Positions 1 through 52,830 of a stretch of 52,830 nt of DNA are shown here, piece by piece (positions within the stretch are counted from its first letter, which is position 1; each line of letters starts with the position of its first letter). The notes beneath the pieces were generated by a model. It saw only the letters and a list, made by a program, of their open reading frames with translations, had not been told where the DNA came from and did no database searches. The stretch comes from Rhodobacter sp. (GTDB taxonomy: Bacteria; Pseudomonadota; Alphaproteobacteria; Rhodobacterales; Rhodobacteraceae), in contig JADCEF010000015.1 of NCBI GenBank assembly GCA_020250445.1, positions 1 through 52,830 of the forward strand, written 5' to 3'. The translations under genes were made by a program, and so were the position numbers.

Positions 1-59
1 CCTTCGGCAATCGGATCGCGGAAAGGCTCCACCGGAGCCTTTCCGGTCGATCCTCTGGG

Positions 60-89
60 CGCGCGGTTTCCAACCTTGCCGCGCGTTTT
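60..89 (+). terminator. Candidate rho-independent terminator of a gene left of the window
   Basis: A 7-bp GC stem (60..66 with 79..85, 12-nt loop) is followed by TTTT at 86..89. It lies on the + strand, so it would end a transcript entering from the left. A second perfect 11-bp hairpin (20..30 with 34..44) precedes it and has no T run. No gene is visible in 1..192. Confidence 0.45.
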
Positions 90-192
90 CCTGAGGGACT
101 TTCGCCCAGTGTCTTCGGTTTGCACCTGGTCCTGCCGACGCCTGCGCGACACAAGACTGCGATGCGGTGTTTCCACAAATCATCCTCATGCT

Positions 193-840
193 CTACAGTC
201 CCAAGAGGCGCGGCAGGTCCGCCATCGACCGAAAAAGGATGGCCCCTTCGGCGGCCAAGGCAGCGCCGTCGTCATGCGGGGCAAATCCAAAGCAGGGAAT
301 GCCCGCCGCTGCTGCGGCCCTGGCACCCGTGGGGCTGTCTTCGATCACCGCACAGGCCGCCGGGGGCTGACCCAAGGCCCGGGCGGCGTGCAGGTAAAGA
401 TCGGGTGCGGGTTTCGGTGCGCCCAGGGTCTGGCCGGAAAACAGCCGGTCCCGAAAGCGGTCCAGTAGGCCCGGATGCTGGCCAAGGGTTACCTGCATCT
501 TGCGGTCCGATCCGTTGGAACCAACCGCATAGGGGATACCGGCGGCATCCAGCGCATCCAGCAGATGCAGCACACCCGGCACCAGCGGCGTGCCTTCGGC
601 CAGCCGCGCATAGAGCCGTTCGTAGAATTCGGCCACCCAGCCGTCCGGCAGCGTGGCCCCCAGGCTGCGCGCCCGGACATGCACCCCGGCAATGGTGCCG
701 CCGATGAAAATGCGTTCCATCTCGGCGCGCGGCAGCACAAGGCCATGCGCAGCCAGATCTTCCGCCAGAAGATCGAAGGCGGCAGGTTCGCTGTCCACCA
801 GAACGCCATCGCAATCGAAGATGACGGCGCGCGGGGTCAT
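193..840 (-). CDS. HAD-superfamily phosphatase (subfamily IA)
   Basis: This is a 215-residue haloacid dehalogenase-type hydrolase, probably acting on a small phosphorylated metabolite. All four HAD motifs are visible: DCDGVLVDSE at residues 9-18 (nucleophile D9, acid D11), the Ser of YAVGSNGSD, the Lys of GAPKPAPD, and the acidic motif EDSPTGARAA near the C-terminus. The cap between motifs I and II is of the alpha-helical IA type. The ATG overlaps the rsmD stop codon by 4 nt (ATGA), so it is probably translationally coupled as the last gene of a three-gene leftward operon. Family assignment is firm, but the substrate cannot be read from sequence; phosphoglycolate-type and sugar-phosphate phosphatases are alternatives. 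Confidence 0.88.
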   Translation of the reverse strand: MTPRAVIFDCDGVLVDSEPAAFDLLAEDLAAHGLVLPRAEMERIFIGGTIAGVHVRARSLGATLPDGWVAEFYERLYARLAEGTPLVPGVLHLLDALDAAGIPYAVGSNGSDRKMQVTLGQHPGLLDRFRDRLFSGQTLGAPKPAPDLYLHAARALGQPPAACAVIEDSPTGARAAAAAGIPCFGFAPHDDGAALAAEGAILFRSMADLPRLLGL

Positions 841-1400
841 TGCGGTGCCCGCAGCAGCGTGACAAGCGTGTCGCCATACCTGCGCTGGTCAAGCTGCGTG
901 ACGGCGGCGGGGGGCCGGGGCGCGGTGCTTTCTTCCCAGACGATCATCGCGCCGGGGGCAAGCCAGCCGCCCGCAAGGGCCGAGGCCAGGGCGCGTTCGC
1001 CCATCGCCCTGCCATAGGGCGGATCAAGGAAAACCAGCGTAAAGGGGGGATACGGGTTTGGACCCAGGGCGGTGGCATCGCGGCGCAGACATTCTGCGGC
1101 ATCTTCGGCCTTCATCCTTGCGATATTCGTCCGCAACAGGGACAGCGCCTTTGCGCCATCATCGACGAAGGTCGCCCGGGATGCGCCGGTTGACAGCGCC
1201 TCCAGCCCCAGCGCCCCGGTGCCTGCAAACAGGTCCAGCACCTGCGCGCCCTGTACCGGGTTGCCGTAACGGCCGTTGATCAGCAGGTTGAAGATCGCCT
1301 CGCGCACCCGGTCTGACGTGGGGCGCAAATGGGCTGCCGCGTCACCCTCGCCGATATCGGCAAGCTTCAGGCCCCGCCGTGCGCCGCCGATGATGCGCAT
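837..1400 (-). CDS. rsmD: 16S rRNA (guanine(966)-N2)-methyltransferase RsmD
   Basis: A 187-residue SAM-dependent methyltransferase that modifies G966 of 16S rRNA in the small-subunit head. It begins with the family's usual MRIIGG, has the SAM-binding motif LDLFAGTGALGLEAL near residues 55-69, and carries the catalytic DPPYG motif in its C-terminal half. I chose the ATG at 1400; a GTG one codon upstream is possible but the MRIIGG start is typical. The start overlaps the stop codon of the upstream oxidoreductase by one base and the end overlaps the HAD start by 4 nt, so the three genes look like one transcript. Confidence 0.93.
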   Translation of the reverse strand: MRIIGGARRGLKLADIGEGDAAAHLRPTSDRVREAIFNLLINGRYGNPVQGAQVLDLFAGTGALGLEALSTGASRATFVDDGAKALSLLRTNIARMKAEDAAECLRRDATALGPNPYPPFTLVFLDPPYGRAMGERALASALAGGWLAPGAMIVWEESTAPRPPAAVTQLDQRRYGDTLVTLLRAPQ

Positions 1401-2608
1401 CACGCCAGCAGGGTCTTGAGGTTTGTCGCCGGGTCGCGCAGCGCGGCCGCATCCGGGCTGCGGCCCGTTTCCAGAAGGCGTTTGCCCACCATATAGGCGC
1501 GGCTGTCGTTCATCGCATCGACGGCCAGCAACCGGTCGCCCCTGAAATACCAGAACGACACTGCGGCCCCGTCGGGCCCGCGCGTCACGATCCGGTCATA
1601 CCCGCTGTTCAGCCCGGCGATCTGCAGCTTGCAATCATACTGATCCGACCAGAACCACGGCATCGGGACATAGTCCTTGCCCGCGCCCAGAATGTTGTCG
1701 GCCACAAGTTCTGCCTGATCGATGGCGTTCTGCACCGATTCCAGCCGCAAGCGCCCGCCCTGCCAGGGGAAGCTGGCGCAATCACCTGCCGCCCAGATCT
1801 GCGGGTCTGAGGTGCGGCCATGGGCATCGGTGCGGATGCCGTTGTCGATCACCACGCCTGCGGCTTCGGCCAGGCGGGTGTCGGGCAGGATACCCACGCC
1901 GACAATCACGAAATCGGCCGGAATTTCGCGCCCGTCTGTCAGGCGGGCGGCGGTGACGTGCCCGGCCCCGGCCGACAGGCGGTCCAGCCCGGTGCTTTCC
2001 AGAATGTTCACGCCATGCGCCACATGCAGCGCGCGGAAGTAATCGGATGTTTCCGGCGCCGCCACGCGCTGCAGAATGCGCGGGGCCATTTCCAGCACGG
2101 TCACATCCAGCCCCAGCCCGGCCGCCACCGCCGCCACCTCCAGCCCGATATAGCCGCCGCCGACGATGACAAGGCGGCGTCCGGGCCGGAATTCGGCGCG
2201 CATCCCATCCACATCGGCGACGCTGCGCAGCGTGTAGACGCCCGCCAGTTCACCGCCAATGGCCGCAGGCAGACGGCGCGGGACCGCACCGGTTGCCAGG
2301 ACCAGATCGTCATAGCGGATCGTTCCGCTTTCCAGGAACACCGTCCGGGCCTGCGGATCAATCGCTGACACGGGCGAACCAAGGCGCAGGGCAATGTCGT
2401 GTTCGCCATAGAAGTCGGCGGACCGCAGGGTCAGACGGTCGGCGCCGGTCTGGCCCAGGAGATAGCCCTTGGACAGGGGGGGGCGCTGATAGGGCAGCAG
2501 CGGTTCCGCGCCGATCAGGGTGACCGGCCCCGCATGGCCGCCGCTGCGCAGCCGCGCCACCAGCGCGGCACCCGCCTGCCCGGCCCCGATCACCACCACA
2601 TGAGACAT
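1400..2608 (-). CDS. NAD(P)/FAD-dependent oxidoreductase, rhodocoxin/putidaredoxin reductase-like
   Basis: A 402-residue flavoprotein of the ferredoxin-reductase type, which passes electrons from NAD(P)H to a small iron-sulfur protein. The FAD Rossmann motif GAGQAG is at residues 7-12, a second dinucleotide motif (VIVGGGYIGLEVA) sits mid-protein, and the second FAD contact AAGDCA follows. The C-terminus carries a reductase dimerisation-type domain (WSDQYDCKLQIAG). The start MSHVVVIGAG was preferred to a longer reading with no conserved sequence; a purine-rich AAAGGCGA lies upstream. No ferredoxin or P450 gene is adjacent, so the partner is unknown. It is divergent from the peroxiredoxin gene. 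Confidence 0.85.
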   Translation of the reverse strand: MSHVVVIGAGQAGAALVARLRSGGHAGPVTLIGAEPLLPYQRPPLSKGYLLGQTGADRLTLRSADFYGEHDIALRLGSPVSAIDPQARTVFLESGTIRYDDLVLATGAVPRRLPAAIGGELAGVYTLRSVADVDGMRAEFRPGRRLVIVGGGYIGLEVAAVAAGLGLDVTVLEMAPRILQRVAAPETSDYFRALHVAHGVNILESTGLDRLSAGAGHVTAARLTDGREIPADFVIVGVGILPDTRLAEAAGVVIDNGIRTDAHGRTSDPQIWAAGDCASFPWQGGRLRLESVQNAIDQAELVADNILGAGKDYVPMPWFWSDQYDCKLQIAGLNSGYDRIVTRGPDGAAVSFWYFRGDRLLAVDAMNDSRAYMVGKRLLETGRSPDAAALRDPATNLKTLLA

Positions 2609-2623
2609 CGCTTCGCCTTTTCT

Positions 2624-2652
2624 CTGGTCGCCACCGGCGCGGACCCTATAAT
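2624..2652 (+). promoter_or_regulatory. Candidate promoter of the peroxiredoxin gene
   Basis: A perfect TATAAT lies at 2647..2652, unusual in such GC-rich DNA, 37 nt before the peroxiredoxin ATG and inside the divergent intergenic region. The -35 region about 17 nt upstream (CTGGTC, 2624..2629) is poor, so this could be activator-dependent. Confidence 0.4.
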
Positions 2653-2689
2653 CGTGCAGGACGTAAACGCAACGCATGAGGGCTTTGAA

Positions 2690-3178
2690 ATGACGATTTC
2701 TGTTGGCGATCCGCTGCCGGATGCGACCCTGGTCCGCATCGGGGACCAGGGCCCCGAGCAGGTTTCGCTTCTTGACCGCGCCAGGGGGCGCAAGATCGTG
2801 ATCTTCGGCGTGCCGGGGGCCTTTACCGGCACCTGCAGCACGGTGCATGTGCCCAGCTTCATCCGCACCCGGGAAAAGTTCGCGGCGAAAGGCGTGGATG
2901 AAATCATCTGCCTGTCGGTCAACGACCCCTTCGTGATGAAGGCCTGGGGCGAAAGCACCGGTGCCGACAAGGCGGGCATCAGCATGCTGGGCGATGCCGA
3001 AGGGCAGTTCACCCGTGCCGCCGGACTGGAATTCACTGCGGCTGCCGCCGGCCTGATCGGTCGGTCAAAGCGCTTTGCGCTTTATGCCGAAGACGGCGTG
3101 GTCAAGGTACTGCACCTGGAGGAAAACCCGGGCAAGTGCGATATATCGGGCGGCGAATCCCTTTTGGCCGCGATCTGA
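2690..3178 (+). CDS. Peroxiredoxin (Prx5/AhpE-like, redoxin domain)
   Basis: A 162-residue thiol peroxidase that reduces hydrogen and organic peroxides in the cytoplasm. The active-site block is PGAFTGTCS at residues 42-50, with peroxidatic Cys49. A second Cys in GKCDISGG near the C-terminus could be a resolving residue. Length and motif match the Prx5 family, usually recycled by glutaredoxin or thioredoxin. The ATG at 2690 has a GAGG about 8 nt upstream, and a TATAAT box stands before it. It is the only gene of its transcript. A GC hairpin separates it from the convergent pterin dehydratase gene. Confidence 0.93.
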   Translation: MTISVGDPLPDATLVRIGDQGPEQVSLLDRARGRKIVIFGVPGAFTGTCSTVHVPSFIRTREKFAAKGVDEIICLSVNDPFVMKAWGESTGADKAGISMLGDAEGQFTRAAGLEFTAAAAGLIGRSKRFALYAEDGVVKVLHLEENPGKCDISGGESLLAAI

Positions 3179-3200
3179 TCCGGTTGCGCCGCCACAGCGG

Positions 3201-3226
3201 GGGCGCGCGCCGTGTGGTGCGCGCCC
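3201..3226. terminator. GC hairpin between convergent genes
   Basis: A perfect 8-bp stem (3201..3208 with 3219..3226) with a 10-nt loop lies between the peroxiredoxin stop and the convergent dehydratase stop. It could end both transcripts, although the T run is only TT. Confidence 0.45.
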
Positions 3227-3227
3227 T

Positions 3228-3593
3228 TCATGTTTGCCGGGCGCGGATCTGGCACAGGCTTTCCACGGGCAACGTCAGGTCCTGCTGCACCTCTGCCGCA
3301 CCCGCCAGCGCATCCATCCGGGTCGCAAGATCAATGTCCAGCCGGCTGAGACCGTGGCAATCATGGGTGGACAGGGTAACATCGACAACATTGTAGACAT
3401 TCGACCATTCCGGGTGATGGTTCAGCTTTTCCGCCACCAGCGCCGCGCGGGACATGAAGCCCCAGGCATCAACAAAGGTGCGGAATTTCCAGACTTTGCG
3501 GATGGCGTCCCGGCCGGGCACCGCCCCCCAGCCGCTGGCCCCAAGGGCGGGCAGGTCTGCGCTGCGTTCGGCGTCTGTCAGCAGTTCGGGCAT
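3228..3593 (-). CDS. phhB: 4a-hydroxytetrahydrobiopterin dehydratase (PCD/DCoH-like)
   Basis: A 121-residue pterin-4a-carbinolamine dehydratase, which dehydrates the carbinolamine made by aromatic amino acid hydroxylases so that tetrahydrobiopterin can be recycled. The family signature HHPEW is at residues 59-63, followed by a further conserved His (STHDCHG, H77). The length is slightly above the usual 95-110 residues, with a longer N-terminus. No phenylalanine hydroxylase is nearby, so the physiological partner is uncertain; many alphaproteobacteria carry this gene alone. It lies 76 bp downstream of the acyltransferase gene on the same strand, with a hairpin between them. Confidence 0.85.
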
Positions 3594-3648
3594 CGTCAGT
3601 TATCCTTTTCGATCAGGGTATTGTCCGGCAAGGCGGCGGCTGTCAATT

Positions 3649-3668
3649 CCGGGGGCGGATGCCCCCGG
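3649..3668 (-). terminator. Hairpin after the acyltransferase gene
   Basis: A perfect 8-bp stem (3649..3656 with 3661..3668, loop GGAT) directly follows the stop codon of the leftward acyltransferase gene. There is no clear T run on the minus strand, so termination strength is uncertain. Confidence 0.4.
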
Positions 3669-3669
3669 C

Positions 3670-4848
3670 CTATTCGGGCGGGTCGCAGCGGCGGAACGGG
3701 CCATAAGCTGTCAGCACCTCGATCTCTTCGCCCACGGCGGCGCGTTCCGCCGCCAGATAGCGCGCCACGGCATCGGAAAAGCCGGGATCGCCGATCCAGT
3801 GCAGCGAATGCACCGGCACCGGCAGATAACCGCGCGCGAGCTTGTGTTCGCCCTGCGCGCCCGCTTCGACCCGCTTCAGGCCATGGGCGATCGCCCAGTC
3901 GATGGCCTGATGGTAGCACAGTTCGAAATGCAGGAAGGGATGGTCTTCGATACATCCCCAGTAGCGCCCGTACAGCGTATCGCGCCCGATGAAATTCAGC
4001 GCCCCGGCAACCGGCTTGCCGCCGCGCTCCGCCAGGATCAGCAGGATGTCATCGCGCATGGTCGCGTGGAATTCGTCAAAGGCCCGGCGCGTCAGATAGG
4101 GCGTGCCCCATTTGCGCGACCCGGTGTCCTGGTAAAAGGCCCAGAAATAGTTCCAGTGCTGCGGTTCGATGGCATCTCCGGTCAGGGCCCGGATGGTGCC
4201 GCCAAAGCCCTGGGCGATGCTGCGCTCTTTGCGCAGGGCCTTGCGCTTGCGCGAGGCCAGCTGACCCAGGAAATCGTCATAGCTGGTGTAACCGGCGTTT
4301 TCCCAGTGGAACTGCTGCGTCGTGCGTCGCAAAAGGCCAAGGCCCTCGCCCCGGTCTGCCTCGGCTTCGGTGCAGAAGGTGACATGCAGCGATGACAGGC
4401 GGTTGGCCTCGGCCAGGCCGATGGCCCCCCCGATCAGCGCCGCCGTGCCCTCGGCCTCGAACCCCGGCAGGGTCAGAAAGCGCCGTCCGGTGGCCGGCGT
4501 GAAGGGCACGGCAAGCTGCAGCTTGGGATAGTACCGTCCGCCCGCGCGCTGCCAGGCGTCGGCCCAGGCGTGATCGAAGATGTATTCACCCTGGCTGTGC
4601 GACTTGGCATAAAGCGGTGCCGCCGCGATGATGCGCCCCCCGTGCCGCGCGACCAGCGGGCAGGGCTGCCAGCCGGTGCCTGTTCCGGTGGACCCTGACC
4701 GCTCCAGCGCCACCAGAAAGCGGTGGGTGGTAAAGGGGTCAACCGGCCTGCCGCCGTCTGCGCTTTCCGGGCAGGCGACACTGTCCCAGTCCTGCGCCGG
4801 GATGTCCGCAAGGCTGTTGTGGACGGTCACTTCCGGTTCGGCGGGCAT
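3670..4848 (-). CDS. GNAT/FemAB-like N-acyltransferase (DUF482/COG3146 type)
   Basis: A 392-residue predicted acyltransferase with the features of the DUF482 family, which has a FemAB/GNAT fold. Visible conserved blocks are the central basic segment (ASRKRKALRKERSIA), the WGTPYLTR region, and the C-terminal block around GRYWGC and ELCYHQAIDWAI. The start at 4848 was chosen because an AGAGAGG ribosome-binding site lies just upstream; the longer open frame to 5007 runs through a repeat-containing spacer. Family members are common in alphaproteobacteria but I know of no settled substrate. It is a single gene, bounded by a hairpin repeat upstream and a GC hairpin downstream. Confidence 0.75.
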   Translation of the reverse strand: MPAEPEVTVHNSLADIPAQDWDSVACPESADGGRPVDPFTTHRFLVALERSGSTGTGTGWQPCPLVARHGGRIIAAAPLYAKSHSQGEYIFDHAWADAWQRAGGRYYPKLQLAVPFTPATGRRFLTLPGFEAEGTAALIGGAIGLAEANRLSSLHVTFCTEAEADRGEGLGLLRRTTQQFHWENAGYTSYDDFLGQLASRKRKALRKERSIAQGFGGTIRALTGDAIEPQHWNYFWAFYQDTGSRKWGTPYLTRRAFDEFHATMRDDILLILAERGGKPVAGALNFIGRDTLYGRYWGCIEDHPFLHFELCYHQAIDWAIAHGLKRVEAGAQGEHKLARGYLPVPVHSLHWIGDPGFSDAVARYLAAERAAVGEEIEVLTAYGPFRRCDPPE

Positions 4849-4888
4849 TGGGACCTCTCTTCGGGGCGCCGGGTGCGGGCCGGGCCGT

Positions 4889-4937
4889 GGGGCTGTCTGC
4901 CCCCCGCACCCCTCGAGGATATTCTTGAACAGATAAT
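4889..4937. repeat. Terminator-linked intergenic motif, copy 1
   Basis: A GGGGC-GCCCC hairpin (from about 4889) runs into a C-rich stretch and then GAGGATATT and GAACAGATAAT (motif 4900..4937). Nearly the same motif follows the RidA gene at 10385..10423. It separates the glycerophosphodiesterase stop from the acyltransferase start region. Confidence 0.6.
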
Positions 4938-4984
4938 GATGCGACGCCTTCTGCGGTCGGAAAGTGGCATGCCCGGTGCCAGGA

Positions 4985-5761
4985 TCAAGCTTGCAGGCGG
5001 GGGGCATAGCCCTCGAAGGTGATGTTGTGGGCCACCCGGCGCGCCTGATCTTCGGCTTCGGGGGACCGGATTGTCCAGCACAGGATCGCGGCCCCCTGTG
5101 CCTTCAGGGCGGCCACGCGCGGGCGGGACAGATCGGCAGCCTCGTGCGAGATAAAGGAGGCACCGGTGCGGTCATAGTCGGGGATGCCGCGCAGACGGCT
5201 GCAGGTGGCCTCTGGCAGGGGCGACCAGTCTTCGGGATCATAGGCCGATGTGGTCAGCCCGCGCGGCAGCTGCGGGGCCAGCCGGGCCATCCAGGCGACG
5301 GCGTGCGGGTTGAAGGACATCACGGCGACCGGACCTGCATAGCGGTGCAGGGCGGCGGCGGTCGCCGATTCGAGCCTGCCGTCGGTTTCGGTCATGGCCA
5401 GCGTCTGGTCCTTGATTTCGATCAGCAGGGGAACGCGCCCGGCAACCAGGGCCAGCACCTCGGGCAGGGTCGGGATGCCATCCTCGGCGTCCCGCAGGGT
5501 GATCCGGCCCAGGTCGGCCGCCGTGCGGTTCCTGACCGGGCCGTGCCGGGTGGTCAGCCTGTCAAGGTCTTCGTCGTGAAAGACCATGGCCTGCCCGTCT
5601 GCTGACATCTGGACGTCAATCTCGATGCCGTAGCCCGCCGCTATGGCGGCCCGCACCGCCGCGCGCGAATTTTCGGGGCGGCCTGCGGCGCGGTCGTGAA
5701 GGGCGCGGTGCGCCAGTGGCCGCGTCAGGAAAGCAGCGGGCAGCGGCACGCGGGTGATCAC
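4985..5761 (-). CDS. Glycerophosphodiester phosphodiesterase family protein
   Basis: A 258-residue GDPD-fold enzyme that hydrolyses glycerophosphodiesters to an alcohol and glycerol-3-phosphate. The catalytic set is visible: H18 in LAHRALHD, the EID pair at residues 47-49, and H62 in FHDED. The later IEIKDQT block matches the conserved Glu/Lys strand. There is no signal peptide, so it is probably cytoplasmic, recycling phospholipid head groups. The start is a GTG whose last bases overlap the RidA stop codon (GTGA), which makes a two-gene leftward operon with translational coupling. Family is firm; the exact substrate is not. Confidence 0.88.
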   Translation of the reverse strand: MITRVPLPAAFLTRPLAHRALHDRAAGRPENSRAAVRAAIAAGYGIEIDVQMSADGQAMVFHDEDLDRLTTRHGPVRNRTAADLGRITLRDAEDGIPTLPEVLALVAGRVPLLIEIKDQTLAMTETDGRLESATAAALHRYAGPVAVMSFNPHAVAWMARLAPQLPRGLTTSAYDPEDWSPLPEATCSRLRGIPDYDRTGASFISHEAADLSRPRVAALKAQGAAILCWTIRSPEAEDQARRVAHNITFEGYAPRLQA

Positions 5762-6222
5762 GGACGGATCTCGAACATGGCTTCGATCTCGACGGCCACA
5801 CCCAGCGGCAGGCTGGCCGCAGAGACGGCAGAGCGTGCGTGACGGCCCGCATCACCCAGAACGGACACCAGAAAGTCGGAGGCCCCGTTGATCACCTTGG
5901 GCTGGTCGGTGAAGCCGGGCGTTGAATTGACAAAGCCGGTCAGCTTGATCACCCGCACCAGTCGCGAAAGATCGCCGCCGCAGGCGTTGCGCAGCTGGGC
6001 CAGCAGGCTGATTGCGCAGTGCCGGGCGGCAGCGGCACCTTCGGCCACCGTCATGTCATCGCCCAGCCTGCCCCTGATCAGACCGTTCCCGTCCTGGCTG
6101 ATCTGGCCCGAGACGTAAACCACCGGGCCGACAGTGACAAAGGGCACATAGTTGGCCGCGGGGGCGGGGGCATCGGGCAGGGTGACGCCAAGGTCGGCAA
6201 GGCGGGCTTCGATCAGGGTCAT
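5758..6222 (-). CDS. RidA-family protein (YjgF/YER057c/UK114), first of two in the window
   Basis: A 154-residue RidA-superfamily member. Classical RidA deaminates reactive enamine/imine intermediates of amino acid metabolism. This version has the longer form with VVYVSGQI near the N-terminus and VAVEIEAMFEI at the C-terminus. The block before that is RSAVSAASLPLGVAVEIEA, where an Arg occupies the position of the ligand-binding Arg of active RidA proteins. The ATG at 6222 has GGAGA 7 nt upstream. It heads the operon with the glycerophosphodiesterase, and nothing obvious links the two activities. Subgroup and substrate are unknown. Confidence 0.85.
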   Translation of the reverse strand: MTLIEARLADLGVTLPDAPAPAANYVPFVTVGPVVYVSGQISQDGNGLIRGRLGDDMTVAEGAAAARHCAISLLAQLRNACGGDLSRLVRVIKLTGFVNSTPGFTDQPKVINGASDFLVSVLGDAGRHARSAVSAASLPLGVAVEIEAMFEIRP

Positions 6223-6411
6223 GGCACATCTCCATTGCGCTTGGCGCGACGCTAGCTGGGGTCTTGCAGCACGGCAAGGCCGGGAAGGCTGCGGCCCTGG
6301 ACCTGTAACAGATATCACGATCAGGAATTGTATCGCCGGAATGTGGGGCTTATGCCTTGCCATCGCTTCCCGGGGCCTATGATATGGCGTCGGGCAAACC
6401 AGACGCATCGC

Positions 6412-7188
6412 ATGGCTTTTTCTGATCTATTCCCATCCGCAATCCGGCGGTGCCTGACACCCCTGATCAGCGTCGGCCTGATGTGCCTTGCCGTTGCCGG
6501 CTGTTCGGCACCGCCGCTGCCTGCCGTGACGCCCGACCCTTACGAGGGGCGCAACCGCAGCGTTCACGGCTTTAACAAGACGCTTGACCAGACGATCGTG
6601 CGCCCGTCGGCATTCGGCTATGGCGGTGTGGCGCCGGGGCCGCTGCGCAGTGGCATACAGAATATCTCGCTGAACCTTGGGCTTCCTTCGGATATCGTGA
6701 ACAGCCTGCTTCAGGCCCGTCCCGGCGCGGCGCTGGAAAACACCGTGCGCCTGGCGGTGAACACCACGATCGGCATCGGCGGCGTGTTCGACCCCGCCAC
6801 GGCGATGGGAATTGAAGGCGAGCCGACCGGATATGGCGAGACGCTGCATGTCTGGGGCATGGCGGAAGGGAACTATGTGGAAGTTCCGCTGATCGGCCCG
6901 TCGACCGACCGCGACGCGCTGGGTCTGGTGATGGACATTTTCCTTGATCCGCTGCGCTTCACCCTGCCAACGGTCGAGGCCAATGTCTCGACCGGGGTCC
7001 AGATTCTGGCCGGCCTCGGGCGACGCTACCGCTATTCCGATACGATCGACTCGATCCTGTATGACAGTGCCGACAGCTATGCGCAGCTGAAGCTGCTTTA
7101 CCTGCAGAACCGGCGGTTTCAGCTGGGCCAGACGGTAGAGAATGATGCGGATTTCGTTGACCCCTATGAGGATCCCTATGGCCAATGA
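6412..7188 (+). CDS. mlaA: MlaA (VacJ) family outer-membrane lipoprotein
   Basis: A 258-residue lipoprotein of the Mla pathway, which removes mislocalised phospholipids from the outer leaflet of the outer membrane. A lipoprotein signal peptide ends in LAVAG-C with Cys31. The mature protein has the family's DPYEGRNRSVHGFNKTLD start, the NLGLPSDIVNSLLQ segment and the GIGGVFDPATAMGI block. I chose the ATG at 6412 because it gives a normal signal peptide; an upstream in-frame ATG at 6328 would add 28 charged residues. A weak promoter-like pair (TTGCCA 6357..6362, TATGAT 6378..6383, short 15-nt spacer) stands before it. Its end overlaps mlaC by 11 nt. No mlaFED-B genes are here. Confidence 0.92.
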   Translation: MAFSDLFPSAIRRCLTPLISVGLMCLAVAGCSAPPLPAVTPDPYEGRNRSVHGFNKTLDQTIVRPSAFGYGGVAPGPLRSGIQNISLNLGLPSDIVNSLLQARPGAALENTVRLAVNTTIGIGGVFDPATAMGIEGEPTGYGETLHVWGMAEGNYVEVPLIGPSTDRDALGLVMDIFLDPLRFTLPTVEANVSTGVQILAGLGRRYRYSDTIDSILYDSADSYAQLKLLYLQNRRFQLGQTVENDADFVDPYEDPYGQ

Positions 7189-7792
7189 ACTTTCTCGACG
7201 CCGGGTGCTGGGCCTTGGTCTGGCGGCAGGTGCTGCAATCTGCCTGGCACCGGGCCTGCCCCGCGCCGCCTGGGCGCTGGATGTGGGCCAGGCGCGCGGG
7301 CTGATCGACGATGTCGTGAATGAGATCAACCGCGTGATCAACTCGGGCGAGTCCGAAGCGGCGATGCTGACGCAATTCGAGGCGCTGTTCGTGCGATATG
7401 CCGATGTGCCGGTGATTGCGCGGTCTGTGCTTGGCCCGGCGGGGCGGCAGGCCAGCCCCGAGCAGATTTCCGGGTTCACCACGGCGTTCCAGGGCTACAT
7501 TTCGCGCAGGTACGGCCGGCGGTTCCGCGAGTTCATCGGCGGGCGGATCGAGGTTGGCGATGCCCGTGCGGTCAAAAGCTATTACGAGGTCATCACCACG
7601 GCCTTCCTTCAGGGCGAATCCCCCTTCGAGGTGCGCTTCCATGTGTCGGACAAGTCCGGTAGACTGCTGTTCTTCAACATCATCATCGAAGGCGTGAACA
7701 TGCTCGCCTCTGCCCGCACCGAGATCGGGGCAATGCTGGACCGGCAGGGCGGCAATCTTGATGCGCTGATCGCGGAACTGCAAAGGACCTGA
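7178..7792 (+). CDS. mlaC: MlaC/Ttg2D-family periplasmic phospholipid-binding protein
   Basis: A 204-residue MlaC-type protein, the periplasmic shuttle carrying phospholipids between MlaA in the outer membrane and the MlaFEDB transporter in the inner membrane. The N-terminus ELSRRRVLGLGLAAGAA is a twin-arginine type signal with the cleavage region near RAAWA. The mature part has the family's helical pattern, including FTTAFQGYISRRYG and the strand pair around EVRFHVSDKSGRL. The start overlaps the end of mlaA by 11 nt, so the two are almost certainly co-translated. The Tat-like signal rather than a plain Sec signal is worth noting. Confidence 0.88.
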   Translation: MANELSRRRVLGLGLAAGAAICLAPGLPRAAWALDVGQARGLIDDVVNEINRVINSGESEAAMLTQFEALFVRYADVPVIARSVLGPAGRQASPEQISGFTTAFQGYISRRYGRRFREFIGGRIEVGDARAVKSYYEVITTAFLQGESPFEVRFHVSDKSGRLLFFNIIIEGVNMLASARTEIGAMLDRQGGNLDALIAELQRT

Positions 7793-7847
7793 CCGGGCGC
7801 GGGGGCCGGTCGGCCCCCGGCGGGCTTGGGGCGACGTTGCGCTAGGA

Positions 7848-8086
7848 CAGGGGCGATGGCCCCTGCCATTGAAGCGGTGACGGCGCCTTCGCCCGTCCGG
7901 GCGGGAACAGGAAACGCATCGCGTTTCCCCGCCCGGTCGGGACATTGCCCTGTAGACCGGCAGGTCCGGGAGAATCAAAGGCCAGCGCCCGACCCGGCGG
8001 GGGCGAAGCGCCCGCCGGTGGCGGGGCGGGCGCTGGCCGGGGGCTTTGGGCCCCCGGCCGGTCCTGATCCCGGCGCAGCGCTGTGG
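7848..8086. repeat. Composite palindromic repeat, copy 1 (modules A-B-C)
   Basis: Module A (7848..7880) holds a perfect 7-bp hairpin, CAGGGGC with GCCCCTG. Module B (about 7899..7934) is a long hairpin with GGGCGGG and CCGCCC outer arms and GAAACGC/GCGTTTC inner arms. Module C (about 7950..8060) begins TGTAGACCGG and has a 12-bp inverted pair (7980..7991 with 8027..8038) followed by a CCGGGGGC/GCCCCCGG hairpin. The same modules, in the same order and spacing, occur at 52615..52830. Confidence 0.85.
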
Positions 8087-8180
8087 CAGGGGCGATGGCC
8101 CCTGCCATTGAAGCGGTGAAGGTGCCGTCGCCTCTCCGGGCGGGAAGAGGAAACGCGGCGCGTTTCCCCCGCCCGCGCGG
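8087..8180. repeat. Composite palindromic repeat, copy 2 (partial, modules A-B)
   Basis: Module A recurs identically over 33 nt (8087..8119) exactly 239 bp after copy 1, followed by module B (about 8136..8175) with substitutions on both sides of its stem. Module C is absent, so this is a truncated tandem copy. Confidence 0.8.
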
Positions 8181-8711
8181 GGCGCGTGCACGCGCTTCTT
8201 TCGTTCCAGTCCCCGGCCCCTGCGCCCGGCACGTCCCAGCACGCCGCCTTGGCATGGATGCTGTGGCAGGCCAGCCCGATCCTGTGGCCGGCAGGGTCGC
8301 GCAGACAGGTGCCACAGCATCCGGGACGGTCCTGCGGGCGCAGGTCCGGGCCATCTGCATCGGCCTGCGCGCTGCTTTGGGCCGGCAGGGCTGCCATCCG
8401 GCCCATACCTTTCGTCGCAGGCTGGCCGGTTTGCGCAGACACGATCAAAAGAAACGGGCGTGCCACGCCGTCCTGCTGCCAGTCCGACCGGGGACAGCAG
8501 GGATCGAGGAACCTTATCGGATGATCCGGAACCGCCCTGAGGGCACCGCAGAACGCATGCCAGTGTGGGGACTCGCTTCGCACCGATCCAAGAATGCGAC
8601 GGGGCGGTGGCTGATCCCTGTCTGAACCAGGGTGCGACACTGTGGGTCCGGCTTTTCTCTGGCACGTGACGTCGCAAGGTCTATGTTTGACCCAAAGGAG
8701 GGGGTGTTGCG

Positions 8712-9035
8712 ATGCCGAAACTCATTCGCCTTTACATTGTCAATGTCCTGATCGGATTTGCCCTGGCTTTGGTCTTCGTGACGGGCCTTGTCTGGCTGGA
8801 TGTCGCCAATCTGCGCCACCTGATCATGGATACTGCCGGCGGGCTGCTGGCCTTTATCCTGCTGGTTCTGTCGAACGGTGTTGTCTTTGCCGGGGTGCAG
8901 TTCGGCATTGCCGTGATTCGTCTGGCCGAAGATGACGGCGGGTCCGCAGGCGGGCGCGGTGTGCCGATGGCTGCGCGCATCCCCGTGCGGATCAAGGCCG
9001 TGGCGCGCCCGCAGCACCCGCGTCGGCACCGCTGA
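8712..9035 (+). CDS. Small membrane protein of unknown function
   Basis: A 107-residue protein I do not recognise. Two strong transmembrane segments are visible (about residues 9-30 and 40-66), separated by a short loop, followed by a basic tail rich in Arg and His (IPVRIKAVARPQHPRRHR). The ATG follows a very strong ribosome-binding site (AAAGGAGG, about 10 nt upstream), which argues that it is translated. It stands alone, with repeat-filled DNA before it and a short perfect hairpin immediately after the stop. Function cannot be inferred from context. Confidence 0.7.
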   Translation: MPKLIRLYIVNVLIGFALALVFVTGLVWLDVANLRHLIMDTAGGLLAFILLVLSNGVVFAGVQFGIAVIRLAEDDGGSAGGRGVPMAARIPVRIKAVARPQHPRRHR

Positions 9036-9052
9036 CATCCCGGATCGGGATG
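9036..9052 (+). terminator. Perfect 7-bp hairpin after the small membrane protein gene
   Basis: CATCCCG (9036..9042) and CGGGATG (9046..9052) pair around a 3-nt loop directly after the stop codon. There is no T run. The remaining sequence up to the SOS box (9053..9305) holds only short GC hairpins and no gene I can support. Confidence 0.4.
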
Positions 9053-9305
9053 CAGACAAAGGCCGCGGCTGCGGCCCGTCCCCCTTGCCGTTCGGGTGGC
9101 GGGAACCGCGGCAGCCGTGGAGACGTGAATTTCCCGAGAGCCTGGTTGACCAGGTGGGCGCCAGATACCAGGACCAGGGTCCTGGCAGAGCCAGCTCCCT
9201 CGGAAGTGCTTATCGGCCACTGGAAAAGAGCCTCGCACGAGAGGGGCAGAACCCGCCGCGAAAAGAGATAGGCCGGTGATGCGGCTTGTGCAAGGCTTGC
9301 GCCGT

Positions 9306-9320
9306 GTTCCCTTTGCGTTC
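9306..9320 (+). promoter_or_regulatory. LexA/SOS box of mmcB
   Basis: GTTC at 9306..9309 and GTTC at 9317..9320 are separated by exactly 7 nt, a perfect match to the direct-repeat SOS box of alphaproteobacterial LexA (GTTC-N7-GTTC). It ends 12 nt before the mmcB start codon, close enough to block transcription or initiation. The gene it precedes belongs to a family known to be SOS-regulated in Caulobacter, which supports the call. Confidence 0.8.
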
Positions 9321-9332
9321 ATATCGTGAACC

Positions 9333-9827
9333 ATGACCTTGCCCGCGCCCCCGGACACCCCCCGCCTGATGCCCGGCCAGCTTCTGGCGCGCGGGGTCAG
9401 CCGCCATCTGCTGGGCCATGATTTCGTGACGCTGGAAGAGGTGGCTCCAGCGCCGGGGCTGCGGGTTGACCTGATGGCCCTGGGTCCCAGGGGCGAGATC
9501 TGGGTTGTGGAATGCAAATCGGGGCGTGCCGATTTCATCACCGACCGCAAATGGCAGGGCTATCTTGACTGGTGCGACCGGTTCTTCTGGGCGGTGGATG
9601 CCGGTTTTCCCGCCGATCTGCTGCCGCAGGGCACCGGACTGATTCTGGCCGATGGCTATGACGCCGAAATCCTGCGAATGGGGCCGGAAAGGCCGCTGGC
9701 GGCGGCGCGGCGCAAGGCGATGGTGCAGAAATTCGCCCGCCACGCGGCCCTGCGCCTGCAGGCGCTGCGCGACCCCGGTCTGTCGGGCCTTGCGCCCGGG
9801 GGCCTTTGGCCGGCAGTCCCCGCCTGA
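9333..9827 (+). CDS. mmcB: MmcB-family DNA repair protein (PD-(D/E)XK nuclease-like)
   Basis: A 164-residue protein matching the alphaproteobacterial MmcB family, which in Caulobacter contributes to mitomycin C resistance as part of the SOS response. The nuclease-like catalytic pattern is visible: D46 in LRVDLMAL, then E60 and K62 in WVVECKSG. The following WQGYLDWCDRFFWAVD and the Arg/Lys-rich C-terminal helices fit the family. It starts 13 nt after a perfect SOS box, with no strong ribosome-binding site, so initiation may be weak or leader-short. It stands alone between two unrelated genes. Confidence 0.82.
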   Translation: MTLPAPPDTPRLMPGQLLARGVSRHLLGHDFVTLEEVAPAPGLRVDLMALGPRGEIWVVECKSGRADFITDRKWQGYLDWCDRFFWAVDAGFPADLLPQGTGLILADGYDAEILRMGPERPLAAARRKAMVQKFARHAALRLQALRDPGLSGLAPGGLWPAVPA

Positions 9828-10010
9828 CCTTCCCTTTGACCGCACACCTGCCCGAGGTGACCCCGGGATCAACCCCTTTTCGTCCCCGCAGGAACGGCGA
9901 TCGCCTGGCGGCGCGATCCGGCAAATCGGCACGCAGTGCGGGGCAGCCGCTTTTCCTGACCGCGATTCAACGCTACGGATTGATCGCAAGGAAAAGCAAA
10001 GGAACCCCCC

Positions 10011-10361
10011 ATGTCCACAATCACCCGTCTCAAGCCCGGCCCGCGCATGTCCGAAGCGGTGGTCCATCAGGGCATTGTCTATCTGGCCGGTCAGGTCGGC
10101 AGCCCCGGCGACAGCGTGACGGTTCAGACACGCACCGTTCTGGCGGAAATCGACGCCCTGCTGGCCCTGGCGGGGTCCGACAAGACCCGCATCCTGAAGG
10201 CGCAGATCTGGCTTGCGGATATGGCGGACTTTGCCGAAATGAACGCGGTCTGGGATGCCTGGGTGCCGCAGGGCAATACCCCGGCCCGCGCCACCGGCGA
10301 GGCAAAGCTGGCGACCCCGGACTACAAGGTGGAAATCATCATCACCGCCGCCCTGGCCTGA
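10011..10361 (+). CDS. RidA-family protein, second in the window
   Basis: A 116-residue RidA-superfamily protein, close to the usual length. Conserved features are IVYLAGQVG near residue 25, the ILKAQIWLADMADF helix, and the C-terminal block NTPARATGEAKL followed by YKVEIIITAAL. The Arg of that block is in the position of the substrate-binding Arg of active enamine deaminases. A clear AAAGGAA ribosome-binding site precedes the ATG. It is a single-gene unit followed at once by a strong GC hairpin. It is only distantly similar to the RidA protein at 5.8-6.2 kb, so the two probably have different substrates. Confidence 0.87.
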   Translation: MSTITRLKPGPRMSEAVVHQGIVYLAGQVGSPGDSVTVQTRTVLAEIDALLALAGSDKTRILKAQIWLADMADFAEMNAVWDAWVPQGNTPARATGEAKLATPDYKVEIIITAALA

Positions 10362-10369
10362 GCCGCAGA

Positions 10370-10423
10370 GCGGGGGGTTTTCCACCCCCCGCACCCCCCG
10401 GAGGATATTTGCGAACAGGTAAT
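10370..10423. terminator. Strong GC hairpin plus repeated downstream motif (copy 2)
   Basis: GCGGGGGG and CCCCCCGC (10370..10392) form an 8-bp stem after the RidA stop. The downstream part, C-rich then GGAGGATATTTGCGAACAGG and TAAT (10385..10423), repeats the motif at 4900..4937. It ends 1 nt before the stop codon of the convergent pgi gene and may serve both genes. Confidence 0.65.
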
Positions 10424-10424
10424 C

Positions 10425-12023
10425 TCAGGTGGTCAGCCAGGCGACCAGAGCGCGCGTGGACCCATCCTTGCCATCAGCACTTTCGCGCCCCTCCAGGATC
10501 GGCTGCAGGGCCAGGGCCAGTTCCTTGCCCAGTTCCACCCCCCATTGATCAAAGCTGTTGATCCCCAGGATCACCCCTTCGACAAAGACCCGGTGTTCAT
10601 ACAGCGCGATGATGCGGCCCAGCGTGAAGGGATCAAGCCTGTCATAGGCCAGTGTGGTCGAGGGGCGGTTGCCCGGAAAGACGCGGTGGCGCGCCTGGCG
10701 GTCCAGTTCCGCCCCTGCAAGCCCCTTGCGTGCCAGGATCGCCCGCGCCTCGTCCAGGCTGCGGCCGCGCAGCAAGGCTTCGGATTGCGCCAGACAGTTG
10801 GCGGCCAGCAGCAGATGCTGATGGGCCAGATCCGGCTCGTGCCCGGTCTTCGCCAGCAGGAATTCGCACGGGATCACGCGGGTGCCCTGATGGATCAGCT
10901 GATAAAAGGCGTGCTGGCCGTTCGTGCCCGGCTCTCCCCAGACCACGGGCCCGGAATTGACCGGAAGATCGGCGCCGTCCATGGCCACGCGCTTGCCGTT
11001 GCTTTCCATCTCCAGCTGCTGAAGATAGGCGGGCAGGCGGCTGAGGCGCTGGTCATAGGGCAGAACCGCCCGCGTGGCATAGCCGCAGCCCTGATTGTGC
11101 CAGATGCCGACCAGCGCCAGCAGCACCGGCAGGTTCTGCGCCAGGGGTGCCGTGCGGAAGTGCCGGTCCATCGCGGCCCCGCCGGCCAGGAAGCGGTCGA
11201 ATTGTTCCGGCCCCACCGCCAGCATCAGGGGCATCCCGATCGGACCCCAGATGGAATAGCGCCCGCCGACCCAGTCCTCAAACCCGAAGACGCGGGCGGG
11301 GTCGATGCCGAAGGCCGCCGTCCGGTCTGCCGCCGTCGAGACGGCCGCAAACTGCGCCGCCGGATCGCGGACGCGCCGCGCCATCCAGGCCTTTGCGGTT
11401 TGCGCATTGGTCATGGTCTCGATCGTGGTGAAGGTCTTGGAGGCCACGATCACCAGGGTTGTTTCCGGGTTCAGCCCCGCCAGCACGTCATGCACATGCG
11501 CGCCGTCGATGTTCGAGACGAAATGACAGCGCGGCCCGTCGGCATAGGGGGCCAGCGCCAGCACCGCCATCGCCGGGCCAAGGTCTGATCCGCCGATGCC
11601 GATATTGACCACATCGGTGATCGCCCCGCCCTGACCCTGAAAGCGGCCCGCGCGCAGATCGCGCGCGAAGGCCTGCATCCGCGCATGGGTGGCGCGCACC
11701 GGACCCGTCACATCCACGCCGTCCAGAATCACCGGATTGGCCAGGTTGCGCAGCGCGGTATGCAGCACCGCGCGGCCTTCGGTTTCGTTGATCCGCGCGC
11801 CCGCGAACATCGCGTCGCGCCTTGTGGCGACATTGGCGGTTGTGGCAATTTCCAGAAGAAGATCAAGCGTTTCGTGATCGATATTCGTCTTGGAGTAGTC
11901 CAGGAGCATATCGTCCAGACGCGCCGAAAATTCTGCCGCCCGCCCGTCGTCAAACAAATCCAGGATGCGGCGCCCCTGTACGGCTGCGGCCTTGTCCGTC
12001 AGGCGTTTCCATTGCGATGTCAT
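10425..12023 (-). CDS. pgi: Glucose-6-phosphate isomerase
   Basis: A 532-residue phosphoglucose isomerase interconverting glucose-6-phosphate and fructose-6-phosphate in the cytoplasm. Family signatures are complete: [13 protein letters not shown], the [14 protein letters not shown] phosphate-binding loop, [13 protein letters not shown], the catalytic-region [19 protein letters not shown], and [14 protein letters not shown] near the C-terminus. The length is normal. It is the last gene of zwf-pgl-pgi, starting only 3 nt after the pgl stop codon. The order lets one transcript route hexose phosphates either to 6-phosphogluconate or back to fructose-6-phosphate. Confidence 0.97.
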
Positions 12024-12026
12024 CCG

Positions 12027-12698
12027 TCACTCCGCCCAATGAACCGTTGCATGTGCCAGCACCGCCCGCACCGGCGCCTCGGGCAGGGTCAGCCCCTGTG
12101 CCCGGTCCAGTGCCGCGCGCTTTTCCGGCCCCGTGATCAGGATATGGGTCGTCATCGCCCCTTTCAGCACCGGCGCTGTCAGTGTGATGCGCGGCTCTGC
12201 GGCGGCATCGGCGCGCAGCGCCATCAGGATTGGGGCCTGATCCGACAGCGCCTCGGCCAGACGGTCGGCACCCGGAAAAAGCGAGGCGATGTGCATGTCG
12301 GCCCCCATCCCCAGCAGCAGCACCGAGATCGGCAGATGTGGCGCAAGACCTGCCGACAGGTCCTCCAGCCGGTCTTCCGGCCGGGCGGCACTGGCGTAAA
12401 GCGGCACCAGCCGCGCCCTGGCCGCGCGCCCCACCAGAAGGCGTTCGCGCAGAAGGCGCGTGTTTGACCGCGGGCTGTCGTCGGGGACCCAGCGTTCGTC
12501 GTTCAGAAAGACGGCGACATTGGCCCAGTCCAGGTCCACGCCCGACAGCGTGTCAAAGACCGGCCCCGGCGTGGTTCCGCCGGGAACGCACAGGCTGGCG
12601 TGGCCGTCGCGCCGCAGAAAACCGCCCAGATCGCCTGCGATGGTATTTGCCAGCGACAGCATCATCAGTTCACGATCCGGGTATTCGAAAAGTTTCAT
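12027..12698 (-). CDS. pgl: 6-phosphogluconolactonase
   Basis: A 223-residue lactonase hydrolysing 6-phosphogluconolactone to 6-phosphogluconate. It has the N-terminal LCVPGGTTPGPVFDTL loop, FLNDERWVPDDSPRSN with the conserved D-E-R-W-V, and VLLLGMGADMHIASLFPG with the catalytic His region. Length is as expected for the DevB/SOL type. Its ATG overlaps the zwf stop codon by 4 nt (ATGA), and pgi follows after 3 nt, so it sits tightly inside the operon. Confidence 0.95.
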   Translation of the reverse strand: MKLFEYPDRELMMLSLANTIAGDLGGFLRRDGHASLCVPGGTTPGPVFDTLSGVDLDWANVAVFLNDERWVPDDSPRSNTRLLRERLLVGRAARARLVPLYASAARPEDRLEDLSAGLAPHLPISVLLLGMGADMHIASLFPGADRLAEALSDQAPILMALRADAAAEPRITLTAPVLKGAMTTHILITGPEKRAALDRAQGLTLPEAPVRAVLAHATVHWAE

Positions 12699-14149
12699 TC
12701 CTTGATCTCGCGCCAGCGCCGCCCGTCGCGGTGCAGAAGCATCAAGGCGTCTTCGGGGCCCGATGTTCCGGGATCATAGGGTTTGGGGCGGCGGCCCGCG
12801 GCCTCCCATCCGGCGATGATCGGGTCGGTCCAGGCCCAGGCTGCCTCCACCTCATCCCCGCGCATGAACAAGGTCTGGTTGCCGCGGATCACATCCATGA
12901 TCAGCCGCTCGTAGGCATCGGGTATATCGGCCCCCTCTGCGCCCAGCGCCTTGGCAAAGGACATGTCCAGCGGCACCTGGACCAGGCGCATGCCACCCGG
13001 CCCCGGTTCCTTGATCATGACCATCAGGTTCATGCCCTCGTTCGGCTGCAGCCGGATCGCCAGCACATTCTCGCGCCAGCCGGGGGCGTCATCAAAGATC
13101 GAATGCGGCGGCTCGCGGAAGGTGATGGCAATCTCGCTGGTGCGCGCGCGCAGCTTCTTGCCGGTGCGCAGGTAAAAGGGGGTGCCCTTCCAGCGCCAGT
13201 TGGAAATGCCCACCTTCAGCGCGATGTAGCTTTCGGTCAGCGACTCCGGATTTCCGGCATCGGTCAGGTAATCGGGCTGTCCGCTGGCGGAAGTGTATTG
13301 GCCGCGCACGATCTGGTCCTGGCCGACCGGGTCCAGTGCGCGGATCACCTTCAGCTTTTCGTCGCGCACCGCATTGGGGTCGAAGTGATAGGGCGGCTCC
13401 ATCGCGATCAGGCACAGAAGCTGCATCATGTGGTTCTGGACCATGTCGCGCATGGCACCCGATTTGTCATAATAGCTGCCGCGCCCGCCGACGCCCACGG
13501 TTTCGGCCACCGTGATCTGGACATGGTCGATGTGCTGGGCGTTCCACAGCGGCTCGAACAGGATATTGGCAAAGCGCACCGCCATCAGGTTCTGCACCGT
13601 TTCCTTGCCCAGATAATGGTCGATGCGGTAGATCTGGCGTTCGGCAAAATGCGCCGCCAGCGTGGCGTTCAGCGCCCTGGCCGATGCCAGATCGCGCCCG
13701 AAAGGTTTTTCCACCACGATGCGGCTTTCAGCGGTGGCAATGCCATGCCGGTGCAGGCGTTCCGCAAGGTCGCCAAACAGCGAAGGCGCCACCGAGAAGT
13801 AGAAGGCGCCGATCATGCCCGGGCGCATTTCCGCCTTCAGCTGCGCCCAGCCGCCGCTTCCCGTGGCGTCAATCTGGACATAGGCGATACGCCCGAGAAA
13901 CTCGTCGATCCTTGCGGCGTCGCGCTTGTCGGGGCTGACAAATTCCTCAATCGAGGCAAGAACTTGCGCCCGGAACTCGGCCAGCGCCATGGCAGAGCGG
14001 GCGGCCCCGATGATCCGGCTGTCGGGCGGCACCTGCCCCGCCCAGAACCGGCGGTACAGGCCGGGGAAAATTTTGCGCCGTGCAAGGTCGCCCGTGGCCC
14101 CGAAGATGACAAGGTCGAAGGTGTCGACCGGGATGACACGCGATACCAT
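12695..14149 (-). CDS. zwf: Glucose-6-phosphate 1-dehydrogenase
   Basis: A 484-residue NADP-dependent enzyme oxidising glucose-6-phosphate to the lactone, the entry step for the Entner-Doudoroff and oxidative pentose phosphate routes. The nucleotide-binding motif GATGDLARRK lies at residues 17-26, the active-site signature RIDHYLGKE in the middle, and GGAFYFSVAPSLF-like sequence (MIGAFYFSVAPSLF) before it. The ATG at 14149 is preceded by GGTGGAGA. It is the promoter-proximal gene of zwf-pgl-pgi. edd and eda are not in the window. I see no obvious regulatory box in the 120 bp upstream. Confidence 0.97.
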   Translation of the reverse strand: MVSRVIPVDTFDLVIFGATGDLARRKIFPGLYRRFWAGQVPPDSRIIGAARSAMALAEFRAQVLASIEEFVSPDKRDAARIDEFLGRIAYVQIDATGSGGWAQLKAEMRPGMIGAFYFSVAPSLFGDLAERLHRHGIATAESRIVVEKPFGRDLASARALNATLAAHFAERQIYRIDHYLGKETVQNLMAVRFANILFEPLWNAQHIDHVQITVAETVGVGGRGSYYDKSGAMRDMVQNHMMQLLCLIAMEPPYHFDPNAVRDEKLKVIRALDPVGQDQIVRGQYTSASGQPDYLTDAGNPESLTESYIALKVGISNWRWKGTPFYLRTGKKLRARTSEIAITFREPPHSIFDDAPGWRENVLAIRLQPNEGMNLMVMIKEPGPGGMRLVQVPLDMSFAKALGAEGADIPDAYERLIMDVIRGNQTLFMRGDEVEAAWAWTDPIIAGWEAAGRRPKPYDPGTSGPEDALMLLHRDGRRWREIKE

Positions 14150-14272
14150 GTGATCTCCACCAGTTGGGTGCCCTGCGCGGGCTGATGGCGCTGACGCCGG
14201 GGGGTCTAGCGGCAGGCCAGGCAGAAGTCCAGCGTCGCCGGGGCAGGGAACAGGGCCGGTCGGCGCGGTGCC

Positions 14273-14980
14273 TCAGCGCTCGTCCAGCGGGCACCAGTCG
14301 GCATGGGTCAGGCCCGGCTCTGCCGCAAGAAGGGCGACCGCGCTCAGCAGCGCCTGTTCCGCGCCCCTGTCGCCTTCGGCCAGCGCCACAAGCTCGATGC
14401 CGGTTCCGTCCGGCGCGGCATGGCTGTCAAGCGCGCTGAGCCGCAGGCCGCCCTGCGCAAGGGTGCGGATCAGCAGCGCGCGCAAATCGCCTTCCCGGTC
14501 GGGGCGGCAGACCAGCGCAACGCGGTACCGTCGCCGCGACGGGCCGGACAGCACGGAACTGTCAACCCAGTTGACCAGCGGGCGCAGGACCAGATTGATC
14601 ACGATGACGACGGCCGTCAGCAGCGCCGCCAGCGGCAGGGCCCCCGCACCGGTCATCATGCCCACTGCCGCCGAACACCACAGCGTGGCGGCGGTGTTCA
14701 GCCCATGCACGGTGAACCCGTCACGGAAAATCAGCCCCGCCCCGAGAAAGCCGATGCCAGAGACGATCTGGGCCGCGACCCGCGTCGGGCTGCTGTCGCC
14801 GGGGTACAGGGCCGCGAAGATCACGAAGCTGGCGGCCCCCAGCGCCACAAGGGCGTTGGTCCGCACGCCGGCCATACGGTTGCGGGCCTGCCGTTCCATG
14901 CCGATGACGGCACCGCACAGCGTGGCAAAGGCCATCTGCATGGCAACGGCATCAAGGGGCGTGGCAAGGTCAGCGTTCAT
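14273..14980 (-). CDS. MgtC/SapB-family inner-membrane protein
   Basis: A 235-residue protein of the MgtC family. The N-terminal membrane domain has the conserved blocks LCGAVIGMERQ, AGVRTNALVALGAA, RVAAQIVSGIGFLGAGLIF and VHGLNTAATLWCSAAVG, spanning about five transmembrane helices. The C-terminal soluble part is a small regulatory-type domain (YRVALVCRPDREGDLRALL). Family members are linked to magnesium stress and, in pathogens, to control of ATP synthase, but many are uncharacterised. I chose the ATG at 14980; in-frame ATGs at 15010 and 15088 would add residues without conserved sequence. The 244-bp upstream spacer shared with the divergent hydrolase gene shows no motif I can name. Confidence 0.85.
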   Translation of the reverse strand: MNADLATPLDAVAMQMAFATLCGAVIGMERQARNRMAGVRTNALVALGAASFVIFAALYPGDSSPTRVAAQIVSGIGFLGAGLIFRDGFTVHGLNTAATLWCSAAVGMMTGAGALPLAALLTAVVIVINLVLRPLVNWVDSSVLSGPSRRRYRVALVCRPDREGDLRALLIRTLAQGGLRLSALDSHAAPDGTGIELVALAEGDRGAEQALLSAVALLAAEPGLTHADWCPLDER

Positions 14981-15224
14981 GGGTCCTGGCCCAGCGGTTA
15001 CTGCTTTCATCGGAAAGACTGCGGGCAAGCCGAACAATCGCAGGGATGATCTTGCCGCCAGGTATCGCCGCAATCTGGCAAGAGTCAAACGGTTAGCGCA
15101 GGATCAACCGGTGCAATCACGCGCGTCAGCCAGACGGCGCGCGTGGCCAGGGCTTTGTGGACAGGACTGCCCTCTCATGCTAGCGCTCGGCGCGTGATCG
15201 TCGGGTATTGGTCAGACTGTGGCA

Positions 15225-16154
15225 ATGCTTTTGGGGCAGGTCCGTTATGCTTTTCGTGCCGCAGGGCGCATGATCGCCCTCTGTGCCCTTTGTCTGGCGG
15301 CATCGGCCTGCAACCGGATCGGATATGTTCTTGATGCAGTCCGTGATCCGCCAGCCCGCGAAGTCGTGGTCACAAGTGACGGGACCTACAGCCTTTATTC
15401 GATCACCACCGGGCCGTCCGACCCCGCAGGGCCTGGCAGGGTGGTGTACTTCATTGGGGGGTCAGGTTGCGCCTCACTTTCGGTCTATCTGACCCATTAC
15501 TTTCGCGGCTTTCCGGGCGGATACAAGGTTTACGCCCTGGAGAAGGAAGGCGTATCGCCAGGCGGGTTCGGTTTCGGCTGTTCTGCGGACTTCTGGAACA
15601 GCTATACCCTTGACCGGATGACGGAACGCAATCTTGAAATGCTGCAGTTTGTCATGGACAGGCATGACACGGCGCCTGCGGGGGTTATTGGCACATCTGA
15701 AGGCGGGCCGATAGCAGTCAAGCTTGCGGCCAGCCAGCCGGACATCCCGCGCCTTGCCGTGATCGGTGCCGGCGGCATGACGATGCGCGAAGTGCTGAAG
15801 ATCCTTGCCCGCAGGCGCGGTCAGGAAAGCGAATTGAATACCCTGCTGTCACAGATCGACCAGGACCCGCTGGCAACGGATCGGTTCGTTCTTGGACTGA
15901 CACATGCCTATTGGACGTCCGTGCTGGACGTCGACCCAACCCCGGATCTGAAAGCGCTGCGGGGGCCGGTTCTTGTCGTGATCGGCGCACAGGATCAGAA
16001 TGTGCCGGTCGAGTCGGCCCGCAAAGCAGCCGCCGTTCTCAGGAACGGCGACCTGTGGGAGGTGGAGGGGGCGGACCACGTGTTCAACAGCCCGACGGGA
16101 AACCGCCGGGCCGAGGTCATGCAGGCCGTCGGACAGCTCTTCGGGACGCCGTGA
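15225..16154 (+). CDS. Lipoprotein-like alpha/beta hydrolase
   Basis: A 309-residue predicted envelope hydrolase. The N-terminus has basic residues, a hydrophobic core and a lipobox CLAASA-C (Cys29), indicating a lipid-anchored protein. The catalytic triad is recognisable: nucleophile elbow GTSEGG, acid in IGAQDQNVP, and His in GADHVFNSP near the C-terminus. An oxyanion-type segment FIGGSGCASL lies early in the mature part. Starts at 15219 (GTG), 15225 (ATG) and 15270 (ATG) all keep the lipobox and none has a good ribosome-binding site, so the first codons are uncertain. I cannot assign a substrate; it could be an esterase, lipase or peptidase. Confidence 0.7.
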   Translation: MLLGQVRYAFRAAGRMIALCALCLAASACNRIGYVLDAVRDPPAREVVVTSDGTYSLYSITTGPSDPAGPGRVVYFIGGSGCASLSVYLTHYFRGFPGGYKVYALEKEGVSPGGFGFGCSADFWNSYTLDRMTERNLEMLQFVMDRHDTAPAGVIGTSEGGPIAVKLAASQPDIPRLAVIGAGGMTMREVLKILARRRGQESELNTLLSQIDQDPLATDRFVLGLTHAYWTSVLDVDPTPDLKALRGPVLVVIGAQDQNVPVESARKAAAVLRNGDLWEVEGADHVFNSPTGNRRAEVMQAVGQLFGTP

Positions 16155-16170
16155 CGTCGGGGCGCGCCCC

Positions 16171-16755
16171 TTACGCCTCCAGCTCGGCATCCCAATAGAG
16201 GTAGTCGAGCCAGCTGTCGTGCAGGTGATTGGGCGGAAAGCGGCGGCCGTGGTTCTGCATCTCTTCCGCCGTCGGCCGGTGCGGCGTGCGGACCAGGCGC
16301 ATGCCCGATTGCCGCAGCGTCTTGGACCCCTTGCGCAGGTTGCAGGGCGAACAGGCCGCAACGACGTTTTCCCAGCTGGTGGTGCCGCCGCGCGAGCGGG
16401 GCAGCACATGGTCAAAGGTCAGATCGCCCCTGGCACCGCAATACTGGCAGCAGAACTGGTCGCGCAGGAAAAGATTGAAGCGCGTGAAGGCGACGCGCTT
16501 TTGGGGTTTCACGTAATCCTTGAGCACGACCACCGAGGGTATCCGGATCTCGGCCCGCTGGCTGCGCACCACATGGTCGTATTCGGCCACAATCGACACG
16601 CGGTCAAGGTAGGCGGCCTTGACCGCCTCCTGCCAGGGCCAGAGCGACAGCGGATAGTAGGACAGCGGGCGGTAATCGGCATTCAGGACCAGGGCCGGAT
16701 AATGCCTCAGCGCCGCCGGGTCGCGCACGAAGGTTGTCCTGAAATCGCCGTCCAT
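16171..16755 (-). CDS. HNH endonuclease family protein
   Basis: A 194-residue protein with a zinc-bound HNH nuclease core. The pattern is CQYCGARGDLTFDHVLPRSR, then a Trp-Glu-Asn segment, then CSPCNLRKGSKTL: two CxxC pairs around the DH and N of the beta-beta-alpha-metal fold. The N-terminal half (ALVLNADYRPLSYYPLSLW) is the conserved leader of a widespread bacterial HNH group common in alphaproteobacteria. I chose the ATG at 16755 over a longer reading with a basic, unconserved extension. No toxin partner, methylase or phage gene is adjacent, so a role in restriction is not supported. Confidence 0.88.
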   Translation of the reverse strand: MDGDFRTTFVRDPAALRHYPALVLNADYRPLSYYPLSLWPWQEAVKAAYLDRVSIVAEYDHVVRSQRAEIRIPSVVVLKDYVKPQKRVAFTRFNLFLRDQFCCQYCGARGDLTFDHVLPRSRGGTTSWENVVAACSPCNLRKGSKTLRQSGMRLVRTPHRPTAEEMQNHGRRFPPNHLHDSWLDYLYWDAELEA

Positions 16756-16935
16756 GATGCTGCCGCTCCGCCGTCGTCCCGCCTGCCTGCCGCAGCTCCG
16801 GGGCGTCATCGCCCGCTGCCGCCAGCCCGACTATATCTGGCGCATTCCCCCAGACAAGCCCCGCGATGTATTGTGGTCAGACGGGGGAAAGCGCCGGTAA
16901 GGGCATGGCACGGCAAGATCACGGCAGGATGACGG

Positions 16936-17598
16936 TCAGCCCGGCAGGCGCGCCTTGAGAAAGTCCAGCGCAGCCTGCAGCCCGTCGGGCGAAATGCTGT
17001 GGCCGGCATCCTCCATCACATGCCCGTAGGTCTCGAATCCCGCCCTGACCAGGGCGTCGCCGGCAAGCGCCATATCCTCAAAAGGCACGACCGGGTCCTG
17101 ATCGCCATGCAGCAGCAGCACGGGCGGGCGGACGCGGGTTTCGGCGGCCAGGCGGTCAGGTTCCAGAAGCCGGCCTGAAAAGGCGACGACGGCGGCAACC
17201 GGGCGGGCACGGCGCGGGGCGACGTGCAGGCTGATCATCGAGCCTTGCGAAAAGCCGACCAGCGCCATTGCCTGATCCGCCAACCCTTCGTCGGCCAGGC
17301 GCGCGTCGAGGAAGGCATCCAGATCAGCGGACGATGCCGCAAGGCCCTGTGCCGCCGCCTCGGGCGATGATCCGTCCAGCCAGGGCACCGGGAACCACTG
17401 AAATCCGAACCGGTTGCTCAGGCACGGTTCCGGCGCGTCGGGCGCGACAAAGACGGTGTCGGGCAGATGGGGGGCCAGCGGCTCTGCCAGACCCAGCAAA
17501 TCCAACCCATTGGCCCCGTAGCCATGCACGAAGACGACCAGGCTTCTTGCCCGCCCCGAAAGCGCCGCCTGCCGCCCGAAGATCAATTCCCGTGTCAC
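16936..17598 (-). CDS. Phospholipase/carboxylesterase family hydrolase
   Basis: A 220-residue alpha/beta hydrolase of the carboxylesterase (acyl-protein thioesterase-like) family. The oxyanion HG is at residues 25-26 (VVFVHGYGANG), the nucleophile is S118 in VGFSQGSM, the acid is in LHGDQDPVVP and the His in AGHSIS. The start is a GTG whose bases overlap the stop codon of the upstream glycosylase (GTGA); an in-frame ATG further up lies inside the glycosylase gene. The two form a coupled leftward pair. It is probably cytoplasmic, acting on short-chain esters; the substrate is unknown. Confidence 0.87.
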   Translation of the reverse strand: MTRELIFGRQAALSGRARSLVVFVHGYGANGLDLLGLAEPLAPHLPDTVFVAPDAPEPCLSNRFGFQWFPVPWLDGSSPEAAAQGLAASSADLDAFLDARLADEGLADQAMALVGFSQGSMISLHVAPRRARPVAAVVAFSGRLLEPDRLAAETRVRPPVLLLHGDQDPVVPFEDMALAGDALVRAGFETYGHVMEDAGHSISPDGLQAALDFLKARLPG

Positions 17599-18224
17599 CG
17601 AATACCCTCCCGTTCCTTTGCCACCCGGTAGTAGGCCCACAGAAGCCGCGCTGCAACGCCCCGCCAGGGCGACCAGTCTTCGGCGCGCCGCCGCAGGTCT
17701 TTTTCCGAAGGGCGTCCGTCCATTCCGAACAGAAGGCGCGCAGATTCCTGCAACGCCAGATCGCCCGGCGCAAAGACATCCGCCCGGCCCAGCGAGAACA
17801 TCGCATAGATTTCGGCGGTCCAGCGCCCGATGCCGGGCAGGGCTACCAGCGTTGTGATCACCGCGTCATCGGGGGCGGTGCGCAGCGCCATGTAATCAAG
17901 GTCTGCTCGGGCCAGCGCCCGGGCATAGCGCATCTTCTGGCGCGACAGGCCGCAGGCGCGCAAGCGGTCATCCCCGGCCACGGCCATTGCCCCGGCTTCG
18001 GTCAGGCCCGCCGCCTCCAGCCGGTGCCAGATTGCCGCCGCCGACGCGACGCTGACCTGCTGGCTGACAATCGCATCCAGAAGTGCTGCAAAGCCATCCT
18101 CGCGCCGCCGCAGGGGCAGCGGGCCGGTCTGATCGAGCGCCCGGGCGAACCGCGGCTCGCGCGCGGCCAGCCAGGCGGCCCCTTCGGCCACGCAATCCTG
18201 CGTCCTGATGATGCGTCCAACCAT
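17595..18224 (-). CDS. DNA-3-methyladenine glycosylase (AlkA-type HhH-GPD)
   Basis: A 209-residue base-excision repair enzyme removing alkylated purines. It contains the helix-hairpin-helix LPGIGRWTA at residues 129-137 and the catalytic Asp of the GPD motif, D155 in FAPGDLALQ. The SQQVSVASAAAI segment is the family's conserved N-terminal signature. It lacks the extra N-terminal domain of E. coli AlkA, as is common for the shorter bacterial form. It is the first gene of a two-gene leftward unit with the esterase. No Ada-type regulator is adjacent. Confidence 0.9.
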   Translation of the reverse strand: MVGRIIRTQDCVAEGAAWLAAREPRFARALDQTGPLPLRRREDGFAALLDAIVSQQVSVASAAAIWHRLEAAGLTEAGAMAVAGDDRLRACGLSRQKMRYARALARADLDYMALRTAPDDAVITTLVALPGIGRWTAEIYAMFSLGRADVFAPGDLALQESARLLFGMDGRPSEKDLRRRAEDWSPWRGVAARLLWAYYRVAKEREGIR

Positions 18225-18333
18225 GCGCCCCCCCTTTTGTCATGCCGCCTTTGGCCCGCCCCGGGACCGAAGTCGCGGCCACGGCGTGCTTTCCCGCTTG
18301 CAGGCTGCGGGCCTGCCGCACTACCCATGGTCC

Positions 18334-19560
18334 ATGACCAGCACCGCGGCTTTATCAGATGACAGGACGGCCCGGCGCAATGTCTGGGTGCTTGTTGCCG
18401 CGCAGGCGGTTCTTGGCGCACAGATGCCGATGATCTTCACCATCGCGGGTCTGGCCGGACAGACGCTTGCCTCGAACATCTGCTGGGCCACCCTGCCAAT
18501 CACCATGTCTGTTGTCGGATCGATGCTGACGGCCACGCCCCTGTCCGCACTGATGCAGCGCTTCGGGCGGCGGGCCGGTTTCGTCGCAGGCGCGCTGGGG
18601 GGGCTGCTGGGGGCCGCCATCGGGGCCTGGGGTCTGATGACAGGCTCGTTCGCGCTGTTCCTGCTGGGGGCATTGTTCACCGGCATCTACATGTCGGCCC
18701 AGGGGTTCTACCGCTTTGCCGCCGCAGACATGGCATCGCCCGAGTACCGGCCAAGGGCAATTTCTTCGGTCATGGCGGGCGGGCTTCTGTCTGCCGTGGT
18801 CGGGCCGCAGCTTGTGAAACTGACCGCAGACGCCATGGTGGTGCCGTTTCTGGGCACCTATCTTGCGGTGATGGCGCTGAATATGGCGGGCGTGTTCCTG
18901 TTTGCCTTTCTTGACATTCCAAAGCCCCCCGCCCCGGCCCCCGACGCGCCGGTCAGCCGCACGCGGATGCAGATGCTGCGGGAACCGCGCGTGGCCGTGG
19001 CGGTGATCTGTGCGACGGTCAGCTATGCTCTGATGAACCTTGTGATGACATCCTCACCGCTGGCGGTGGTGGGGTGCGGATTCCGGACGGCGGATGCGGC
19101 CAACGTCGTGACGGCGCATGTGCTTGCCATGTATGCGCCCGCCTTCTTCACCGGGCGGATCATCGCCCGGTTCGGGGCCGAGACCGTGGTCGGCCTTGGT
19201 CTTGCCATTCTGGCCGCCGCCGGGGCGGTTGCGCTGACGGGCGCAGAGCTTGGACAGTTCTTCGCCGCGATGATCCTGCTCGGGATCGGCTGGAACTTCG
19301 GCTTCATCGGGGCGACCACCATGCTGGCGGGCGCGCACGCCGCCGAAGAGCGCGGCAGGATTCAGGGGATGAACGATTTCATCGTCTTTGCCGGTGTGAC
19401 CCTGGCCTCGCTGTCCTCGGGGGCGCTGATGAACTGCTCGGGCGGCCCGGTGCAGGCGGGGTGGAGTGCGGTCAACCTTGCCATGCTGCCGTTCCTGGTG
19501 CTGGCGGGGGGTGCGCTGATCTGGCTGGTGATGCAGCCCAGGGACCTGCGCCGCCCCTGA
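18334..19560 (+). CDS. Major facilitator superfamily transporter
   Basis: A 408-residue permease with about twelve hydrophobic segments arranged as two halves of six. After TM2 there is an MFS-type loop, [13 protein letters not shown], with basic residues; the second half has [17 protein letters not shown] at the equivalent place. The middle loop ([20 protein letters not shown]) is Pro-rich. It resembles the YfcJ/NarK-like drug or metabolite carriers, but the substrate is not readable. I chose the ATG at 18334; the open frame extends upstream but that part overlaps the divergent glycosylase start. It stands alone. Confidence 0.85.
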
Positions 19561-19657
19561 CCGGCAGCGGTGCCATGACACAGGCGGACAGCGGTTAGCA
19601 CTCTCTTCACCGTTCTCGTGGAAAGCTGGGGTGAAATCCCTCAGCCTTGATGGTGCC

Positions 19658-21448
19658 ATGAGCTTGAACCTGTCGATCCGAACCCGCCTGCTTGCCATCA
19701 GCGTCGTCGCGGTGGCCGTTCTGCTGCTGATCGCCGCGCTGGCCTATGTCGGCCTGAAACGCAGCAATGCCGGGCTGGAAAGCGCGATCACCGCAACGAC
19801 GGCGGTGCTGAACCAGAAGCAGGCAGACATGATGCATGATGCCCTGCGGGCGGATGTGCTGTTTGCGATTGTGACCGGGCCGAACGGGTCTGCCAAAGAT
19901 CGCCAGAGCGTGACTTCGGACCTTGCCGATCACGTCGCCAGCTTCGAGGCCGCGATTGCGCAGCTTCAGGCGCTGCCCCTGCCGCCCCCGATCCGCGACC
20001 AGGTTGCACAGGTGGTTCCCTTGCTGGATGCCTATGTCGCCTCGGCACAGGAGATTGTCAGGCTTGCCCTGACCTCGACAACCGCCGGACGTGCCAGGCT
20101 TCCCGAATTCATGATTGCTTTCAGTGAACTGGAGGCCAGCATGGAGGCGCTGGGCGAGCAGATCGAAAGCCGGGGGGCTGCCGTTGGCCTTGCCGCCCAA
20201 CGGGCCAACACGGTTGTGAAATACGTCCTGATCCTTGGGGCGGCAATGGCCGCAGGGGCGCTTGTGCTGGTGAACCGTGGCATCGCGCGCAGCATTTCGG
20301 GACCGCTGACCGAGGTGAAGCGGGGCCTGATGCGGCTTGCAGAGGGCAATCTGGCCACCCGGATCGGCGGGGCGGACCGGCAGGATGAAATCGGCGAGAT
20401 CGCCACGGCGCTGGAGGTGTTGCGCGACAGGCTGCAGCAGGCGAAAGGGCAGGAAACCGAGATGGTTCAGGGTGCCCAGCAGCGCGTGGTGCGGGCGCTG
20501 TCGATCGGCTTGCGCAACCTGTCGAACGGGAATCTGACCCAGCCGATCGAAGAGCCGTTTGCCCCGGATTACGAGACGCTCCGGCTGGATTACAATCACA
20601 CCCTGGACACGCTGACCCAGACCATCGCCCAGGTTGTCGATGCCTCGGAAAGCATCCGCGCCCGGTCGGCCGAGATCAGCCATGCCTCGGAAGACCTTTC
20701 GGCCCGCACCGAAAACCAGGCGGCCACGCTGGAAGAAACGGCGGCCGCGCTGGACGAGCTGACCGCCAGCGTCAAGGCCGCCGCCGAAGGCGCGCGCGAG
20801 GTGGAAAAGGTCGTGCATCAGGCGCGGACCGAGGCCACCGAAAGCGGTGCGGTGGTGCAGGGGGCCGTGGATGCCATGAACGAGATCGAACGCTCGTCTG
20901 AACAGATCTCGCAGATCATCGGCGTGATCGATGACATCGCGTTCCAGACCAACCTTCTGGCCCTGAACGCAGGCGTCGAGGCTGCCCGCGCGGGGGATGC
21001 CGGCCGCGGCTTTGCCGTGGTCGCCTCGGAAGTCCGGGCGCTGGCGCAGCGGTCCTCGGCGGCGGCAAAAGAGATCAAGCTGCTCATCAGCGCCAGCACG
21101 CAGCATGTCGACCGGGGCGTCGACCAGGTGGGGCGAGCGGGGTCTGCGCTGACCAGAATCGTCGAACGCGTTACCGAGATTTCCAGCCTGGTGTCGGAAA
21201 TCGCCTCGGGCGCGCGCGAGCAATCCGTCGGCCTGGCCGAAGTCAACATCGGCGTGACCCAGCTGGACCAGGTGACACAGCACAATGCCGCGATGGTCGA
21301 ACAATCAACCGCCGCCTGCCAGTCGCTGAAGCAGGAAGCCGCAGGCATGGCAACGCTTGTCGCGCAGTTCTCGCTGCGGAAGGGCCGGGGGCGGGACGAT
21401 AGCGTGCGGCAGGCCTCTGCCCCCCCAAGGCCGCGCCACGCCGCCTAG
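19658..21448 (+). CDS. Methyl-accepting chemotaxis protein
   Basis: A 596-residue transmembrane chemoreceptor signalling to CheA through CheW. Domains in order: TM1 near residues 8-30, a helical periplasmic sensor region to about 185, TM2 ([17 protein letters not shown]), a HAMP linker ([21 protein letters not shown]), a second HAMP-like stretch ([10 protein letters not shown]), and the long coiled-coil signalling domain. The tip [20 protein letters not shown] is essentially canonical. There is no C-terminal CheR-binding pentapeptide; the protein ends in a Pro/Arg tail. A GTG at 19631 is an alternative start. No other chemotaxis gene is nearby, so it is an orphan receptor with unknown ligand. 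Confidence 0.93.
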
Positions 21449-22502
21449 GGACAACCGGGCGTCCGGCCGCAGCGGCACCCTGGGCGGGCTGATGTGGTGT
21501 CGCTGGGGTGCCGGGATCGCGGCGCGCGCGGGGGGCAAACCCCGGGGCGGTCAGGGGAATCGGGTAAGGGATGTTGCGCAGCAATCAGGCTGACCGGATC
21601 GTCTTCGTCCCATGATTCGGTTTCCGGTCATGCCGGATGGAGCCCCTTGCCGGGGCTTTGCCCGCAAAGCTGTGGCCCATGGGTTTCAGGGCCACGAAAC
21701 CGGCGGGCGCGTTCCTGGTCCGCAGGCGGTATGCGGCGTCAGGAAAGACCATGTCCGTCACCCAGTGGCGCGCGTTTTCAATGGCCCGATTCGATGGCCC
21801 GACTGGAATGGACCATCGGGCCGGGCGCATTGGCCGGGCGCACCGGCACGGCGATGCCGAAGCGCATTGCGCGCCTGACCTTAGCGTGATCCTGCGCCCG
21901 ATTTCGGTCATGGCAGGGCGCTTCACACCCGCCCCCGCCAGCGCCGCGATCCGGGCCGCGAAGCACCAACGGACCGCGCCCGGCGTGGCAAGGATACCGC
22001 CGAGGAGATCCTGCGCGGGCCTGCCCCGAGGGAAGGGCCGCAAGCGCCACCGCAGCGCGATCTTCGTCATGCTGAAGCCTGCGACAGCACAAAACGTCGC
22101 CGCACCGGCCAGAACCGCCAGACCTGTGCGGCCGGATCACCCGAGCGGCGGCCCTTCGCGGATGCCACCCGAACGACCCGTGGGCGAGGCTGCGGCACTG
22201 CCTTGCGCTGCATCGGGTTCCCGCCAGGGCTGCGGCCCCGGGCAGGGGCGGAACCCTGTCTTTGCGGTACCGCCCCGCGCCCTGGCCCACAGGCTTGCGC
22301 CCACCCGTCATGAGCCTGTGGTGATCGGCGTGTCCGGTCTTTTCCATCCCAAGGTCACGCCTGAGCGTGGCGGGGATCGCCGCCGCTTTCCTTTGCGCCA
22401 TATGTGCAGCACGATGTCGCAAAAGGCAAGGTCCGGGGATATCAGGGCGCAGTCCGGCGCAGGGGCAAAGCGGACCAACGGATTGAAGATACAAGCAGAA
22501 GT
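21449..22502. other. 1.05-kb stretch without a credible gene
   Basis: Several open frames cross this region on both strands, but their proteins are rich in Arg, Pro, Cys and His, have no domain I recognise and no good ribosome-binding site. Inverted repeats are present (21783..21790 with 21815..21822, and 22287..22295 with 22313..22321). It may be decayed coding sequence or unusual non-coding DNA. Confidence 0.5.
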
Positions 22503-23489
22503 ATGGAAAATCAATCACATAGACTGTCCGTGGCGCCTATGATGGACTGGACCGACCGGCATTGCCGGTACTTTCACCGCCTGATGACGCGGCGCGCCAT
22601 GCTGTATACCGAAATGGTGACGGCCGCTGCGGTGATCCATGGGCCCAGGCCCCGCCTTCTGGGCTACAGCCCCGAAGAGCATCCGGTCGCCCTGCAGCTG
22701 GGCGGGTCCGACCCGGATGAGCTGGCGCAGGCGGTGCGTCTGGCGCGGGACTGGGGTTATGACGAGGTCAACCTGAACGTCGGTTGCCCATCGGACCGGG
22801 TGCAGTCGGGCTGCTTCGGGGCGGTTCTGATGGAACGCCCCGGGCTGGTGGCCGATTGCGTGGCGGCGATGCGCGCCGAAAGCCCGGTGCCGGTGACGGT
22901 GAAATGCCGCATCGGCGTTGATGACCAGCAGCCCGGGCGCGCGTTGCCCGAATTTCTGGAACGGGTCAGCGCCGCCGGGGTGACCCATTTCATCATCCAT
23001 GCCCGCAAGGCCTGGCTGCAGGGCCTCAGTCCGAAGGACAACCGGGAAATCCCCCCGCTGGATTACCCGCTGGTTCTGGCGATGAAGCAGGCCTTTCCCC
23101 ACCTGACGATCTGCATCAACGGAGGCATCACCTCGTTGCAGCAGGCGCGCGGCTTTCTGGAAGAGGGGCTGGACGGGGTGATGCTGGGCCGTGCGGCCTA
23201 TCACAACCCTGCGGCCACGCTGATCGGGGCCGATGGCCTATGGGGCGACGGGCCGGGGCGCGACGCCCATCAGACCGTCGCGGCGATGCGGCCCTATATC
23301 GCGCGGCATCTGGCGGCGGGCGGGCGGCTGCACCAGATCACCCGCCACATGCTGGGCCTGTTTGCCGGGCGACCCGGCGCGCGTGGCTGGCGACGGATGC
23401 TGTCCGAAGGTGCCGGCCGCCCCGGCGCGGGATTGGCCCTGATCGACGCCGCATTGGCCGAGCTGGCGGTGCATCCCGCAGGTGTCTGA
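22503..23489 (+). CDS. dusA: tRNA-dihydrouridine(20/20a) synthase DusA
   Basis: A 328-residue FMN enzyme that reduces uridines in the tRNA D-loop using NADPH. Key blocks are the N-terminal LSVAPMMDWTDRHCRYFHRL, the catalytic Cys95 in NLNVGCPSDRV, the ARKAWLQGLSPKDNREIPPL segment typical of DusA rather than DusB/C, and the phosphate-binding INGGI and DGVMLGRAAY near the C-terminal third. The ATG at 22503 gives the standard start; an upstream extension to 22404 has no conserved sequence. It is followed after 77 bp by a permease gene on the same strand. Confidence 0.95.
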   Translation: MENQSHRLSVAPMMDWTDRHCRYFHRLMTRRAMLYTEMVTAAAVIHGPRPRLLGYSPEEHPVALQLGGSDPDELAQAVRLARDWGYDEVNLNVGCPSDRVQSGCFGAVLMERPGLVADCVAAMRAESPVPVTVKCRIGVDDQQPGRALPEFLERVSAAGVTHFIIHARKAWLQGLSPKDNREIPPLDYPLVLAMKQAFPHLTICINGGITSLQQARGFLEEGLDGVMLGRAAYHNPAATLIGADGLWGDGPGRDAHQTVAAMRPYIARHLAAGGRLHQITRHMLGLFAGRPGARGWRRMLSEGAGRPGAGLALIDAALAELAVHPAGV

Positions 23490-23566
23490 CACAGCCTGCG
23501 GCCCGCTCTGGTCTTGGCGGCGGACGCAGGTTATGCCGGTCAGGTAGATGCGAAAGGTCCCGGGCC

Positions 23567-24385
23567 ATGCCTGAACTTGCAGCCCTTCTGCCGATGGTGG
23601 CCTTGCTTCTGGTCATCGGGGCCTTTGCCGGTGTCATTGCCGGCCTCTTGGGCGTCGGCGGCGGGATTGTTCTGGTGCCCGCCTTCTTCTACGCCTTCGG
23701 GCATCTGGGCTATGGCGGTGCGCAGCTGATGCAGGTCTGTGTCGCCACATCGCTGGCCACCATCGTCTTTACCTCGGTGCGTTCGGTTCTGGCGCACAAC
23801 CGCAAAGGCGCGGTCGACTGGGCGATCCTGCGCGGCTGGGCCCCCTTTATCGTAACCGGGGCCATCCTTGGCGTGCTGGCAGCGTCATCGCTGAAATCCG
23901 CCGCCCTGCAGGCCATCTTCGGGGCGCTGGGGCTGATTGTCGGGCTTTACATGGCTTTCGGGCGCGCCGACTGGCGGCTGGGGCAGGCGATGCCGACCGG
24001 GGCCGCGCGCGTCGTGCTGGCCGGTTTCGTCGGCTTTGTGTCGGTGCTGATGGGGATCGGAGGCGGCACCTTTGGCGTGCCGCTGATGTCGCTTTACGCC
24101 GTGCCGATCCACCGCGCCGTTGCCACCGCTTCGGGCTTCGGCATCCTGATTGCCCTGCCCTCTGTCATCGGCTTTCTGCTGCTCCCCGTCGCGGACAGCC
24201 CGCCCTATACCCTGGGGGCGGTCAACCTGCCGGCCTTTCTGATCGTCATGGCCACGACGGTGACGACCACCACCTGGGGGGTCAGGCTGGCCCATGCGAT
24301 GGACCCGAAACCGCTGAAGCGCGCCTTCGCCCTGTTCCTGACCGTCGTTGCGCTGAACATGCTGCGCAAGGCGGCAGGGTGGTGA
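23567..24385 (+). CDS. TSUP (TauE/SafE) family membrane transporter
   Basis: A 272-residue inner-membrane protein with about eight hydrophobic segments. Both half-repeats carry the family's glycine-rich signature: FAGVIAGLLGVGGGIVLVPA at the N-terminus and GFVSVLMGIGGGTFGVPLM in the second half. TSUP proteins export or import small sulfur-containing or organic anions (sulfite, sulfoacetate, taurine-related compounds), but the substrate cannot be read here. GAAAGG precedes the ATG. Its stop codon overlaps the GTG of the next gene (GTGA), so the two are coupled. Confidence 0.92.
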   Translation: MPELAALLPMVALLLVIGAFAGVIAGLLGVGGGIVLVPAFFYAFGHLGYGGAQLMQVCVATSLATIVFTSVRSVLAHNRKGAVDWAILRGWAPFIVTGAILGVLAASSLKSAALQAIFGALGLIVGLYMAFGRADWRLGQAMPTGAARVVLAGFVGFVSVLMGIGGGTFGVPLMSLYAVPIHRAVATASGFGILIALPSVIGFLLLPVADSPPYTLGAVNLPAFLIVMATTVTTTTWGVRLAHAMDPKPLKRAFALFLTVVALNMLRKAAGW

Positions 24386-25140
24386 CCGGGGCGCGCGGCT
24401 GGGCCCGCCTTGGCCCGCTGCCGGGCCTGCGCGCCTGGGCGAAGGCGGCATTGCCGGCGGCGCGCCGCCACATCGCCGCAGGCACCGAAGCCTGGCGCTG
24501 CGGCGGCACCTGGCTTGCCGGGGTTGATGCCCTGCCGAACGGGGAACGGGGCGAGATCGCGGGGGCAGCACTGCCCCCGGCGCTGCTGTCATGCCTGCCC
24601 TGGCAGCCCGCAACCTGGCACCGGGCGCAACTGTCCACGCTGCGCCCCGGCTATCCGCAGCCCTGGGACGGTGAAAGCGAGGCCGCCTTCCGCTTTCGCC
24701 GGGTCCGCGATGCCGCCCATGTCGACGGGCTTCTGCCCGTCGGGCCGGACCGGCGGCGGATGCTGCGCGAAGCGCATGCCTTCATCCTGGGCCTGCCCCT
24801 GACCGAAGCCGATCCGGCGGCGGCCCCGCTGGTGGTGTGGGAAGGCAGCCAGGACATCATCCGCCGTGCCTTCACTGCGGTGCTGGCACCGCATCCGCCC
24901 GAAACCTGGGGCGACATCGACCTGACCGAGCCGTATCATGCGGCCCGGCGTCAGAGTTTTGCGACCTGCCCGCGCGTCCTGCTGCCCGCCCGGCCGGGCG
25001 AAGCCCTGCTGCTGCACCGGATGATCCTGCATGGCATGGCCCCCTGGGCCGAAGGGGCCACCGCCGCGCCGGAGGGGCGGATCATCGCCTATTTCCGGCC
25101 GGAGTTTGACCGCGTGGCGGATTGGCTGGAGGCTGCCTGA
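24382..25140 (+). CDS. Possible Fe(II)/2-oxoglutarate (PhyH-like) dioxygenase; hypothetical
   Basis: A 252-residue soluble protein I do not recognise with certainty. It contains HVDG (an HxD pair) in the middle and, about 100 residues later, LLLHRMILHGMAPW followed by RIIAYFRPEF. A HxD, a distal His and a downstream Arg are the metal and 2-oxoglutarate ligands of PhyH-like dioxygenases, so that fold is a reasonable inference. The N-terminal third has no recognisable motif. The GTG start overlaps the permease stop by 4 nt. It is convergent with the DUF1289 gene, with 3 nt between the stops. Confidence is high that it is a gene and modest on function. Confidence 0.6.
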   Translation: MTGARGWARLGPLPGLRAWAKAALPAARRHIAAGTEAWRCGGTWLAGVDALPNGERGEIAGAALPPALLSCLPWQPATWHRAQLSTLRPGYPQPWDGESEAAFRFRRVRDAAHVDGLLPVGPDRRRMLREAHAFILGLPLTEADPAAAPLVVWEGSQDIIRRAFTAVLAPHPPETWGDIDLTEPYHAARRQSFATCPRVLLPARPGEALLLHRMILHGMAPWAEGATAAPEGRIIAYFRPEFDRVADWLEAA

Positions 25141-25143
25141 CAG

Positions 25144-25374
25144 TCAGCGGCCCGCACGGCCCATGCGGCCGCCGCGCCGCCTGGCCAGACGCGGTGCCCG
25201 TGCGGGCAGGTCGGCCATCACGGCTGCGCGCGCCTCGGGCGTTAGGCGCGACCAGGCGGCAATTTCCTCGATCGTGCGCAGGCAGCCGACGCAGATGCGC
25301 ACTTCAGGATGCACCACGCATAGCTTGACGCAGGGCGACGGGATCTCGTCCCGTTTCCAGACTTCGTCCGTCAC
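25144..25374 (-). CDS. DUF1289 protein (small Cys-rich)
   Basis: A 76-residue protein of the DUF1289 family. Its signature is PSPCVKLCVVHPEVRICVGC with four Cys in a CxxxC...CxxC pattern that could bind zinc or an iron-sulfur cluster, followed by the conserved RTIEEIAAWSRLTPEAR helix. The tail is Arg-rich. The start is a GTG overlapping the ruvX stop by 4 nt. It is the last gene of ccmI-ruvX-DUF1289. The family's function is not established to my knowledge. Confidence 0.88.
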   Translation of the reverse strand: MTDEVWKRDEIPSPCVKLCVVHPEVRICVGCLRTIEEIAAWSRLTPEARAAVMADLPARAPRLARRRGGRMGRAGR

Positions 25375-25856
25375 GCCTTCTGCTCCCGCATCAGATATCC
25401 CAGACGGTCCAGCGCCCCCTGCAGGATATACCCGGCCGCGACATGATCGATCACCTCAGACCGACGCTTTCGCGACGTATCCGCCTCCAGCAGGGCCCGT
25501 TCTGCCGCCAGAGTGCTTAGTCTTTCATCCCAAAAACCGATGGGCAAGGGGGTGAGGCGGCCCAGATTGCGGGCGAATGCGCGCGTCGCCTGGGCGCGCG
25601 GGCCTTCGCTGCCATCCATGTTGCGCGGCAGGCCAAGGATCAGCCCGGCGATGCCCCGTGCGGTGACCAGCGCCAGTAGGGCTGCGGCATCTTCGGTGAA
25701 CTTCACGCGGCGAAGGGTGGACAGCGGTGTTGCCACCTGGCGGCGCAGGTCCGACACGGCGATGCCGATGGTCTTGTCGCCGAAATCAAGCCCGGCCAGC
25801 GCCCCGCTGGCGGGCAGGGCGCGCAGAAAGGCGTTGAAATCATCCTCGACGGTCAT
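25371..25856 (-). CDS. ruvX: RuvX/YqgF-type Holliday junction resolvase or rRNA-processing nuclease
   Basis: A 161-residue RNase H-fold protein. It has the N-terminal strand ALAGLDFGDKTIGIAVSD with the first catalytic Asp (D24), the LILGLPRNMDGSEGPRA block, WDERLSTLAAERALLE with the conserved D-E, and a final DHVAAGYILQGALD with the last Asp. The E. coli relative (YqgF) is essential and acts in 16S rRNA 5' processing; a resolvase role is also proposed for the family. Its ATG overlaps the ccmI stop by 4 nt, and its stop overlaps the DUF1289 start. Confidence 0.93.
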   Translation of the reverse strand: MTVEDDFNAFLRALPASGALAGLDFGDKTIGIAVSDLRRQVATPLSTLRRVKFTEDAAALLALVTARGIAGLILGLPRNMDGSEGPRAQATRAFARNLGRLTPLPIGFWDERLSTLAAERALLEADTSRKRRSEVIDHVAAGYILQGALDRLGYLMREQKA

Positions 25857-27091
25857 TCGGCCACCCCGGCCTGCGCGGCGGCGGCACGCAGCACCTCGAT
25901 ATCCGCCGCGCGGTCGCCAAAAAGCTGCTGCGCCTCGGCCCAGATCGCGCGGGCGCGGTCGGTTTCCCCCAGCACGCCATAGGCCCTGATCAGACGGGCC
26001 CATTCCCCGGCACTGCCGCCCTGCGTTGCCAGACGGTCGCTGAGCCCTGCCACCATGCCGCGCACCATCTCCTGCCGTTGTTCCGGCGTCATCTCGGCAG
26101 CGGCCGCCACGGCATCGGCGTCCGGGCCGGGGGCTGTGCCTGCCGCATCGGGCAGCGCGTAATTGTCTTCGCCCGCTTCGCTGGCCACCTGCATCAGCTG
26201 CGCGCGCAGCGGGGTGACCCAGGGGTCGTCGGGAAGCGACCGATCCAGCAGCGGCGCCCATAATGAAAAGGTCCGGTCGGGCCGACCCACCTGGGCAAAC
26301 ATCAGGCCGGCATAATAGGTGGCCGTCCCGTTCAGCGGATCGCGCTGAAGGGCGCGGGTGATCTCGGCCTCTGCCTCGGGCGAGACATAGCCCCCCGCGC
26401 CCAGAATCATCATCTCGGCCAGCATGGCGTGATCGTCGGCGCTGACGGCATCGCCCAGGATGGCTATGACCCGTCTTTGCGCCGCCGCCGCCGCCGCGTA
26501 ATTGCCAAGGCCGGATTCGTTGCGCGCCAGCAGGCGGTGCCCCTCCAGATCCTCGGGGCGGTCCGTCAGCGCGCGGCGCAACTGGTCCATCAGCGTCGAA
26601 AAGGCAGGGTCAACAGGGCCGGGGGCCGGCGCGCGGGCGGCTGCGGCTGCCTCGGCCTCGGCCTGCGACGGACGGGTGCGATAGACCTCTTCCGAGGCCG
26701 CAAGCCGCCCGGCGATCGGCAGGTCCGGATAGCCGGGCGCGCCGAGGCGGGCATAGGTCCAGACCCCGCCCAGCATCACCGCCGCGACGAGACCCGCCAT
26801 GGCAAGCGTGATGCGGCGCGGGGCCGCGTCAGCGCCCGTCCGGGCATCGTCGCCCAGGGCACGATCCGCCTCCAGCACCCGGCGCGCCACCTCGGTGCGC
26901 AGCCGCCCGGCCTCGGCGGGGGCGATGACGCCGCGGGCCAGGTCGCGGTCCACCTCGCGCAGCTGGTCACGGTAGACGCGCAGGTCATAGGCCGCCGCCG
27001 GCCCGTCACCGGCGCGCCCGCGCAGCAGCGCCAGCAGCAGCAGCACTGTTACCGCAAGACCGATCCCTGCCGCCGCAATCCAGAATGCCAT
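25853..27091 (-). CDS. ccmI: Cytochrome c biogenesis protein CcmI
   Basis: A 412-residue membrane protein with TPR repeats that holds apocytochrome c for haem ligation in the System I pathway. The N-terminal TM (residues 2-23) is followed by the conserved DLRVYRDQLREVDRDLARGV cytoplasmic segment, a second TM (ITLAMAGLVAAVMLGGVW), and a periplasmic TPR domain (DRPEDLEGHRLLARNESGLG and following repeats). AAAGGGGGC precedes the ATG. It is separated from ccmABCDG (49-52 kb) in this window. It heads the leftward ccmI-ruvX-DUF1289 operon and is divergent from soxB. Confidence 0.93.
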   Translation of the reverse strand: MAFWIAAAGIGLAVTVLLLLALLRGRAGDGPAAAYDLRVYRDQLREVDRDLARGVIAPAEAGRLRTEVARRVLEADRALGDDARTGADAAPRRITLAMAGLVAAVMLGGVWTYARLGAPGYPDLPIAGRLAASEEVYRTRPSQAEAEAAAAARAPAPGPVDPAFSTLMDQLRRALTDRPEDLEGHRLLARNESGLGNYAAAAAAQRRVIAILGDAVSADDHAMLAEMMILGAGGYVSPEAEAEITRALQRDPLNGTATYYAGLMFAQVGRPDRTFSLWAPLLDRSLPDDPWVTPLRAQLMQVASEAGEDNYALPDAAGTAPGPDADAVAAAAEMTPEQRQEMVRGMVAGLSDRLATQGGSAGEWARLIRAYGVLGETDRARAIWAEAQQLFGDRAADIEVLRAAAAQAGVAE

Positions 27092-27267
27092 GCTGCCCCC
27101 TTTGATGGGAGTGGATGTAATCGCTGGCCGCCAAGGGCAAAAGGTGCAATCTTCTGCCGGGCTGTGGTGCCGTGTCGCATTTTTCCCGATTGTGCCGCTT
27201 GTGACTGCGGATAAAACTGTGTCCCGTTCCATAGCAGCGCCACAGCCGCACAGCGATCAGGCCGCCC

Positions 27268-28515
27268 ATGACACGCTATTCCGCTTTCGCCATCGCCCGT
27301 GAGGCGCTGCGCAACCATCAGGGCTGGCAGCGCGCCTGGGCCAGGGCCACGCCGAAGGCGCGCTATGATGTGGTGATCATCGGGGCCGGGGGCCACGGCC
27401 TGGCCACGGCCTATTACCTTGGCAGGAATCACGGCATCACCAATGTGGCGGTGATCGAAAAGGGCTGGCTGGGCGGCGGGAACACCGGGCGCAACACCAC
27501 GATCATCCGGTCGAACTATCTGCAGGACCCGTCGGCGGCGCTGTATGAAAAGGCGCGCAGCCTGTATGAGACGTTGAGCCAGGAGCTGAACTACAACGTC
27601 ATGTTCAGCCCGCGCGGGTTGTTGATGCTGGCCCAGACCCATCACGAGGTGCGCGGCTATCTGCGCACCGTGCATGCCAACATGCTGCAGGGGGTGCAGA
27701 CCGAATGGATCGGGCCGGACCGGGTGAAAGACCTGGTGCCGATCATCAATATCGACGGGCCGCGCTATCCGGTGCTGGGGGCGCTGTATCAGGCGCGCGG
27801 TGGCACGGCGCGGCATGATGCCGTGGCCTGGGGCTATGCCCGGGCCTGTTCGGCGATGGGCATGGACATCATCCAGCAATGCGAGGTGACCGGCGTGCGG
27901 TCCGACGCAGGCCGGGTGACGGGGGTGGAGACCACAAAAGGCTTCATCGGCACAGGCAAGCTGGGCATCGTCGTGGCCGGCCATTCGGGGCAGGTGGCCG
28001 AGATGGCCGGTTTCCGCCTGCCGGTCGAGGCGGTGGCGCTGCAGGCGCTGGTGTCTGAACCGATCAAGCCCTGCATGGATGTGGTGGTGATGGCCAATAC
28101 CGTGCATGGCTACATGAGCCAGTCCGACAAGGGCGAAATGGTGATCGGCGGCGGCACCGACGGGTTCAACAACTTCACCCAGCGCGGCAGCTTTCACCAT
28201 ATCGAGGAAACGTTGCGCGCCCTGATCGAGACCTTTCCGATGATCTCGCGCCTCAAGATGCTGCGCCAGTGGGGCGGCATCGTGGACATGACCGGGGACC
28301 GGTCCCCCATCATCTCCAAGACCCCGCTGGGCAACTGCTTCATCAACTGCGGCTGGGGCACCGGCGGGTTCAAGGCGATTCCCGGCTCCGGCTGGGCCAT
28401 GGCCGAACTGATGGCAAAGGGCGAGCCGGGGCCGCTGGCGGCGGATTTCGGGATGGAGCGGTTCCGCGAGGGGCGGTTCATCGATGAAAGCGTGGCGGCG
28501 GGGGTCGCGCATTGA
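27268..28515 (+). CDS. soxB: Sarcosine oxidase, beta subunit
   Basis: A 415-residue flavoprotein subunit of heterotetrameric sarcosine oxidase, which demethylates sarcosine to glycine with methylene-tetrahydrofolate and hydrogen peroxide as products. The FAD motif GAGGHG is at residues 39-44. H183 in GGTARHDAVAWGY is in the block that carries the covalent FMN in characterised enzymes (from memory). The C-terminus ends normally (GRFIDESVAAGVAH), so the gene is intact. It is the first gene of the sox operon. Its TGA shares a base with the ATG of an AT-rich foreign-looking gene. The ribosome-binding site is weak. Confidence 0.96.
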   Translation: MTRYSAFAIAREALRNHQGWQRAWARATPKARYDVVIIGAGGHGLATAYYLGRNHGITNVAVIEKGWLGGGNTGRNTTIIRSNYLQDPSAALYEKARSLYETLSQELNYNVMFSPRGLLMLAQTHHEVRGYLRTVHANMLQGVQTEWIGPDRVKDLVPIINIDGPRYPVLGALYQARGGTARHDAVAWGYARACSAMGMDIIQQCEVTGVRSDAGRVTGVETTKGFIGTGKLGIVVAGHSGQVAEMAGFRLPVEAVALQALVSEPIKPCMDVVVMANTVHGYMSQSDKGEMVIGGGTDGFNNFTQRGSFHHIEETLRALIETFPMISRLKMLRQWGGIVDMTGDRSPIISKTPLGNCFINCGWGTGGFKAIPGSGWAMAELMAKGEPGPLAADFGMERFREGRFIDESVAAGVAH

Positions 28516-29219
28516 TGAGTATTGAGCACTTTAGTTGGTGGAATATTGTTCCTTCGCTAGTCGGGGGATTAATGTCTGCGGCTTCTGCAGTTGGAATGTT
28601 TTATCTTGCTCAACGTACTGAGAGAAAGAAGCGTGAGGCAGAAGGAAGAAGGAAGTCTGCTCAAGCGGCCTTTGAGGGTTTTTGGAAGCTGCGGGCTATA
28701 GCAGCAGGGCAAATAAACCTGAATAGAGAGATCACGGATCAGTACATCGAAGCGCGACTTTCTGGTGCCGAAGATATGCTTCCTGCCAACAAGGTACTTG
28801 GGATTCTTGGGGCTCCTAATGGGTATGAGCACCTAGCCTCTTCCGAATATCTCTTCTTGATAAAGCAAAGGAAGGCGGAACTAATTGCCGAGATTGATCT
28901 CGTCGTGCGAAGAGCAATGAATAATGAAGTTTCTGCGCAAAAGTATAATGAATTGCGAATTGATTTCGAAGAATTTATTGCGAAGAATGCTGATTTTATT
29001 GCGCCTCATGCCGGGACAAGAGCATCAGTTGAACTTAAGGGAAATGCTGGCTCTATCGCAGATATCAAAATTAGTAGACTAAACAATCTTCTTGGTCAAA
29101 TTGAAGAACATTTGGACGAGGATTGCAAGAATTCAAAGAAGGTGGTTGAGGAATTCCTCATGGCTGCGCGCGCTGAATTTGGTGAAGATTTCCCCAAATT
29201 CAAATTCGAGTGGGAATAG
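28515..29219 (+). CDS. Unrecognised membrane-anchored helical protein, AT-rich insert in the sox operon
   Basis: A 234-residue protein I cannot assign to a family. One N-terminal hydrophobic segment (about residues 8-28, WNIVPSLVGGLMSAASAVGM) is followed by a basic stretch (AQRTERKKREAEGRRKSAQ) that should stay in the cytoplasm, then a long, mostly alpha-helical charged domain ending EDFPKFKFEWE. The DNA is strikingly poorer in GC than its surroundings: hand counts of two 60-base lines gave 28 % and 48 %, against roughly 65 % or more nearby, and codons end often in A or T. Its ATG shares a base with the soxB TGA, and soxD starts 2 nt after its stop. This looks like a horizontally acquired gene inserted in frame with operon translation. 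Confidence 0.82.
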   Translation: MSIEHFSWWNIVPSLVGGLMSAASAVGMFYLAQRTERKKREAEGRRKSAQAAFEGFWKLRAIAAGQINLNREITDQYIEARLSGAEDMLPANKVLGILGAPNGYEHLASSEYLFLIKQRKAELIAEIDLVVRRAMNNEVSAQKYNELRIDFEEFIAKNADFIAPHAGTRASVELKGNAGSIADIKISRLNNLLGQIEEHLDEDCKNSKKVVEEFLMAARAEFGEDFPKFKFEWE

Positions 29220-29221
29220 CA

Positions 29222-29542
29222 ATGCTTCTCCTGACCTGCCCCTGTTGCGGCATTGCCGCCGAGGAAACCGAGCTTGCCCCCGGCGGTGAGGCGCATCTGA
29301 AGCGCTTTGGCCCCGGATCGTCGGATGACGATTTCGAGGCCTACATGTTCGCGCGCAAGAACCCCAAGGGCGTGCATTTCGAACGCTGGCGGCATGCCTA
29401 TGGCTGCGGCAAGTGGTTCATGGCCGCGCGCTGCACCGCCACGCTGGAGGTGTTCGGCACCTATCCCGCGCAAGTGCCCGGCCCGCCGCCCGAAATCATG
29501 GCCCGGATCAAGGCCCGCCGCCCCGGCTGGTCCCCCGAATGA
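29222..29542 (+). CDS. soxD: Sarcosine oxidase, delta subunit
   Basis: A 106-residue zinc-binding subunit of the heterotetrameric sarcosine oxidase. Zinc ligand candidates are C6, C8 and C9 in TCPCCG plus H58 and C62 in WRHAYGCGKWF. The conserved FGPGSSDDDFEAYMFARKNP and GCGKWF blocks are present. Composition returns to the GC-rich norm at its first codons. It follows the AT-rich gene by 2 nt and is separated from soxA by 172 bp that include a palindrome pair, so the operon spacing is wider than usual here. Confidence 0.94.
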   Translation: MLLLTCPCCGIAAEETELAPGGEAHLKRFGPGSSDDDFEAYMFARKNPKGVHFERWRHAYGCGKWFMAARCTATLEVFGTYPAQVPGPPPEIMARIKARRPGWSPE

Positions 29543-29566
29543 CCCGCTGCCATCCCCCCCTTCCAT

Positions 29567-29686
29567 CCTCCCCCACAAGGGGGGAGGGGCCGGTCGCGCC
29601 CCCCTGCGCCGTCGGCCCCCGCATCCTGACGACGCTGCCCACCCGCGCCTGCTTGCCCCCTTGTGGGCGAGGGTTGGGGTGGGGGG
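29567..29686. repeat. Inverted palindrome pair (REPIN-like) between soxD and soxA
   Basis: The left arm (29567..29589) contains CCCCCACAAGGGGGG and the right arm (29655..29686) contains CCCCCTTGTGGG followed by a G-rich tail. The right arm is the reverse complement of the left in its core (CCCACAAGGGGG). About 65 bp separate them. This is the layout of paired REP sequences. It fills most of the soxD-soxA spacer. Confidence 0.7.
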
Positions 29687-29714
29687 CCGTCCACCAAGCC
29701 GCAGGAACAAGAGC

Positions 29715-32700
29715 ATGAGCACGCGTCTGGCCCGTGGCGGCCGCCTGATCGACCGGTCGTCGGCAGCCGAATTCACTTTCAACGGGAAGCGGTTGCGCGG
29801 CTACCGGGGCGATACGCTGGCCTCGGCGCTTTTGGCCAATGACCAGATGCTGGTCGGGCGCAGCTTCAAGTACCATCGCCCGCGCGGCATCGTCGGGTCC
29901 GGTCCGGAAGAACCAAATGCGCTGGTCAACCTCGGGCAGGGCGGGCGGCTGGAACCCAATCAGCGCGCCACCACGACGGAGCTTTTTGACGGGCTGGTCT
30001 GCACCAGCCAGAACCATTGGCCCAGCCTTGAATTCGATGTGGGCGTGCTGAACAATTATGCCGCGCGCCTTCTGCCGGCAGGGTTTTACTACAAGACCTT
30101 CATCCACCCGCGCGCCTTCTGGAAACATGTGTTCGAGCCGGTCATCCGCAAGGCGGCCGGCCTTGGCAAGGCACCGAAGGACCGCGATGCGGACCGCTAT
30201 GAACAGGCCTATGCCTTTTGCGACCTGCTGGTGATCGGCGGCGGGATTGCCGGGCTGGAAGCGGCCCTTGTCGCGGCCCGTGCGGGCCTGCGCGTGATGC
30301 TGCTGGAACAGGCCGCCCATTGGGGCGGGCGCGCGCCCGTGGACGGGCTTCAGATCGATGGCAGGCCGGCGCAGGACTGGGTCGATGCCACGGTGGCCAC
30401 CCTTGCCGCGATGGACAGCGTCACCCTGCGGCTGCGCTGCACCGGGGCCGGGGTTTACGATCACGGCTATGTCCTGGCGGATGAACGGGTGGCCGACCAT
30501 ACCCCCGGCGACGGGCGGCCCAAACACCGGCTGTGGCGCATCCGCGCCGGGCGCATCATCACCGCGACCGGGGCCATCGAACGCCCGCTGTCCTTTGCCG
30601 GCAATGACATTCCCGGCGTCATGCTCGCCTCGGCAGTGCGCGACTATGTCGTCAACCAGGCGGTGTCGCCCGGCGACCGCACCGTGGTTGTCACCAACAA
30701 TGACGATGCCTACCGCACCGCCATCGCGCTGGTGGAGGCGGGCCTTTCCGTACCTTGCATCATCGATGCCCGCAGCACCGCGTCCGGCCTGCTGGCCGAC
30801 CGTGCCCGCGCGCTGGGCATCCGCATCGAGGCGGGCCGGGCCATTGCAAAGGTCCGGGGCGGCAAGCGGGTGACGGGCGTGTCGCTGTGCCTCCAGGCGG
30901 GCGAGGGATCGGTGCTGGAAGAGATCGCCTGCGACGCCGTCGCCATGTCGGGCGGCTGGTCGCCCGTGGTGCATCTGTGGAGCCATTGCGGCGGCAAGCT
31001 GATCTGGGATGGCGCGCAGGCCTGTTTCCGCCCCGACCCCGACCGGCCGCCGCTGACCCATGACGGCAGCGCCATGGTCATCGCCGCCGGTGCCGCCAAT
31101 GGCGCGCTGGACGATGGGGCGGTGCTGGCCGATGCCCATGCCGCCGGTCTGGCCGCCGTGACGGCCGCAGGGGCCAGGGCGAAGAAACCGGCGGCCCCGG
31201 TGGTTGCCGACCCCGTCGCCCCTGCGGTGGAACCGGTCTGGGTGATGCCGCAGGGGGCTGGCCCCGACCTGCGCGCCAAGATGTGGCTTGACTATCAGAA
31301 CGATGTCAAGGTTTCGGACGTGCAGCTTGCGGCGCGCGAGGGCTATGAGAGTGTGGAGCATACCAAGCGCTATACCACGCTGGGCATGGCGACAGATCAG
31401 GGTAAACTTAGCAATATCAATGGGCTGGCCGTTCTTTCTCAGTCGTTGAATGAAGATATCCCGCAGGTGGGCACCACCACCTTCCGCCCGCCTTACACCC
31501 CCGTTACCCTGGGGGCGCTGGCAGGCGAGGCGCGGGGCGAGATTTTCCAGCCGCTGCGCCGCACCCCGATCCACGGCTGGCACGAGGCTGCCGGGGCTTA
31601 TCTTGAACCCGTCGGCCTGTGGCGCCGCCCCTATTGCTTTGCGCGACCGGGCGAGACGCATGAGCAGGCCGTCCACCGCGAGGTTCTGAACGTCCGCCAG
31701 GCGGTGGGCCTGCTGGATGCCTCGACCCTGGGCAAGATCATCGTCAAGGGCCCCGATGCGGGCCGGTTCCTGGACATGCTTTACACCGGCGTGATGTCGA
31801 CCCTGCCCGTCGGCAAATGCCGCTACGGGCTGATGTGCGGCGAATCCGGCTTTCTGATGGATGACGGTGTTGTGGCGCGCATCGATCAGGAGACCTGGCT
31901 GTGCCACACCACCTCGGGCGGGGCGGACCGCATCCATGGCCATATGGAAGACTGGCTGCAATGCGAATGGTGGGACTGGCAGGTCTTCACCGCCAATGTC
32001 ACCGAACAGTTTGCGCAAGTGGCCGTTGCCGGCCCCAACGCGCGCAAACTGCTGGAAAAGCTGGGCGGCATGGATGTGTCGAAAGAGGCGCTGCCCTTCA
32101 TGACCTGGGCCGATGGCACGCTGGGCGAGTTTGCCGTGCGCGCCTATCGCATCAGCTTCTCGGGCGAGCTCAGCTATGAAATCGCCGTGCCGGCCAGTCA
32201 CGGGCTGGCGTTCTGGAAGGCCTGCGTCGCGGCGGGCGAGGGGCTGGGCCTGATGCCCTACGGCACCGAGGCGCTGCATGTGCTGCGGGCCGAGAAGGGC
32301 TTTATCATGATCGGGGATGAAACCGACGGCACCGTCATTCCGCAGGACCTTGGCCTGGGCTGGGCGATCTCGAAGACGAAACCCGATTATCTGGGCAAGC
32401 GCGGGCAGGAACGGCCCTTCCTGGCCGCGGCCGACCGCTGGCGACTGGTCGGCCTTGAAACGCTGGATGGCTCTGTCATCCCCGATGGTGCCTATGCGGT
32501 GGCCGAAGGGACGAACCCGAACGGGCAGCGCAACGTGCAGGGGCGCGTCACCTCGAGCTATTTCTCGCCGACGCTGGGGCGCGGCATTGCCATGGGGCTG
32601 GTGCGCCGCGGGCCGGAGCGGATGGGCGAGGTGCTTGAATTTCCAAAGGTCGGGGGCGGGTCCGTCATGGCGCGCATCGTGGGTCCGGTGGTTTACGACA

Positions 32701-32726
32701 AGGACGGGGAGAAGCAGCATGTCTGA
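29715..32726 (+). CDS. soxA: Sarcosine oxidase, alpha subunit
   Basis: A 1003-residue subunit carrying the NAD-binding and folate-binding (aminomethyltransferase-like) domains of heterotetrameric sarcosine oxidase. The N-terminal ferredoxin-like 2Fe-2S-fold domain (residues 1-110) begins STRLARGGRLIDRSS. A dinucleotide motif LLVIGGGIAGLEAAL follows near residue 175, and from about 610 the GcvT-like domain begins (RRTPIHGWHEAAGA). The stretch 31392..31462, encoding GKLSNINGLAVLSQSLNEDI, uses noticeably more A/T-ending codons than its flanks. The end overlaps soxG by 8 nt. AGGA lies 9-12 nt before the ATG. Confidence 0.96.
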   Translation: MSTRLARGGRLIDRSSAAEFTFNGKRLRGYRGDTLASALLANDQMLVGRSFKYHRPRGIVGSGPEEPNALVNLGQGGRLEPNQRATTTELFDGLVCTSQNHWPSLEFDVGVLNNYAARLLPAGFYYKTFIHPRAFWKHVFEPVIRKAAGLGKAPKDRDADRYEQAYAFCDLLVIGGGIAGLEAALVAARAGLRVMLLEQAAHWGGRAPVDGLQIDGRPAQDWVDATVATLAAMDSVTLRLRCTGAGVYDHGYVLADERVADHTPGDGRPKHRLWRIRAGRIITATGAIERPLSFAGNDIPGVMLASAVRDYVVNQAVSPGDRTVVVTNNDDAYRTAIALVEAGLSVPCIIDARSTASGLLADRARALGIRIEAGRAIAKVRGGKRVTGVSLCLQAGEGSVLEEIACDAVAMSGGWSPVVHLWSHCGGKLIWDGAQACFRPDPDRPPLTHDGSAMVIAAGAANGALDDGAVLADAHAAGLAAVTAAGARAKKPAAPVVADPVAPAVEPVWVMPQGAGPDLRAKMWLDYQNDVKVSDVQLAAREGYESVEHTKRYTTLGMATDQGKLSNINGLAVLSQSLNEDIPQVGTTTFRPPYTPVTLGALAGEARGEIFQPLRRTPIHGWHEAAGAYLEPVGLWRRPYCFARPGETHEQAVHREVLNVRQAVGLLDASTLGKIIVKGPDAGRFLDMLYTGVMSTLPVGKCRYGLMCGESGFLMDDGVVARIDQETWLCHTTSGGADRIHGHMEDWLQCEWWDWQVFTANVTEQFAQVAVAGPNARKLLEKLGGMDVSKEALPFMTWADGTLGEFAVRAYRISFSGELSYEIAVPASHGLAFWKACVAAGEGLGLMPYGTEALHVLRAEKGFIMIGDETDGTVIPQDLGLGWAISKTKPDYLGKRGQERPFLAAADRWRLVGLETLDGSVIPDGAYAVAEGTNPNGQRNVQGRVTSSYFSPTLGRGIAMGLVRRGPERMGEVLEFPKVGGGSVMARIVGPVVYDKDGEKQHV

Positions 32727-33276
32727 TCCGGTCAGCGCCTTGGGCCATGCCGCCTTTGACGGATTCGCGCGCGTCCGCGAAATCGGGCCGCTCGGGATGA
32801 TCACCCTGCGCGCCAGGGCCGATCTTCCGGCACTTCCTGCCGCCGTCGCAGCTGCCACCGGCCTTGGTCTGCCGGCGGTGCGGCGCATCGTGACGGCAGG
32901 GGACCGGTCCATCGCCTGGATGTCCCCCGACGAATGGCTGATCGTGCTGCCCTATCCGCAGGTCGCGCAGACGCTGGCCGGGCTGGCAGAGGCGCTGCAG
33001 GGCCAGCATCATCTGGCTGTCGACGTTTCGGACGCGCGGGCGGTGTTGCGCATCGAAGGGGCAAGGGCCGGTGACGTGCTGATGAAGCTGTCGCCGGTTG
33101 ATCAGGCGCGGCTGGAACCGGACGAGGTGCGCCGGACCCGCGCCGCCCAGGTCGCCTGCGCCCTGTGGCGCGAGGGCGATGGATACACGCTGGTCTGTTT
33201 CCGGTCGGTGGCGGGTTATGTCATGGGCCTGCTGACCCATTCCGCACAGCCCGGAAGCGAGATCTTTCCGGCCTGA
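32719..33276 (+). CDS. soxG: Sarcosine oxidase, gamma subunit
   Basis: A 185-residue subunit completing the sarcosine oxidase tetramer. The family pattern is present: LGMITLRARADLPALPAAV near the N-terminus, TAGDRSIAWMSPDEWLIVLP in the middle, VDVSDARAVLRIEGARAGDVL and YTLVCFRSVAGYVMGLL at the end. It is a GcvT-like fold fragment. The ATG lies 8 nt inside the end of soxA, so translation is coupled. A weak hairpin with TTTT follows the stop and probably ends the operon. Confidence 0.92.
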   Translation: MSDPVSALGHAAFDGFARVREIGPLGMITLRARADLPALPAAVAAATGLGLPAVRRIVTAGDRSIAWMSPDEWLIVLPYPQVAQTLAGLAEALQGQHHLAVDVSDARAVLRIEGARAGDVLMKLSPVDQARLEPDEVRRTRAAQVACALWREGDGYTLVCFRSVAGYVMGLLTHSAQPGSEIFPA

Positions 33277-33309
33277 AGCGGCTGGTTCCCGCCTGCCCGG
33301 CAGGGCCTG

Positions 33310-33331
33310 GGGGCCTTCTGCCCCGCCTTTT
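33310..33331 (+). terminator. Candidate terminator of the sox operon
   Basis: A 5-bp GGGGC/GCCCC stem (33310..33314 with 33320..33324) is followed by GCC and TTTT at 33328..33331, 34 nt after the soxG stop. Confidence 0.45.
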
Positions 33332-33354
33332 CATCACGAACCACAGGGCGGCCC

Positions 33355-33384
33355 TTGACCTTGTCGTTGCCGGGCCGCTTATAC
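33355..33384 (+). promoter_or_regulatory. Candidate sigma-70 promoter of sodB
   Basis: TTGACC (33355..33360) and TTATAC (33379..33384) are separated by 18 nt and lie just upstream of sodB, after the sox terminator candidate. Both boxes are good matches in GC-rich DNA. The expected start of transcription is about 30 nt before the ATG. Confidence 0.6.
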
Positions 33385-33421
33385 AGCCCCAAGAGCTTCA
33401 CCGAACCGAGAGGAGAGTTCC

Positions 33422-34024
33422 ATGGCCTTCACCCTTCCCGATCTTCCCTATGCCCATGACGCGCTTGCAGCCCTTGGCATGTCCAAAGAAACGCTGGAAT
33501 ACCACCACGACCTGCACCACAAGGCCTATGTCGACAACGGCAACAAGCTGATCGCCGGCACCGAGTGGGAAAACAGATCGGTCGAAGACATCGTGACCGG
33601 CACCTATCAGGCCGGTGCCGTGGCGCAGAACGGCATTTTCAACAATGCCAGCCAGCACTGGAACCACGCCCTGTTCTGGCAGATCATGGGGCCGGGCGAG
33701 GCCAAGAAGATGCCCGGTGTGCTGGACAAGGCCCTGACCGAGGCCTTCGGTTCGGTGCAGAAGTTCAAGGATGATTTCGCCGCCGCCGGGGCCGGTCAGT
33801 TCGGCTCTGGCTGGGCCTGGCTGGTCAGGGACAAGGACGGGTCGCTGAAGGTCACCAAGACCGAGAACGGCGTGAACCCGCTGTGCTTCGGCCAGACCGC
33901 CCTTCTGGGCTGCGACGTGTGGGAGCACAGCTACTACATCGACTTCCGCAACAGGCGCCCGGCCTATCTGACCAATTTCCTTGAGAAACTGGTCAACTGG
34001 GACGCAGTCGCGGCACGGATGTGA
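33422..34024 (+). CDS. sodB: Superoxide dismutase (Fe/Mn family, probably Fe)
   Basis: A 200-residue cytoplasmic superoxide dismutase. The four metal ligands are visible: H28 in LEYHHDLHHKAYV, H82 in SQHWNHALFW, and D165 and H169 in GCDVWEHSYYIDF. The overall pattern (start AFTLPDLPYAHDALAALGMS, length 200) resembles SodB more than SodA, so iron is the more likely metal. A strong AGAGGAGAG ribosome-binding site and a good promoter precede it. It stands just after the sarcosine oxidase operon, whose product includes hydrogen peroxide, although no regulatory link is visible. Confidence 0.95.
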   Translation: MAFTLPDLPYAHDALAALGMSKETLEYHHDLHHKAYVDNGNKLIAGTEWENRSVEDIVTGTYQAGAVAQNGIFNNASQHWNHALFWQIMGPGEAKKMPGVLDKALTEAFGSVQKFKDDFAAAGAGQFGSGWAWLVRDKDGSLKVTKTENGVNPLCFGQTALLGCDVWEHSYYIDFRNRRPAYLTNFLEKLVNWDAVAARM

Positions 34025-34025
34025 C

Positions 34026-34910
34026 GTGACACGACGCGGGTTGTTCAAGGGCCTGCTCGGGATTGCCCTGGCAGGCCTTTTTTCAGCCGTTTATGCGTTC
34101 TTTGTCGAACCGGCCTGGCGGTTCCGGGTCCGGCGCTGGCGGGTCAATGCAGCCAATTGGCCCGCGTCCCCGGTCCGGATACTGGCAATCAGCGACTTGC
34201 ACCTGGGCGAGCCTTACATCGGTCTGAACCGGCTTTCCCGCATCGTGGCGCGGGCCAACGCGCTGGACGCGGACATCGTCGTGCTGCTGGGCGACTATGC
34301 GGCAGGGCACAGGTTTATCTCTGCCCCCGTCAGAATTGCCGATGCCGCACCGGTCCTTGCCGGATTGCGCGCCAAACTGGGCGTCTATGCCATTCTTGGC
34401 AATCATGACTGGTGGGATGACCGGAGCGCGCAGAAACGGGGCGGTGGTCCGAACCTTTATGCGACCGCGCTGGAGGTTGCGGGAATACCGGTCCTGTCCA
34501 ACCGCGCTGTCCGGGTGCGGGATTTCTGGCTGGCGGGGCTGGAAGACCAGTTGGCCCTGCTGCGCAAGGAAAATGGCATCGTCGGGCTGGATGATCTGCC
34601 GGGTACCCTTGCGCAGGTGACCGACGGGGCGCCTGTCATCCTTTTGGCGCATGAGCCCGACATCTTTCCCAAGGTGCCGGGACGGGTGGCGTTGACACTG
34701 TCCGGCCACACGCATGGCGGGCAGCTTCGGTTATTCGGTTGGTCACCTGTTGTGCCGTCGCGCTATGGCAACCGATACGCCTATGGCCATGTCCATGAAG
34801 AAGGGCGGAGCCTGGTGGTTTCGGGTGGGATCGGCTGCTCCATCCTGCCGGTTCGGTTCGGCGTGCCGCCCGAGATCACCCTGGTCGAGCTTGGCCCGGC
34901 GCTGGCCTGA
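34026..34910 (+). CDS. Metallophosphoesterase with Tat-like signal
   Basis: A 294-residue calcineurin-like phosphoesterase. The metal-binding motifs are in order: DLH (D57, H59), LLGDY, GNHDW, the His of LLAHEPD, and GHTHGGQ. The N-terminus VTRRGLFKGLLGIALAGLFS has a twin-arginine pattern followed by a hydrophobic stretch, so it may be membrane-anchored facing the periplasm. It matches the YkuE/LpxH-like group that hydrolyses small phosphoesters. The GTG start at 34026 is the first codon after the sodB stop region; sodB stops at 34024. Substrate is unknown. Confidence 0.87.
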   Translation: MTRRGLFKGLLGIALAGLFSAVYAFFVEPAWRFRVRRWRVNAANWPASPVRILAISDLHLGEPYIGLNRLSRIVARANALDADIVVLLGDYAAGHRFISAPVRIADAAPVLAGLRAKLGVYAILGNHDWWDDRSAQKRGGGPNLYATALEVAGIPVLSNRAVRVRDFWLAGLEDQLALLRKENGIVGLDDLPGTLAQVTDGAPVILLAHEPDIFPKVPGRVALTLSGHTHGGQLRLFGWSPVVPSRYGNRYAYGHVHEEGRSLVVSGGIGCSILPVRFGVPPEITLVELGPALA

Positions 34911-34914
34911 CTGC

Positions 34915-35469
34915 TCAGCCCAGCGCCCCGCGCAGCCGCAGGGCCAGCGCGGCCACATCATCCACCACCGTGGCATAGCTGCGCATCGGTGCCTCGGCAA
35001 AGCCCTGGTCGATGACATGATCCACCAGCGCGATCAGCGGGGTCCAGTAGCCGTTGGTGTTCAGCACGTAGATCGGCTTGCGGTGCAGCCCGATCTGCCG
35101 CCAGGTCAGCACCTCGAAAAACTCGTCCAGCGTGCCCGCGCCGCCCGGCAGCACGATGATCGCGTCCGAGTTCATGAACATCACTTTCTTGCGTTCGTGC
35201 ATGTCCTCGGTGATCACCAGCGTTGTCAGGTCGCGCCGCCCCTGTTCGCGTGCCATCAGATGCGTGGGGATCACGCCCAGCGTGCGCGCCCCCGCCCCTT
35301 GGGCGGATCGTGCCACCTCGCCCATCAGGCCGACGTCGCCCGCACCATAGACCAAGCGCCAGCCTTCTGCCGCGATCAGCGCGCCCAGGGCGCGCGCCTC
35401 ATCCGCATAGGCAGGATGCCCGCCGGGGCGTGAACCGCAGAACACACAGACGGATCGAAGCTGGGTCAT
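34915..35469 (-). CDS. LOG-family protein (Rossmann fold, nucleotide phosphoribohydrolase-like)
   Basis: A 184-residue Rossmann-fold protein of the LOG/YgdH family, which in studied members removes ribose 5-phosphate from cytokinin-type nucleotides (AMP-type). The signature PGGAGTLDE is at residues 108-116, with MHERKK just before it and GSRPGG near the N-terminus. It is convergent with the metallophosphoesterase (4 nt between stops) and divergent from the LysM gene. The bacterial role is often unclear; cytokinin activation or purine nucleotide breakdown are possible. Confidence 0.9.
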   Translation of the reverse strand: MTQLRSVCVFCGSRPGGHPAYADEARALGALIAAEGWRLVYGAGDVGLMGEVARSAQGAGARTLGVIPTHLMAREQGRRDLTTLVITEDMHERKKVMFMNSDAIIVLPGGAGTLDEFFEVLTWRQIGLHRKPIYVLNTNGYWTPLIALVDHVIDQGFAEAPMRSYATVVDDVAALALRLRGALG

Positions 35470-35582
35470 GACGGGGCGACTTCCTGAAATCAGTTGCGTT
35501 GTCCCCAGATATCGGGGTTTCTGTGACAAGGACAAGCACGGGCCGGCACAGGCCCGGCGATGACAGCGGCAGGGGACCCCGC

Positions 35583-37172
35583 ATGACGGCGTGGAAGGAT
35601 ATGGGCAGCAGCGCGCGCGCCCTTTGGATCGGGGGTGCGGCCGTGGTGGCCGCGGCGGCATGCGCCGCACTTTGGATAGGATTGGCCGGACCTGTGCCTG
35701 CCCCTGCGCCCCCCGTTCCGGACCCCGAGGCTGCCGAAACGCCAGCCCCCGCCGCGACCGCCGCCCCCGAACCCGTGGCCACCACGGCCCCCGAACCCGT
35801 GGCCACCACGGCCCCCGAACCCGTGACCACCACGGCCCCCGAACCCGAGGCCACCGCCGCCCCCGACCCCGTGGCCACCGCCACCACCGAACCCGAGGCC
35901 ACCGCCACCACCGAACCCGAGGCGGCCACGGCCCCCGACCCCGAGGCCACCGCCGCCCCCGACCCCGTGGCCACCGCCGCCCCCGAACCCGAGGTCGCTG
36001 CGGCCCCAGAACCCGAGGTCGCCACAGCCGCAACCCCGGCCTCAACGCCCGATGCGGCTGCGGACCCCGTCGCAGAAGCCGCCCCTGCCGCGTCGGCCCC
36101 CGGGCCGGTCGCGGCACAGCCCCCCTTGCCCGGCTTTGACGTCGTGCGCGTCTCGCCCGAGGGCGATGCCGTGATCGCGGGTCGGGCAGAGCCGCGTTCG
36201 GCGGTTCTGGTTCTGGTGGATGGGGCGCAGGCGGCCAGCACCACGGCGGATGCGCAGGGCAAGTTTGTGTCTCTGTTCACCCTGCCGCCCGGTGCGGTGC
36301 CGCGCATCGTCACGCTGCAATCGGTGCTGGCGGACGGGCGGACGCTGACCTCGTCCGAGTCCGTGATCCTTGCCCCGACTCCGCAGGCACCGCCCGCCGG
36401 CCTGGCCGATGCCGCTGAGTCGGTCACAGATGCCGCAGACCCCGCCGCTGAAATCGCGACGGCAGAGAATGCCGCCCCCCCGGCAGACCCTGCCGCCGGG
36501 ACGGGTGCGGCGGCAGATCCGGCGGCGACTGCCCCCGCACCCGCCGCCCCCGCCCCCGCACCCGCCGCCCCCGTCCCCGCCACCGAAGAGGCGTCCGCTG
36601 CTGCACCCGAACCTGCCCCCCCGGCGGCGCTGTTGCTGGGTGAGGGTGGGGTCAGGGTGCTGCAAGCCGCCAGTGGCGACGAAATCGACCCGCGCAATGT
36701 CACGATCGACACCATCTCTTATTCGGCCGGGGGGGATGTGCAGCTGTCGGGTCGCGGGCAATCCGGGGGATTTGTACGCCTTTACCTTCACAACCAGCCG
36801 CTGATGGATATCGGGGTCGCGCCGGACGGAACCTGGGGCGCAACACTTCCCGCCGTGGCGGTCGGCAAGTACCGGTTGCGCGCCGACCAGATTGATGCGC
36901 AGGGCAAGGTGCTGTCGCGCTATGAAACGCCCTTTCAGCGCGAATCCCCCGAAGTTCTGGCCGCTGCCGCCCCGGACGGGGCCGATGCGCCGATGGCCGT
37001 CAAGGTCACGGTCCAGCCGGGTTTCACGCTGTGGGGGATTGCCAGGCAGAACTACGGCAGCGGTCTGCTGTATGTGCAGGTCTATGAGGCGAACAGGCAG
37101 CTGATCGCCGATCCTGACCTGATCTATCCGGGGCAGGTCTTCAACGTTCCGGTCCGCGCGCCGGAGCCTTAG
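35583..37172 (+). CDS. LysM-domain membrane-anchored protein with Pro/Ala/Glu repeats
   Basis: A 529-residue protein. A short cytoplasmic N-terminus and a TM near residues 13-36 ([20 protein letters not shown]) are followed by a low-complexity region of about eighty residues built from an 8-residue repeat such as PEPVATTA, an Ig-like segment ([20 protein letters not shown]), a second Pro/Ala-rich spacer, another Ig-like segment ([17 protein letters not shown]), and a C-terminal LysM ([20 protein letters not shown]). LysM binds peptidoglycan, so the repeats probably act as a flexible spacer across the periplasm. The gene's last 32 bp overlap the convergent ArsR gene. Function of the whole is unknown. 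Confidence 0.85.
35763..36026 (+). repeat. 24-bp tandem repeat inside the LysM gene
   Basis: About eleven units with starts 24 bp apart (35763, 35787, 35811 and so on) carry GCCCCCGAACCCGTGGCC-like sequence and encode the repeated PEPVATTA-type octapeptide. The first three units are nearly identical and the later ones drift. Copy number is likely to vary between strains. Confidence 0.88.
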
Positions 37173-37506
37173 GGGCGATTGCCCCAGGGGCAGGGGGCTG
37201 GCAGCAGGCCCGCACTTCGGGGTGGTCCATGCAGCAGTCGCGCAGCAGGGAACCGATGGTCTGGCCAAGCCCGCGAAGGTCGGCCATGTAGAAGACCTTG
37301 CGCGACACGCGGCGCGACCGGATCAGCCCGGCCTGTTCCAGTGCCGCCAGATGGAACGACAGCCGCGACGAGGTCATCCCAAGATGACGGCCGATCTCTC
37401 CGGCTGAAAGCCCGGTTTCACCCAGGGGCATCAGCAGGCAGACAAGCTCAAACCGCTTGTCATTGGCAAGTGCGGACAGGGCCGCCAGGACTTTACTTCG
37501 ATCCAT
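37141..37506 (-). CDS. ArsR/SmtB-family repressor with two Cys-Cys pairs
   Basis: A 121-residue winged-helix repressor. The helix-turn-helix is [28 protein letters not shown], typical of the family, followed by the wing ([15 protein letters not shown]). The C-terminus holds C91-C92 and C101-C102 separated by MDHPEVRA, and there is a further C23. Vicinal Cys pairs in this position suggest a thiol-bound metal(loid) or a persulfide sensor, but I cannot say which. It is divergent from an Atm1-type exporter, with a 102-bp shared intergenic region containing a TTCAA/TTGAA-type inverted repeat. The 3' end overlaps the LysM gene by 32 bp. Confidence 0.9.
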
Positions 37507-37508
37507 CT

Positions 37509-37532
37509 TTCAAATACTCAACAATCATTGAA
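37509..37532. promoter_or_regulatory. Candidate ArsR operator in the divergent spacer
   Basis: TTCAA (37509..37513) and TTGAA (37528..37532) form an inverted pair in an AT-rich patch just upstream of the repressor start; a nested TCAA/TTGA pair spaced by 6 nt lies inside (37518..37531). Position and symmetry suit an ArsR-type operator. No binding data are available here. Confidence 0.35.
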
Positions 37533-37608
37533 CTATCGATGCATACCCCAGGATCAAGGCCGGATCAACGGCGCTTCTGCGGGGGAGGGTGCCGGGAAAG
37601 GGCTTTCG

Positions 37609-39447
37609 ATGCGCAAGCTAACCACCACCGCGACCAGCGCCGATGCGGCAGACCGGCCCACAAGCGGGCTGCAGACCATCCGCCGCGTGCTGCCCTATCT
37701 ATGGCCGGATGGACAGGCCTGGGTCAAGCGCCGCGTCGTTCTGGCGATGTTGGCGCTGGTGGCGGGCAAGCTGATCTCGGTCACCACGCCCTATCTGTAC
37801 AAGGTTGCGGTGGACGCGCTTGCAAAGGAACAGCACGACGATGCCTGGCTGCTGGCCTATGGCGCGGTCGGGCTGACGGTGGCTTACGGTGTAGCCCGGC
37901 TTGGGGCGGTGGCCTTCAACGAATTGCGCGATGCCATCTTCGTGCGCGTCGGGCAAAGGGCGCTGCGGGCGCTGGCGCTGGAAACTTTTACCCATATCCA
38001 CCGTCTGTCGATGCGCTATCACATCACCCGCAAGACCGGCGGGCTGAGCCGCGTGATCGAACGCGGGGTGAAGGGTGTCGATTTCCTGCTGCGGTTCATG
38101 CTGTTTTCCATCGGGCCGCTGATCCTGGAACTTGTGCTGGTGGCGGGCATCTTCTGGACGGTGTTCGGCTGGCAATACATGGCGGTCGTTCTGGTCACGA
38201 TCACGCTTTATGTCCTGTTCACCTTCCGGGTCACCGAATGGCGCGTGAGGATCCGCCGCGAGATGAACGATCAGGATACCGATGCCAACCAGAAGGCGAT
38301 CGACAGCCTGCTGAACTTTGAAACGGTCAAGTACTTTGGCGCGGAATCGCGCGAAGCACAGCGCTATGACGCCGCCATGCAGCGCTATGAATCGGCTGCG
38401 GTGAAGACCGGCCTGTCTCTCAGCTTTCTCAATGGCGGGCAGGCCTTGATCATCACGACCGGTCTGGTTCTGGTCATGGTCATGGCCGCGCTGGGGGTGC
38501 AGAGGGGCGCGCTGACGGTGGGCGATTTTGTCATGGTCAATGCCTACATGATCCAGATCACCCTGCCGCTGGGCTTTCTGGGCACGGTCTACCGCGAAAT
38601 CCGGCAGGCTCTGGTCGATATGGGGGATATGTTCGGTCTTCTGTCGCAGCCTGCCGAGGTGACCGACAAGCCGGGGGCCACGGCCCTGCGGGTGACGGCG
38701 GGCGAGATTGTGTTCGACGGGGTCGAGTTCGGCTACGAGGACAGCCGCAGGATCCTGAAGGGCATCTCGCTGCGCGTCGGACCCGGCGAGACGATTGCCC
38801 TGGTCGGCCCCTCGGGCTCTGGCAAGTCCACGATAGGGCGGCTTCTGTTCCGCTTTTACGATGTCACCGCCGGGGCGATCCGGATTGACGGCCAGGACCT
38901 GCGTGATGTGACGCAGGACAGCCTGCACGCGCAGATCGGGGTGGTGCCGCAGGATACGGTGCTGTTCAACGACACGGTCCATTACAACATCGCTTACGGC
39001 AACCCCGATGCCGGGCCCGAGGCGGTTGAGGCGGCCGCGCGGGCCGCAAAGATTCATGACTTCATCCTGTCCCTGCCGGACGGATACCAGACCACGGTCG
39101 GCGAACGCGGGCTGAAGCTGTCGGGCGGCGAAAAACAGCGCGTCGGCATCGCCCGCACCCTGCTGAAGAACCCGCCGATCCTGCTGCTGGACGAGGCGAC
39201 CAGCGCGCTGGACACCCAGACCGAGCGCGACATCCAGGACAGCCTGAAGGCCATGGGGAAGGGGCGCAGCGTGATCACCATCGCGCACCGTCTGTCCACC
39301 ATCGTGGACGCCGACCGCATCATCGTGCTGGAAGACGGCCATATCGTGGAAGAGGGGCAGCACGAGGCGCTTCTGGCCCGGGGCGGGCGCTATGCCGCGA
39401 TGTGGGCACGCCAGTCTTCCGAGGAAGAGGCCGCCCGGGCCGCCTGA
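37609..39447 (+). CDS. Atm1-type ABC exporter (TMD-NBD fusion)
   Basis: A 612-residue half-transporter of the Atm1/HMT1 group, which exports glutathione-linked or metal-thiol compounds from the cytoplasm. The membrane domain (about residues 40-325) contains NFETVKYFGAE, the signature sequence of this subfamily, and the C-terminal ATPase has Walker A GPSGSGKST, signature LSGGEKQR, Walker B ILLLDEATSALD and the His switch in ITIAHRLS. I chose the ATG at 37609, which has GAAAGG upstream; a longer reading starts in the divergent spacer. Divergence from a Cys-rich ArsR suggests repression relieved by metals or thiol stress. Confidence 0.92.
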   Translation: MRKLTTTATSADAADRPTSGLQTIRRVLPYLWPDGQAWVKRRVVLAMLALVAGKLISVTTPYLYKVAVDALAKEQHDDAWLLAYGAVGLTVAYGVARLGAVAFNELRDAIFVRVGQRALRALALETFTHIHRLSMRYHITRKTGGLSRVIERGVKGVDFLLRFMLFSIGPLILELVLVAGIFWTVFGWQYMAVVLVTITLYVLFTFRVTEWRVRIRREMNDQDTDANQKAIDSLLNFETVKYFGAESREAQRYDAAMQRYESAAVKTGLSLSFLNGGQALIITTGLVLVMVMAALGVQRGALTVGDFVMVNAYMIQITLPLGFLGTVYREIRQALVDMGDMFGLLSQPAEVTDKPGATALRVTAGEIVFDGVEFGYEDSRRILKGISLRVGPGETIALVGPSGSGKSTIGRLLFRFYDVTAGAIRIDGQDLRDVTQDSLHAQIGVVPQDTVLFNDTVHYNIAYGNPDAGPEAVEAAARAAKIHDFILSLPDGYQTTVGERGLKLSGGEKQRVGIARTLLKNPPILLLDEATSALDTQTERDIQDSLKAMGKGRSVITIAHRLSTIVDADRIIVLEDGHIVEEGQHEALLARGGRYAAMWARQSSEEEAARAA

Positions 39448-39525
39448 GCCGGGGCGGCCTTGGGGTGCCGGGGTTGCGCGGCGGGCAGCGCGCAAGTATG
39501 ACACTGCAAAACCACGGAGGCCTGC

Positions 39526-40173
39526 GTGAGCAACCCGGAAAGTTTCATCGACGAAGTGACCGAAGAGGTTCGGCGCGACAAGCTTTTCGGCTATTTCCGC
39601 CGCTATGGCTGGATCGGGGTCCTGGCTGTGTTTCTGCTGGTGGGCGGGGCGGCCTACCGCGAATACCAGCTTGCCGCGAAACAGGCCGACTCCGAAGCGT
39701 TCGGGGACGCCGTGCTGGATGCGCTGGACCGGGATGACCCTGCCGAACGAAGCGCGGCCCTGGCCGCTGTTGACGCGCCGGGCCAGCGGCGGGCCCTGCT
39801 GGGCCTGCTGCAATCAAGTGATCCCGAAACCGACAAGGCCGCCGCACTGGCGGCCCTTGCCCTGGTTGCCGGGGATGCGACGCTTCCCGCCAGTTACCGG
39901 GATCTGGCGGTTCTGCGCCGCGTGATCGTCGCCGGGGCGGACCTGCCCGCAGAGGAACGCCGCGCGCTGCTCAATCCCATCGCGGAACCGGGGCGGCCCT
40001 ACCGCACGCTGGCGCTGGAGCAATTGGCGCTGCTTCTGGTCGAAACCGGCGAGCCTGCTGCAGCGATCACGGCGCTGGAGGCCCTGCGCCAGGATCAGGA
40101 AGCAACGCCCGGCCTGCGCCGCCGGGCCGGGCAGATGATCGTGGCGCTGGGTGGAAAACCTGCAACCAACTGA
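39526..40173 (+). CDS. YfgM-like tetratricopeptide protein
   Basis: A 215-residue protein with a single N-terminal TM (YGWIGVLAVFLLVGGAAY, residues 27-44) and a helical periplasmic region with TPR-like spacing. The N-terminus MSNPESFIDEVTEEVRRDKLF is the alphaproteobacterial version of the YfgM cytoplasmic tail. In E. coli YfgM is a SecYEG-associated chaperone factor. The start is a GTG after CGGAGG. It lies immediately before bamB and der, the same order as yfgM-bamB-der in E. coli, which supports the assignment more strongly than similarity alone. Confidence 0.8.
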   Translation: MSNPESFIDEVTEEVRRDKLFGYFRRYGWIGVLAVFLLVGGAAYREYQLAAKQADSEAFGDAVLDALDRDDPAERSAALAAVDAPGQRRALLGLLQSSDPETDKAAALAALALVAGDATLPASYRDLAVLRRVIVAGADLPAEERRALLNPIAEPGRPYRTLALEQLALLLVETGEPAAAITALEALRQDQEATPGLRRRAGQMIVALGGKPATN

Positions 40174-40211
40174 CGGCGCGCCCGTTCCGTCGCGGCGCAG
40201 GGGAGAGGAAG

Positions 40212-41549
40212 ATGCGGAAGGCTCTGGTTGCAGGACTTGCGCTGGCTGGCCTGCTGGCAGGCTGCGCCGAAAGGGAAGTGATCCTTTCCGGCGAACGCTT
40301 TGATGTCCGCACCCCACTGGATGCCAGCATTCCGACGGAAGGCGCGCCCGCCCCGACAGAAGCAGCCATCGAAAACCGCAGTGTCCCGATCAGCCTGCCA
40401 TCCCCTGTCGTGAATGCCGACTGGACCCACCGGGGCGGCAACGCGCGCCACCTTGCCCCGCATGTGGCCCTGTCCGCACAGCCCGTACGGGTCTGGACCG
40501 CCGAGATCGGTGAAGGCAACTCGCGCCGCAACCGGATTGCCACGACGCCGGTCGTGGCGGAGGGGAGGGTCTTCACGCTGGATTCCCGCGCCACCCTTAC
40601 GGCAACCTCGACGGCGGGCGCGACCCTTTGGCAGGTCAGTTTGGTACCCGCGAACGACGACGGGTCCGAAGTGTCGGGCGGCGGTCTGGCTTTTGGCGAT
40701 GGCAAGGTCTTTGTCACCACCGTTTTCGGCGAGTTGGTGGCGCTGGATCCGGCCACGGGTGCCATCATCTGGCGGCAGCGCTTTCTTGCCCCGATCACCA
40801 GCGCGCCGACGGTCGCGGAAGGCATTGTCTATGTGGTCGCCGATGACAATTCGGCCTGGGCGGTGACCGCCCTGGACGGGCGCCTGCGCTGGGAGATTCC
40901 GGCAGCACCTTCGACGCCCGGTCGGCTGGGCGGGGCGGGGCCCGCCATCGCCGACGGTCTTGTTCTTCTTCCCTTCCCAAGCGGCCAACTGGTTGGCGCG
41001 CTGCGCAAGAGCGGCGTCGAAGCGTGGCGGGCCTCGGTGGCGGGCCGGCGTCTGGGGCGGGCCTATGGCATGGTTTCCGAAATCAGCGCCGATCCGGTCG
41101 TGGCCGGGCCTGTCACCTATGTCGGCAATGCCAGCGGACGCCTTGTTGCGCTGGATACCCGGTCGGGGGAACAGATCTGGGCCGCCGTCGAAGGGGCCAC
41201 CGCCACGGTGGCCGTCGGCGGCGGATCGATCTTTCTGGTGAATGACGAGGCACGGCTGTTGCGCCTTGATGCCGCCAGCGGCCAGGTGATCTGGCAGGTT
41301 GAACTGCCCTATTTCGTCAACGACAGGCCCAACAGGCGCAAGGCGATTTTCGCCCATTACGGGCCGATTCTGGCGGGGGGCCGGGTTGTCGTCGCCTCGT
41401 CCGATGGGCTGCTGCGGTTCTTCAGCCCCACGGATGGCAGCCTGGCGGGATCGCTTGAGATCCCGGGCGGCGCGGCGGCATCCCCCATCGCGGCGGGGGG
41501 TGCAGTTTACGTTGTCGGGACCGAAGGGCAACTTCACGCTTTCCGTTAG
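40212..41549 (+). CDS. bamB: BamB-like outer membrane assembly lipoprotein (PQQ-type beta-propeller)
   Basis: A 445-residue lipoprotein of the beta-barrel assembly machinery. The signal peptide ends in LLAG-C with Cys18. The mature protein has WD/PQQ-like blade repeats (for example GNSRRNRIATTPVVAEGRVF, TTVFGELVALDPATGAIIW, YVGNASGRLVALDTRSGEQIW, and a final EGQLHAFR). BamB scaffolds BamA in the outer membrane. A good GGGAGAGGAAG ribosome-binding site precedes the ATG. It sits between a yfgM-like gene and der, as in many proteobacteria. Confidence 0.92.
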   Translation: MRKALVAGLALAGLLAGCAEREVILSGERFDVRTPLDASIPTEGAPAPTEAAIENRSVPISLPSPVVNADWTHRGGNARHLAPHVALSAQPVRVWTAEIGEGNSRRNRIATTPVVAEGRVFTLDSRATLTATSTAGATLWQVSLVPANDDGSEVSGGGLAFGDGKVFVTTVFGELVALDPATGAIIWRQRFLAPITSAPTVAEGIVYVVADDNSAWAVTALDGRLRWEIPAAPSTPGRLGGAGPAIADGLVLLPFPSGQLVGALRKSGVEAWRASVAGRRLGRAYGMVSEISADPVVAGPVTYVGNASGRLVALDTRSGEQIWAAVEGATATVAVGGGSIFLVNDEARLLRLDAASGQVIWQVELPYFVNDRPNRRKAIFAHYGPILAGGRVVVASSDGLLRFFSPTDGSLAGSLEIPGGAAASPIAAGGAVYVVGTEGQLHAFR

Positions 41550-41606
41550 GCGGCGTTGCGTGTAGGGCCATCCGCCTGACGGTCGAACCGGCCCGCGGAG
41601 GGCGTG

Positions 41607-43076
41607 ATGAGCTTTACCCTTGCCATTGTCGGACGTCCCAACGTCGGCAAATCCACCCTGTTCAACCGGCTCGTCGGGCGCAAGGTGGCACTGGTTGATG
41701 ACCAGCCCGGTGTCACCCGCGATCTGCGCGAGGGGGACGCCCGCATCCTTGACCTGCGCTTTACCGTGATCGACACCGCCGGGCTGGAGGATGTGACCGA
41801 TGACAGCCTGCAGGGCCGGATGCGGCGGCTGACCGAACGCGCGGTGGACATGGCGGACGTCTGCCTGTTCCTGATCGACGGTCGCGTCGGCGTCACCGCC
41901 GCCGATCAGGTCTTTGCCGGGATTCTGCGCAAGAAGAATGCCCGCGTCATCGTCGGCGTGAACAAGTCCGAAGGAAAGGCGGGCGAATCGGCCGCGCTGG
42001 AGGCCTATGCGCTGGGTCTGGGCGACCCGCTGCGCCTGTCGGCCGAACATGGCGAAGGGATTGACGATCTGTACCATATCCTGCGCCCCATCGGCCAGGA
42101 GTTTGCCGAACGCGCCGCCCTGGATGCGCCGCAGGTCGATCTGGACCTGTCCGAGGACGAGGCCGGGGCCGGTGCCGATCCGGACGCCCACAGGCCCACC
42201 GAAAAGCGGCCGCTGCAGATTGCCGTCATCGGCCGCCCGAACGCGGGCAAGTCGACGCTGATCAACCGGATCCTGGGCCAAGAGCGGATGCTGACCGGCC
42301 CCGAGGCCGGCATCACCCGCGATGCAATCTCGGTCCGGGCCGACTGGATGGGCACCCCGATCCGCATTTTCGACACCGCGGGGATGCGCAAGAAGGCGCG
42401 GATCAGCGACAAGGTGGAAAAGCTTTCCGTGGCCGACGGCCTGCGGGCGGTGCGCTTTGCCGAAGTGGTGGTCGTTCTTCTGGATGTCGGCACGCCGTTT
42501 GAACAGCAGGATCTGCGTATCGCCGATTATGCCGAAACCGAAGGCCGCGCGGTGGTGATTGCCGTAAACAAATGGGATCTGGAGGGCGGCAAGCAGGAAA
42601 AGCTGGCCGAGTTGCGCGAGATGTTCGAACGCCTGCTGCCGCAGCTGCGCGGGGCACCGCTGGTCACGGTTTCTGCCAGGACAGGGCGCGGACTGGACCG
42701 GCTGCATGCGGCGATCCTGAAGGCGCATGACATCTGGAACCGGCGTATCCCCACCGCGCGGCTGAACACCTGGCTGGGTGCCATGACCGAGGCGCATCCC
42801 CCGCCCGCCCCCGGCGGGCGGCGCATCCGGCTGCGCTACATGACCCAGGTGAAGACCCGCCCGCCGGGGTTCATCGCGATGTGTTCGCACCCCGATCTTT
42901 TGCCCGAAAGCTACCGCCGTTACCTGGTCAACGGGCTGCGCGACCATTTCGACATGCCCGGCACGCCGATCCGCATCACCCTGCGCGGGCAGGGCGACAA
43001 GAACCCGTTCAAGGACCGCAAGTTCCACACCCCGTCCCGGCTGCGCAAGCATATGGAACGGAATACGGGCGAGTGA
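41607..43076 (+). CDS. der: GTPase Der (EngA), two G domains
   Basis: A 489-residue ribosome-assembly GTPase with tandem G domains followed by a KH-like domain. Domain 1 has [12 protein letters not shown] at the N-terminus, DTAGLE and NKSE; domain 2, after a Glu/Asp-rich linker, has [22 protein letters not shown] and NKWD. The C-terminal KH-like region ([20 protein letters not shown]) completes the family architecture. Der is essential for large-subunit maturation. GCGGAGG precedes the start; a GTG at 41604 is an alternative one codon earlier. It ends the yfgM-bamB-der run and is followed by a hairpin-rich spacer. Confidence 0.97.
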
Positions 43077-43100
43077 CGCGGCGTTCAGAGGACCCGAAAG

Positions 43101-43151
43101 CAAACGTCCAGTGGACGTTTGCCGGGTCCGATTGCCGAAGGGCGCAAGCCC
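43101..43151. repeat. Two-hairpin element (copy 1): CCAGTGG-tipped stem plus GCAA tetraloop hairpin
   Basis: A perfect 9-bp stem (CAAACGTCC 43101..43109 with GGACGTTTG 43113..43121) is closed by an AGT loop, so its tip reads CCAGTGG. Eighteen nt later GGGC-GCAA-GCCC (43140..43151) forms a tetraloop hairpin. A second element with the same tip and the same tetraloop but different stem sequence lies at 52323..52376. Confidence 0.7.
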
Positions 43152-43188
43152 GCAGGCAAGGGGCCTGCCGCGTGCGCCACGGCAGATA

Positions 43189-43274
43189 ATCCGTCCGCGC
43201 CTGACTGGGCGGGCGCGAACGCGCCTGCCACGGGCAGGCAGGCGCGGACGGATTTGACGCGGGTCAAATCCGTC
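43189..43274. repeat. Overlapping inverted repeats between der and the TspO-like gene
   Basis: A perfect 15-bp pair (43189..43203 with 43239..43253) shares bases with an 11-bp pair (43247..43257 with 43264..43274). Both contain GACGGAT or its complement. The two pairings cannot form together. The spacer lies between convergent genes. Confidence 0.7.
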
Positions 43275-43309
43275 AAGAAGACAAGGGAATCAATATTTTC
43301 TGGGGGAAG

Positions 43310-44035
43310 TTAAGGCGATCTGCCCCGCCGTACCCGCCAGGCTGCCGCCAGCATGACCGCGCAGCCTGCCGCAGCCAGCGCGGTGACCGCAAGGTTCGCC
43401 GCCCCGTTGCGCACACAGACGGCAACCAGCGCCCAGACCACGGTCAGCCCGTATTCCGGCGCCCGCCCCAGCCGCAGCTGCACCGATACCGCCAGCGCCA
43501 GCACGCAAGCCAGCAGGACCATCGCCGCGCCCGTGTCGGGCAGCCAGCCAAAGCCCGCCAGCAGCACGCCCAGCGACACGCCCGTGGCCGCCGTGAGCCA
43601 GCCCGCATAAATCGCCAGCGGGGCCAGCAGCAGCCAGCGGTCAGGAACGCCGGGCGCGCGCAGCAGCGCCACCAGCGCACCCGCCAGCATCACCGCAATC
43701 AGCACGCTGGCCCAGACAGGATCGCGCACCGCGACAAACAGCCAGACGGACCCCACCGCCAGCGACAGGAGCAGGGGCGCGCGGACGCCATCCCAGATGG
43801 GATCATCCGCGCGCCGCCACAGCCCGAACCCGGCATGCAGGACCAGCCACAGATAGATCAGCCCCCAGATGCCAAAGGCATAGCCCGCCGGCAGGATCGC
43901 CGGGGCGTCAAGGCGAACCGGAAACTGCGTGGCGTCATAGCCCCGGAAATCCGGCGTCAGCAGGGGCGACAGGCCAAAGGCCAGCGCCATCAGCAGCACA
44001 AGGACCGGTGCGGGGCGCAGCGCGGGGCCGGTCAT
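43310..44035 (-). CDS. Multi-pass membrane protein, TspO/MBR-like (tryptophan-rich sensory) candidate
   Basis: A 241-residue membrane protein with about six or seven hydrophobic segments. The block [26 protein letters not shown] near residue 50 resembles the TspO/MBR pattern (P-x-x-x-F-x-x-W), and Trp is enriched in loops. It is longer than classical TspO (about 160 residues), so it would belong to the long, poorly described branch. Its ATG overlaps the serS stop by 4 nt, a clear translational coupling. Function is unknown; tetrapyrrole or other small-molecule binding would be a guess from family. Confidence 0.55.
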
Positions 44036-45321
44036 TGCAGCGTCCCGTCGGCCGCAATCCGGGTCTTGCCACCCAGATAGGGCACCAGCACGGGCGGCAG
44101 ATCGACCGATCCGTCTTCCTGCTGGCCGTTTTCCAGCACCGCAATCAGCGTGCGCCCCACCGCCAGTCCGGACCCGTTCAGCGTATGCACAAATTCCGGC
44201 TTGCCGCCTGCGGCGCGGTAGCGCGCATTCATCCGCCGCGCCTGAAAACCGCCGCAGACCGACACGGAACTGATCTCGCGGTAGGTGTTCTGCCCGGGCA
44301 ACCAGACCTCCAGGTCATGGGTCTTCTGCGCGCCAAAACCCATGTCACCGGCGCACAGCAGCACGGTGCGATAGGGCAGGCCCAGCTTTTCCAGGATCGC
44401 TTCCGCGCAGCGCGTCATGCGGTCATGTTCGGCCAGGCTGGTTTCGGGCGTGGTGATGCTGACCATCTCGACCTTTTCGAACTGGTGCTGGCGCAGCATT
44501 CCGGCGGTATCCCGCCCCGCCGACCCGGCTTCAGAGCGGAAGCACTGGGTATGCGCGGTCATCCGGACCGGCAGTTGCGCCGCCTCCAGCACCTCACCCG
44601 CGACGGTATTGGTCAGGGTGACTTCCGACGTGGGGATCAGCCACCAGCCATTGGTGGTCTGATAGCTGTCTTCGGCGAATTTCGGCAGTTGGTTTGTCCC
44701 GACCATCGCCTCTTCCTTGACCAGAACCGGGGTCCAGACCTCGGTCAGACCGTGTTCGGTGATATGCGTGTCCAGCATGAATTGCGCCAGCGCCCGGTGC
44801 ACCCGGATCACCGCGCCTTTCAGCACCACAAAGCGGCTGCCGGAAAGCCTGGCGGCGGTTGCAAAATCCATCCCCGGCTTTACGCCTGCGATGTCGAAAT
44901 GTTCTTTTGGGGGAAAGGCGAAATCGCGTGGGCTGCCCCAACGGCGCACCTCCACGTTATCCCCTTCGTCCGCACCATCGGGCACGTCCGGATGCGGCAG
45001 GTTGGGAATGGTCAAAAGCGTGTCGCGCAGCTGCATGTCCAGCGCCGCCGCCTGAGCCGCAAAGGCTTCTGCCGCCGCCTTGCTGTCGGCCACCCGCCCG
45101 CGCAGCGCCTGAAACGCAGCCTCATCGCCCTTTGCTTTGGCGGCCCCTGCGTCTTTCGACAGGACGTTGATCGCCGCCTTCGCCTCCTCCGCCTGCCGGA
45201 TGGCTGTTCGCCGCGCCTCATCCAGTGCCAGGATTTCCGCCGACAGCCCGGACAGACCCCGGCGCGCAAGGGCGGCGTCGAAGGCATCGGGGTTGTCGCG
45301 GATGGCGCGGATGTCGTGCAT
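44032..45321 (-). CDS. serS: Serine-tRNA ligase
   Basis: A 429-residue class II aminoacyl-tRNA synthetase charging tRNA-Ser. The N-terminal coiled-coil arm (about residues 30-100, rich in Ala, Lys and Asp) is followed by the catalytic core: [20 protein letters not shown], motif 2 [20 protein letters not shown], and motif 3 near the C-terminus ([20 protein letters not shown]). I chose the ATG at 45321 with AAAGGAC upstream; the open frame extends much further up without homology. The TspO-like gene is coupled downstream. Confidence 0.97.
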
Positions 45322-45660
45322 GGGTCTGGGTCCTTTGCGGTCTTCGTCGCCCCATATGCCCGATTGCGCCTTTGGGTGGAAGGGGCGCGCTGCGCGGGTG
45401 GTGGCGGCAAGGGGCGGGTTAGGGCCGCGCAGGCACGCCGCCTGCGCCCCTGGCCCGAACCGGCACCCGATCCGGCCCGGTACCGCATCGCCCCGGCGCT
45501 GCGGGCGGGATTTACTTCCGCCGGCGCGGTTGAACCGCCCCGCACCGCGCCACATATCCCGCCGACCCCTTGCCTTGCCATCCCCCGGCCCCGGCGATAG
45601 GGTGCGGCGCAATTCAGACCGGGGGGCATCCCCCGGACCCGACCAAGGAAAGGACGATCC
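45322..45660. other. 339-bp divergent spacer between serS and yajC
   Basis: No gene is supportable. The only clear structure is a perfect 8-bp hairpin (45427..45434 with 45440..45447, 5-nt loop) in GC-rich DNA. Both operons must be promoted from here, but I see no convincing -35/-10 pair. Confidence 0.5.
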
Positions 45661-45984
45661 ATGTTCGTGACCCCCGCCTTTGCCCAGGCTGCCCCCGGCG
45701 GCGCGGCAGGTGCCTTTACCAGCTTTGTGCCGCTGATCCTGATCTTTGCGATCATGTATTTCCTGCTGATCCGTCCGCAGCAGAAAAAACTGAAGGAACA
45801 CAAAGCCATGGTTGAGGCGCTGCGGCGCGGCGACCAGATTTTGACCCAAGGTGGCATCATCGGCAAGGTCGTGAAGGTGCATGACGACGGGGTTCTGGAA
45901 GTCGAGATTGCCGAAGGCGTGAAGGTGCGCATGCCGCGACATACCGTCGCCCAGGTGATGTCGAAAACCGAACCGACCGCCTGA
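45661..45984 (+). CDS. yajC: Preprotein translocase subunit YajC
   Basis: A 107-residue single-pass inner-membrane protein associated with SecDF. It starts with a short periplasmic-type stretch ([10 protein letters not shown]), has one TM ([20 protein letters not shown]) ending in the highly conserved IRPQQKK, and then a small beta domain with [17 protein letters not shown]. The ribosome-binding site AAGGAAAGGA is strong. It is the first gene of yajC-secD-secF, with 32 bp to secD. Confidence 0.96.
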
Positions 45985-46016
45985 TCTTCCGCGATCCCTG
46001 ACCCCGGACCTGCCCG

Positions 46017-47678
46017 ATGCAAACGCCGCTGTGGAAGACCATCCTGATCTGGGGCATCTGCGCCGCGGGTCTGCTTTATGCGCTGCCGAACCTGTTTTAC
46101 ACCAGGGTCGAGCAGCACAATGACGCGCTGCGCGCGGTTGAACTGGCCGGGGTGTCAACCCCGGATCAGGACGCCGCCATCGCGCAGTGGCCCAACTGGC
46201 TGCCCTCGGGTCTGGTGAACCTGGGCCTTGATCTGCGCGGTGGCGCGCATCTTCTGGCGGAAGTGCAGGTGGCGGATGTCTACAAGGACCGCATCGATGG
46301 CCTGTGGCCGGATGTGCGCGATGCCCTGCGCAGCGAACGCGATGCCATCGGCAATGTCCGCCGCGAGCCGTCCGATCCCGGTGTGCTGAAGGTCAAGATC
46401 GGCAATCCGGCCAATATGGCCAGGGCGGTTGAACTGGTGCGCGCGCTGGCCCAGCCGGTGGTGACGCTGACCGGTGTCGGCCAGACCGATATCGAGGTGT
46501 CGGCACAGGGTGACACAATCACCGTCCAGCTATCGGAGGCGGAACGCGCGGCGACCGACAGCCGCACCATCCAGCAATCGCTTGAAATCATCCGCCGCCG
46601 CGTGGACGAGGTGGGCACCCGTGAGCCGACGATCCAGCGGCAGGGCACCGACCGCATCCTGATCCAGGTTCCCGGCATCGGATCGGCGGCGGAACTGAAG
46701 GCGCTGATCGGGACCACCGCGCGGCTGACCTTCAACCCGGTGCGCGGTCGCACGTCGGATGAAAACGCCGATCCCGGCTCGCGCAACGTGCTGCTTCCAG
46801 CGGCAGACGAGCCGGGCATGTTCTATATCATCGAACAGACGCCGGTGGTGTCCGGCGAAGACCTGGTCGATGCCCAGCCCGCCTTTGATCAGAACGGCCG
46901 GCCTGCCGTGAATTTCCGCTTCAATCCCTCGGGCGCGCGGAAATTCGGTGATTACACGGCGGCCAATATCGGGCAACCTTTCGCCATCGTTCTGGATGAC
47001 GAGGTGATTTCCGCCCCCGTGATCCAGTCGGCGATTCCGGGCGGATCAGGCATCATCACCGGCAGCTTCACCATCGAGGAAAGCACTGATCTGGCCGTGC
47101 TCTTGCGCGCCGGGGCATTGCCGGCAGAGCTGATCTTTCTGGAGGAACGCACCATCGGCCCGGAACTGGGCCAGGACAGCATCGATGCGGGCCGGGTCGC
47201 CGCCGTCATCGCGATGATTGCCGTGTCGCTGTTCATGTTTGCCAGCTACGGCCTGTTCGGCCTGTTTGCCAATATCGCGCTGGCCATCAACATGGGCCTG
47301 CTGTTCGGGGCGCTGTCAATGATCGGCGGCACGCTGACCCTGCCCGGCATCGCCGGCATCGTGCTGACCATCGGCATGGCGGTGGATGCCAACGTTCTGG
47401 TCTTCGAACGCATCCGCGAGGAATTGCGCGGCCAGAAGAACCCGGTGCGCGCCATCGAGATCGGCTATGAACGGGCGATGTCCGCCATTGTCGATGCGAA
47501 CCTGACCACATTGATCACCGCCGCTGTCCTGTTTTCCTTCGGCGCGGGGCCGGTGCGCGGATTTGCCGTGACCCTGGCCCTTGGCATCATCACCTCGGTC
47601 TTCACGGCGCTGCTTGTGACCAAACAGCTTATCGCACTCTGGTACGGCTGGCGCCGTCCCAGGACCATCACGGTTTAA
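46017..47678 (+). CDS. secD: Protein translocase subunit SecD
   Basis: A 553-residue RND-type membrane protein that, with SecF, uses the proton gradient to pull proteins through SecYEG. It has an N-terminal TM, a large periplasmic domain with the [16 protein letters not shown] signature, and six C-terminal TMs including [29 protein letters not shown], the proton-pathway segment. Its length is normal. It ends 11 nt before secF. Confidence 0.97.
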
Positions 47679-47689
47679 GGAAGACGGAT

Positions 47690-48661
47690 ATGGCCTGGCG
47701 TTTGCGGCTTGCCCCTGAAAAGACCAACATCGATTTCTTCCGCTATCAGTGGCTGACCTTCGGCGGGTCCATCGCCCTGATGCTGGTGGCCTTTGTGGCC
47801 TGGGGCGTGATGGGGTTGAATTATGGCATCGACTTCAAGGGGGGCACCACGATCCGCACCGAATCCACGACGCCCGTCGACATCGGGGTGTATCGCGGGG
47901 CTTTGGCACCGCTGCCGCTTGGCGATGTGTCGATCACCGAGGTGTTCGACCCCGGCTTTGCGCCCGACCAACATGTGGCGATGATCCGGATATCGGCCCT
48001 GGACAATACCCAGTCGGTGACACCCGAGGTGATCCAGCAGGTGGAAGATGCGCTTGTCGCCGTCGATCCGGCGATCAGCTTCACCTCTGTCGAATCCGTT
48101 GGTCCGAAAGTGTCGGGCGAACTGGTCTGGTCTTCGATCCTTGCGGTGGCGATCACCAGTGTCGGGATATTGCTGTATATCTGGCTGCGCTTTGAATGGC
48201 AGTTCGCCTTGGGCGGCGTGCTGGCGCTGCTGCATGACGTCTTCATAACCATCGGCATCTTTGCGGTGTTTCAGCTCAAGTTCGACCTGACGATCATCGC
48301 GGCCCTTCTGACCATCCTGGGATATTCGATCAACGATACGGTCGTGGTGTTCGACCGGCTGCGCGAGAACCTTGTGAAGTACAAGACCATGCCGCTGCGC
48401 GACGTGATGAACCTGTCGGTGAACGAGACACTCAGCCGCACGCTGATGACATCGATCACCACGCTGATCGCGGTGGGATCGATGATGGTCTTCGGCGGGG
48501 ATGTGATCCGCGGCTTCAGCTTTGCCATCTTCATGGGTGTTCTGCTGGGCACATATTCCTCGGTCTATGTGGCCAAGAACATCGTGCTGATGATCGGCCT
48601 GGACCGCAGCGACAAGCCAAAGTCTGACCAAGGCAACCAGTTTGCCGGGATCGATGCCTGA
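47690..48661 (+). CDS. secF: Protein translocase subunit SecF
   Basis: A 323-residue partner of SecD. The N-terminal TM is followed by NYGIDFKGGTTI, the SecF counterpart of the SecD periplasmic signature, a periplasmic domain, and five C-terminal TMs with LTILGYSINDTVVVFDRLREN and the final ISFA-type helix (VIRGFSFAIFMGVLLGTYSSV). GGAAG precedes the ATG. It is followed after 17 bp by an Mth938-domain gene, probably on the same transcript. Confidence 0.97.
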   Translation: MAWRLRLAPEKTNIDFFRYQWLTFGGSIALMLVAFVAWGVMGLNYGIDFKGGTTIRTESTTPVDIGVYRGALAPLPLGDVSITEVFDPGFAPDQHVAMIRISALDNTQSVTPEVIQQVEDALVAVDPAISFTSVESVGPKVSGELVWSSILAVAITSVGILLYIWLRFEWQFALGGVLALLHDVFITIGIFAVFQLKFDLTIIAALLTILGYSINDTVVVFDRLRENLVKYKTMPLRDVMNLSVNETLSRTLMTSITTLIAVGSMMVFGGDVIRGFSFAIFMGVLLGTYSSVYVAKNIVLMIGLDRSDKPKSDQGNQFAGIDA

Positions 48662-48678
48662 ACCGCAGGGGGGGGCTG

Positions 48679-49032
48679 ATGCGCCTGACCGAAATCACCT
48701 ATTCCGAAGCGCAGCCGATTGACGGCTATGGGCCCGGATTCTTCCGGGTCGGCGGGCGGGTGATGCAGGGGGCGGTGCTGGTTTCGCCCTGGTCGTCGCA
48801 GGTCTGGGGCGGGCTTGACGATACGGCAACGCCTCTGGCGCTGGCCGACAGGATTGACGTGCTGTTTGTCGGCACCGGGGCCGAAATTGCCCATCTTCCG
48901 GCCGGTTTCCGCCGCATTCTGGAAGAGGCCGGGATCGGGGTTGAGGTGATGAATTCCCCTGCGGCGTGCCGCACCTATAACGTGCTTCTGTCCGAAGGCC
49001 GCCTGATTGCCGTGGCGCTTTTGCCGGTCTGA
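48679..49032 (+). CDS. Mth938-like domain protein (DUF498/AAMDC type)
   Basis: A 117-residue protein of the Mth938 superfamily. Characteristic blocks are IDGYGPGFFRVGG, GAVLVSPW, DVLFVGTGAEIAHLP and IGVEVMNSPAACRTYNVLLSEGR. The biochemical role of the family is not settled; in many alphaproteobacteria this gene follows secF and precedes the cytochrome c maturation genes, as here. The ATG has a run of G upstream. It is probably co-transcribed with secF. Confidence 0.88.
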   Translation: MRLTEITYSEAQPIDGYGPGFFRVGGRVMQGAVLVSPWSSQVWGGLDDTATPLALADRIDVLFVGTGAEIAHLPAGFRRILEEAGIGVEVMNSPAACRTYNVLLSEGRLIAVALLPV

Positions 49033-49160
49033 CCCCTTGCCTGCGCCCGGCTTTTCGCCGGGGCAGGCCGGGCACAATGAAGGCATCCGTTTCGCATGAC
49101 CCGCCGCATCGCCTGCCCCGTTCCCGTTCCCGTTGCCCCGTCGGCTGATCGGGGTGCGTT

Positions 49161-49781
49161 GTGGACCTGACCGTCACCGATCTGGCCTGCGCGCGGGGCG
49201 GGGTCACCGTGCTGGCGGGCGTCAGCCTGGCAGTTCCGGCGGGGCGCGCCCTGGTGCTGCGCGGCCCGAACGGCATCGGCAAGACCACCCTGCTGCGCAC
49301 GGTCGCAGGGTTGCAGCCTGCCGTTTCGGGCCGCGTGCAGGCTGACCCCGAAAGCCTGACCTATGCCGCCCACGCCGACGGTCTGAAGGCGGCCCTTACG
49401 GCGCGGGAAAACCTGGCCTTCTGGGCCGCAGTCCACGGGCAGGGGGGCGTTGACGCCGCCCTGACGGCGCTGAACCTGACCGCGCTGCAGGACCGCCCGG
49501 CACAGCACCTGTCGGCCGGGCAGAAGCGCCGTCTGGGCCTGGCGCGCCTTTTGGTAACCGGGCGGCCGGTCTGGCTGCTGGACGAGCCGACCGTTTCGCT
49601 GGACGCCGCTTCGGTCGCCCTGTTTGCTGAGGTGCTGCGCGGGCATCTGGCAAAAGGCGGGGCGGCTCTGATCGCCACCCATGTCGATCTGGGGCTGGAT
49701 GAGGCCGCCGTGCTGGACCTGACCGCGTTCCGGGCGCAAAGCCGCAGCCTTGGCGGCGTCTTTGACGAGGCCTTCGCATGA
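49161..49781 (+). CDS. ccmA: Haem exporter ATP-binding subunit CcmA
   Basis: A 206-residue ABC ATPase that, with CcmB, releases holo-CcmE in cytochrome c maturation. Walker [10 protein letters not shown] is at residues 35-43, the signature is LSAGQKRR and Walker B is VWLLDEP. The start is a GTG; no ATG lies at the right place. It is 128 bp after the Mth938 gene, and its end overlaps ccmB (ATGA). Confidence 0.95.
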
Positions 49782-50434
49782 CCGCCCTGCTGCTGCGCGA
49801 CTTGCGCCTTGCCACACGGGCCGGTGGCGGTTTCGGCCTTGGGCTGGCGTTCTTTCTGCTGGTGGCGGTGCTGGTGCCGCTGGGGGTCGGGCCGGAACCC
49901 GCCCTGCTGGCGCGGATTGCGCCCGGCATCCTTTGGGTCGGGGCCCTGCTGGCCTGCCTTTTGTCGCTGGACCGGATTTTCGCGCTGGATTTCGAAGATG
50001 GGTCGATGGACCTTCTGGCCATTGCGCCCATTCCGCTGGAAGGGGTGGTTGCGGTCAAGGCGCTGGCGCATTGGCTGGTGACGGGCCTGCCGCTGACCCT
50101 GCTGTCGCCGGTGTTGGGCGTGCTATTGAACCTGCCCGGCCCGGGCTATGTCTGGCTGGTGCTGTCGCTGGGGCTGGGAACGCCTGCCCTGTCGCTGATC
50201 GGGGCCTTTGGTGCGGCGCTGACGGTGGGTTTGAAGCGGGGCGGGCTGCTTCTGTCGCTGCTGGTGCTGCCGCTTTACGTGCCGACGCTGATCTATGGTG
50301 CCGAAGCGGTGCGGCGCGGCGTGGACGGGCAGGGCGCACCGACGGCTTTGCTGTTGCTGGCCGGACTGACCGCCGGGGCGGCGGCCCTGCTGCCCTTTGC
50401 CGCGGCTGCGGCAATCCGCGTCAATCTGCGGTGA
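49778..50434 (+). CDS. ccmB: Haem exporter membrane subunit CcmB
   Basis: A 218-residue permease with six hydrophobic segments. The family stretch [26 protein letters not shown] and the motif [17 protein letters not shown] between TM2 and TM3 are typical of CcmB. It starts with ATG overlapping the ccmA stop by 4 nt and pairs with CcmA in the haem-handling ABC complex. Confidence 0.95.
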
Positions 50435-50486
50435 GACATCCATGTTAACACTTGAGCGCAACCTGCAGAGAGCCTAGCTAGCCCGC

Positions 50487-51215
50487 ATGTCGGTATGGGA
50501 ATATGCAAATCCAAGGCAGTTCATGCAGACCTCTGCCCGTCTGCTTCCCTGGCTGGCGGGGCTGTCCGCCCTGTGCCTGACGACAGGCGGCATCTGGGGC
50601 TTTTTCTTTACGCCGGATGACTTCCGCCAGGGGTCCACCGTGAAGATCATTTATCTTCACGTGCCTGCCGCCATGATGGCGATCAATGGCTGGATCATGA
50701 TGCTGGTCACCTCGCTGATCTGGCTGATCCGGCGTCATCATGTGTCGGCGCTGGCGGCAAAGGCGGCAGGCCCTGTCGGGCTGACCATGACCATGATCGC
50801 GCTGGTCACCGGTGCGCTTTGGGGGCAGCCGATGTGGGGCACCTGGTGGGCCTGGGACCCAAGGCTGACCTCGTTCCTGATCCTGACCCTGTTCTATCTG
50901 GGCTACATCGCGCTGTGGGCGGCGGTGGAAGACCCCGACACGGCGGCAGACCTGACAAGCGTGCTGTGCATCGTCGGTTCGGTCTTTGCGGTGCTGTCGC
51001 GCTATGCGGTGAATTTCTGGAGTCAGGGGCTGCATCAGGGTGCGTCCCTGTCGCTTGACAAGGAAAAGAATGTCGCGGACGTGTTTTTCCTGCCGCTTCT
51101 GGTCTGCATCGCGGGGTTTGTGCTGCTGTTTGTCACCCTGGTGCTGGTGCGCACCCGAACCGAGATTCGCGCCCGCCGCCTGCAATCGCTTCTGGCGCGG
51201 GAAAGGATGGCCTGA
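50487..51215 (+). CDS. ccmC: Cytochrome c maturation protein CcmC
   Basis: A 242-residue haem-handling membrane protein that loads haem onto CcmE. It has six TMs and the conserved periplasmic tryptophan-rich motif TWWAWDPRLTS, with flanking His residues (IYLHVP before it, GLHQGASLS after it). The ATG at 50487 gives a long N-terminus; an ATG at 50523 is an alternative. The stop codon overlaps the ccmD start by one base. Confidence 0.95.
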   Translation: MSVWEYANPRQFMQTSARLLPWLAGLSALCLTTGGIWGFFFTPDDFRQGSTVKIIYLHVPAAMMAINGWIMMLVTSLIWLIRRHHVSALAAKAAGPVGLTMTMIALVTGALWGQPMWGTWWAWDPRLTSFLILTLFYLGYIALWAAVEDPDTAADLTSVLCIVGSVFAVLSRYAVNFWSQGLHQGASLSLDKEKNVADVFFLPLLVCIAGFVLLFVTLVLVRTRTEIRARRLQSLLARERMA

Positions 51216-51373
51216 TGCCCGATCTTGGCAAATACGCGGTGGCGGTGCTGGCCTCCTACGGGGCGACGATCATCCTTCTGGCCGTGCTGGTGGCCTTGAG
51301 CCTGTGGCGCAGCGCCCGGATGCGCCGGGCCCTGCGCGAGGTGGAGGCCCGGCAGGGGGCGACCCATGGTTAA
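51215..51373 (+). CDS. ccmD: Haem exporter protein CcmD (small)
   Basis: A 52-residue single-pass membrane protein, shorter than many ORF-calling cut-offs. It begins MPDLGKYAVAVLASYG, has one TM (about residues 9-31) and a basic cytoplasmic tail (RSARMRRALREVEAR), which is the CcmD pattern. Its ATG shares a base with the ccmC stop codon, and its last bases overlap ccmG by 8 nt. Between ccmC and ccmG it cannot be anything else in practice. CcmD keeps CcmE attached to the CcmABC complex. Confidence 0.93.
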   Translation: MPDLGKYAVAVLASYGATIILLAVLVALSLWRSARMRRALREVEARQGATHG

Positions 51374-51899
51374 GCCGCTGATGCTGGCCCCGCCGCTGAT
51401 CTTTGCCGGGCTTGCCGTGCTGTTCTTTGTCGGTATGCAGCGCAGTGATCCTGACCAACTTCCCTCGGCCATGGAAGGGCGCAAGGCGCCTGCCGTGCAG
51501 GTCGCGGCCCTGGGCACCGGGCCGGAACTGACCGATGCCATGCTGCGTGAACCGGGCGTGAAGCTGGTGAACTTCTGGGCCAGCTGGTGCGCGCCCTGCC
51601 GCGCCGAGCACCCGGTGCTTAAGGCCCTGTCGGCCGAAGGCGTGACGATCCTGGGGGTCAACTACAAGGACAAGCCCGAGGCAGCCCTGCAGTTTCTGGA
51701 GGAACTTGGAAATCCCTATGCCGCCATCGGGGCCGATGACAACGGCCGCATGGGGCTTGACTGGGGGCTCTATGGCGTGCCGGAAACCTTTGTGATCGAC
51801 GGTGACGGCAAGGTCATCCTGCGGCATGCCGGACCGATCACGGCCAGCATCCTGCAAGAGCGGATTCGCCCGGCCCTTGTCGTAGCGGCGGGCGGCTGA
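51366..51899 (+). CDS. ccmG: Thiol:disulfide interchange protein CcmG (DsbE)
   Basis: A 177-residue membrane-tethered thioredoxin-like reductase that keeps apocytochrome c cysteines reduced. One N-terminal TM (about residues 7-24) is followed by a thioredoxin domain with the active site WCAPC (C75 and C78) and the cis-Pro in YGVPETF. It overlaps ccmD by 8 nt and its stop codon overlaps the next start codon by one base. ccmE, ccmF and ccmH are not in the window; ccmI lies 22 kb away. Confidence 0.95.
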   Translation: MVKPLMLAPPLIFAGLAVLFFVGMQRSDPDQLPSAMEGRKAPAVQVAALGTGPELTDAMLREPGVKLVNFWASWCAPCRAEHPVLKALSAEGVTILGVNYKDKPEAALQFLEELGNPYAAIGADDNGRMGLDWGLYGVPETFVIDGDGKVILRHAGPITASILQERIRPALVVAAGG

Positions 51900-52312
51900 T
51901 GCGGGCTTCTGCGGCTGCCCTGGTCTTTGCGGCCTGCCTGCCGGCCACGGCCCCGCTGGCCAAGCCCGGCACGCCGGGGCCGCATTACTTTGCCGGAACC
52001 TTCGAGCGTGTCGGGCGGGCGGGGGGCACCGATCCGGCCCTGCTGGATGACCGGGTGACGATCACGCCGCAGGGGCAGGCCGTGGTGATCGAAAGCTGTT
52101 CGGGACCGGACATCGTGATGGACTTCGGCCCGGCGTTCGAGGTGGAGAACCTGATGACCGGCAGCATGGAAGAGACGGCGGTTGAATGCCTGTTTCACAA
52201 CAACGGCTACAACCGCCCGCTGCTGACTTGTCGCGCGGAAGACGGGACGGTTTTCACGCTGTGGCCCGTCAGCGGCGCAGAGGCCGGTGTGCCGCTGGAC
52301 TGCGGGGGGTGA
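51899..52312 (+). CDS. Periplasmic protein of unknown function, coupled to ccmG
   Basis: A 137-residue protein I do not recognise. A signal peptide is likely (MRASAAALVFAACLPATAPLA). The mature part has four Cys (in ESCSGPD, VECLFHNN, LLTCRAED and PLDCGG), which could form two disulfides, and is predicted mostly beta by eye. Its ATG shares a base with the ccmG stop codon, so it belongs to the ccm operon. A role in cytochrome c maturation or envelope redox is a context inference only. A repeat-filled spacer follows. Confidence 0.72.
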   Translation: MRASAAALVFAACLPATAPLAKPGTPGPHYFAGTFERVGRAGGTDPALLDDRVTITPQGQAVVIESCSGPDIVMDFGPAFEVENLMTGSMEETAVECLFHNNGYNRPLLTCRAEDGTVFTLWPVSGAEAGVPLDCGG

Positions 52313-52322
52313 GGGCCGCCCG

Positions 52323-52376
52323 GACGATCTGCCAGTGGCAGATCGTCAGGCGAGAGCGCACTGCGCGCAAGCGCAG
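52323..52376. repeat. Two-hairpin element (copy 2): CCAGTGG-tipped stem plus GCAA tetraloop hairpin
   Basis: A perfect 11-bp stem (GACGATCTGCC 52323..52333 with GGCAGATCGTC 52337..52347) is closed by AGT, giving the CCAGTGG tip. CTGCGC-GCAA-GCGCAG (52361..52376) follows 13 nt later. Stem sequences differ from the copy at 43.1 kb, while pairing, tip and tetraloop are kept. Confidence 0.7.
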
Positions 52377-52614
52377 GGCCGGGACGCCACCGGCCCGACA
52401 CCCGATCATCCGGCAAATGCGAGGAAAGTCGGCTGATGGAGGCAATGCGTAGACCCGGGGTCCATGCGCGGCGGCGTCCGTCTGCGGTCCGCAGTTCAGG
52501 TCCCCGGGCGGTAATGACGCCCTGGCACCCGCCTTGACAGGGTGCTGAAGAGGCAATCCGACCGCCTGCCTGCCGGGAAAATCTTCCCGGTCCGGGGACA
52601 GGGATTGCCCCTTT

Positions 52615-52830
52615 GGGCGGGATGAGGAAACGCGACCCGCGTTTCCCCCGCCCGAGCGGGACGGTACCGTGTAGACCGGCGGGTCCGAGAACGACAGAGG
52701 CCAGCGCCCGGCCCGGCGGGGGCGAAGCGCCCGCCGGGGGCGGGGCGGGCGCTGGCCGGGGGCTTTGGCCCCCGGCTGGCAATGGGCAGCGTAGTGCTCT
52801 GGCAGGGGCGATGGCCCCTGCCATTGAAGC
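52615..52830. repeat. Composite palindromic repeat, copy 3 (modules B-C-A, cut by the window end)
   Basis: Module B starts at 52615 (GGGCGGG), module C includes GTGTAGACCGG and the GGCCAGCGCCCG/CGGGCGCTGGCC pair, and module A starts at 52803 and is cut by the window edge. The distance from module B to the next module A is 188 bp, identical to that in the copy at 7.9-8.1 kb. Confidence 0.85.

Follow-up and report, generated by a model that had tools for sequence, protein, structure and literature searches.

The soxB-soxD junction of a sarcosine oxidase operon as an exchange site for small genes in Rhodobacteraceae, including an AT-rich, putatively membrane-anchored family

The window, that is the whole stretch of 52,830 nucleotides of Rhodobacter sp. 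DNA that was analysed, holds a sarcosine oxidase operon in which an AT-rich open reading frame (ORF) sits between soxB and soxD. Relatives of this ORF, here called family A, recur at the same position in other genera, and close relatives of the host carry entirely different contents there. Both the recurrence at this slot and the exchange of what it holds are well supported. We read the slot as an exchange hot spot and family A as membrane-anchored cargo coupled to soxB and used in conflict with mobile elements, probably against phages, and we give this reading as a whole a probability of about 55%.

The left border of the slot is the 3' end of a 415-aa ORF on the forward strand (27268..28515; Pfam DAO, E 2.2e-68), which we take to be soxB, encoding the beta subunit of sarcosine oxidase, the subunit name being that of an earlier sequence-only reading. 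The right border is soxD, for the delta subunit, on the same strand (29222..29542; Pfam SoxD, E 3.5e-27). The resident between them, again on the forward strand, encodes 234 aa (28515..29219). The TGA of soxB (28513-28515) and the ATG of the resident (28515-28517) form a TGATG overlap (28513..28517, forward strand) in which the final base of the stop is common to both genes, and two nucleotides separate the TAG of the resident (29217-29219) from the soxD ATG at 29222, so that the ORF fits the operon without breaking it, as had been proposed from the sequence alone. The foreign composition claimed at the same time is equally clear. GC is 0.44 in the ORF against 0.66 in soxB and GC3 is 0.40 against 0.87, and the ORF is the only stretch below 52% GC within the 52.8-kb window (500-nt windows, step 100). 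Its codon adaptation index (CAI) of 0.348 compares with a mean of 0.691 (sd 0.071) over 36 ORFs of the window, chosen mechanically as those of at least 150 aa with GC3 above 0.7, a filter that raises this background. In eight homologue pairs, identity is 46-80% at the first two codon positions and 28-38% at the third; because the third is less conserved than the others, the family A protein is under selection and the ORF is a real coding gene. A chance ORF or an annotation artefact is ruled out by this constraint together with the homologues, and no RNA family reaches its gathering score between positions 27000 and 30000.

The sequence-only reading expected relatives to lack the gene at this junction, and within the genus this holds. 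Seven genomes were compared, the window's own (G000) and G001 to G006, two of which come from assemblies 83 and 87% complete (G002 and G003) with both junctions read. Family A is present in one of the seven (G000) and absent from the other six. SoxB identity to the window is 99.5% in G003, 98.6% in G004, 98.1% in G005, 93% in G002 and 92% in G001 and G006. In G003, G004 and G005 the sequence on both sides of the slot (22.7 to 34 kb) is colinear with that of the window, at 82-99% nucleotide identity per 300 bp. The slot measures 1044 bp in G003 (GC 0.68), 742 bp in G005 (GC 0.65), 400 bp in G002 (GC 0.68) and 94 bp in G001 and G006, and no match to the window's slot content is found in G001, G003, G004, G005 or G006. 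In G004 the slot has a GC of 0.44 and holds a 224-aa ORF that starts on the soxB stop, overlaps soxD by 14 nt and has no similarity to the window ORF at E 1e-3. Near-identical operons with different whole contents therefore point to replacement and not to addition, and the description of the gene as inserted has to be changed accordingly: where the congeners have a spacer, the window has the foreign ORF instead, and not a spacer with the ORF placed into it.

The G004 resident is possibly HEPN-like, judging from its weak profile matches. It meets Pfam HEPN_RiboL-PSP over residues 58-96 at E 7.4e-4, with a score of 19.9 under a cut-off of 28.4, and DUF4145 over residues 129-154 at E 0.028. An RNVVAH string lies outside the best HEPN stretch (residues 58-96), and PADLOC gives no match. 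None of 295 host-family genomes holds a relative of this ORF at E <=1e-5, an empty search that tells little because the set held no genome known to carry the ORF.

The same junction was then read across the host family, in 100 of the first 105 rows of the SoxB ranking, the most window-like first; the window's own genome (G000), a known holder of family A (G013) and three junctions near a contig end (G034, G074, G186) were left out. Seven junctions were dropped as having no soxD in the fetched stretch, which leaves 93, counted with no weighting for relatedness. The gap between soxB and soxD ranges from 10 to 1397 bp in these relatives. In the 82 that also show soxA it exceeds 150 bp in 57, against 3 for the gap between soxD and soxA, and the respective medians are 445 and -4 bp. 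The statement that sarcosine oxidase operons normally run with no gene at this place thus needs correction, since the junction is wide in 57 of 82 relatives. In 12 of the 93 junctions the soxB stop is abutted by an AT-rich ORF, defined as one of at least 60 aa with a GC more than 0.12 below that of the soxB 3' end. Six of these ORFs belong to a family here called B, two to a third family, and four are without known kin (L057, L066, L075, L076) and may be chance. A separate count with a minimum of 80 aa gives 12 ORFs directly against the stop, 2 that begin elsewhere on its strand and 3 on the opposite strand. GC-rich, native-looking small genes are further residents of the slot.

Family B is found in 26 of 295 genomes, 24 of which carry it between soxB and soxD, sometimes in two copies; it should be kept in mind that the profiles of both families were first built from members at sox junctions. 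Its products are small proteins with two hydrophobic segments (by eye) and a TLQWGFGD-like motif, and some of its copies are not AT-rich. One of eight members matches the PADLOC model RTasSLATT at E 0.0057; neither family A nor family B has a significant match to a defence model. TG comes directly after the soxB stop in 63 of the 93 relatives, which creates T[AG]ATG; among 26 near-empty junctions 17 have this pattern, and the frequency of TG in spacers is 6.4%. A recombinase or border repeats were not found at the sox slot, where the only repeats, one direct pair of 10 nt and one inverted pair of 12 nt, lie within soxB and soxD and are taken as chance. In close relatives this one pair of conserved genes encloses unrelated contents, and the variability is above that of the control junction, soxD-soxA. 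From the variable gap beside a rigid soxD-soxA junction and from the differences of the whole slot, we therefore conclude that the soxB-soxD junction is a hot spot at which the whole contents are exchanged together. No paper on an insertion hot spot between soxB and soxD is among the matches listed from the open-licence PMC literature.

Family A comprises 13 distinct loci in total. A single-sequence search yields 12 of 295 host-family genomes at E <=0.1, of which four were kept and eight (E 0.006-0.08) were set aside as chance. A four-row profile finds 8 of 394 host-family genomes at E <=0.001, an eight-row profile finds 8 of 292 genomes of the order at E <=1e-4, four of them new, and a profile search of genome contigs gives two loci, one of them new, the other seemingly a repeat of the G320 locus. 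At the level of the class (114 genomes) the profile matches the window's own genome only. The family is therefore sporadic, with 8 of 394 host-family genomes carrying it anywhere, and soxB is present (E <=1e-100) in 286 of 295. At 6 of the 13 loci (the window, L002, L003, L004, L040, L041) family A lies directly behind soxB, and these six belong to six genera, one each. The start overlaps the soxB stop in five of them, in L041 as a presumed TTG, and in L004 it lies 10 nt past the stop, with a native-looking GC-rich gene next and soxD 2.2 kb after soxB; in five of the six, soxD either overlaps or starts within about 40 nt. Homologues behind soxB elsewhere rule out that the ORF is confined to its own genome, and their presence in five other genera, at a junction that has other residents as well, does away with the picture of an isolated orphan at a virgin site.

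The remaining loci lie away from sox. In G374 (L042/L140) and G417 (L127/L141) family A directly heads the type I restriction genes hsdR, hsdS and hsdM, with a phage integrase on the opposite side in G374. These two contexts are not independent, since they have the same hsdR locus in common (81% nucleotide identity over 1364 bp). In G550 (L128/L142) family A lies 350 bp from a DUF4238 gene, which matches PADLOC DUF4238-Pers at 1.1e-9, and 4.3 kb from hsdM-hsdS. Four further members have neighbours confirmed by Pfam: two are directly or closely 3' of thyX (L043, L129), one faces a gyrB/parE-type gene tail to tail (L130) and one is upstream of ribF (L131). The thyX/parE loci belong to the family less securely (L043 at E 9e-7, L130 at E 1e-5 over 65 profile positions), and no restriction genes were seen beside these members in the ORF lists of the stretches, read by eye. 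An HTH_3 gene 370 bp further on in G473 and a convergent gene for a caspase domain in G105 may or may not be relevant. No convincing homologue of family A is present in phage or plasmid records or in viral contigs, so that these records do not identify a carrier element. Four plasmid matches (H1-H4, E 0.1-0.5) are taken as chance; H1 and H2 have no soxB or soxD nearby, and H1 falls inside a larger ORF that we read as cobG-like.

Among the slot members, composition stays nearly constant across hosts. The six of them have a GC of 0.44-0.46 and a GC3 of 0.40-0.47, against 0.58-0.69 and 0.67-0.97 in their own soxB genes. All 13 members fall between 0.42 and 0.53, each below its surroundings (0.49-0.70). 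The narrow range of 44-46% holds across the eight members of the first comparison set and not across all 13, the highest values being those of two restriction-island members, G417 (0.53) and G550 (0.52). The proteins are 20-42% identical (eight members), against 75-84% for SoxB of the six slot genomes. In the tree, a branch with support 98/97 joins the slot members G103 and G320 with the ribF member and two restriction-island members; the slot members appear as one group in 0% of 200 bootstrap trees, and the starred branches force at least two changes of label between sox and other sites. Clustering of these labels on the tree is not strong, with 43-55 of 500 shuffles as low; the tree does not resolve the place of the window member, and long branches leave several placements unsure. 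A mobile family with a horizontal history is our reading of these sequence comparisons, with every member poorer in GC than its surroundings and the slot members not forming one clade.

The predicted product agrees with the architecture first proposed, namely one N-terminal transmembrane (TM) segment, a basic hinge and a helical domain. Hydropathy gives a single hydrophobic peak at residues 11-29 (28545..28601, forward strand), the predicted TM segment, followed by a basic hinge at residues 34-47 (28614..28655, forward strand) and a predicted all-helical domain at residues 48-225 (28656..29189, forward strand). Residues 30-60 hold 10 K/R against 4 D/E; the positive-inside rule serves as the basis for assigning topology, and by it the C-terminal helical part would be cytoplasmic. 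The best AlphaFold2 model, from an alignment of 3, is all helical (helices 12-82, 109-117, 121-158 and 176-225) with a pLDDT of 77.8 and a pTM of 0.69, and has low confidence at residues 1-22, within which the TM segment begins, and at 161-171; the other four models are poor (pLDDT 39.8-43.3). A second job, with L131 first, reaches 71.8 and 0.63 and shows the main helices in the same order with the N-terminal part split, and over both jobs the remaining four models have mean pLDDT values of 39.7-51.7.

Profile searches place this protein in no known family. In Pfam, NCBIfam, PHROGs and PADLOC nothing significant matches the window ORF or three homologues, in agreement with the earlier remark that no catalytic motif is recognisable, and the same four collections reveal no recombinase or nuclease domain in the window ORF. 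Its product does not match the SoxA, SoxB, SoxD or SoxG families. In PADLOC the best value is E 0.023 for one of four family A members, with nothing for the window ORF. Several matches were judged to be chance, namely superoxide dismutase in NCBIfam (two of four members, best E 0.0075), a PHROG family of unknown function (best E 0.0088), a PHROG holin (0.027) and the PDB matches of the 13-member profile (best E 0.28). Conservation was counted for charged, His, Tyr, Trp and Cys columns of the 13 members, and the best-kept of these are a K (12 of 13), an E (12), a Y (11) and an R (11). No H column is kept in at least 9 of the 13, and thus the R-x4-6-H motif of HEPN RNases is not conserved; such strings occur in six members and not in the window ORF.

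As to mechanism, the junction is an exchange hot spot within a housekeeping operon, and near relatives differ there in their whole contents, be it nothing, GC-rich native-looking small genes or AT-rich foreign single genes. The simplest route would be homologous recombination through the conserved flanking sox genes, which is possible because these flanks are conserved in nearly all relatives. An ORF seated on the soxB stop would take its transcription from the sox operon; a simple consensus scan of 27100-29800 finds neither a terminator-like site nor, on the forward strand, a promoter-like one. The TGATG overlap is the anatomy from which coupled translation had been suggested, and on this basis the ORF is probably translated by coupling to soxB, presumably through termination and reinitiation at TGATG. 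Two junction RNAs fold no better than shuffled sequences. The slot ORFs of the window, L002 and L040 end in GAGTGG-type codons, which place a purine-rich stretch before the soxD start, and soxD may therefore retain an entry of its own. The product would be an inner-membrane protein with one N-terminal TM segment and a cytoplasmic all-helical domain. Its job would lie in conflict with mobile elements, as an anti-phage protein and probably as a membrane effector or sensor of the abortive-infection type.

A defence role is the most likely one for family A, on grounds of genomic association. Anti-phage cargo is indeed what would be expected of a sporadic, fast-diverging, AT-rich family of single-TM proteins that has kin heading restriction operons and whose seat is taken in a congener by a possibly HEPN-like ORF. 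The sequence-only reading had offered defence as a guess, and the guess gains indirect support: three of the 13 loci are in restriction islands (G374, G417, G550) and the slot of G004 has its possibly HEPN-like resident. None of the four family A members tested matches a known defence model. It also speaks against a conflict role that two of the three island members are the least AT-rich of the family and that several slot residents are GC-rich and look native.

A bolder form of this reading, which we put forward tentatively and with the odds against it, makes the soxB 3' end a built-in docking site for immune cargo, with family A, family B and the HEPN-like ORF as rotating cassettes and family A as a new family of membrane defence proteins. 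The soxB stop would then offer a ready start codon in TGATG, retained by most relatives even where the slot is nearly empty; an incoming ORF would be expressed at once by coupling and regulated together with sarcosine and betaine catabolism, and it could be swapped between species by recombination in the sox genes, with no need of mobile-element machinery.

It is also possible, if rather doubtful, that the slot and the exchange are real and that family A is selfish or neutral cargo, or has another membrane function in stress, the envelope or surface exclusion, the sox operon being merely a safe and expressed landing place. That no defence family matches significantly fits this explanation, as do the four of 13 loci beside thyX, gyrB/parE and ribF, where the stretches inspected showed no restriction genes, and family B, which is a commoner resident, is tied to sox in 24 of 26 genomes, unlike scattered defence genes. 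However, the three loci in restriction islands argue against cargo with no part in defence, and the purifying selection on the family A protein argues against a neutral passenger. An accessory role in sarcosine metabolism, with family A as a fast-evolving membrane partner of the Sox complex that is ancestral and was lost in most lineages, is unlikely. The shared position and orientation in six genera, the overlap kept in near-empty junctions, as a fossil start might be, and the nearly sox-exclusive family B would suit such a partner, whereas the 7 of 13 loci away from sox, the single carrier among seven same-genus genomes, the GC of slot members that stays at 0.44-0.46 in hosts of differing GC, their failure to form one clade and the unrelated ORF in the slot of a congener would not. 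A site-specific element, in which the ORF or a lost recombinase targets the conserved soxB 3' end, is very improbable: the seat of five slot members on the stop itself, with the sixth placed 10 nt past it, and the integrase beside the G374 relative, are outweighed by an ORF with no recombinase or nuclease domain, by a slot with no border repeats beyond the two pairs taken as chance, by several unrelated genes in one seat and by congeners that differ by a whole spacer and not by an addition.

Similar turnover is known from other genomes. In P2-like prophages and P4-like satellites, anti-phage hot spots of about 1-5 kb lie between conserved genes, and they resemble the sox slot as small high-turnover loci between two conserved genes with varied contents that include TM proteins (PMC9122126). 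They belong to mobile elements, whereas the sox slot is in a chromosomal metabolic operon, measures 0.01-2.2 kb (within the limited length of the stretches) and holds genes mostly in operon orientation and apparently coupled. In Pseudomonas aeruginosa, the core defence hot spots cDHS1 and cDHS2 have medians of 26 and 6 kb and hold dozens of immune systems, and they have in common with the sox slot the core-gene borders and changing contents with mostly genes of unknown function (PMC10250203). They are far larger than the sox slot, which holds one or a few small genes and leaves its operon joined. One group of HEPN proteins combines a single N-terminal TM segment bearing a WP signature with a cytoplasmic HEPN domain (PMC3710099), and the G004 resident may be a HEPN protein. 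Family A differs from it in having no conserved R-x4-6-H. SLATT proteins are effectors with two TM segments; the weak RTasSLATT match of one of eight family B members recalls them, whereas family A has one hydrophobic peak and no SLATT match, and so does not show their architecture.

Much of the discovery of defence genes leans on co-location in defence islands (PMC13092281), and single genes seated in core operons escape such searches. Should the slot between soxB and soxD prove a true site for cargo, the residents found in it across the family would form a candidate list of immune or conflict genes, and the same search for expandable junctions beside rigid ones in core operons could be applied elsewhere. 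It would also mean that foreign genes gain expression with no promoter of their own by borrowing a stop codon. Collectively, the junction appears to serve this bacterial group as a socket for small foreign genes that can be exchanged, and family A may be a new mobile family of membrane-anchored proteins with a role against viruses.

At the soxB-soxD junction of the window, the stop codon of soxB overlaps an ATG (28513-28517), and the same arrangement, in the form of TGATG or TAATG, is found in 63 of the 93 relatives whose fetched junctions include soxD. The overlap is also present in relatives with almost nothing behind soxB (17/26), and it perhaps represents the relic of a former overlap between soxB and soxD. 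Just ahead of soxD, near the 3' end of the AT-rich ORF of family A, lies a 13-nt inverted repeat (92%; 29174-29202); the predicted folding of the junction RNA was not better than that of shuffled sequences.

Other residents occupy the same slot. Family B (L149-L177) consists of small proteins with a TLQWGFGD-like motif, some of them present twice. Of the 26 genomes that possess this family, 24 have it at the soxB-soxD junction. A third family, found directly behind soxB in loci L077 and L108, comprises proteins of about 120-125 aa with similar N-termini, for which Pfam returned no match.

Elsewhere in the window, an ORF that we read as metallophosphoesterase-like (33981-34910) is positioned behind a superoxide dismutase-like gene. 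Where the same-genus genomes G003, G004, G005, G001 and G006 run colinear with the window, they contain nothing that matches the interval from about 34100 to 35000, which may be another variable site.

A distant family A member is also present at the 3' end of thyX in two genera (L143, 8528-9346; L144, 8669-9418), being followed by an HTH_3 gene in L143 and flanked by a convergent caspase-domain gene in L144. The thyX 3' end may represent a second core-gene slot.
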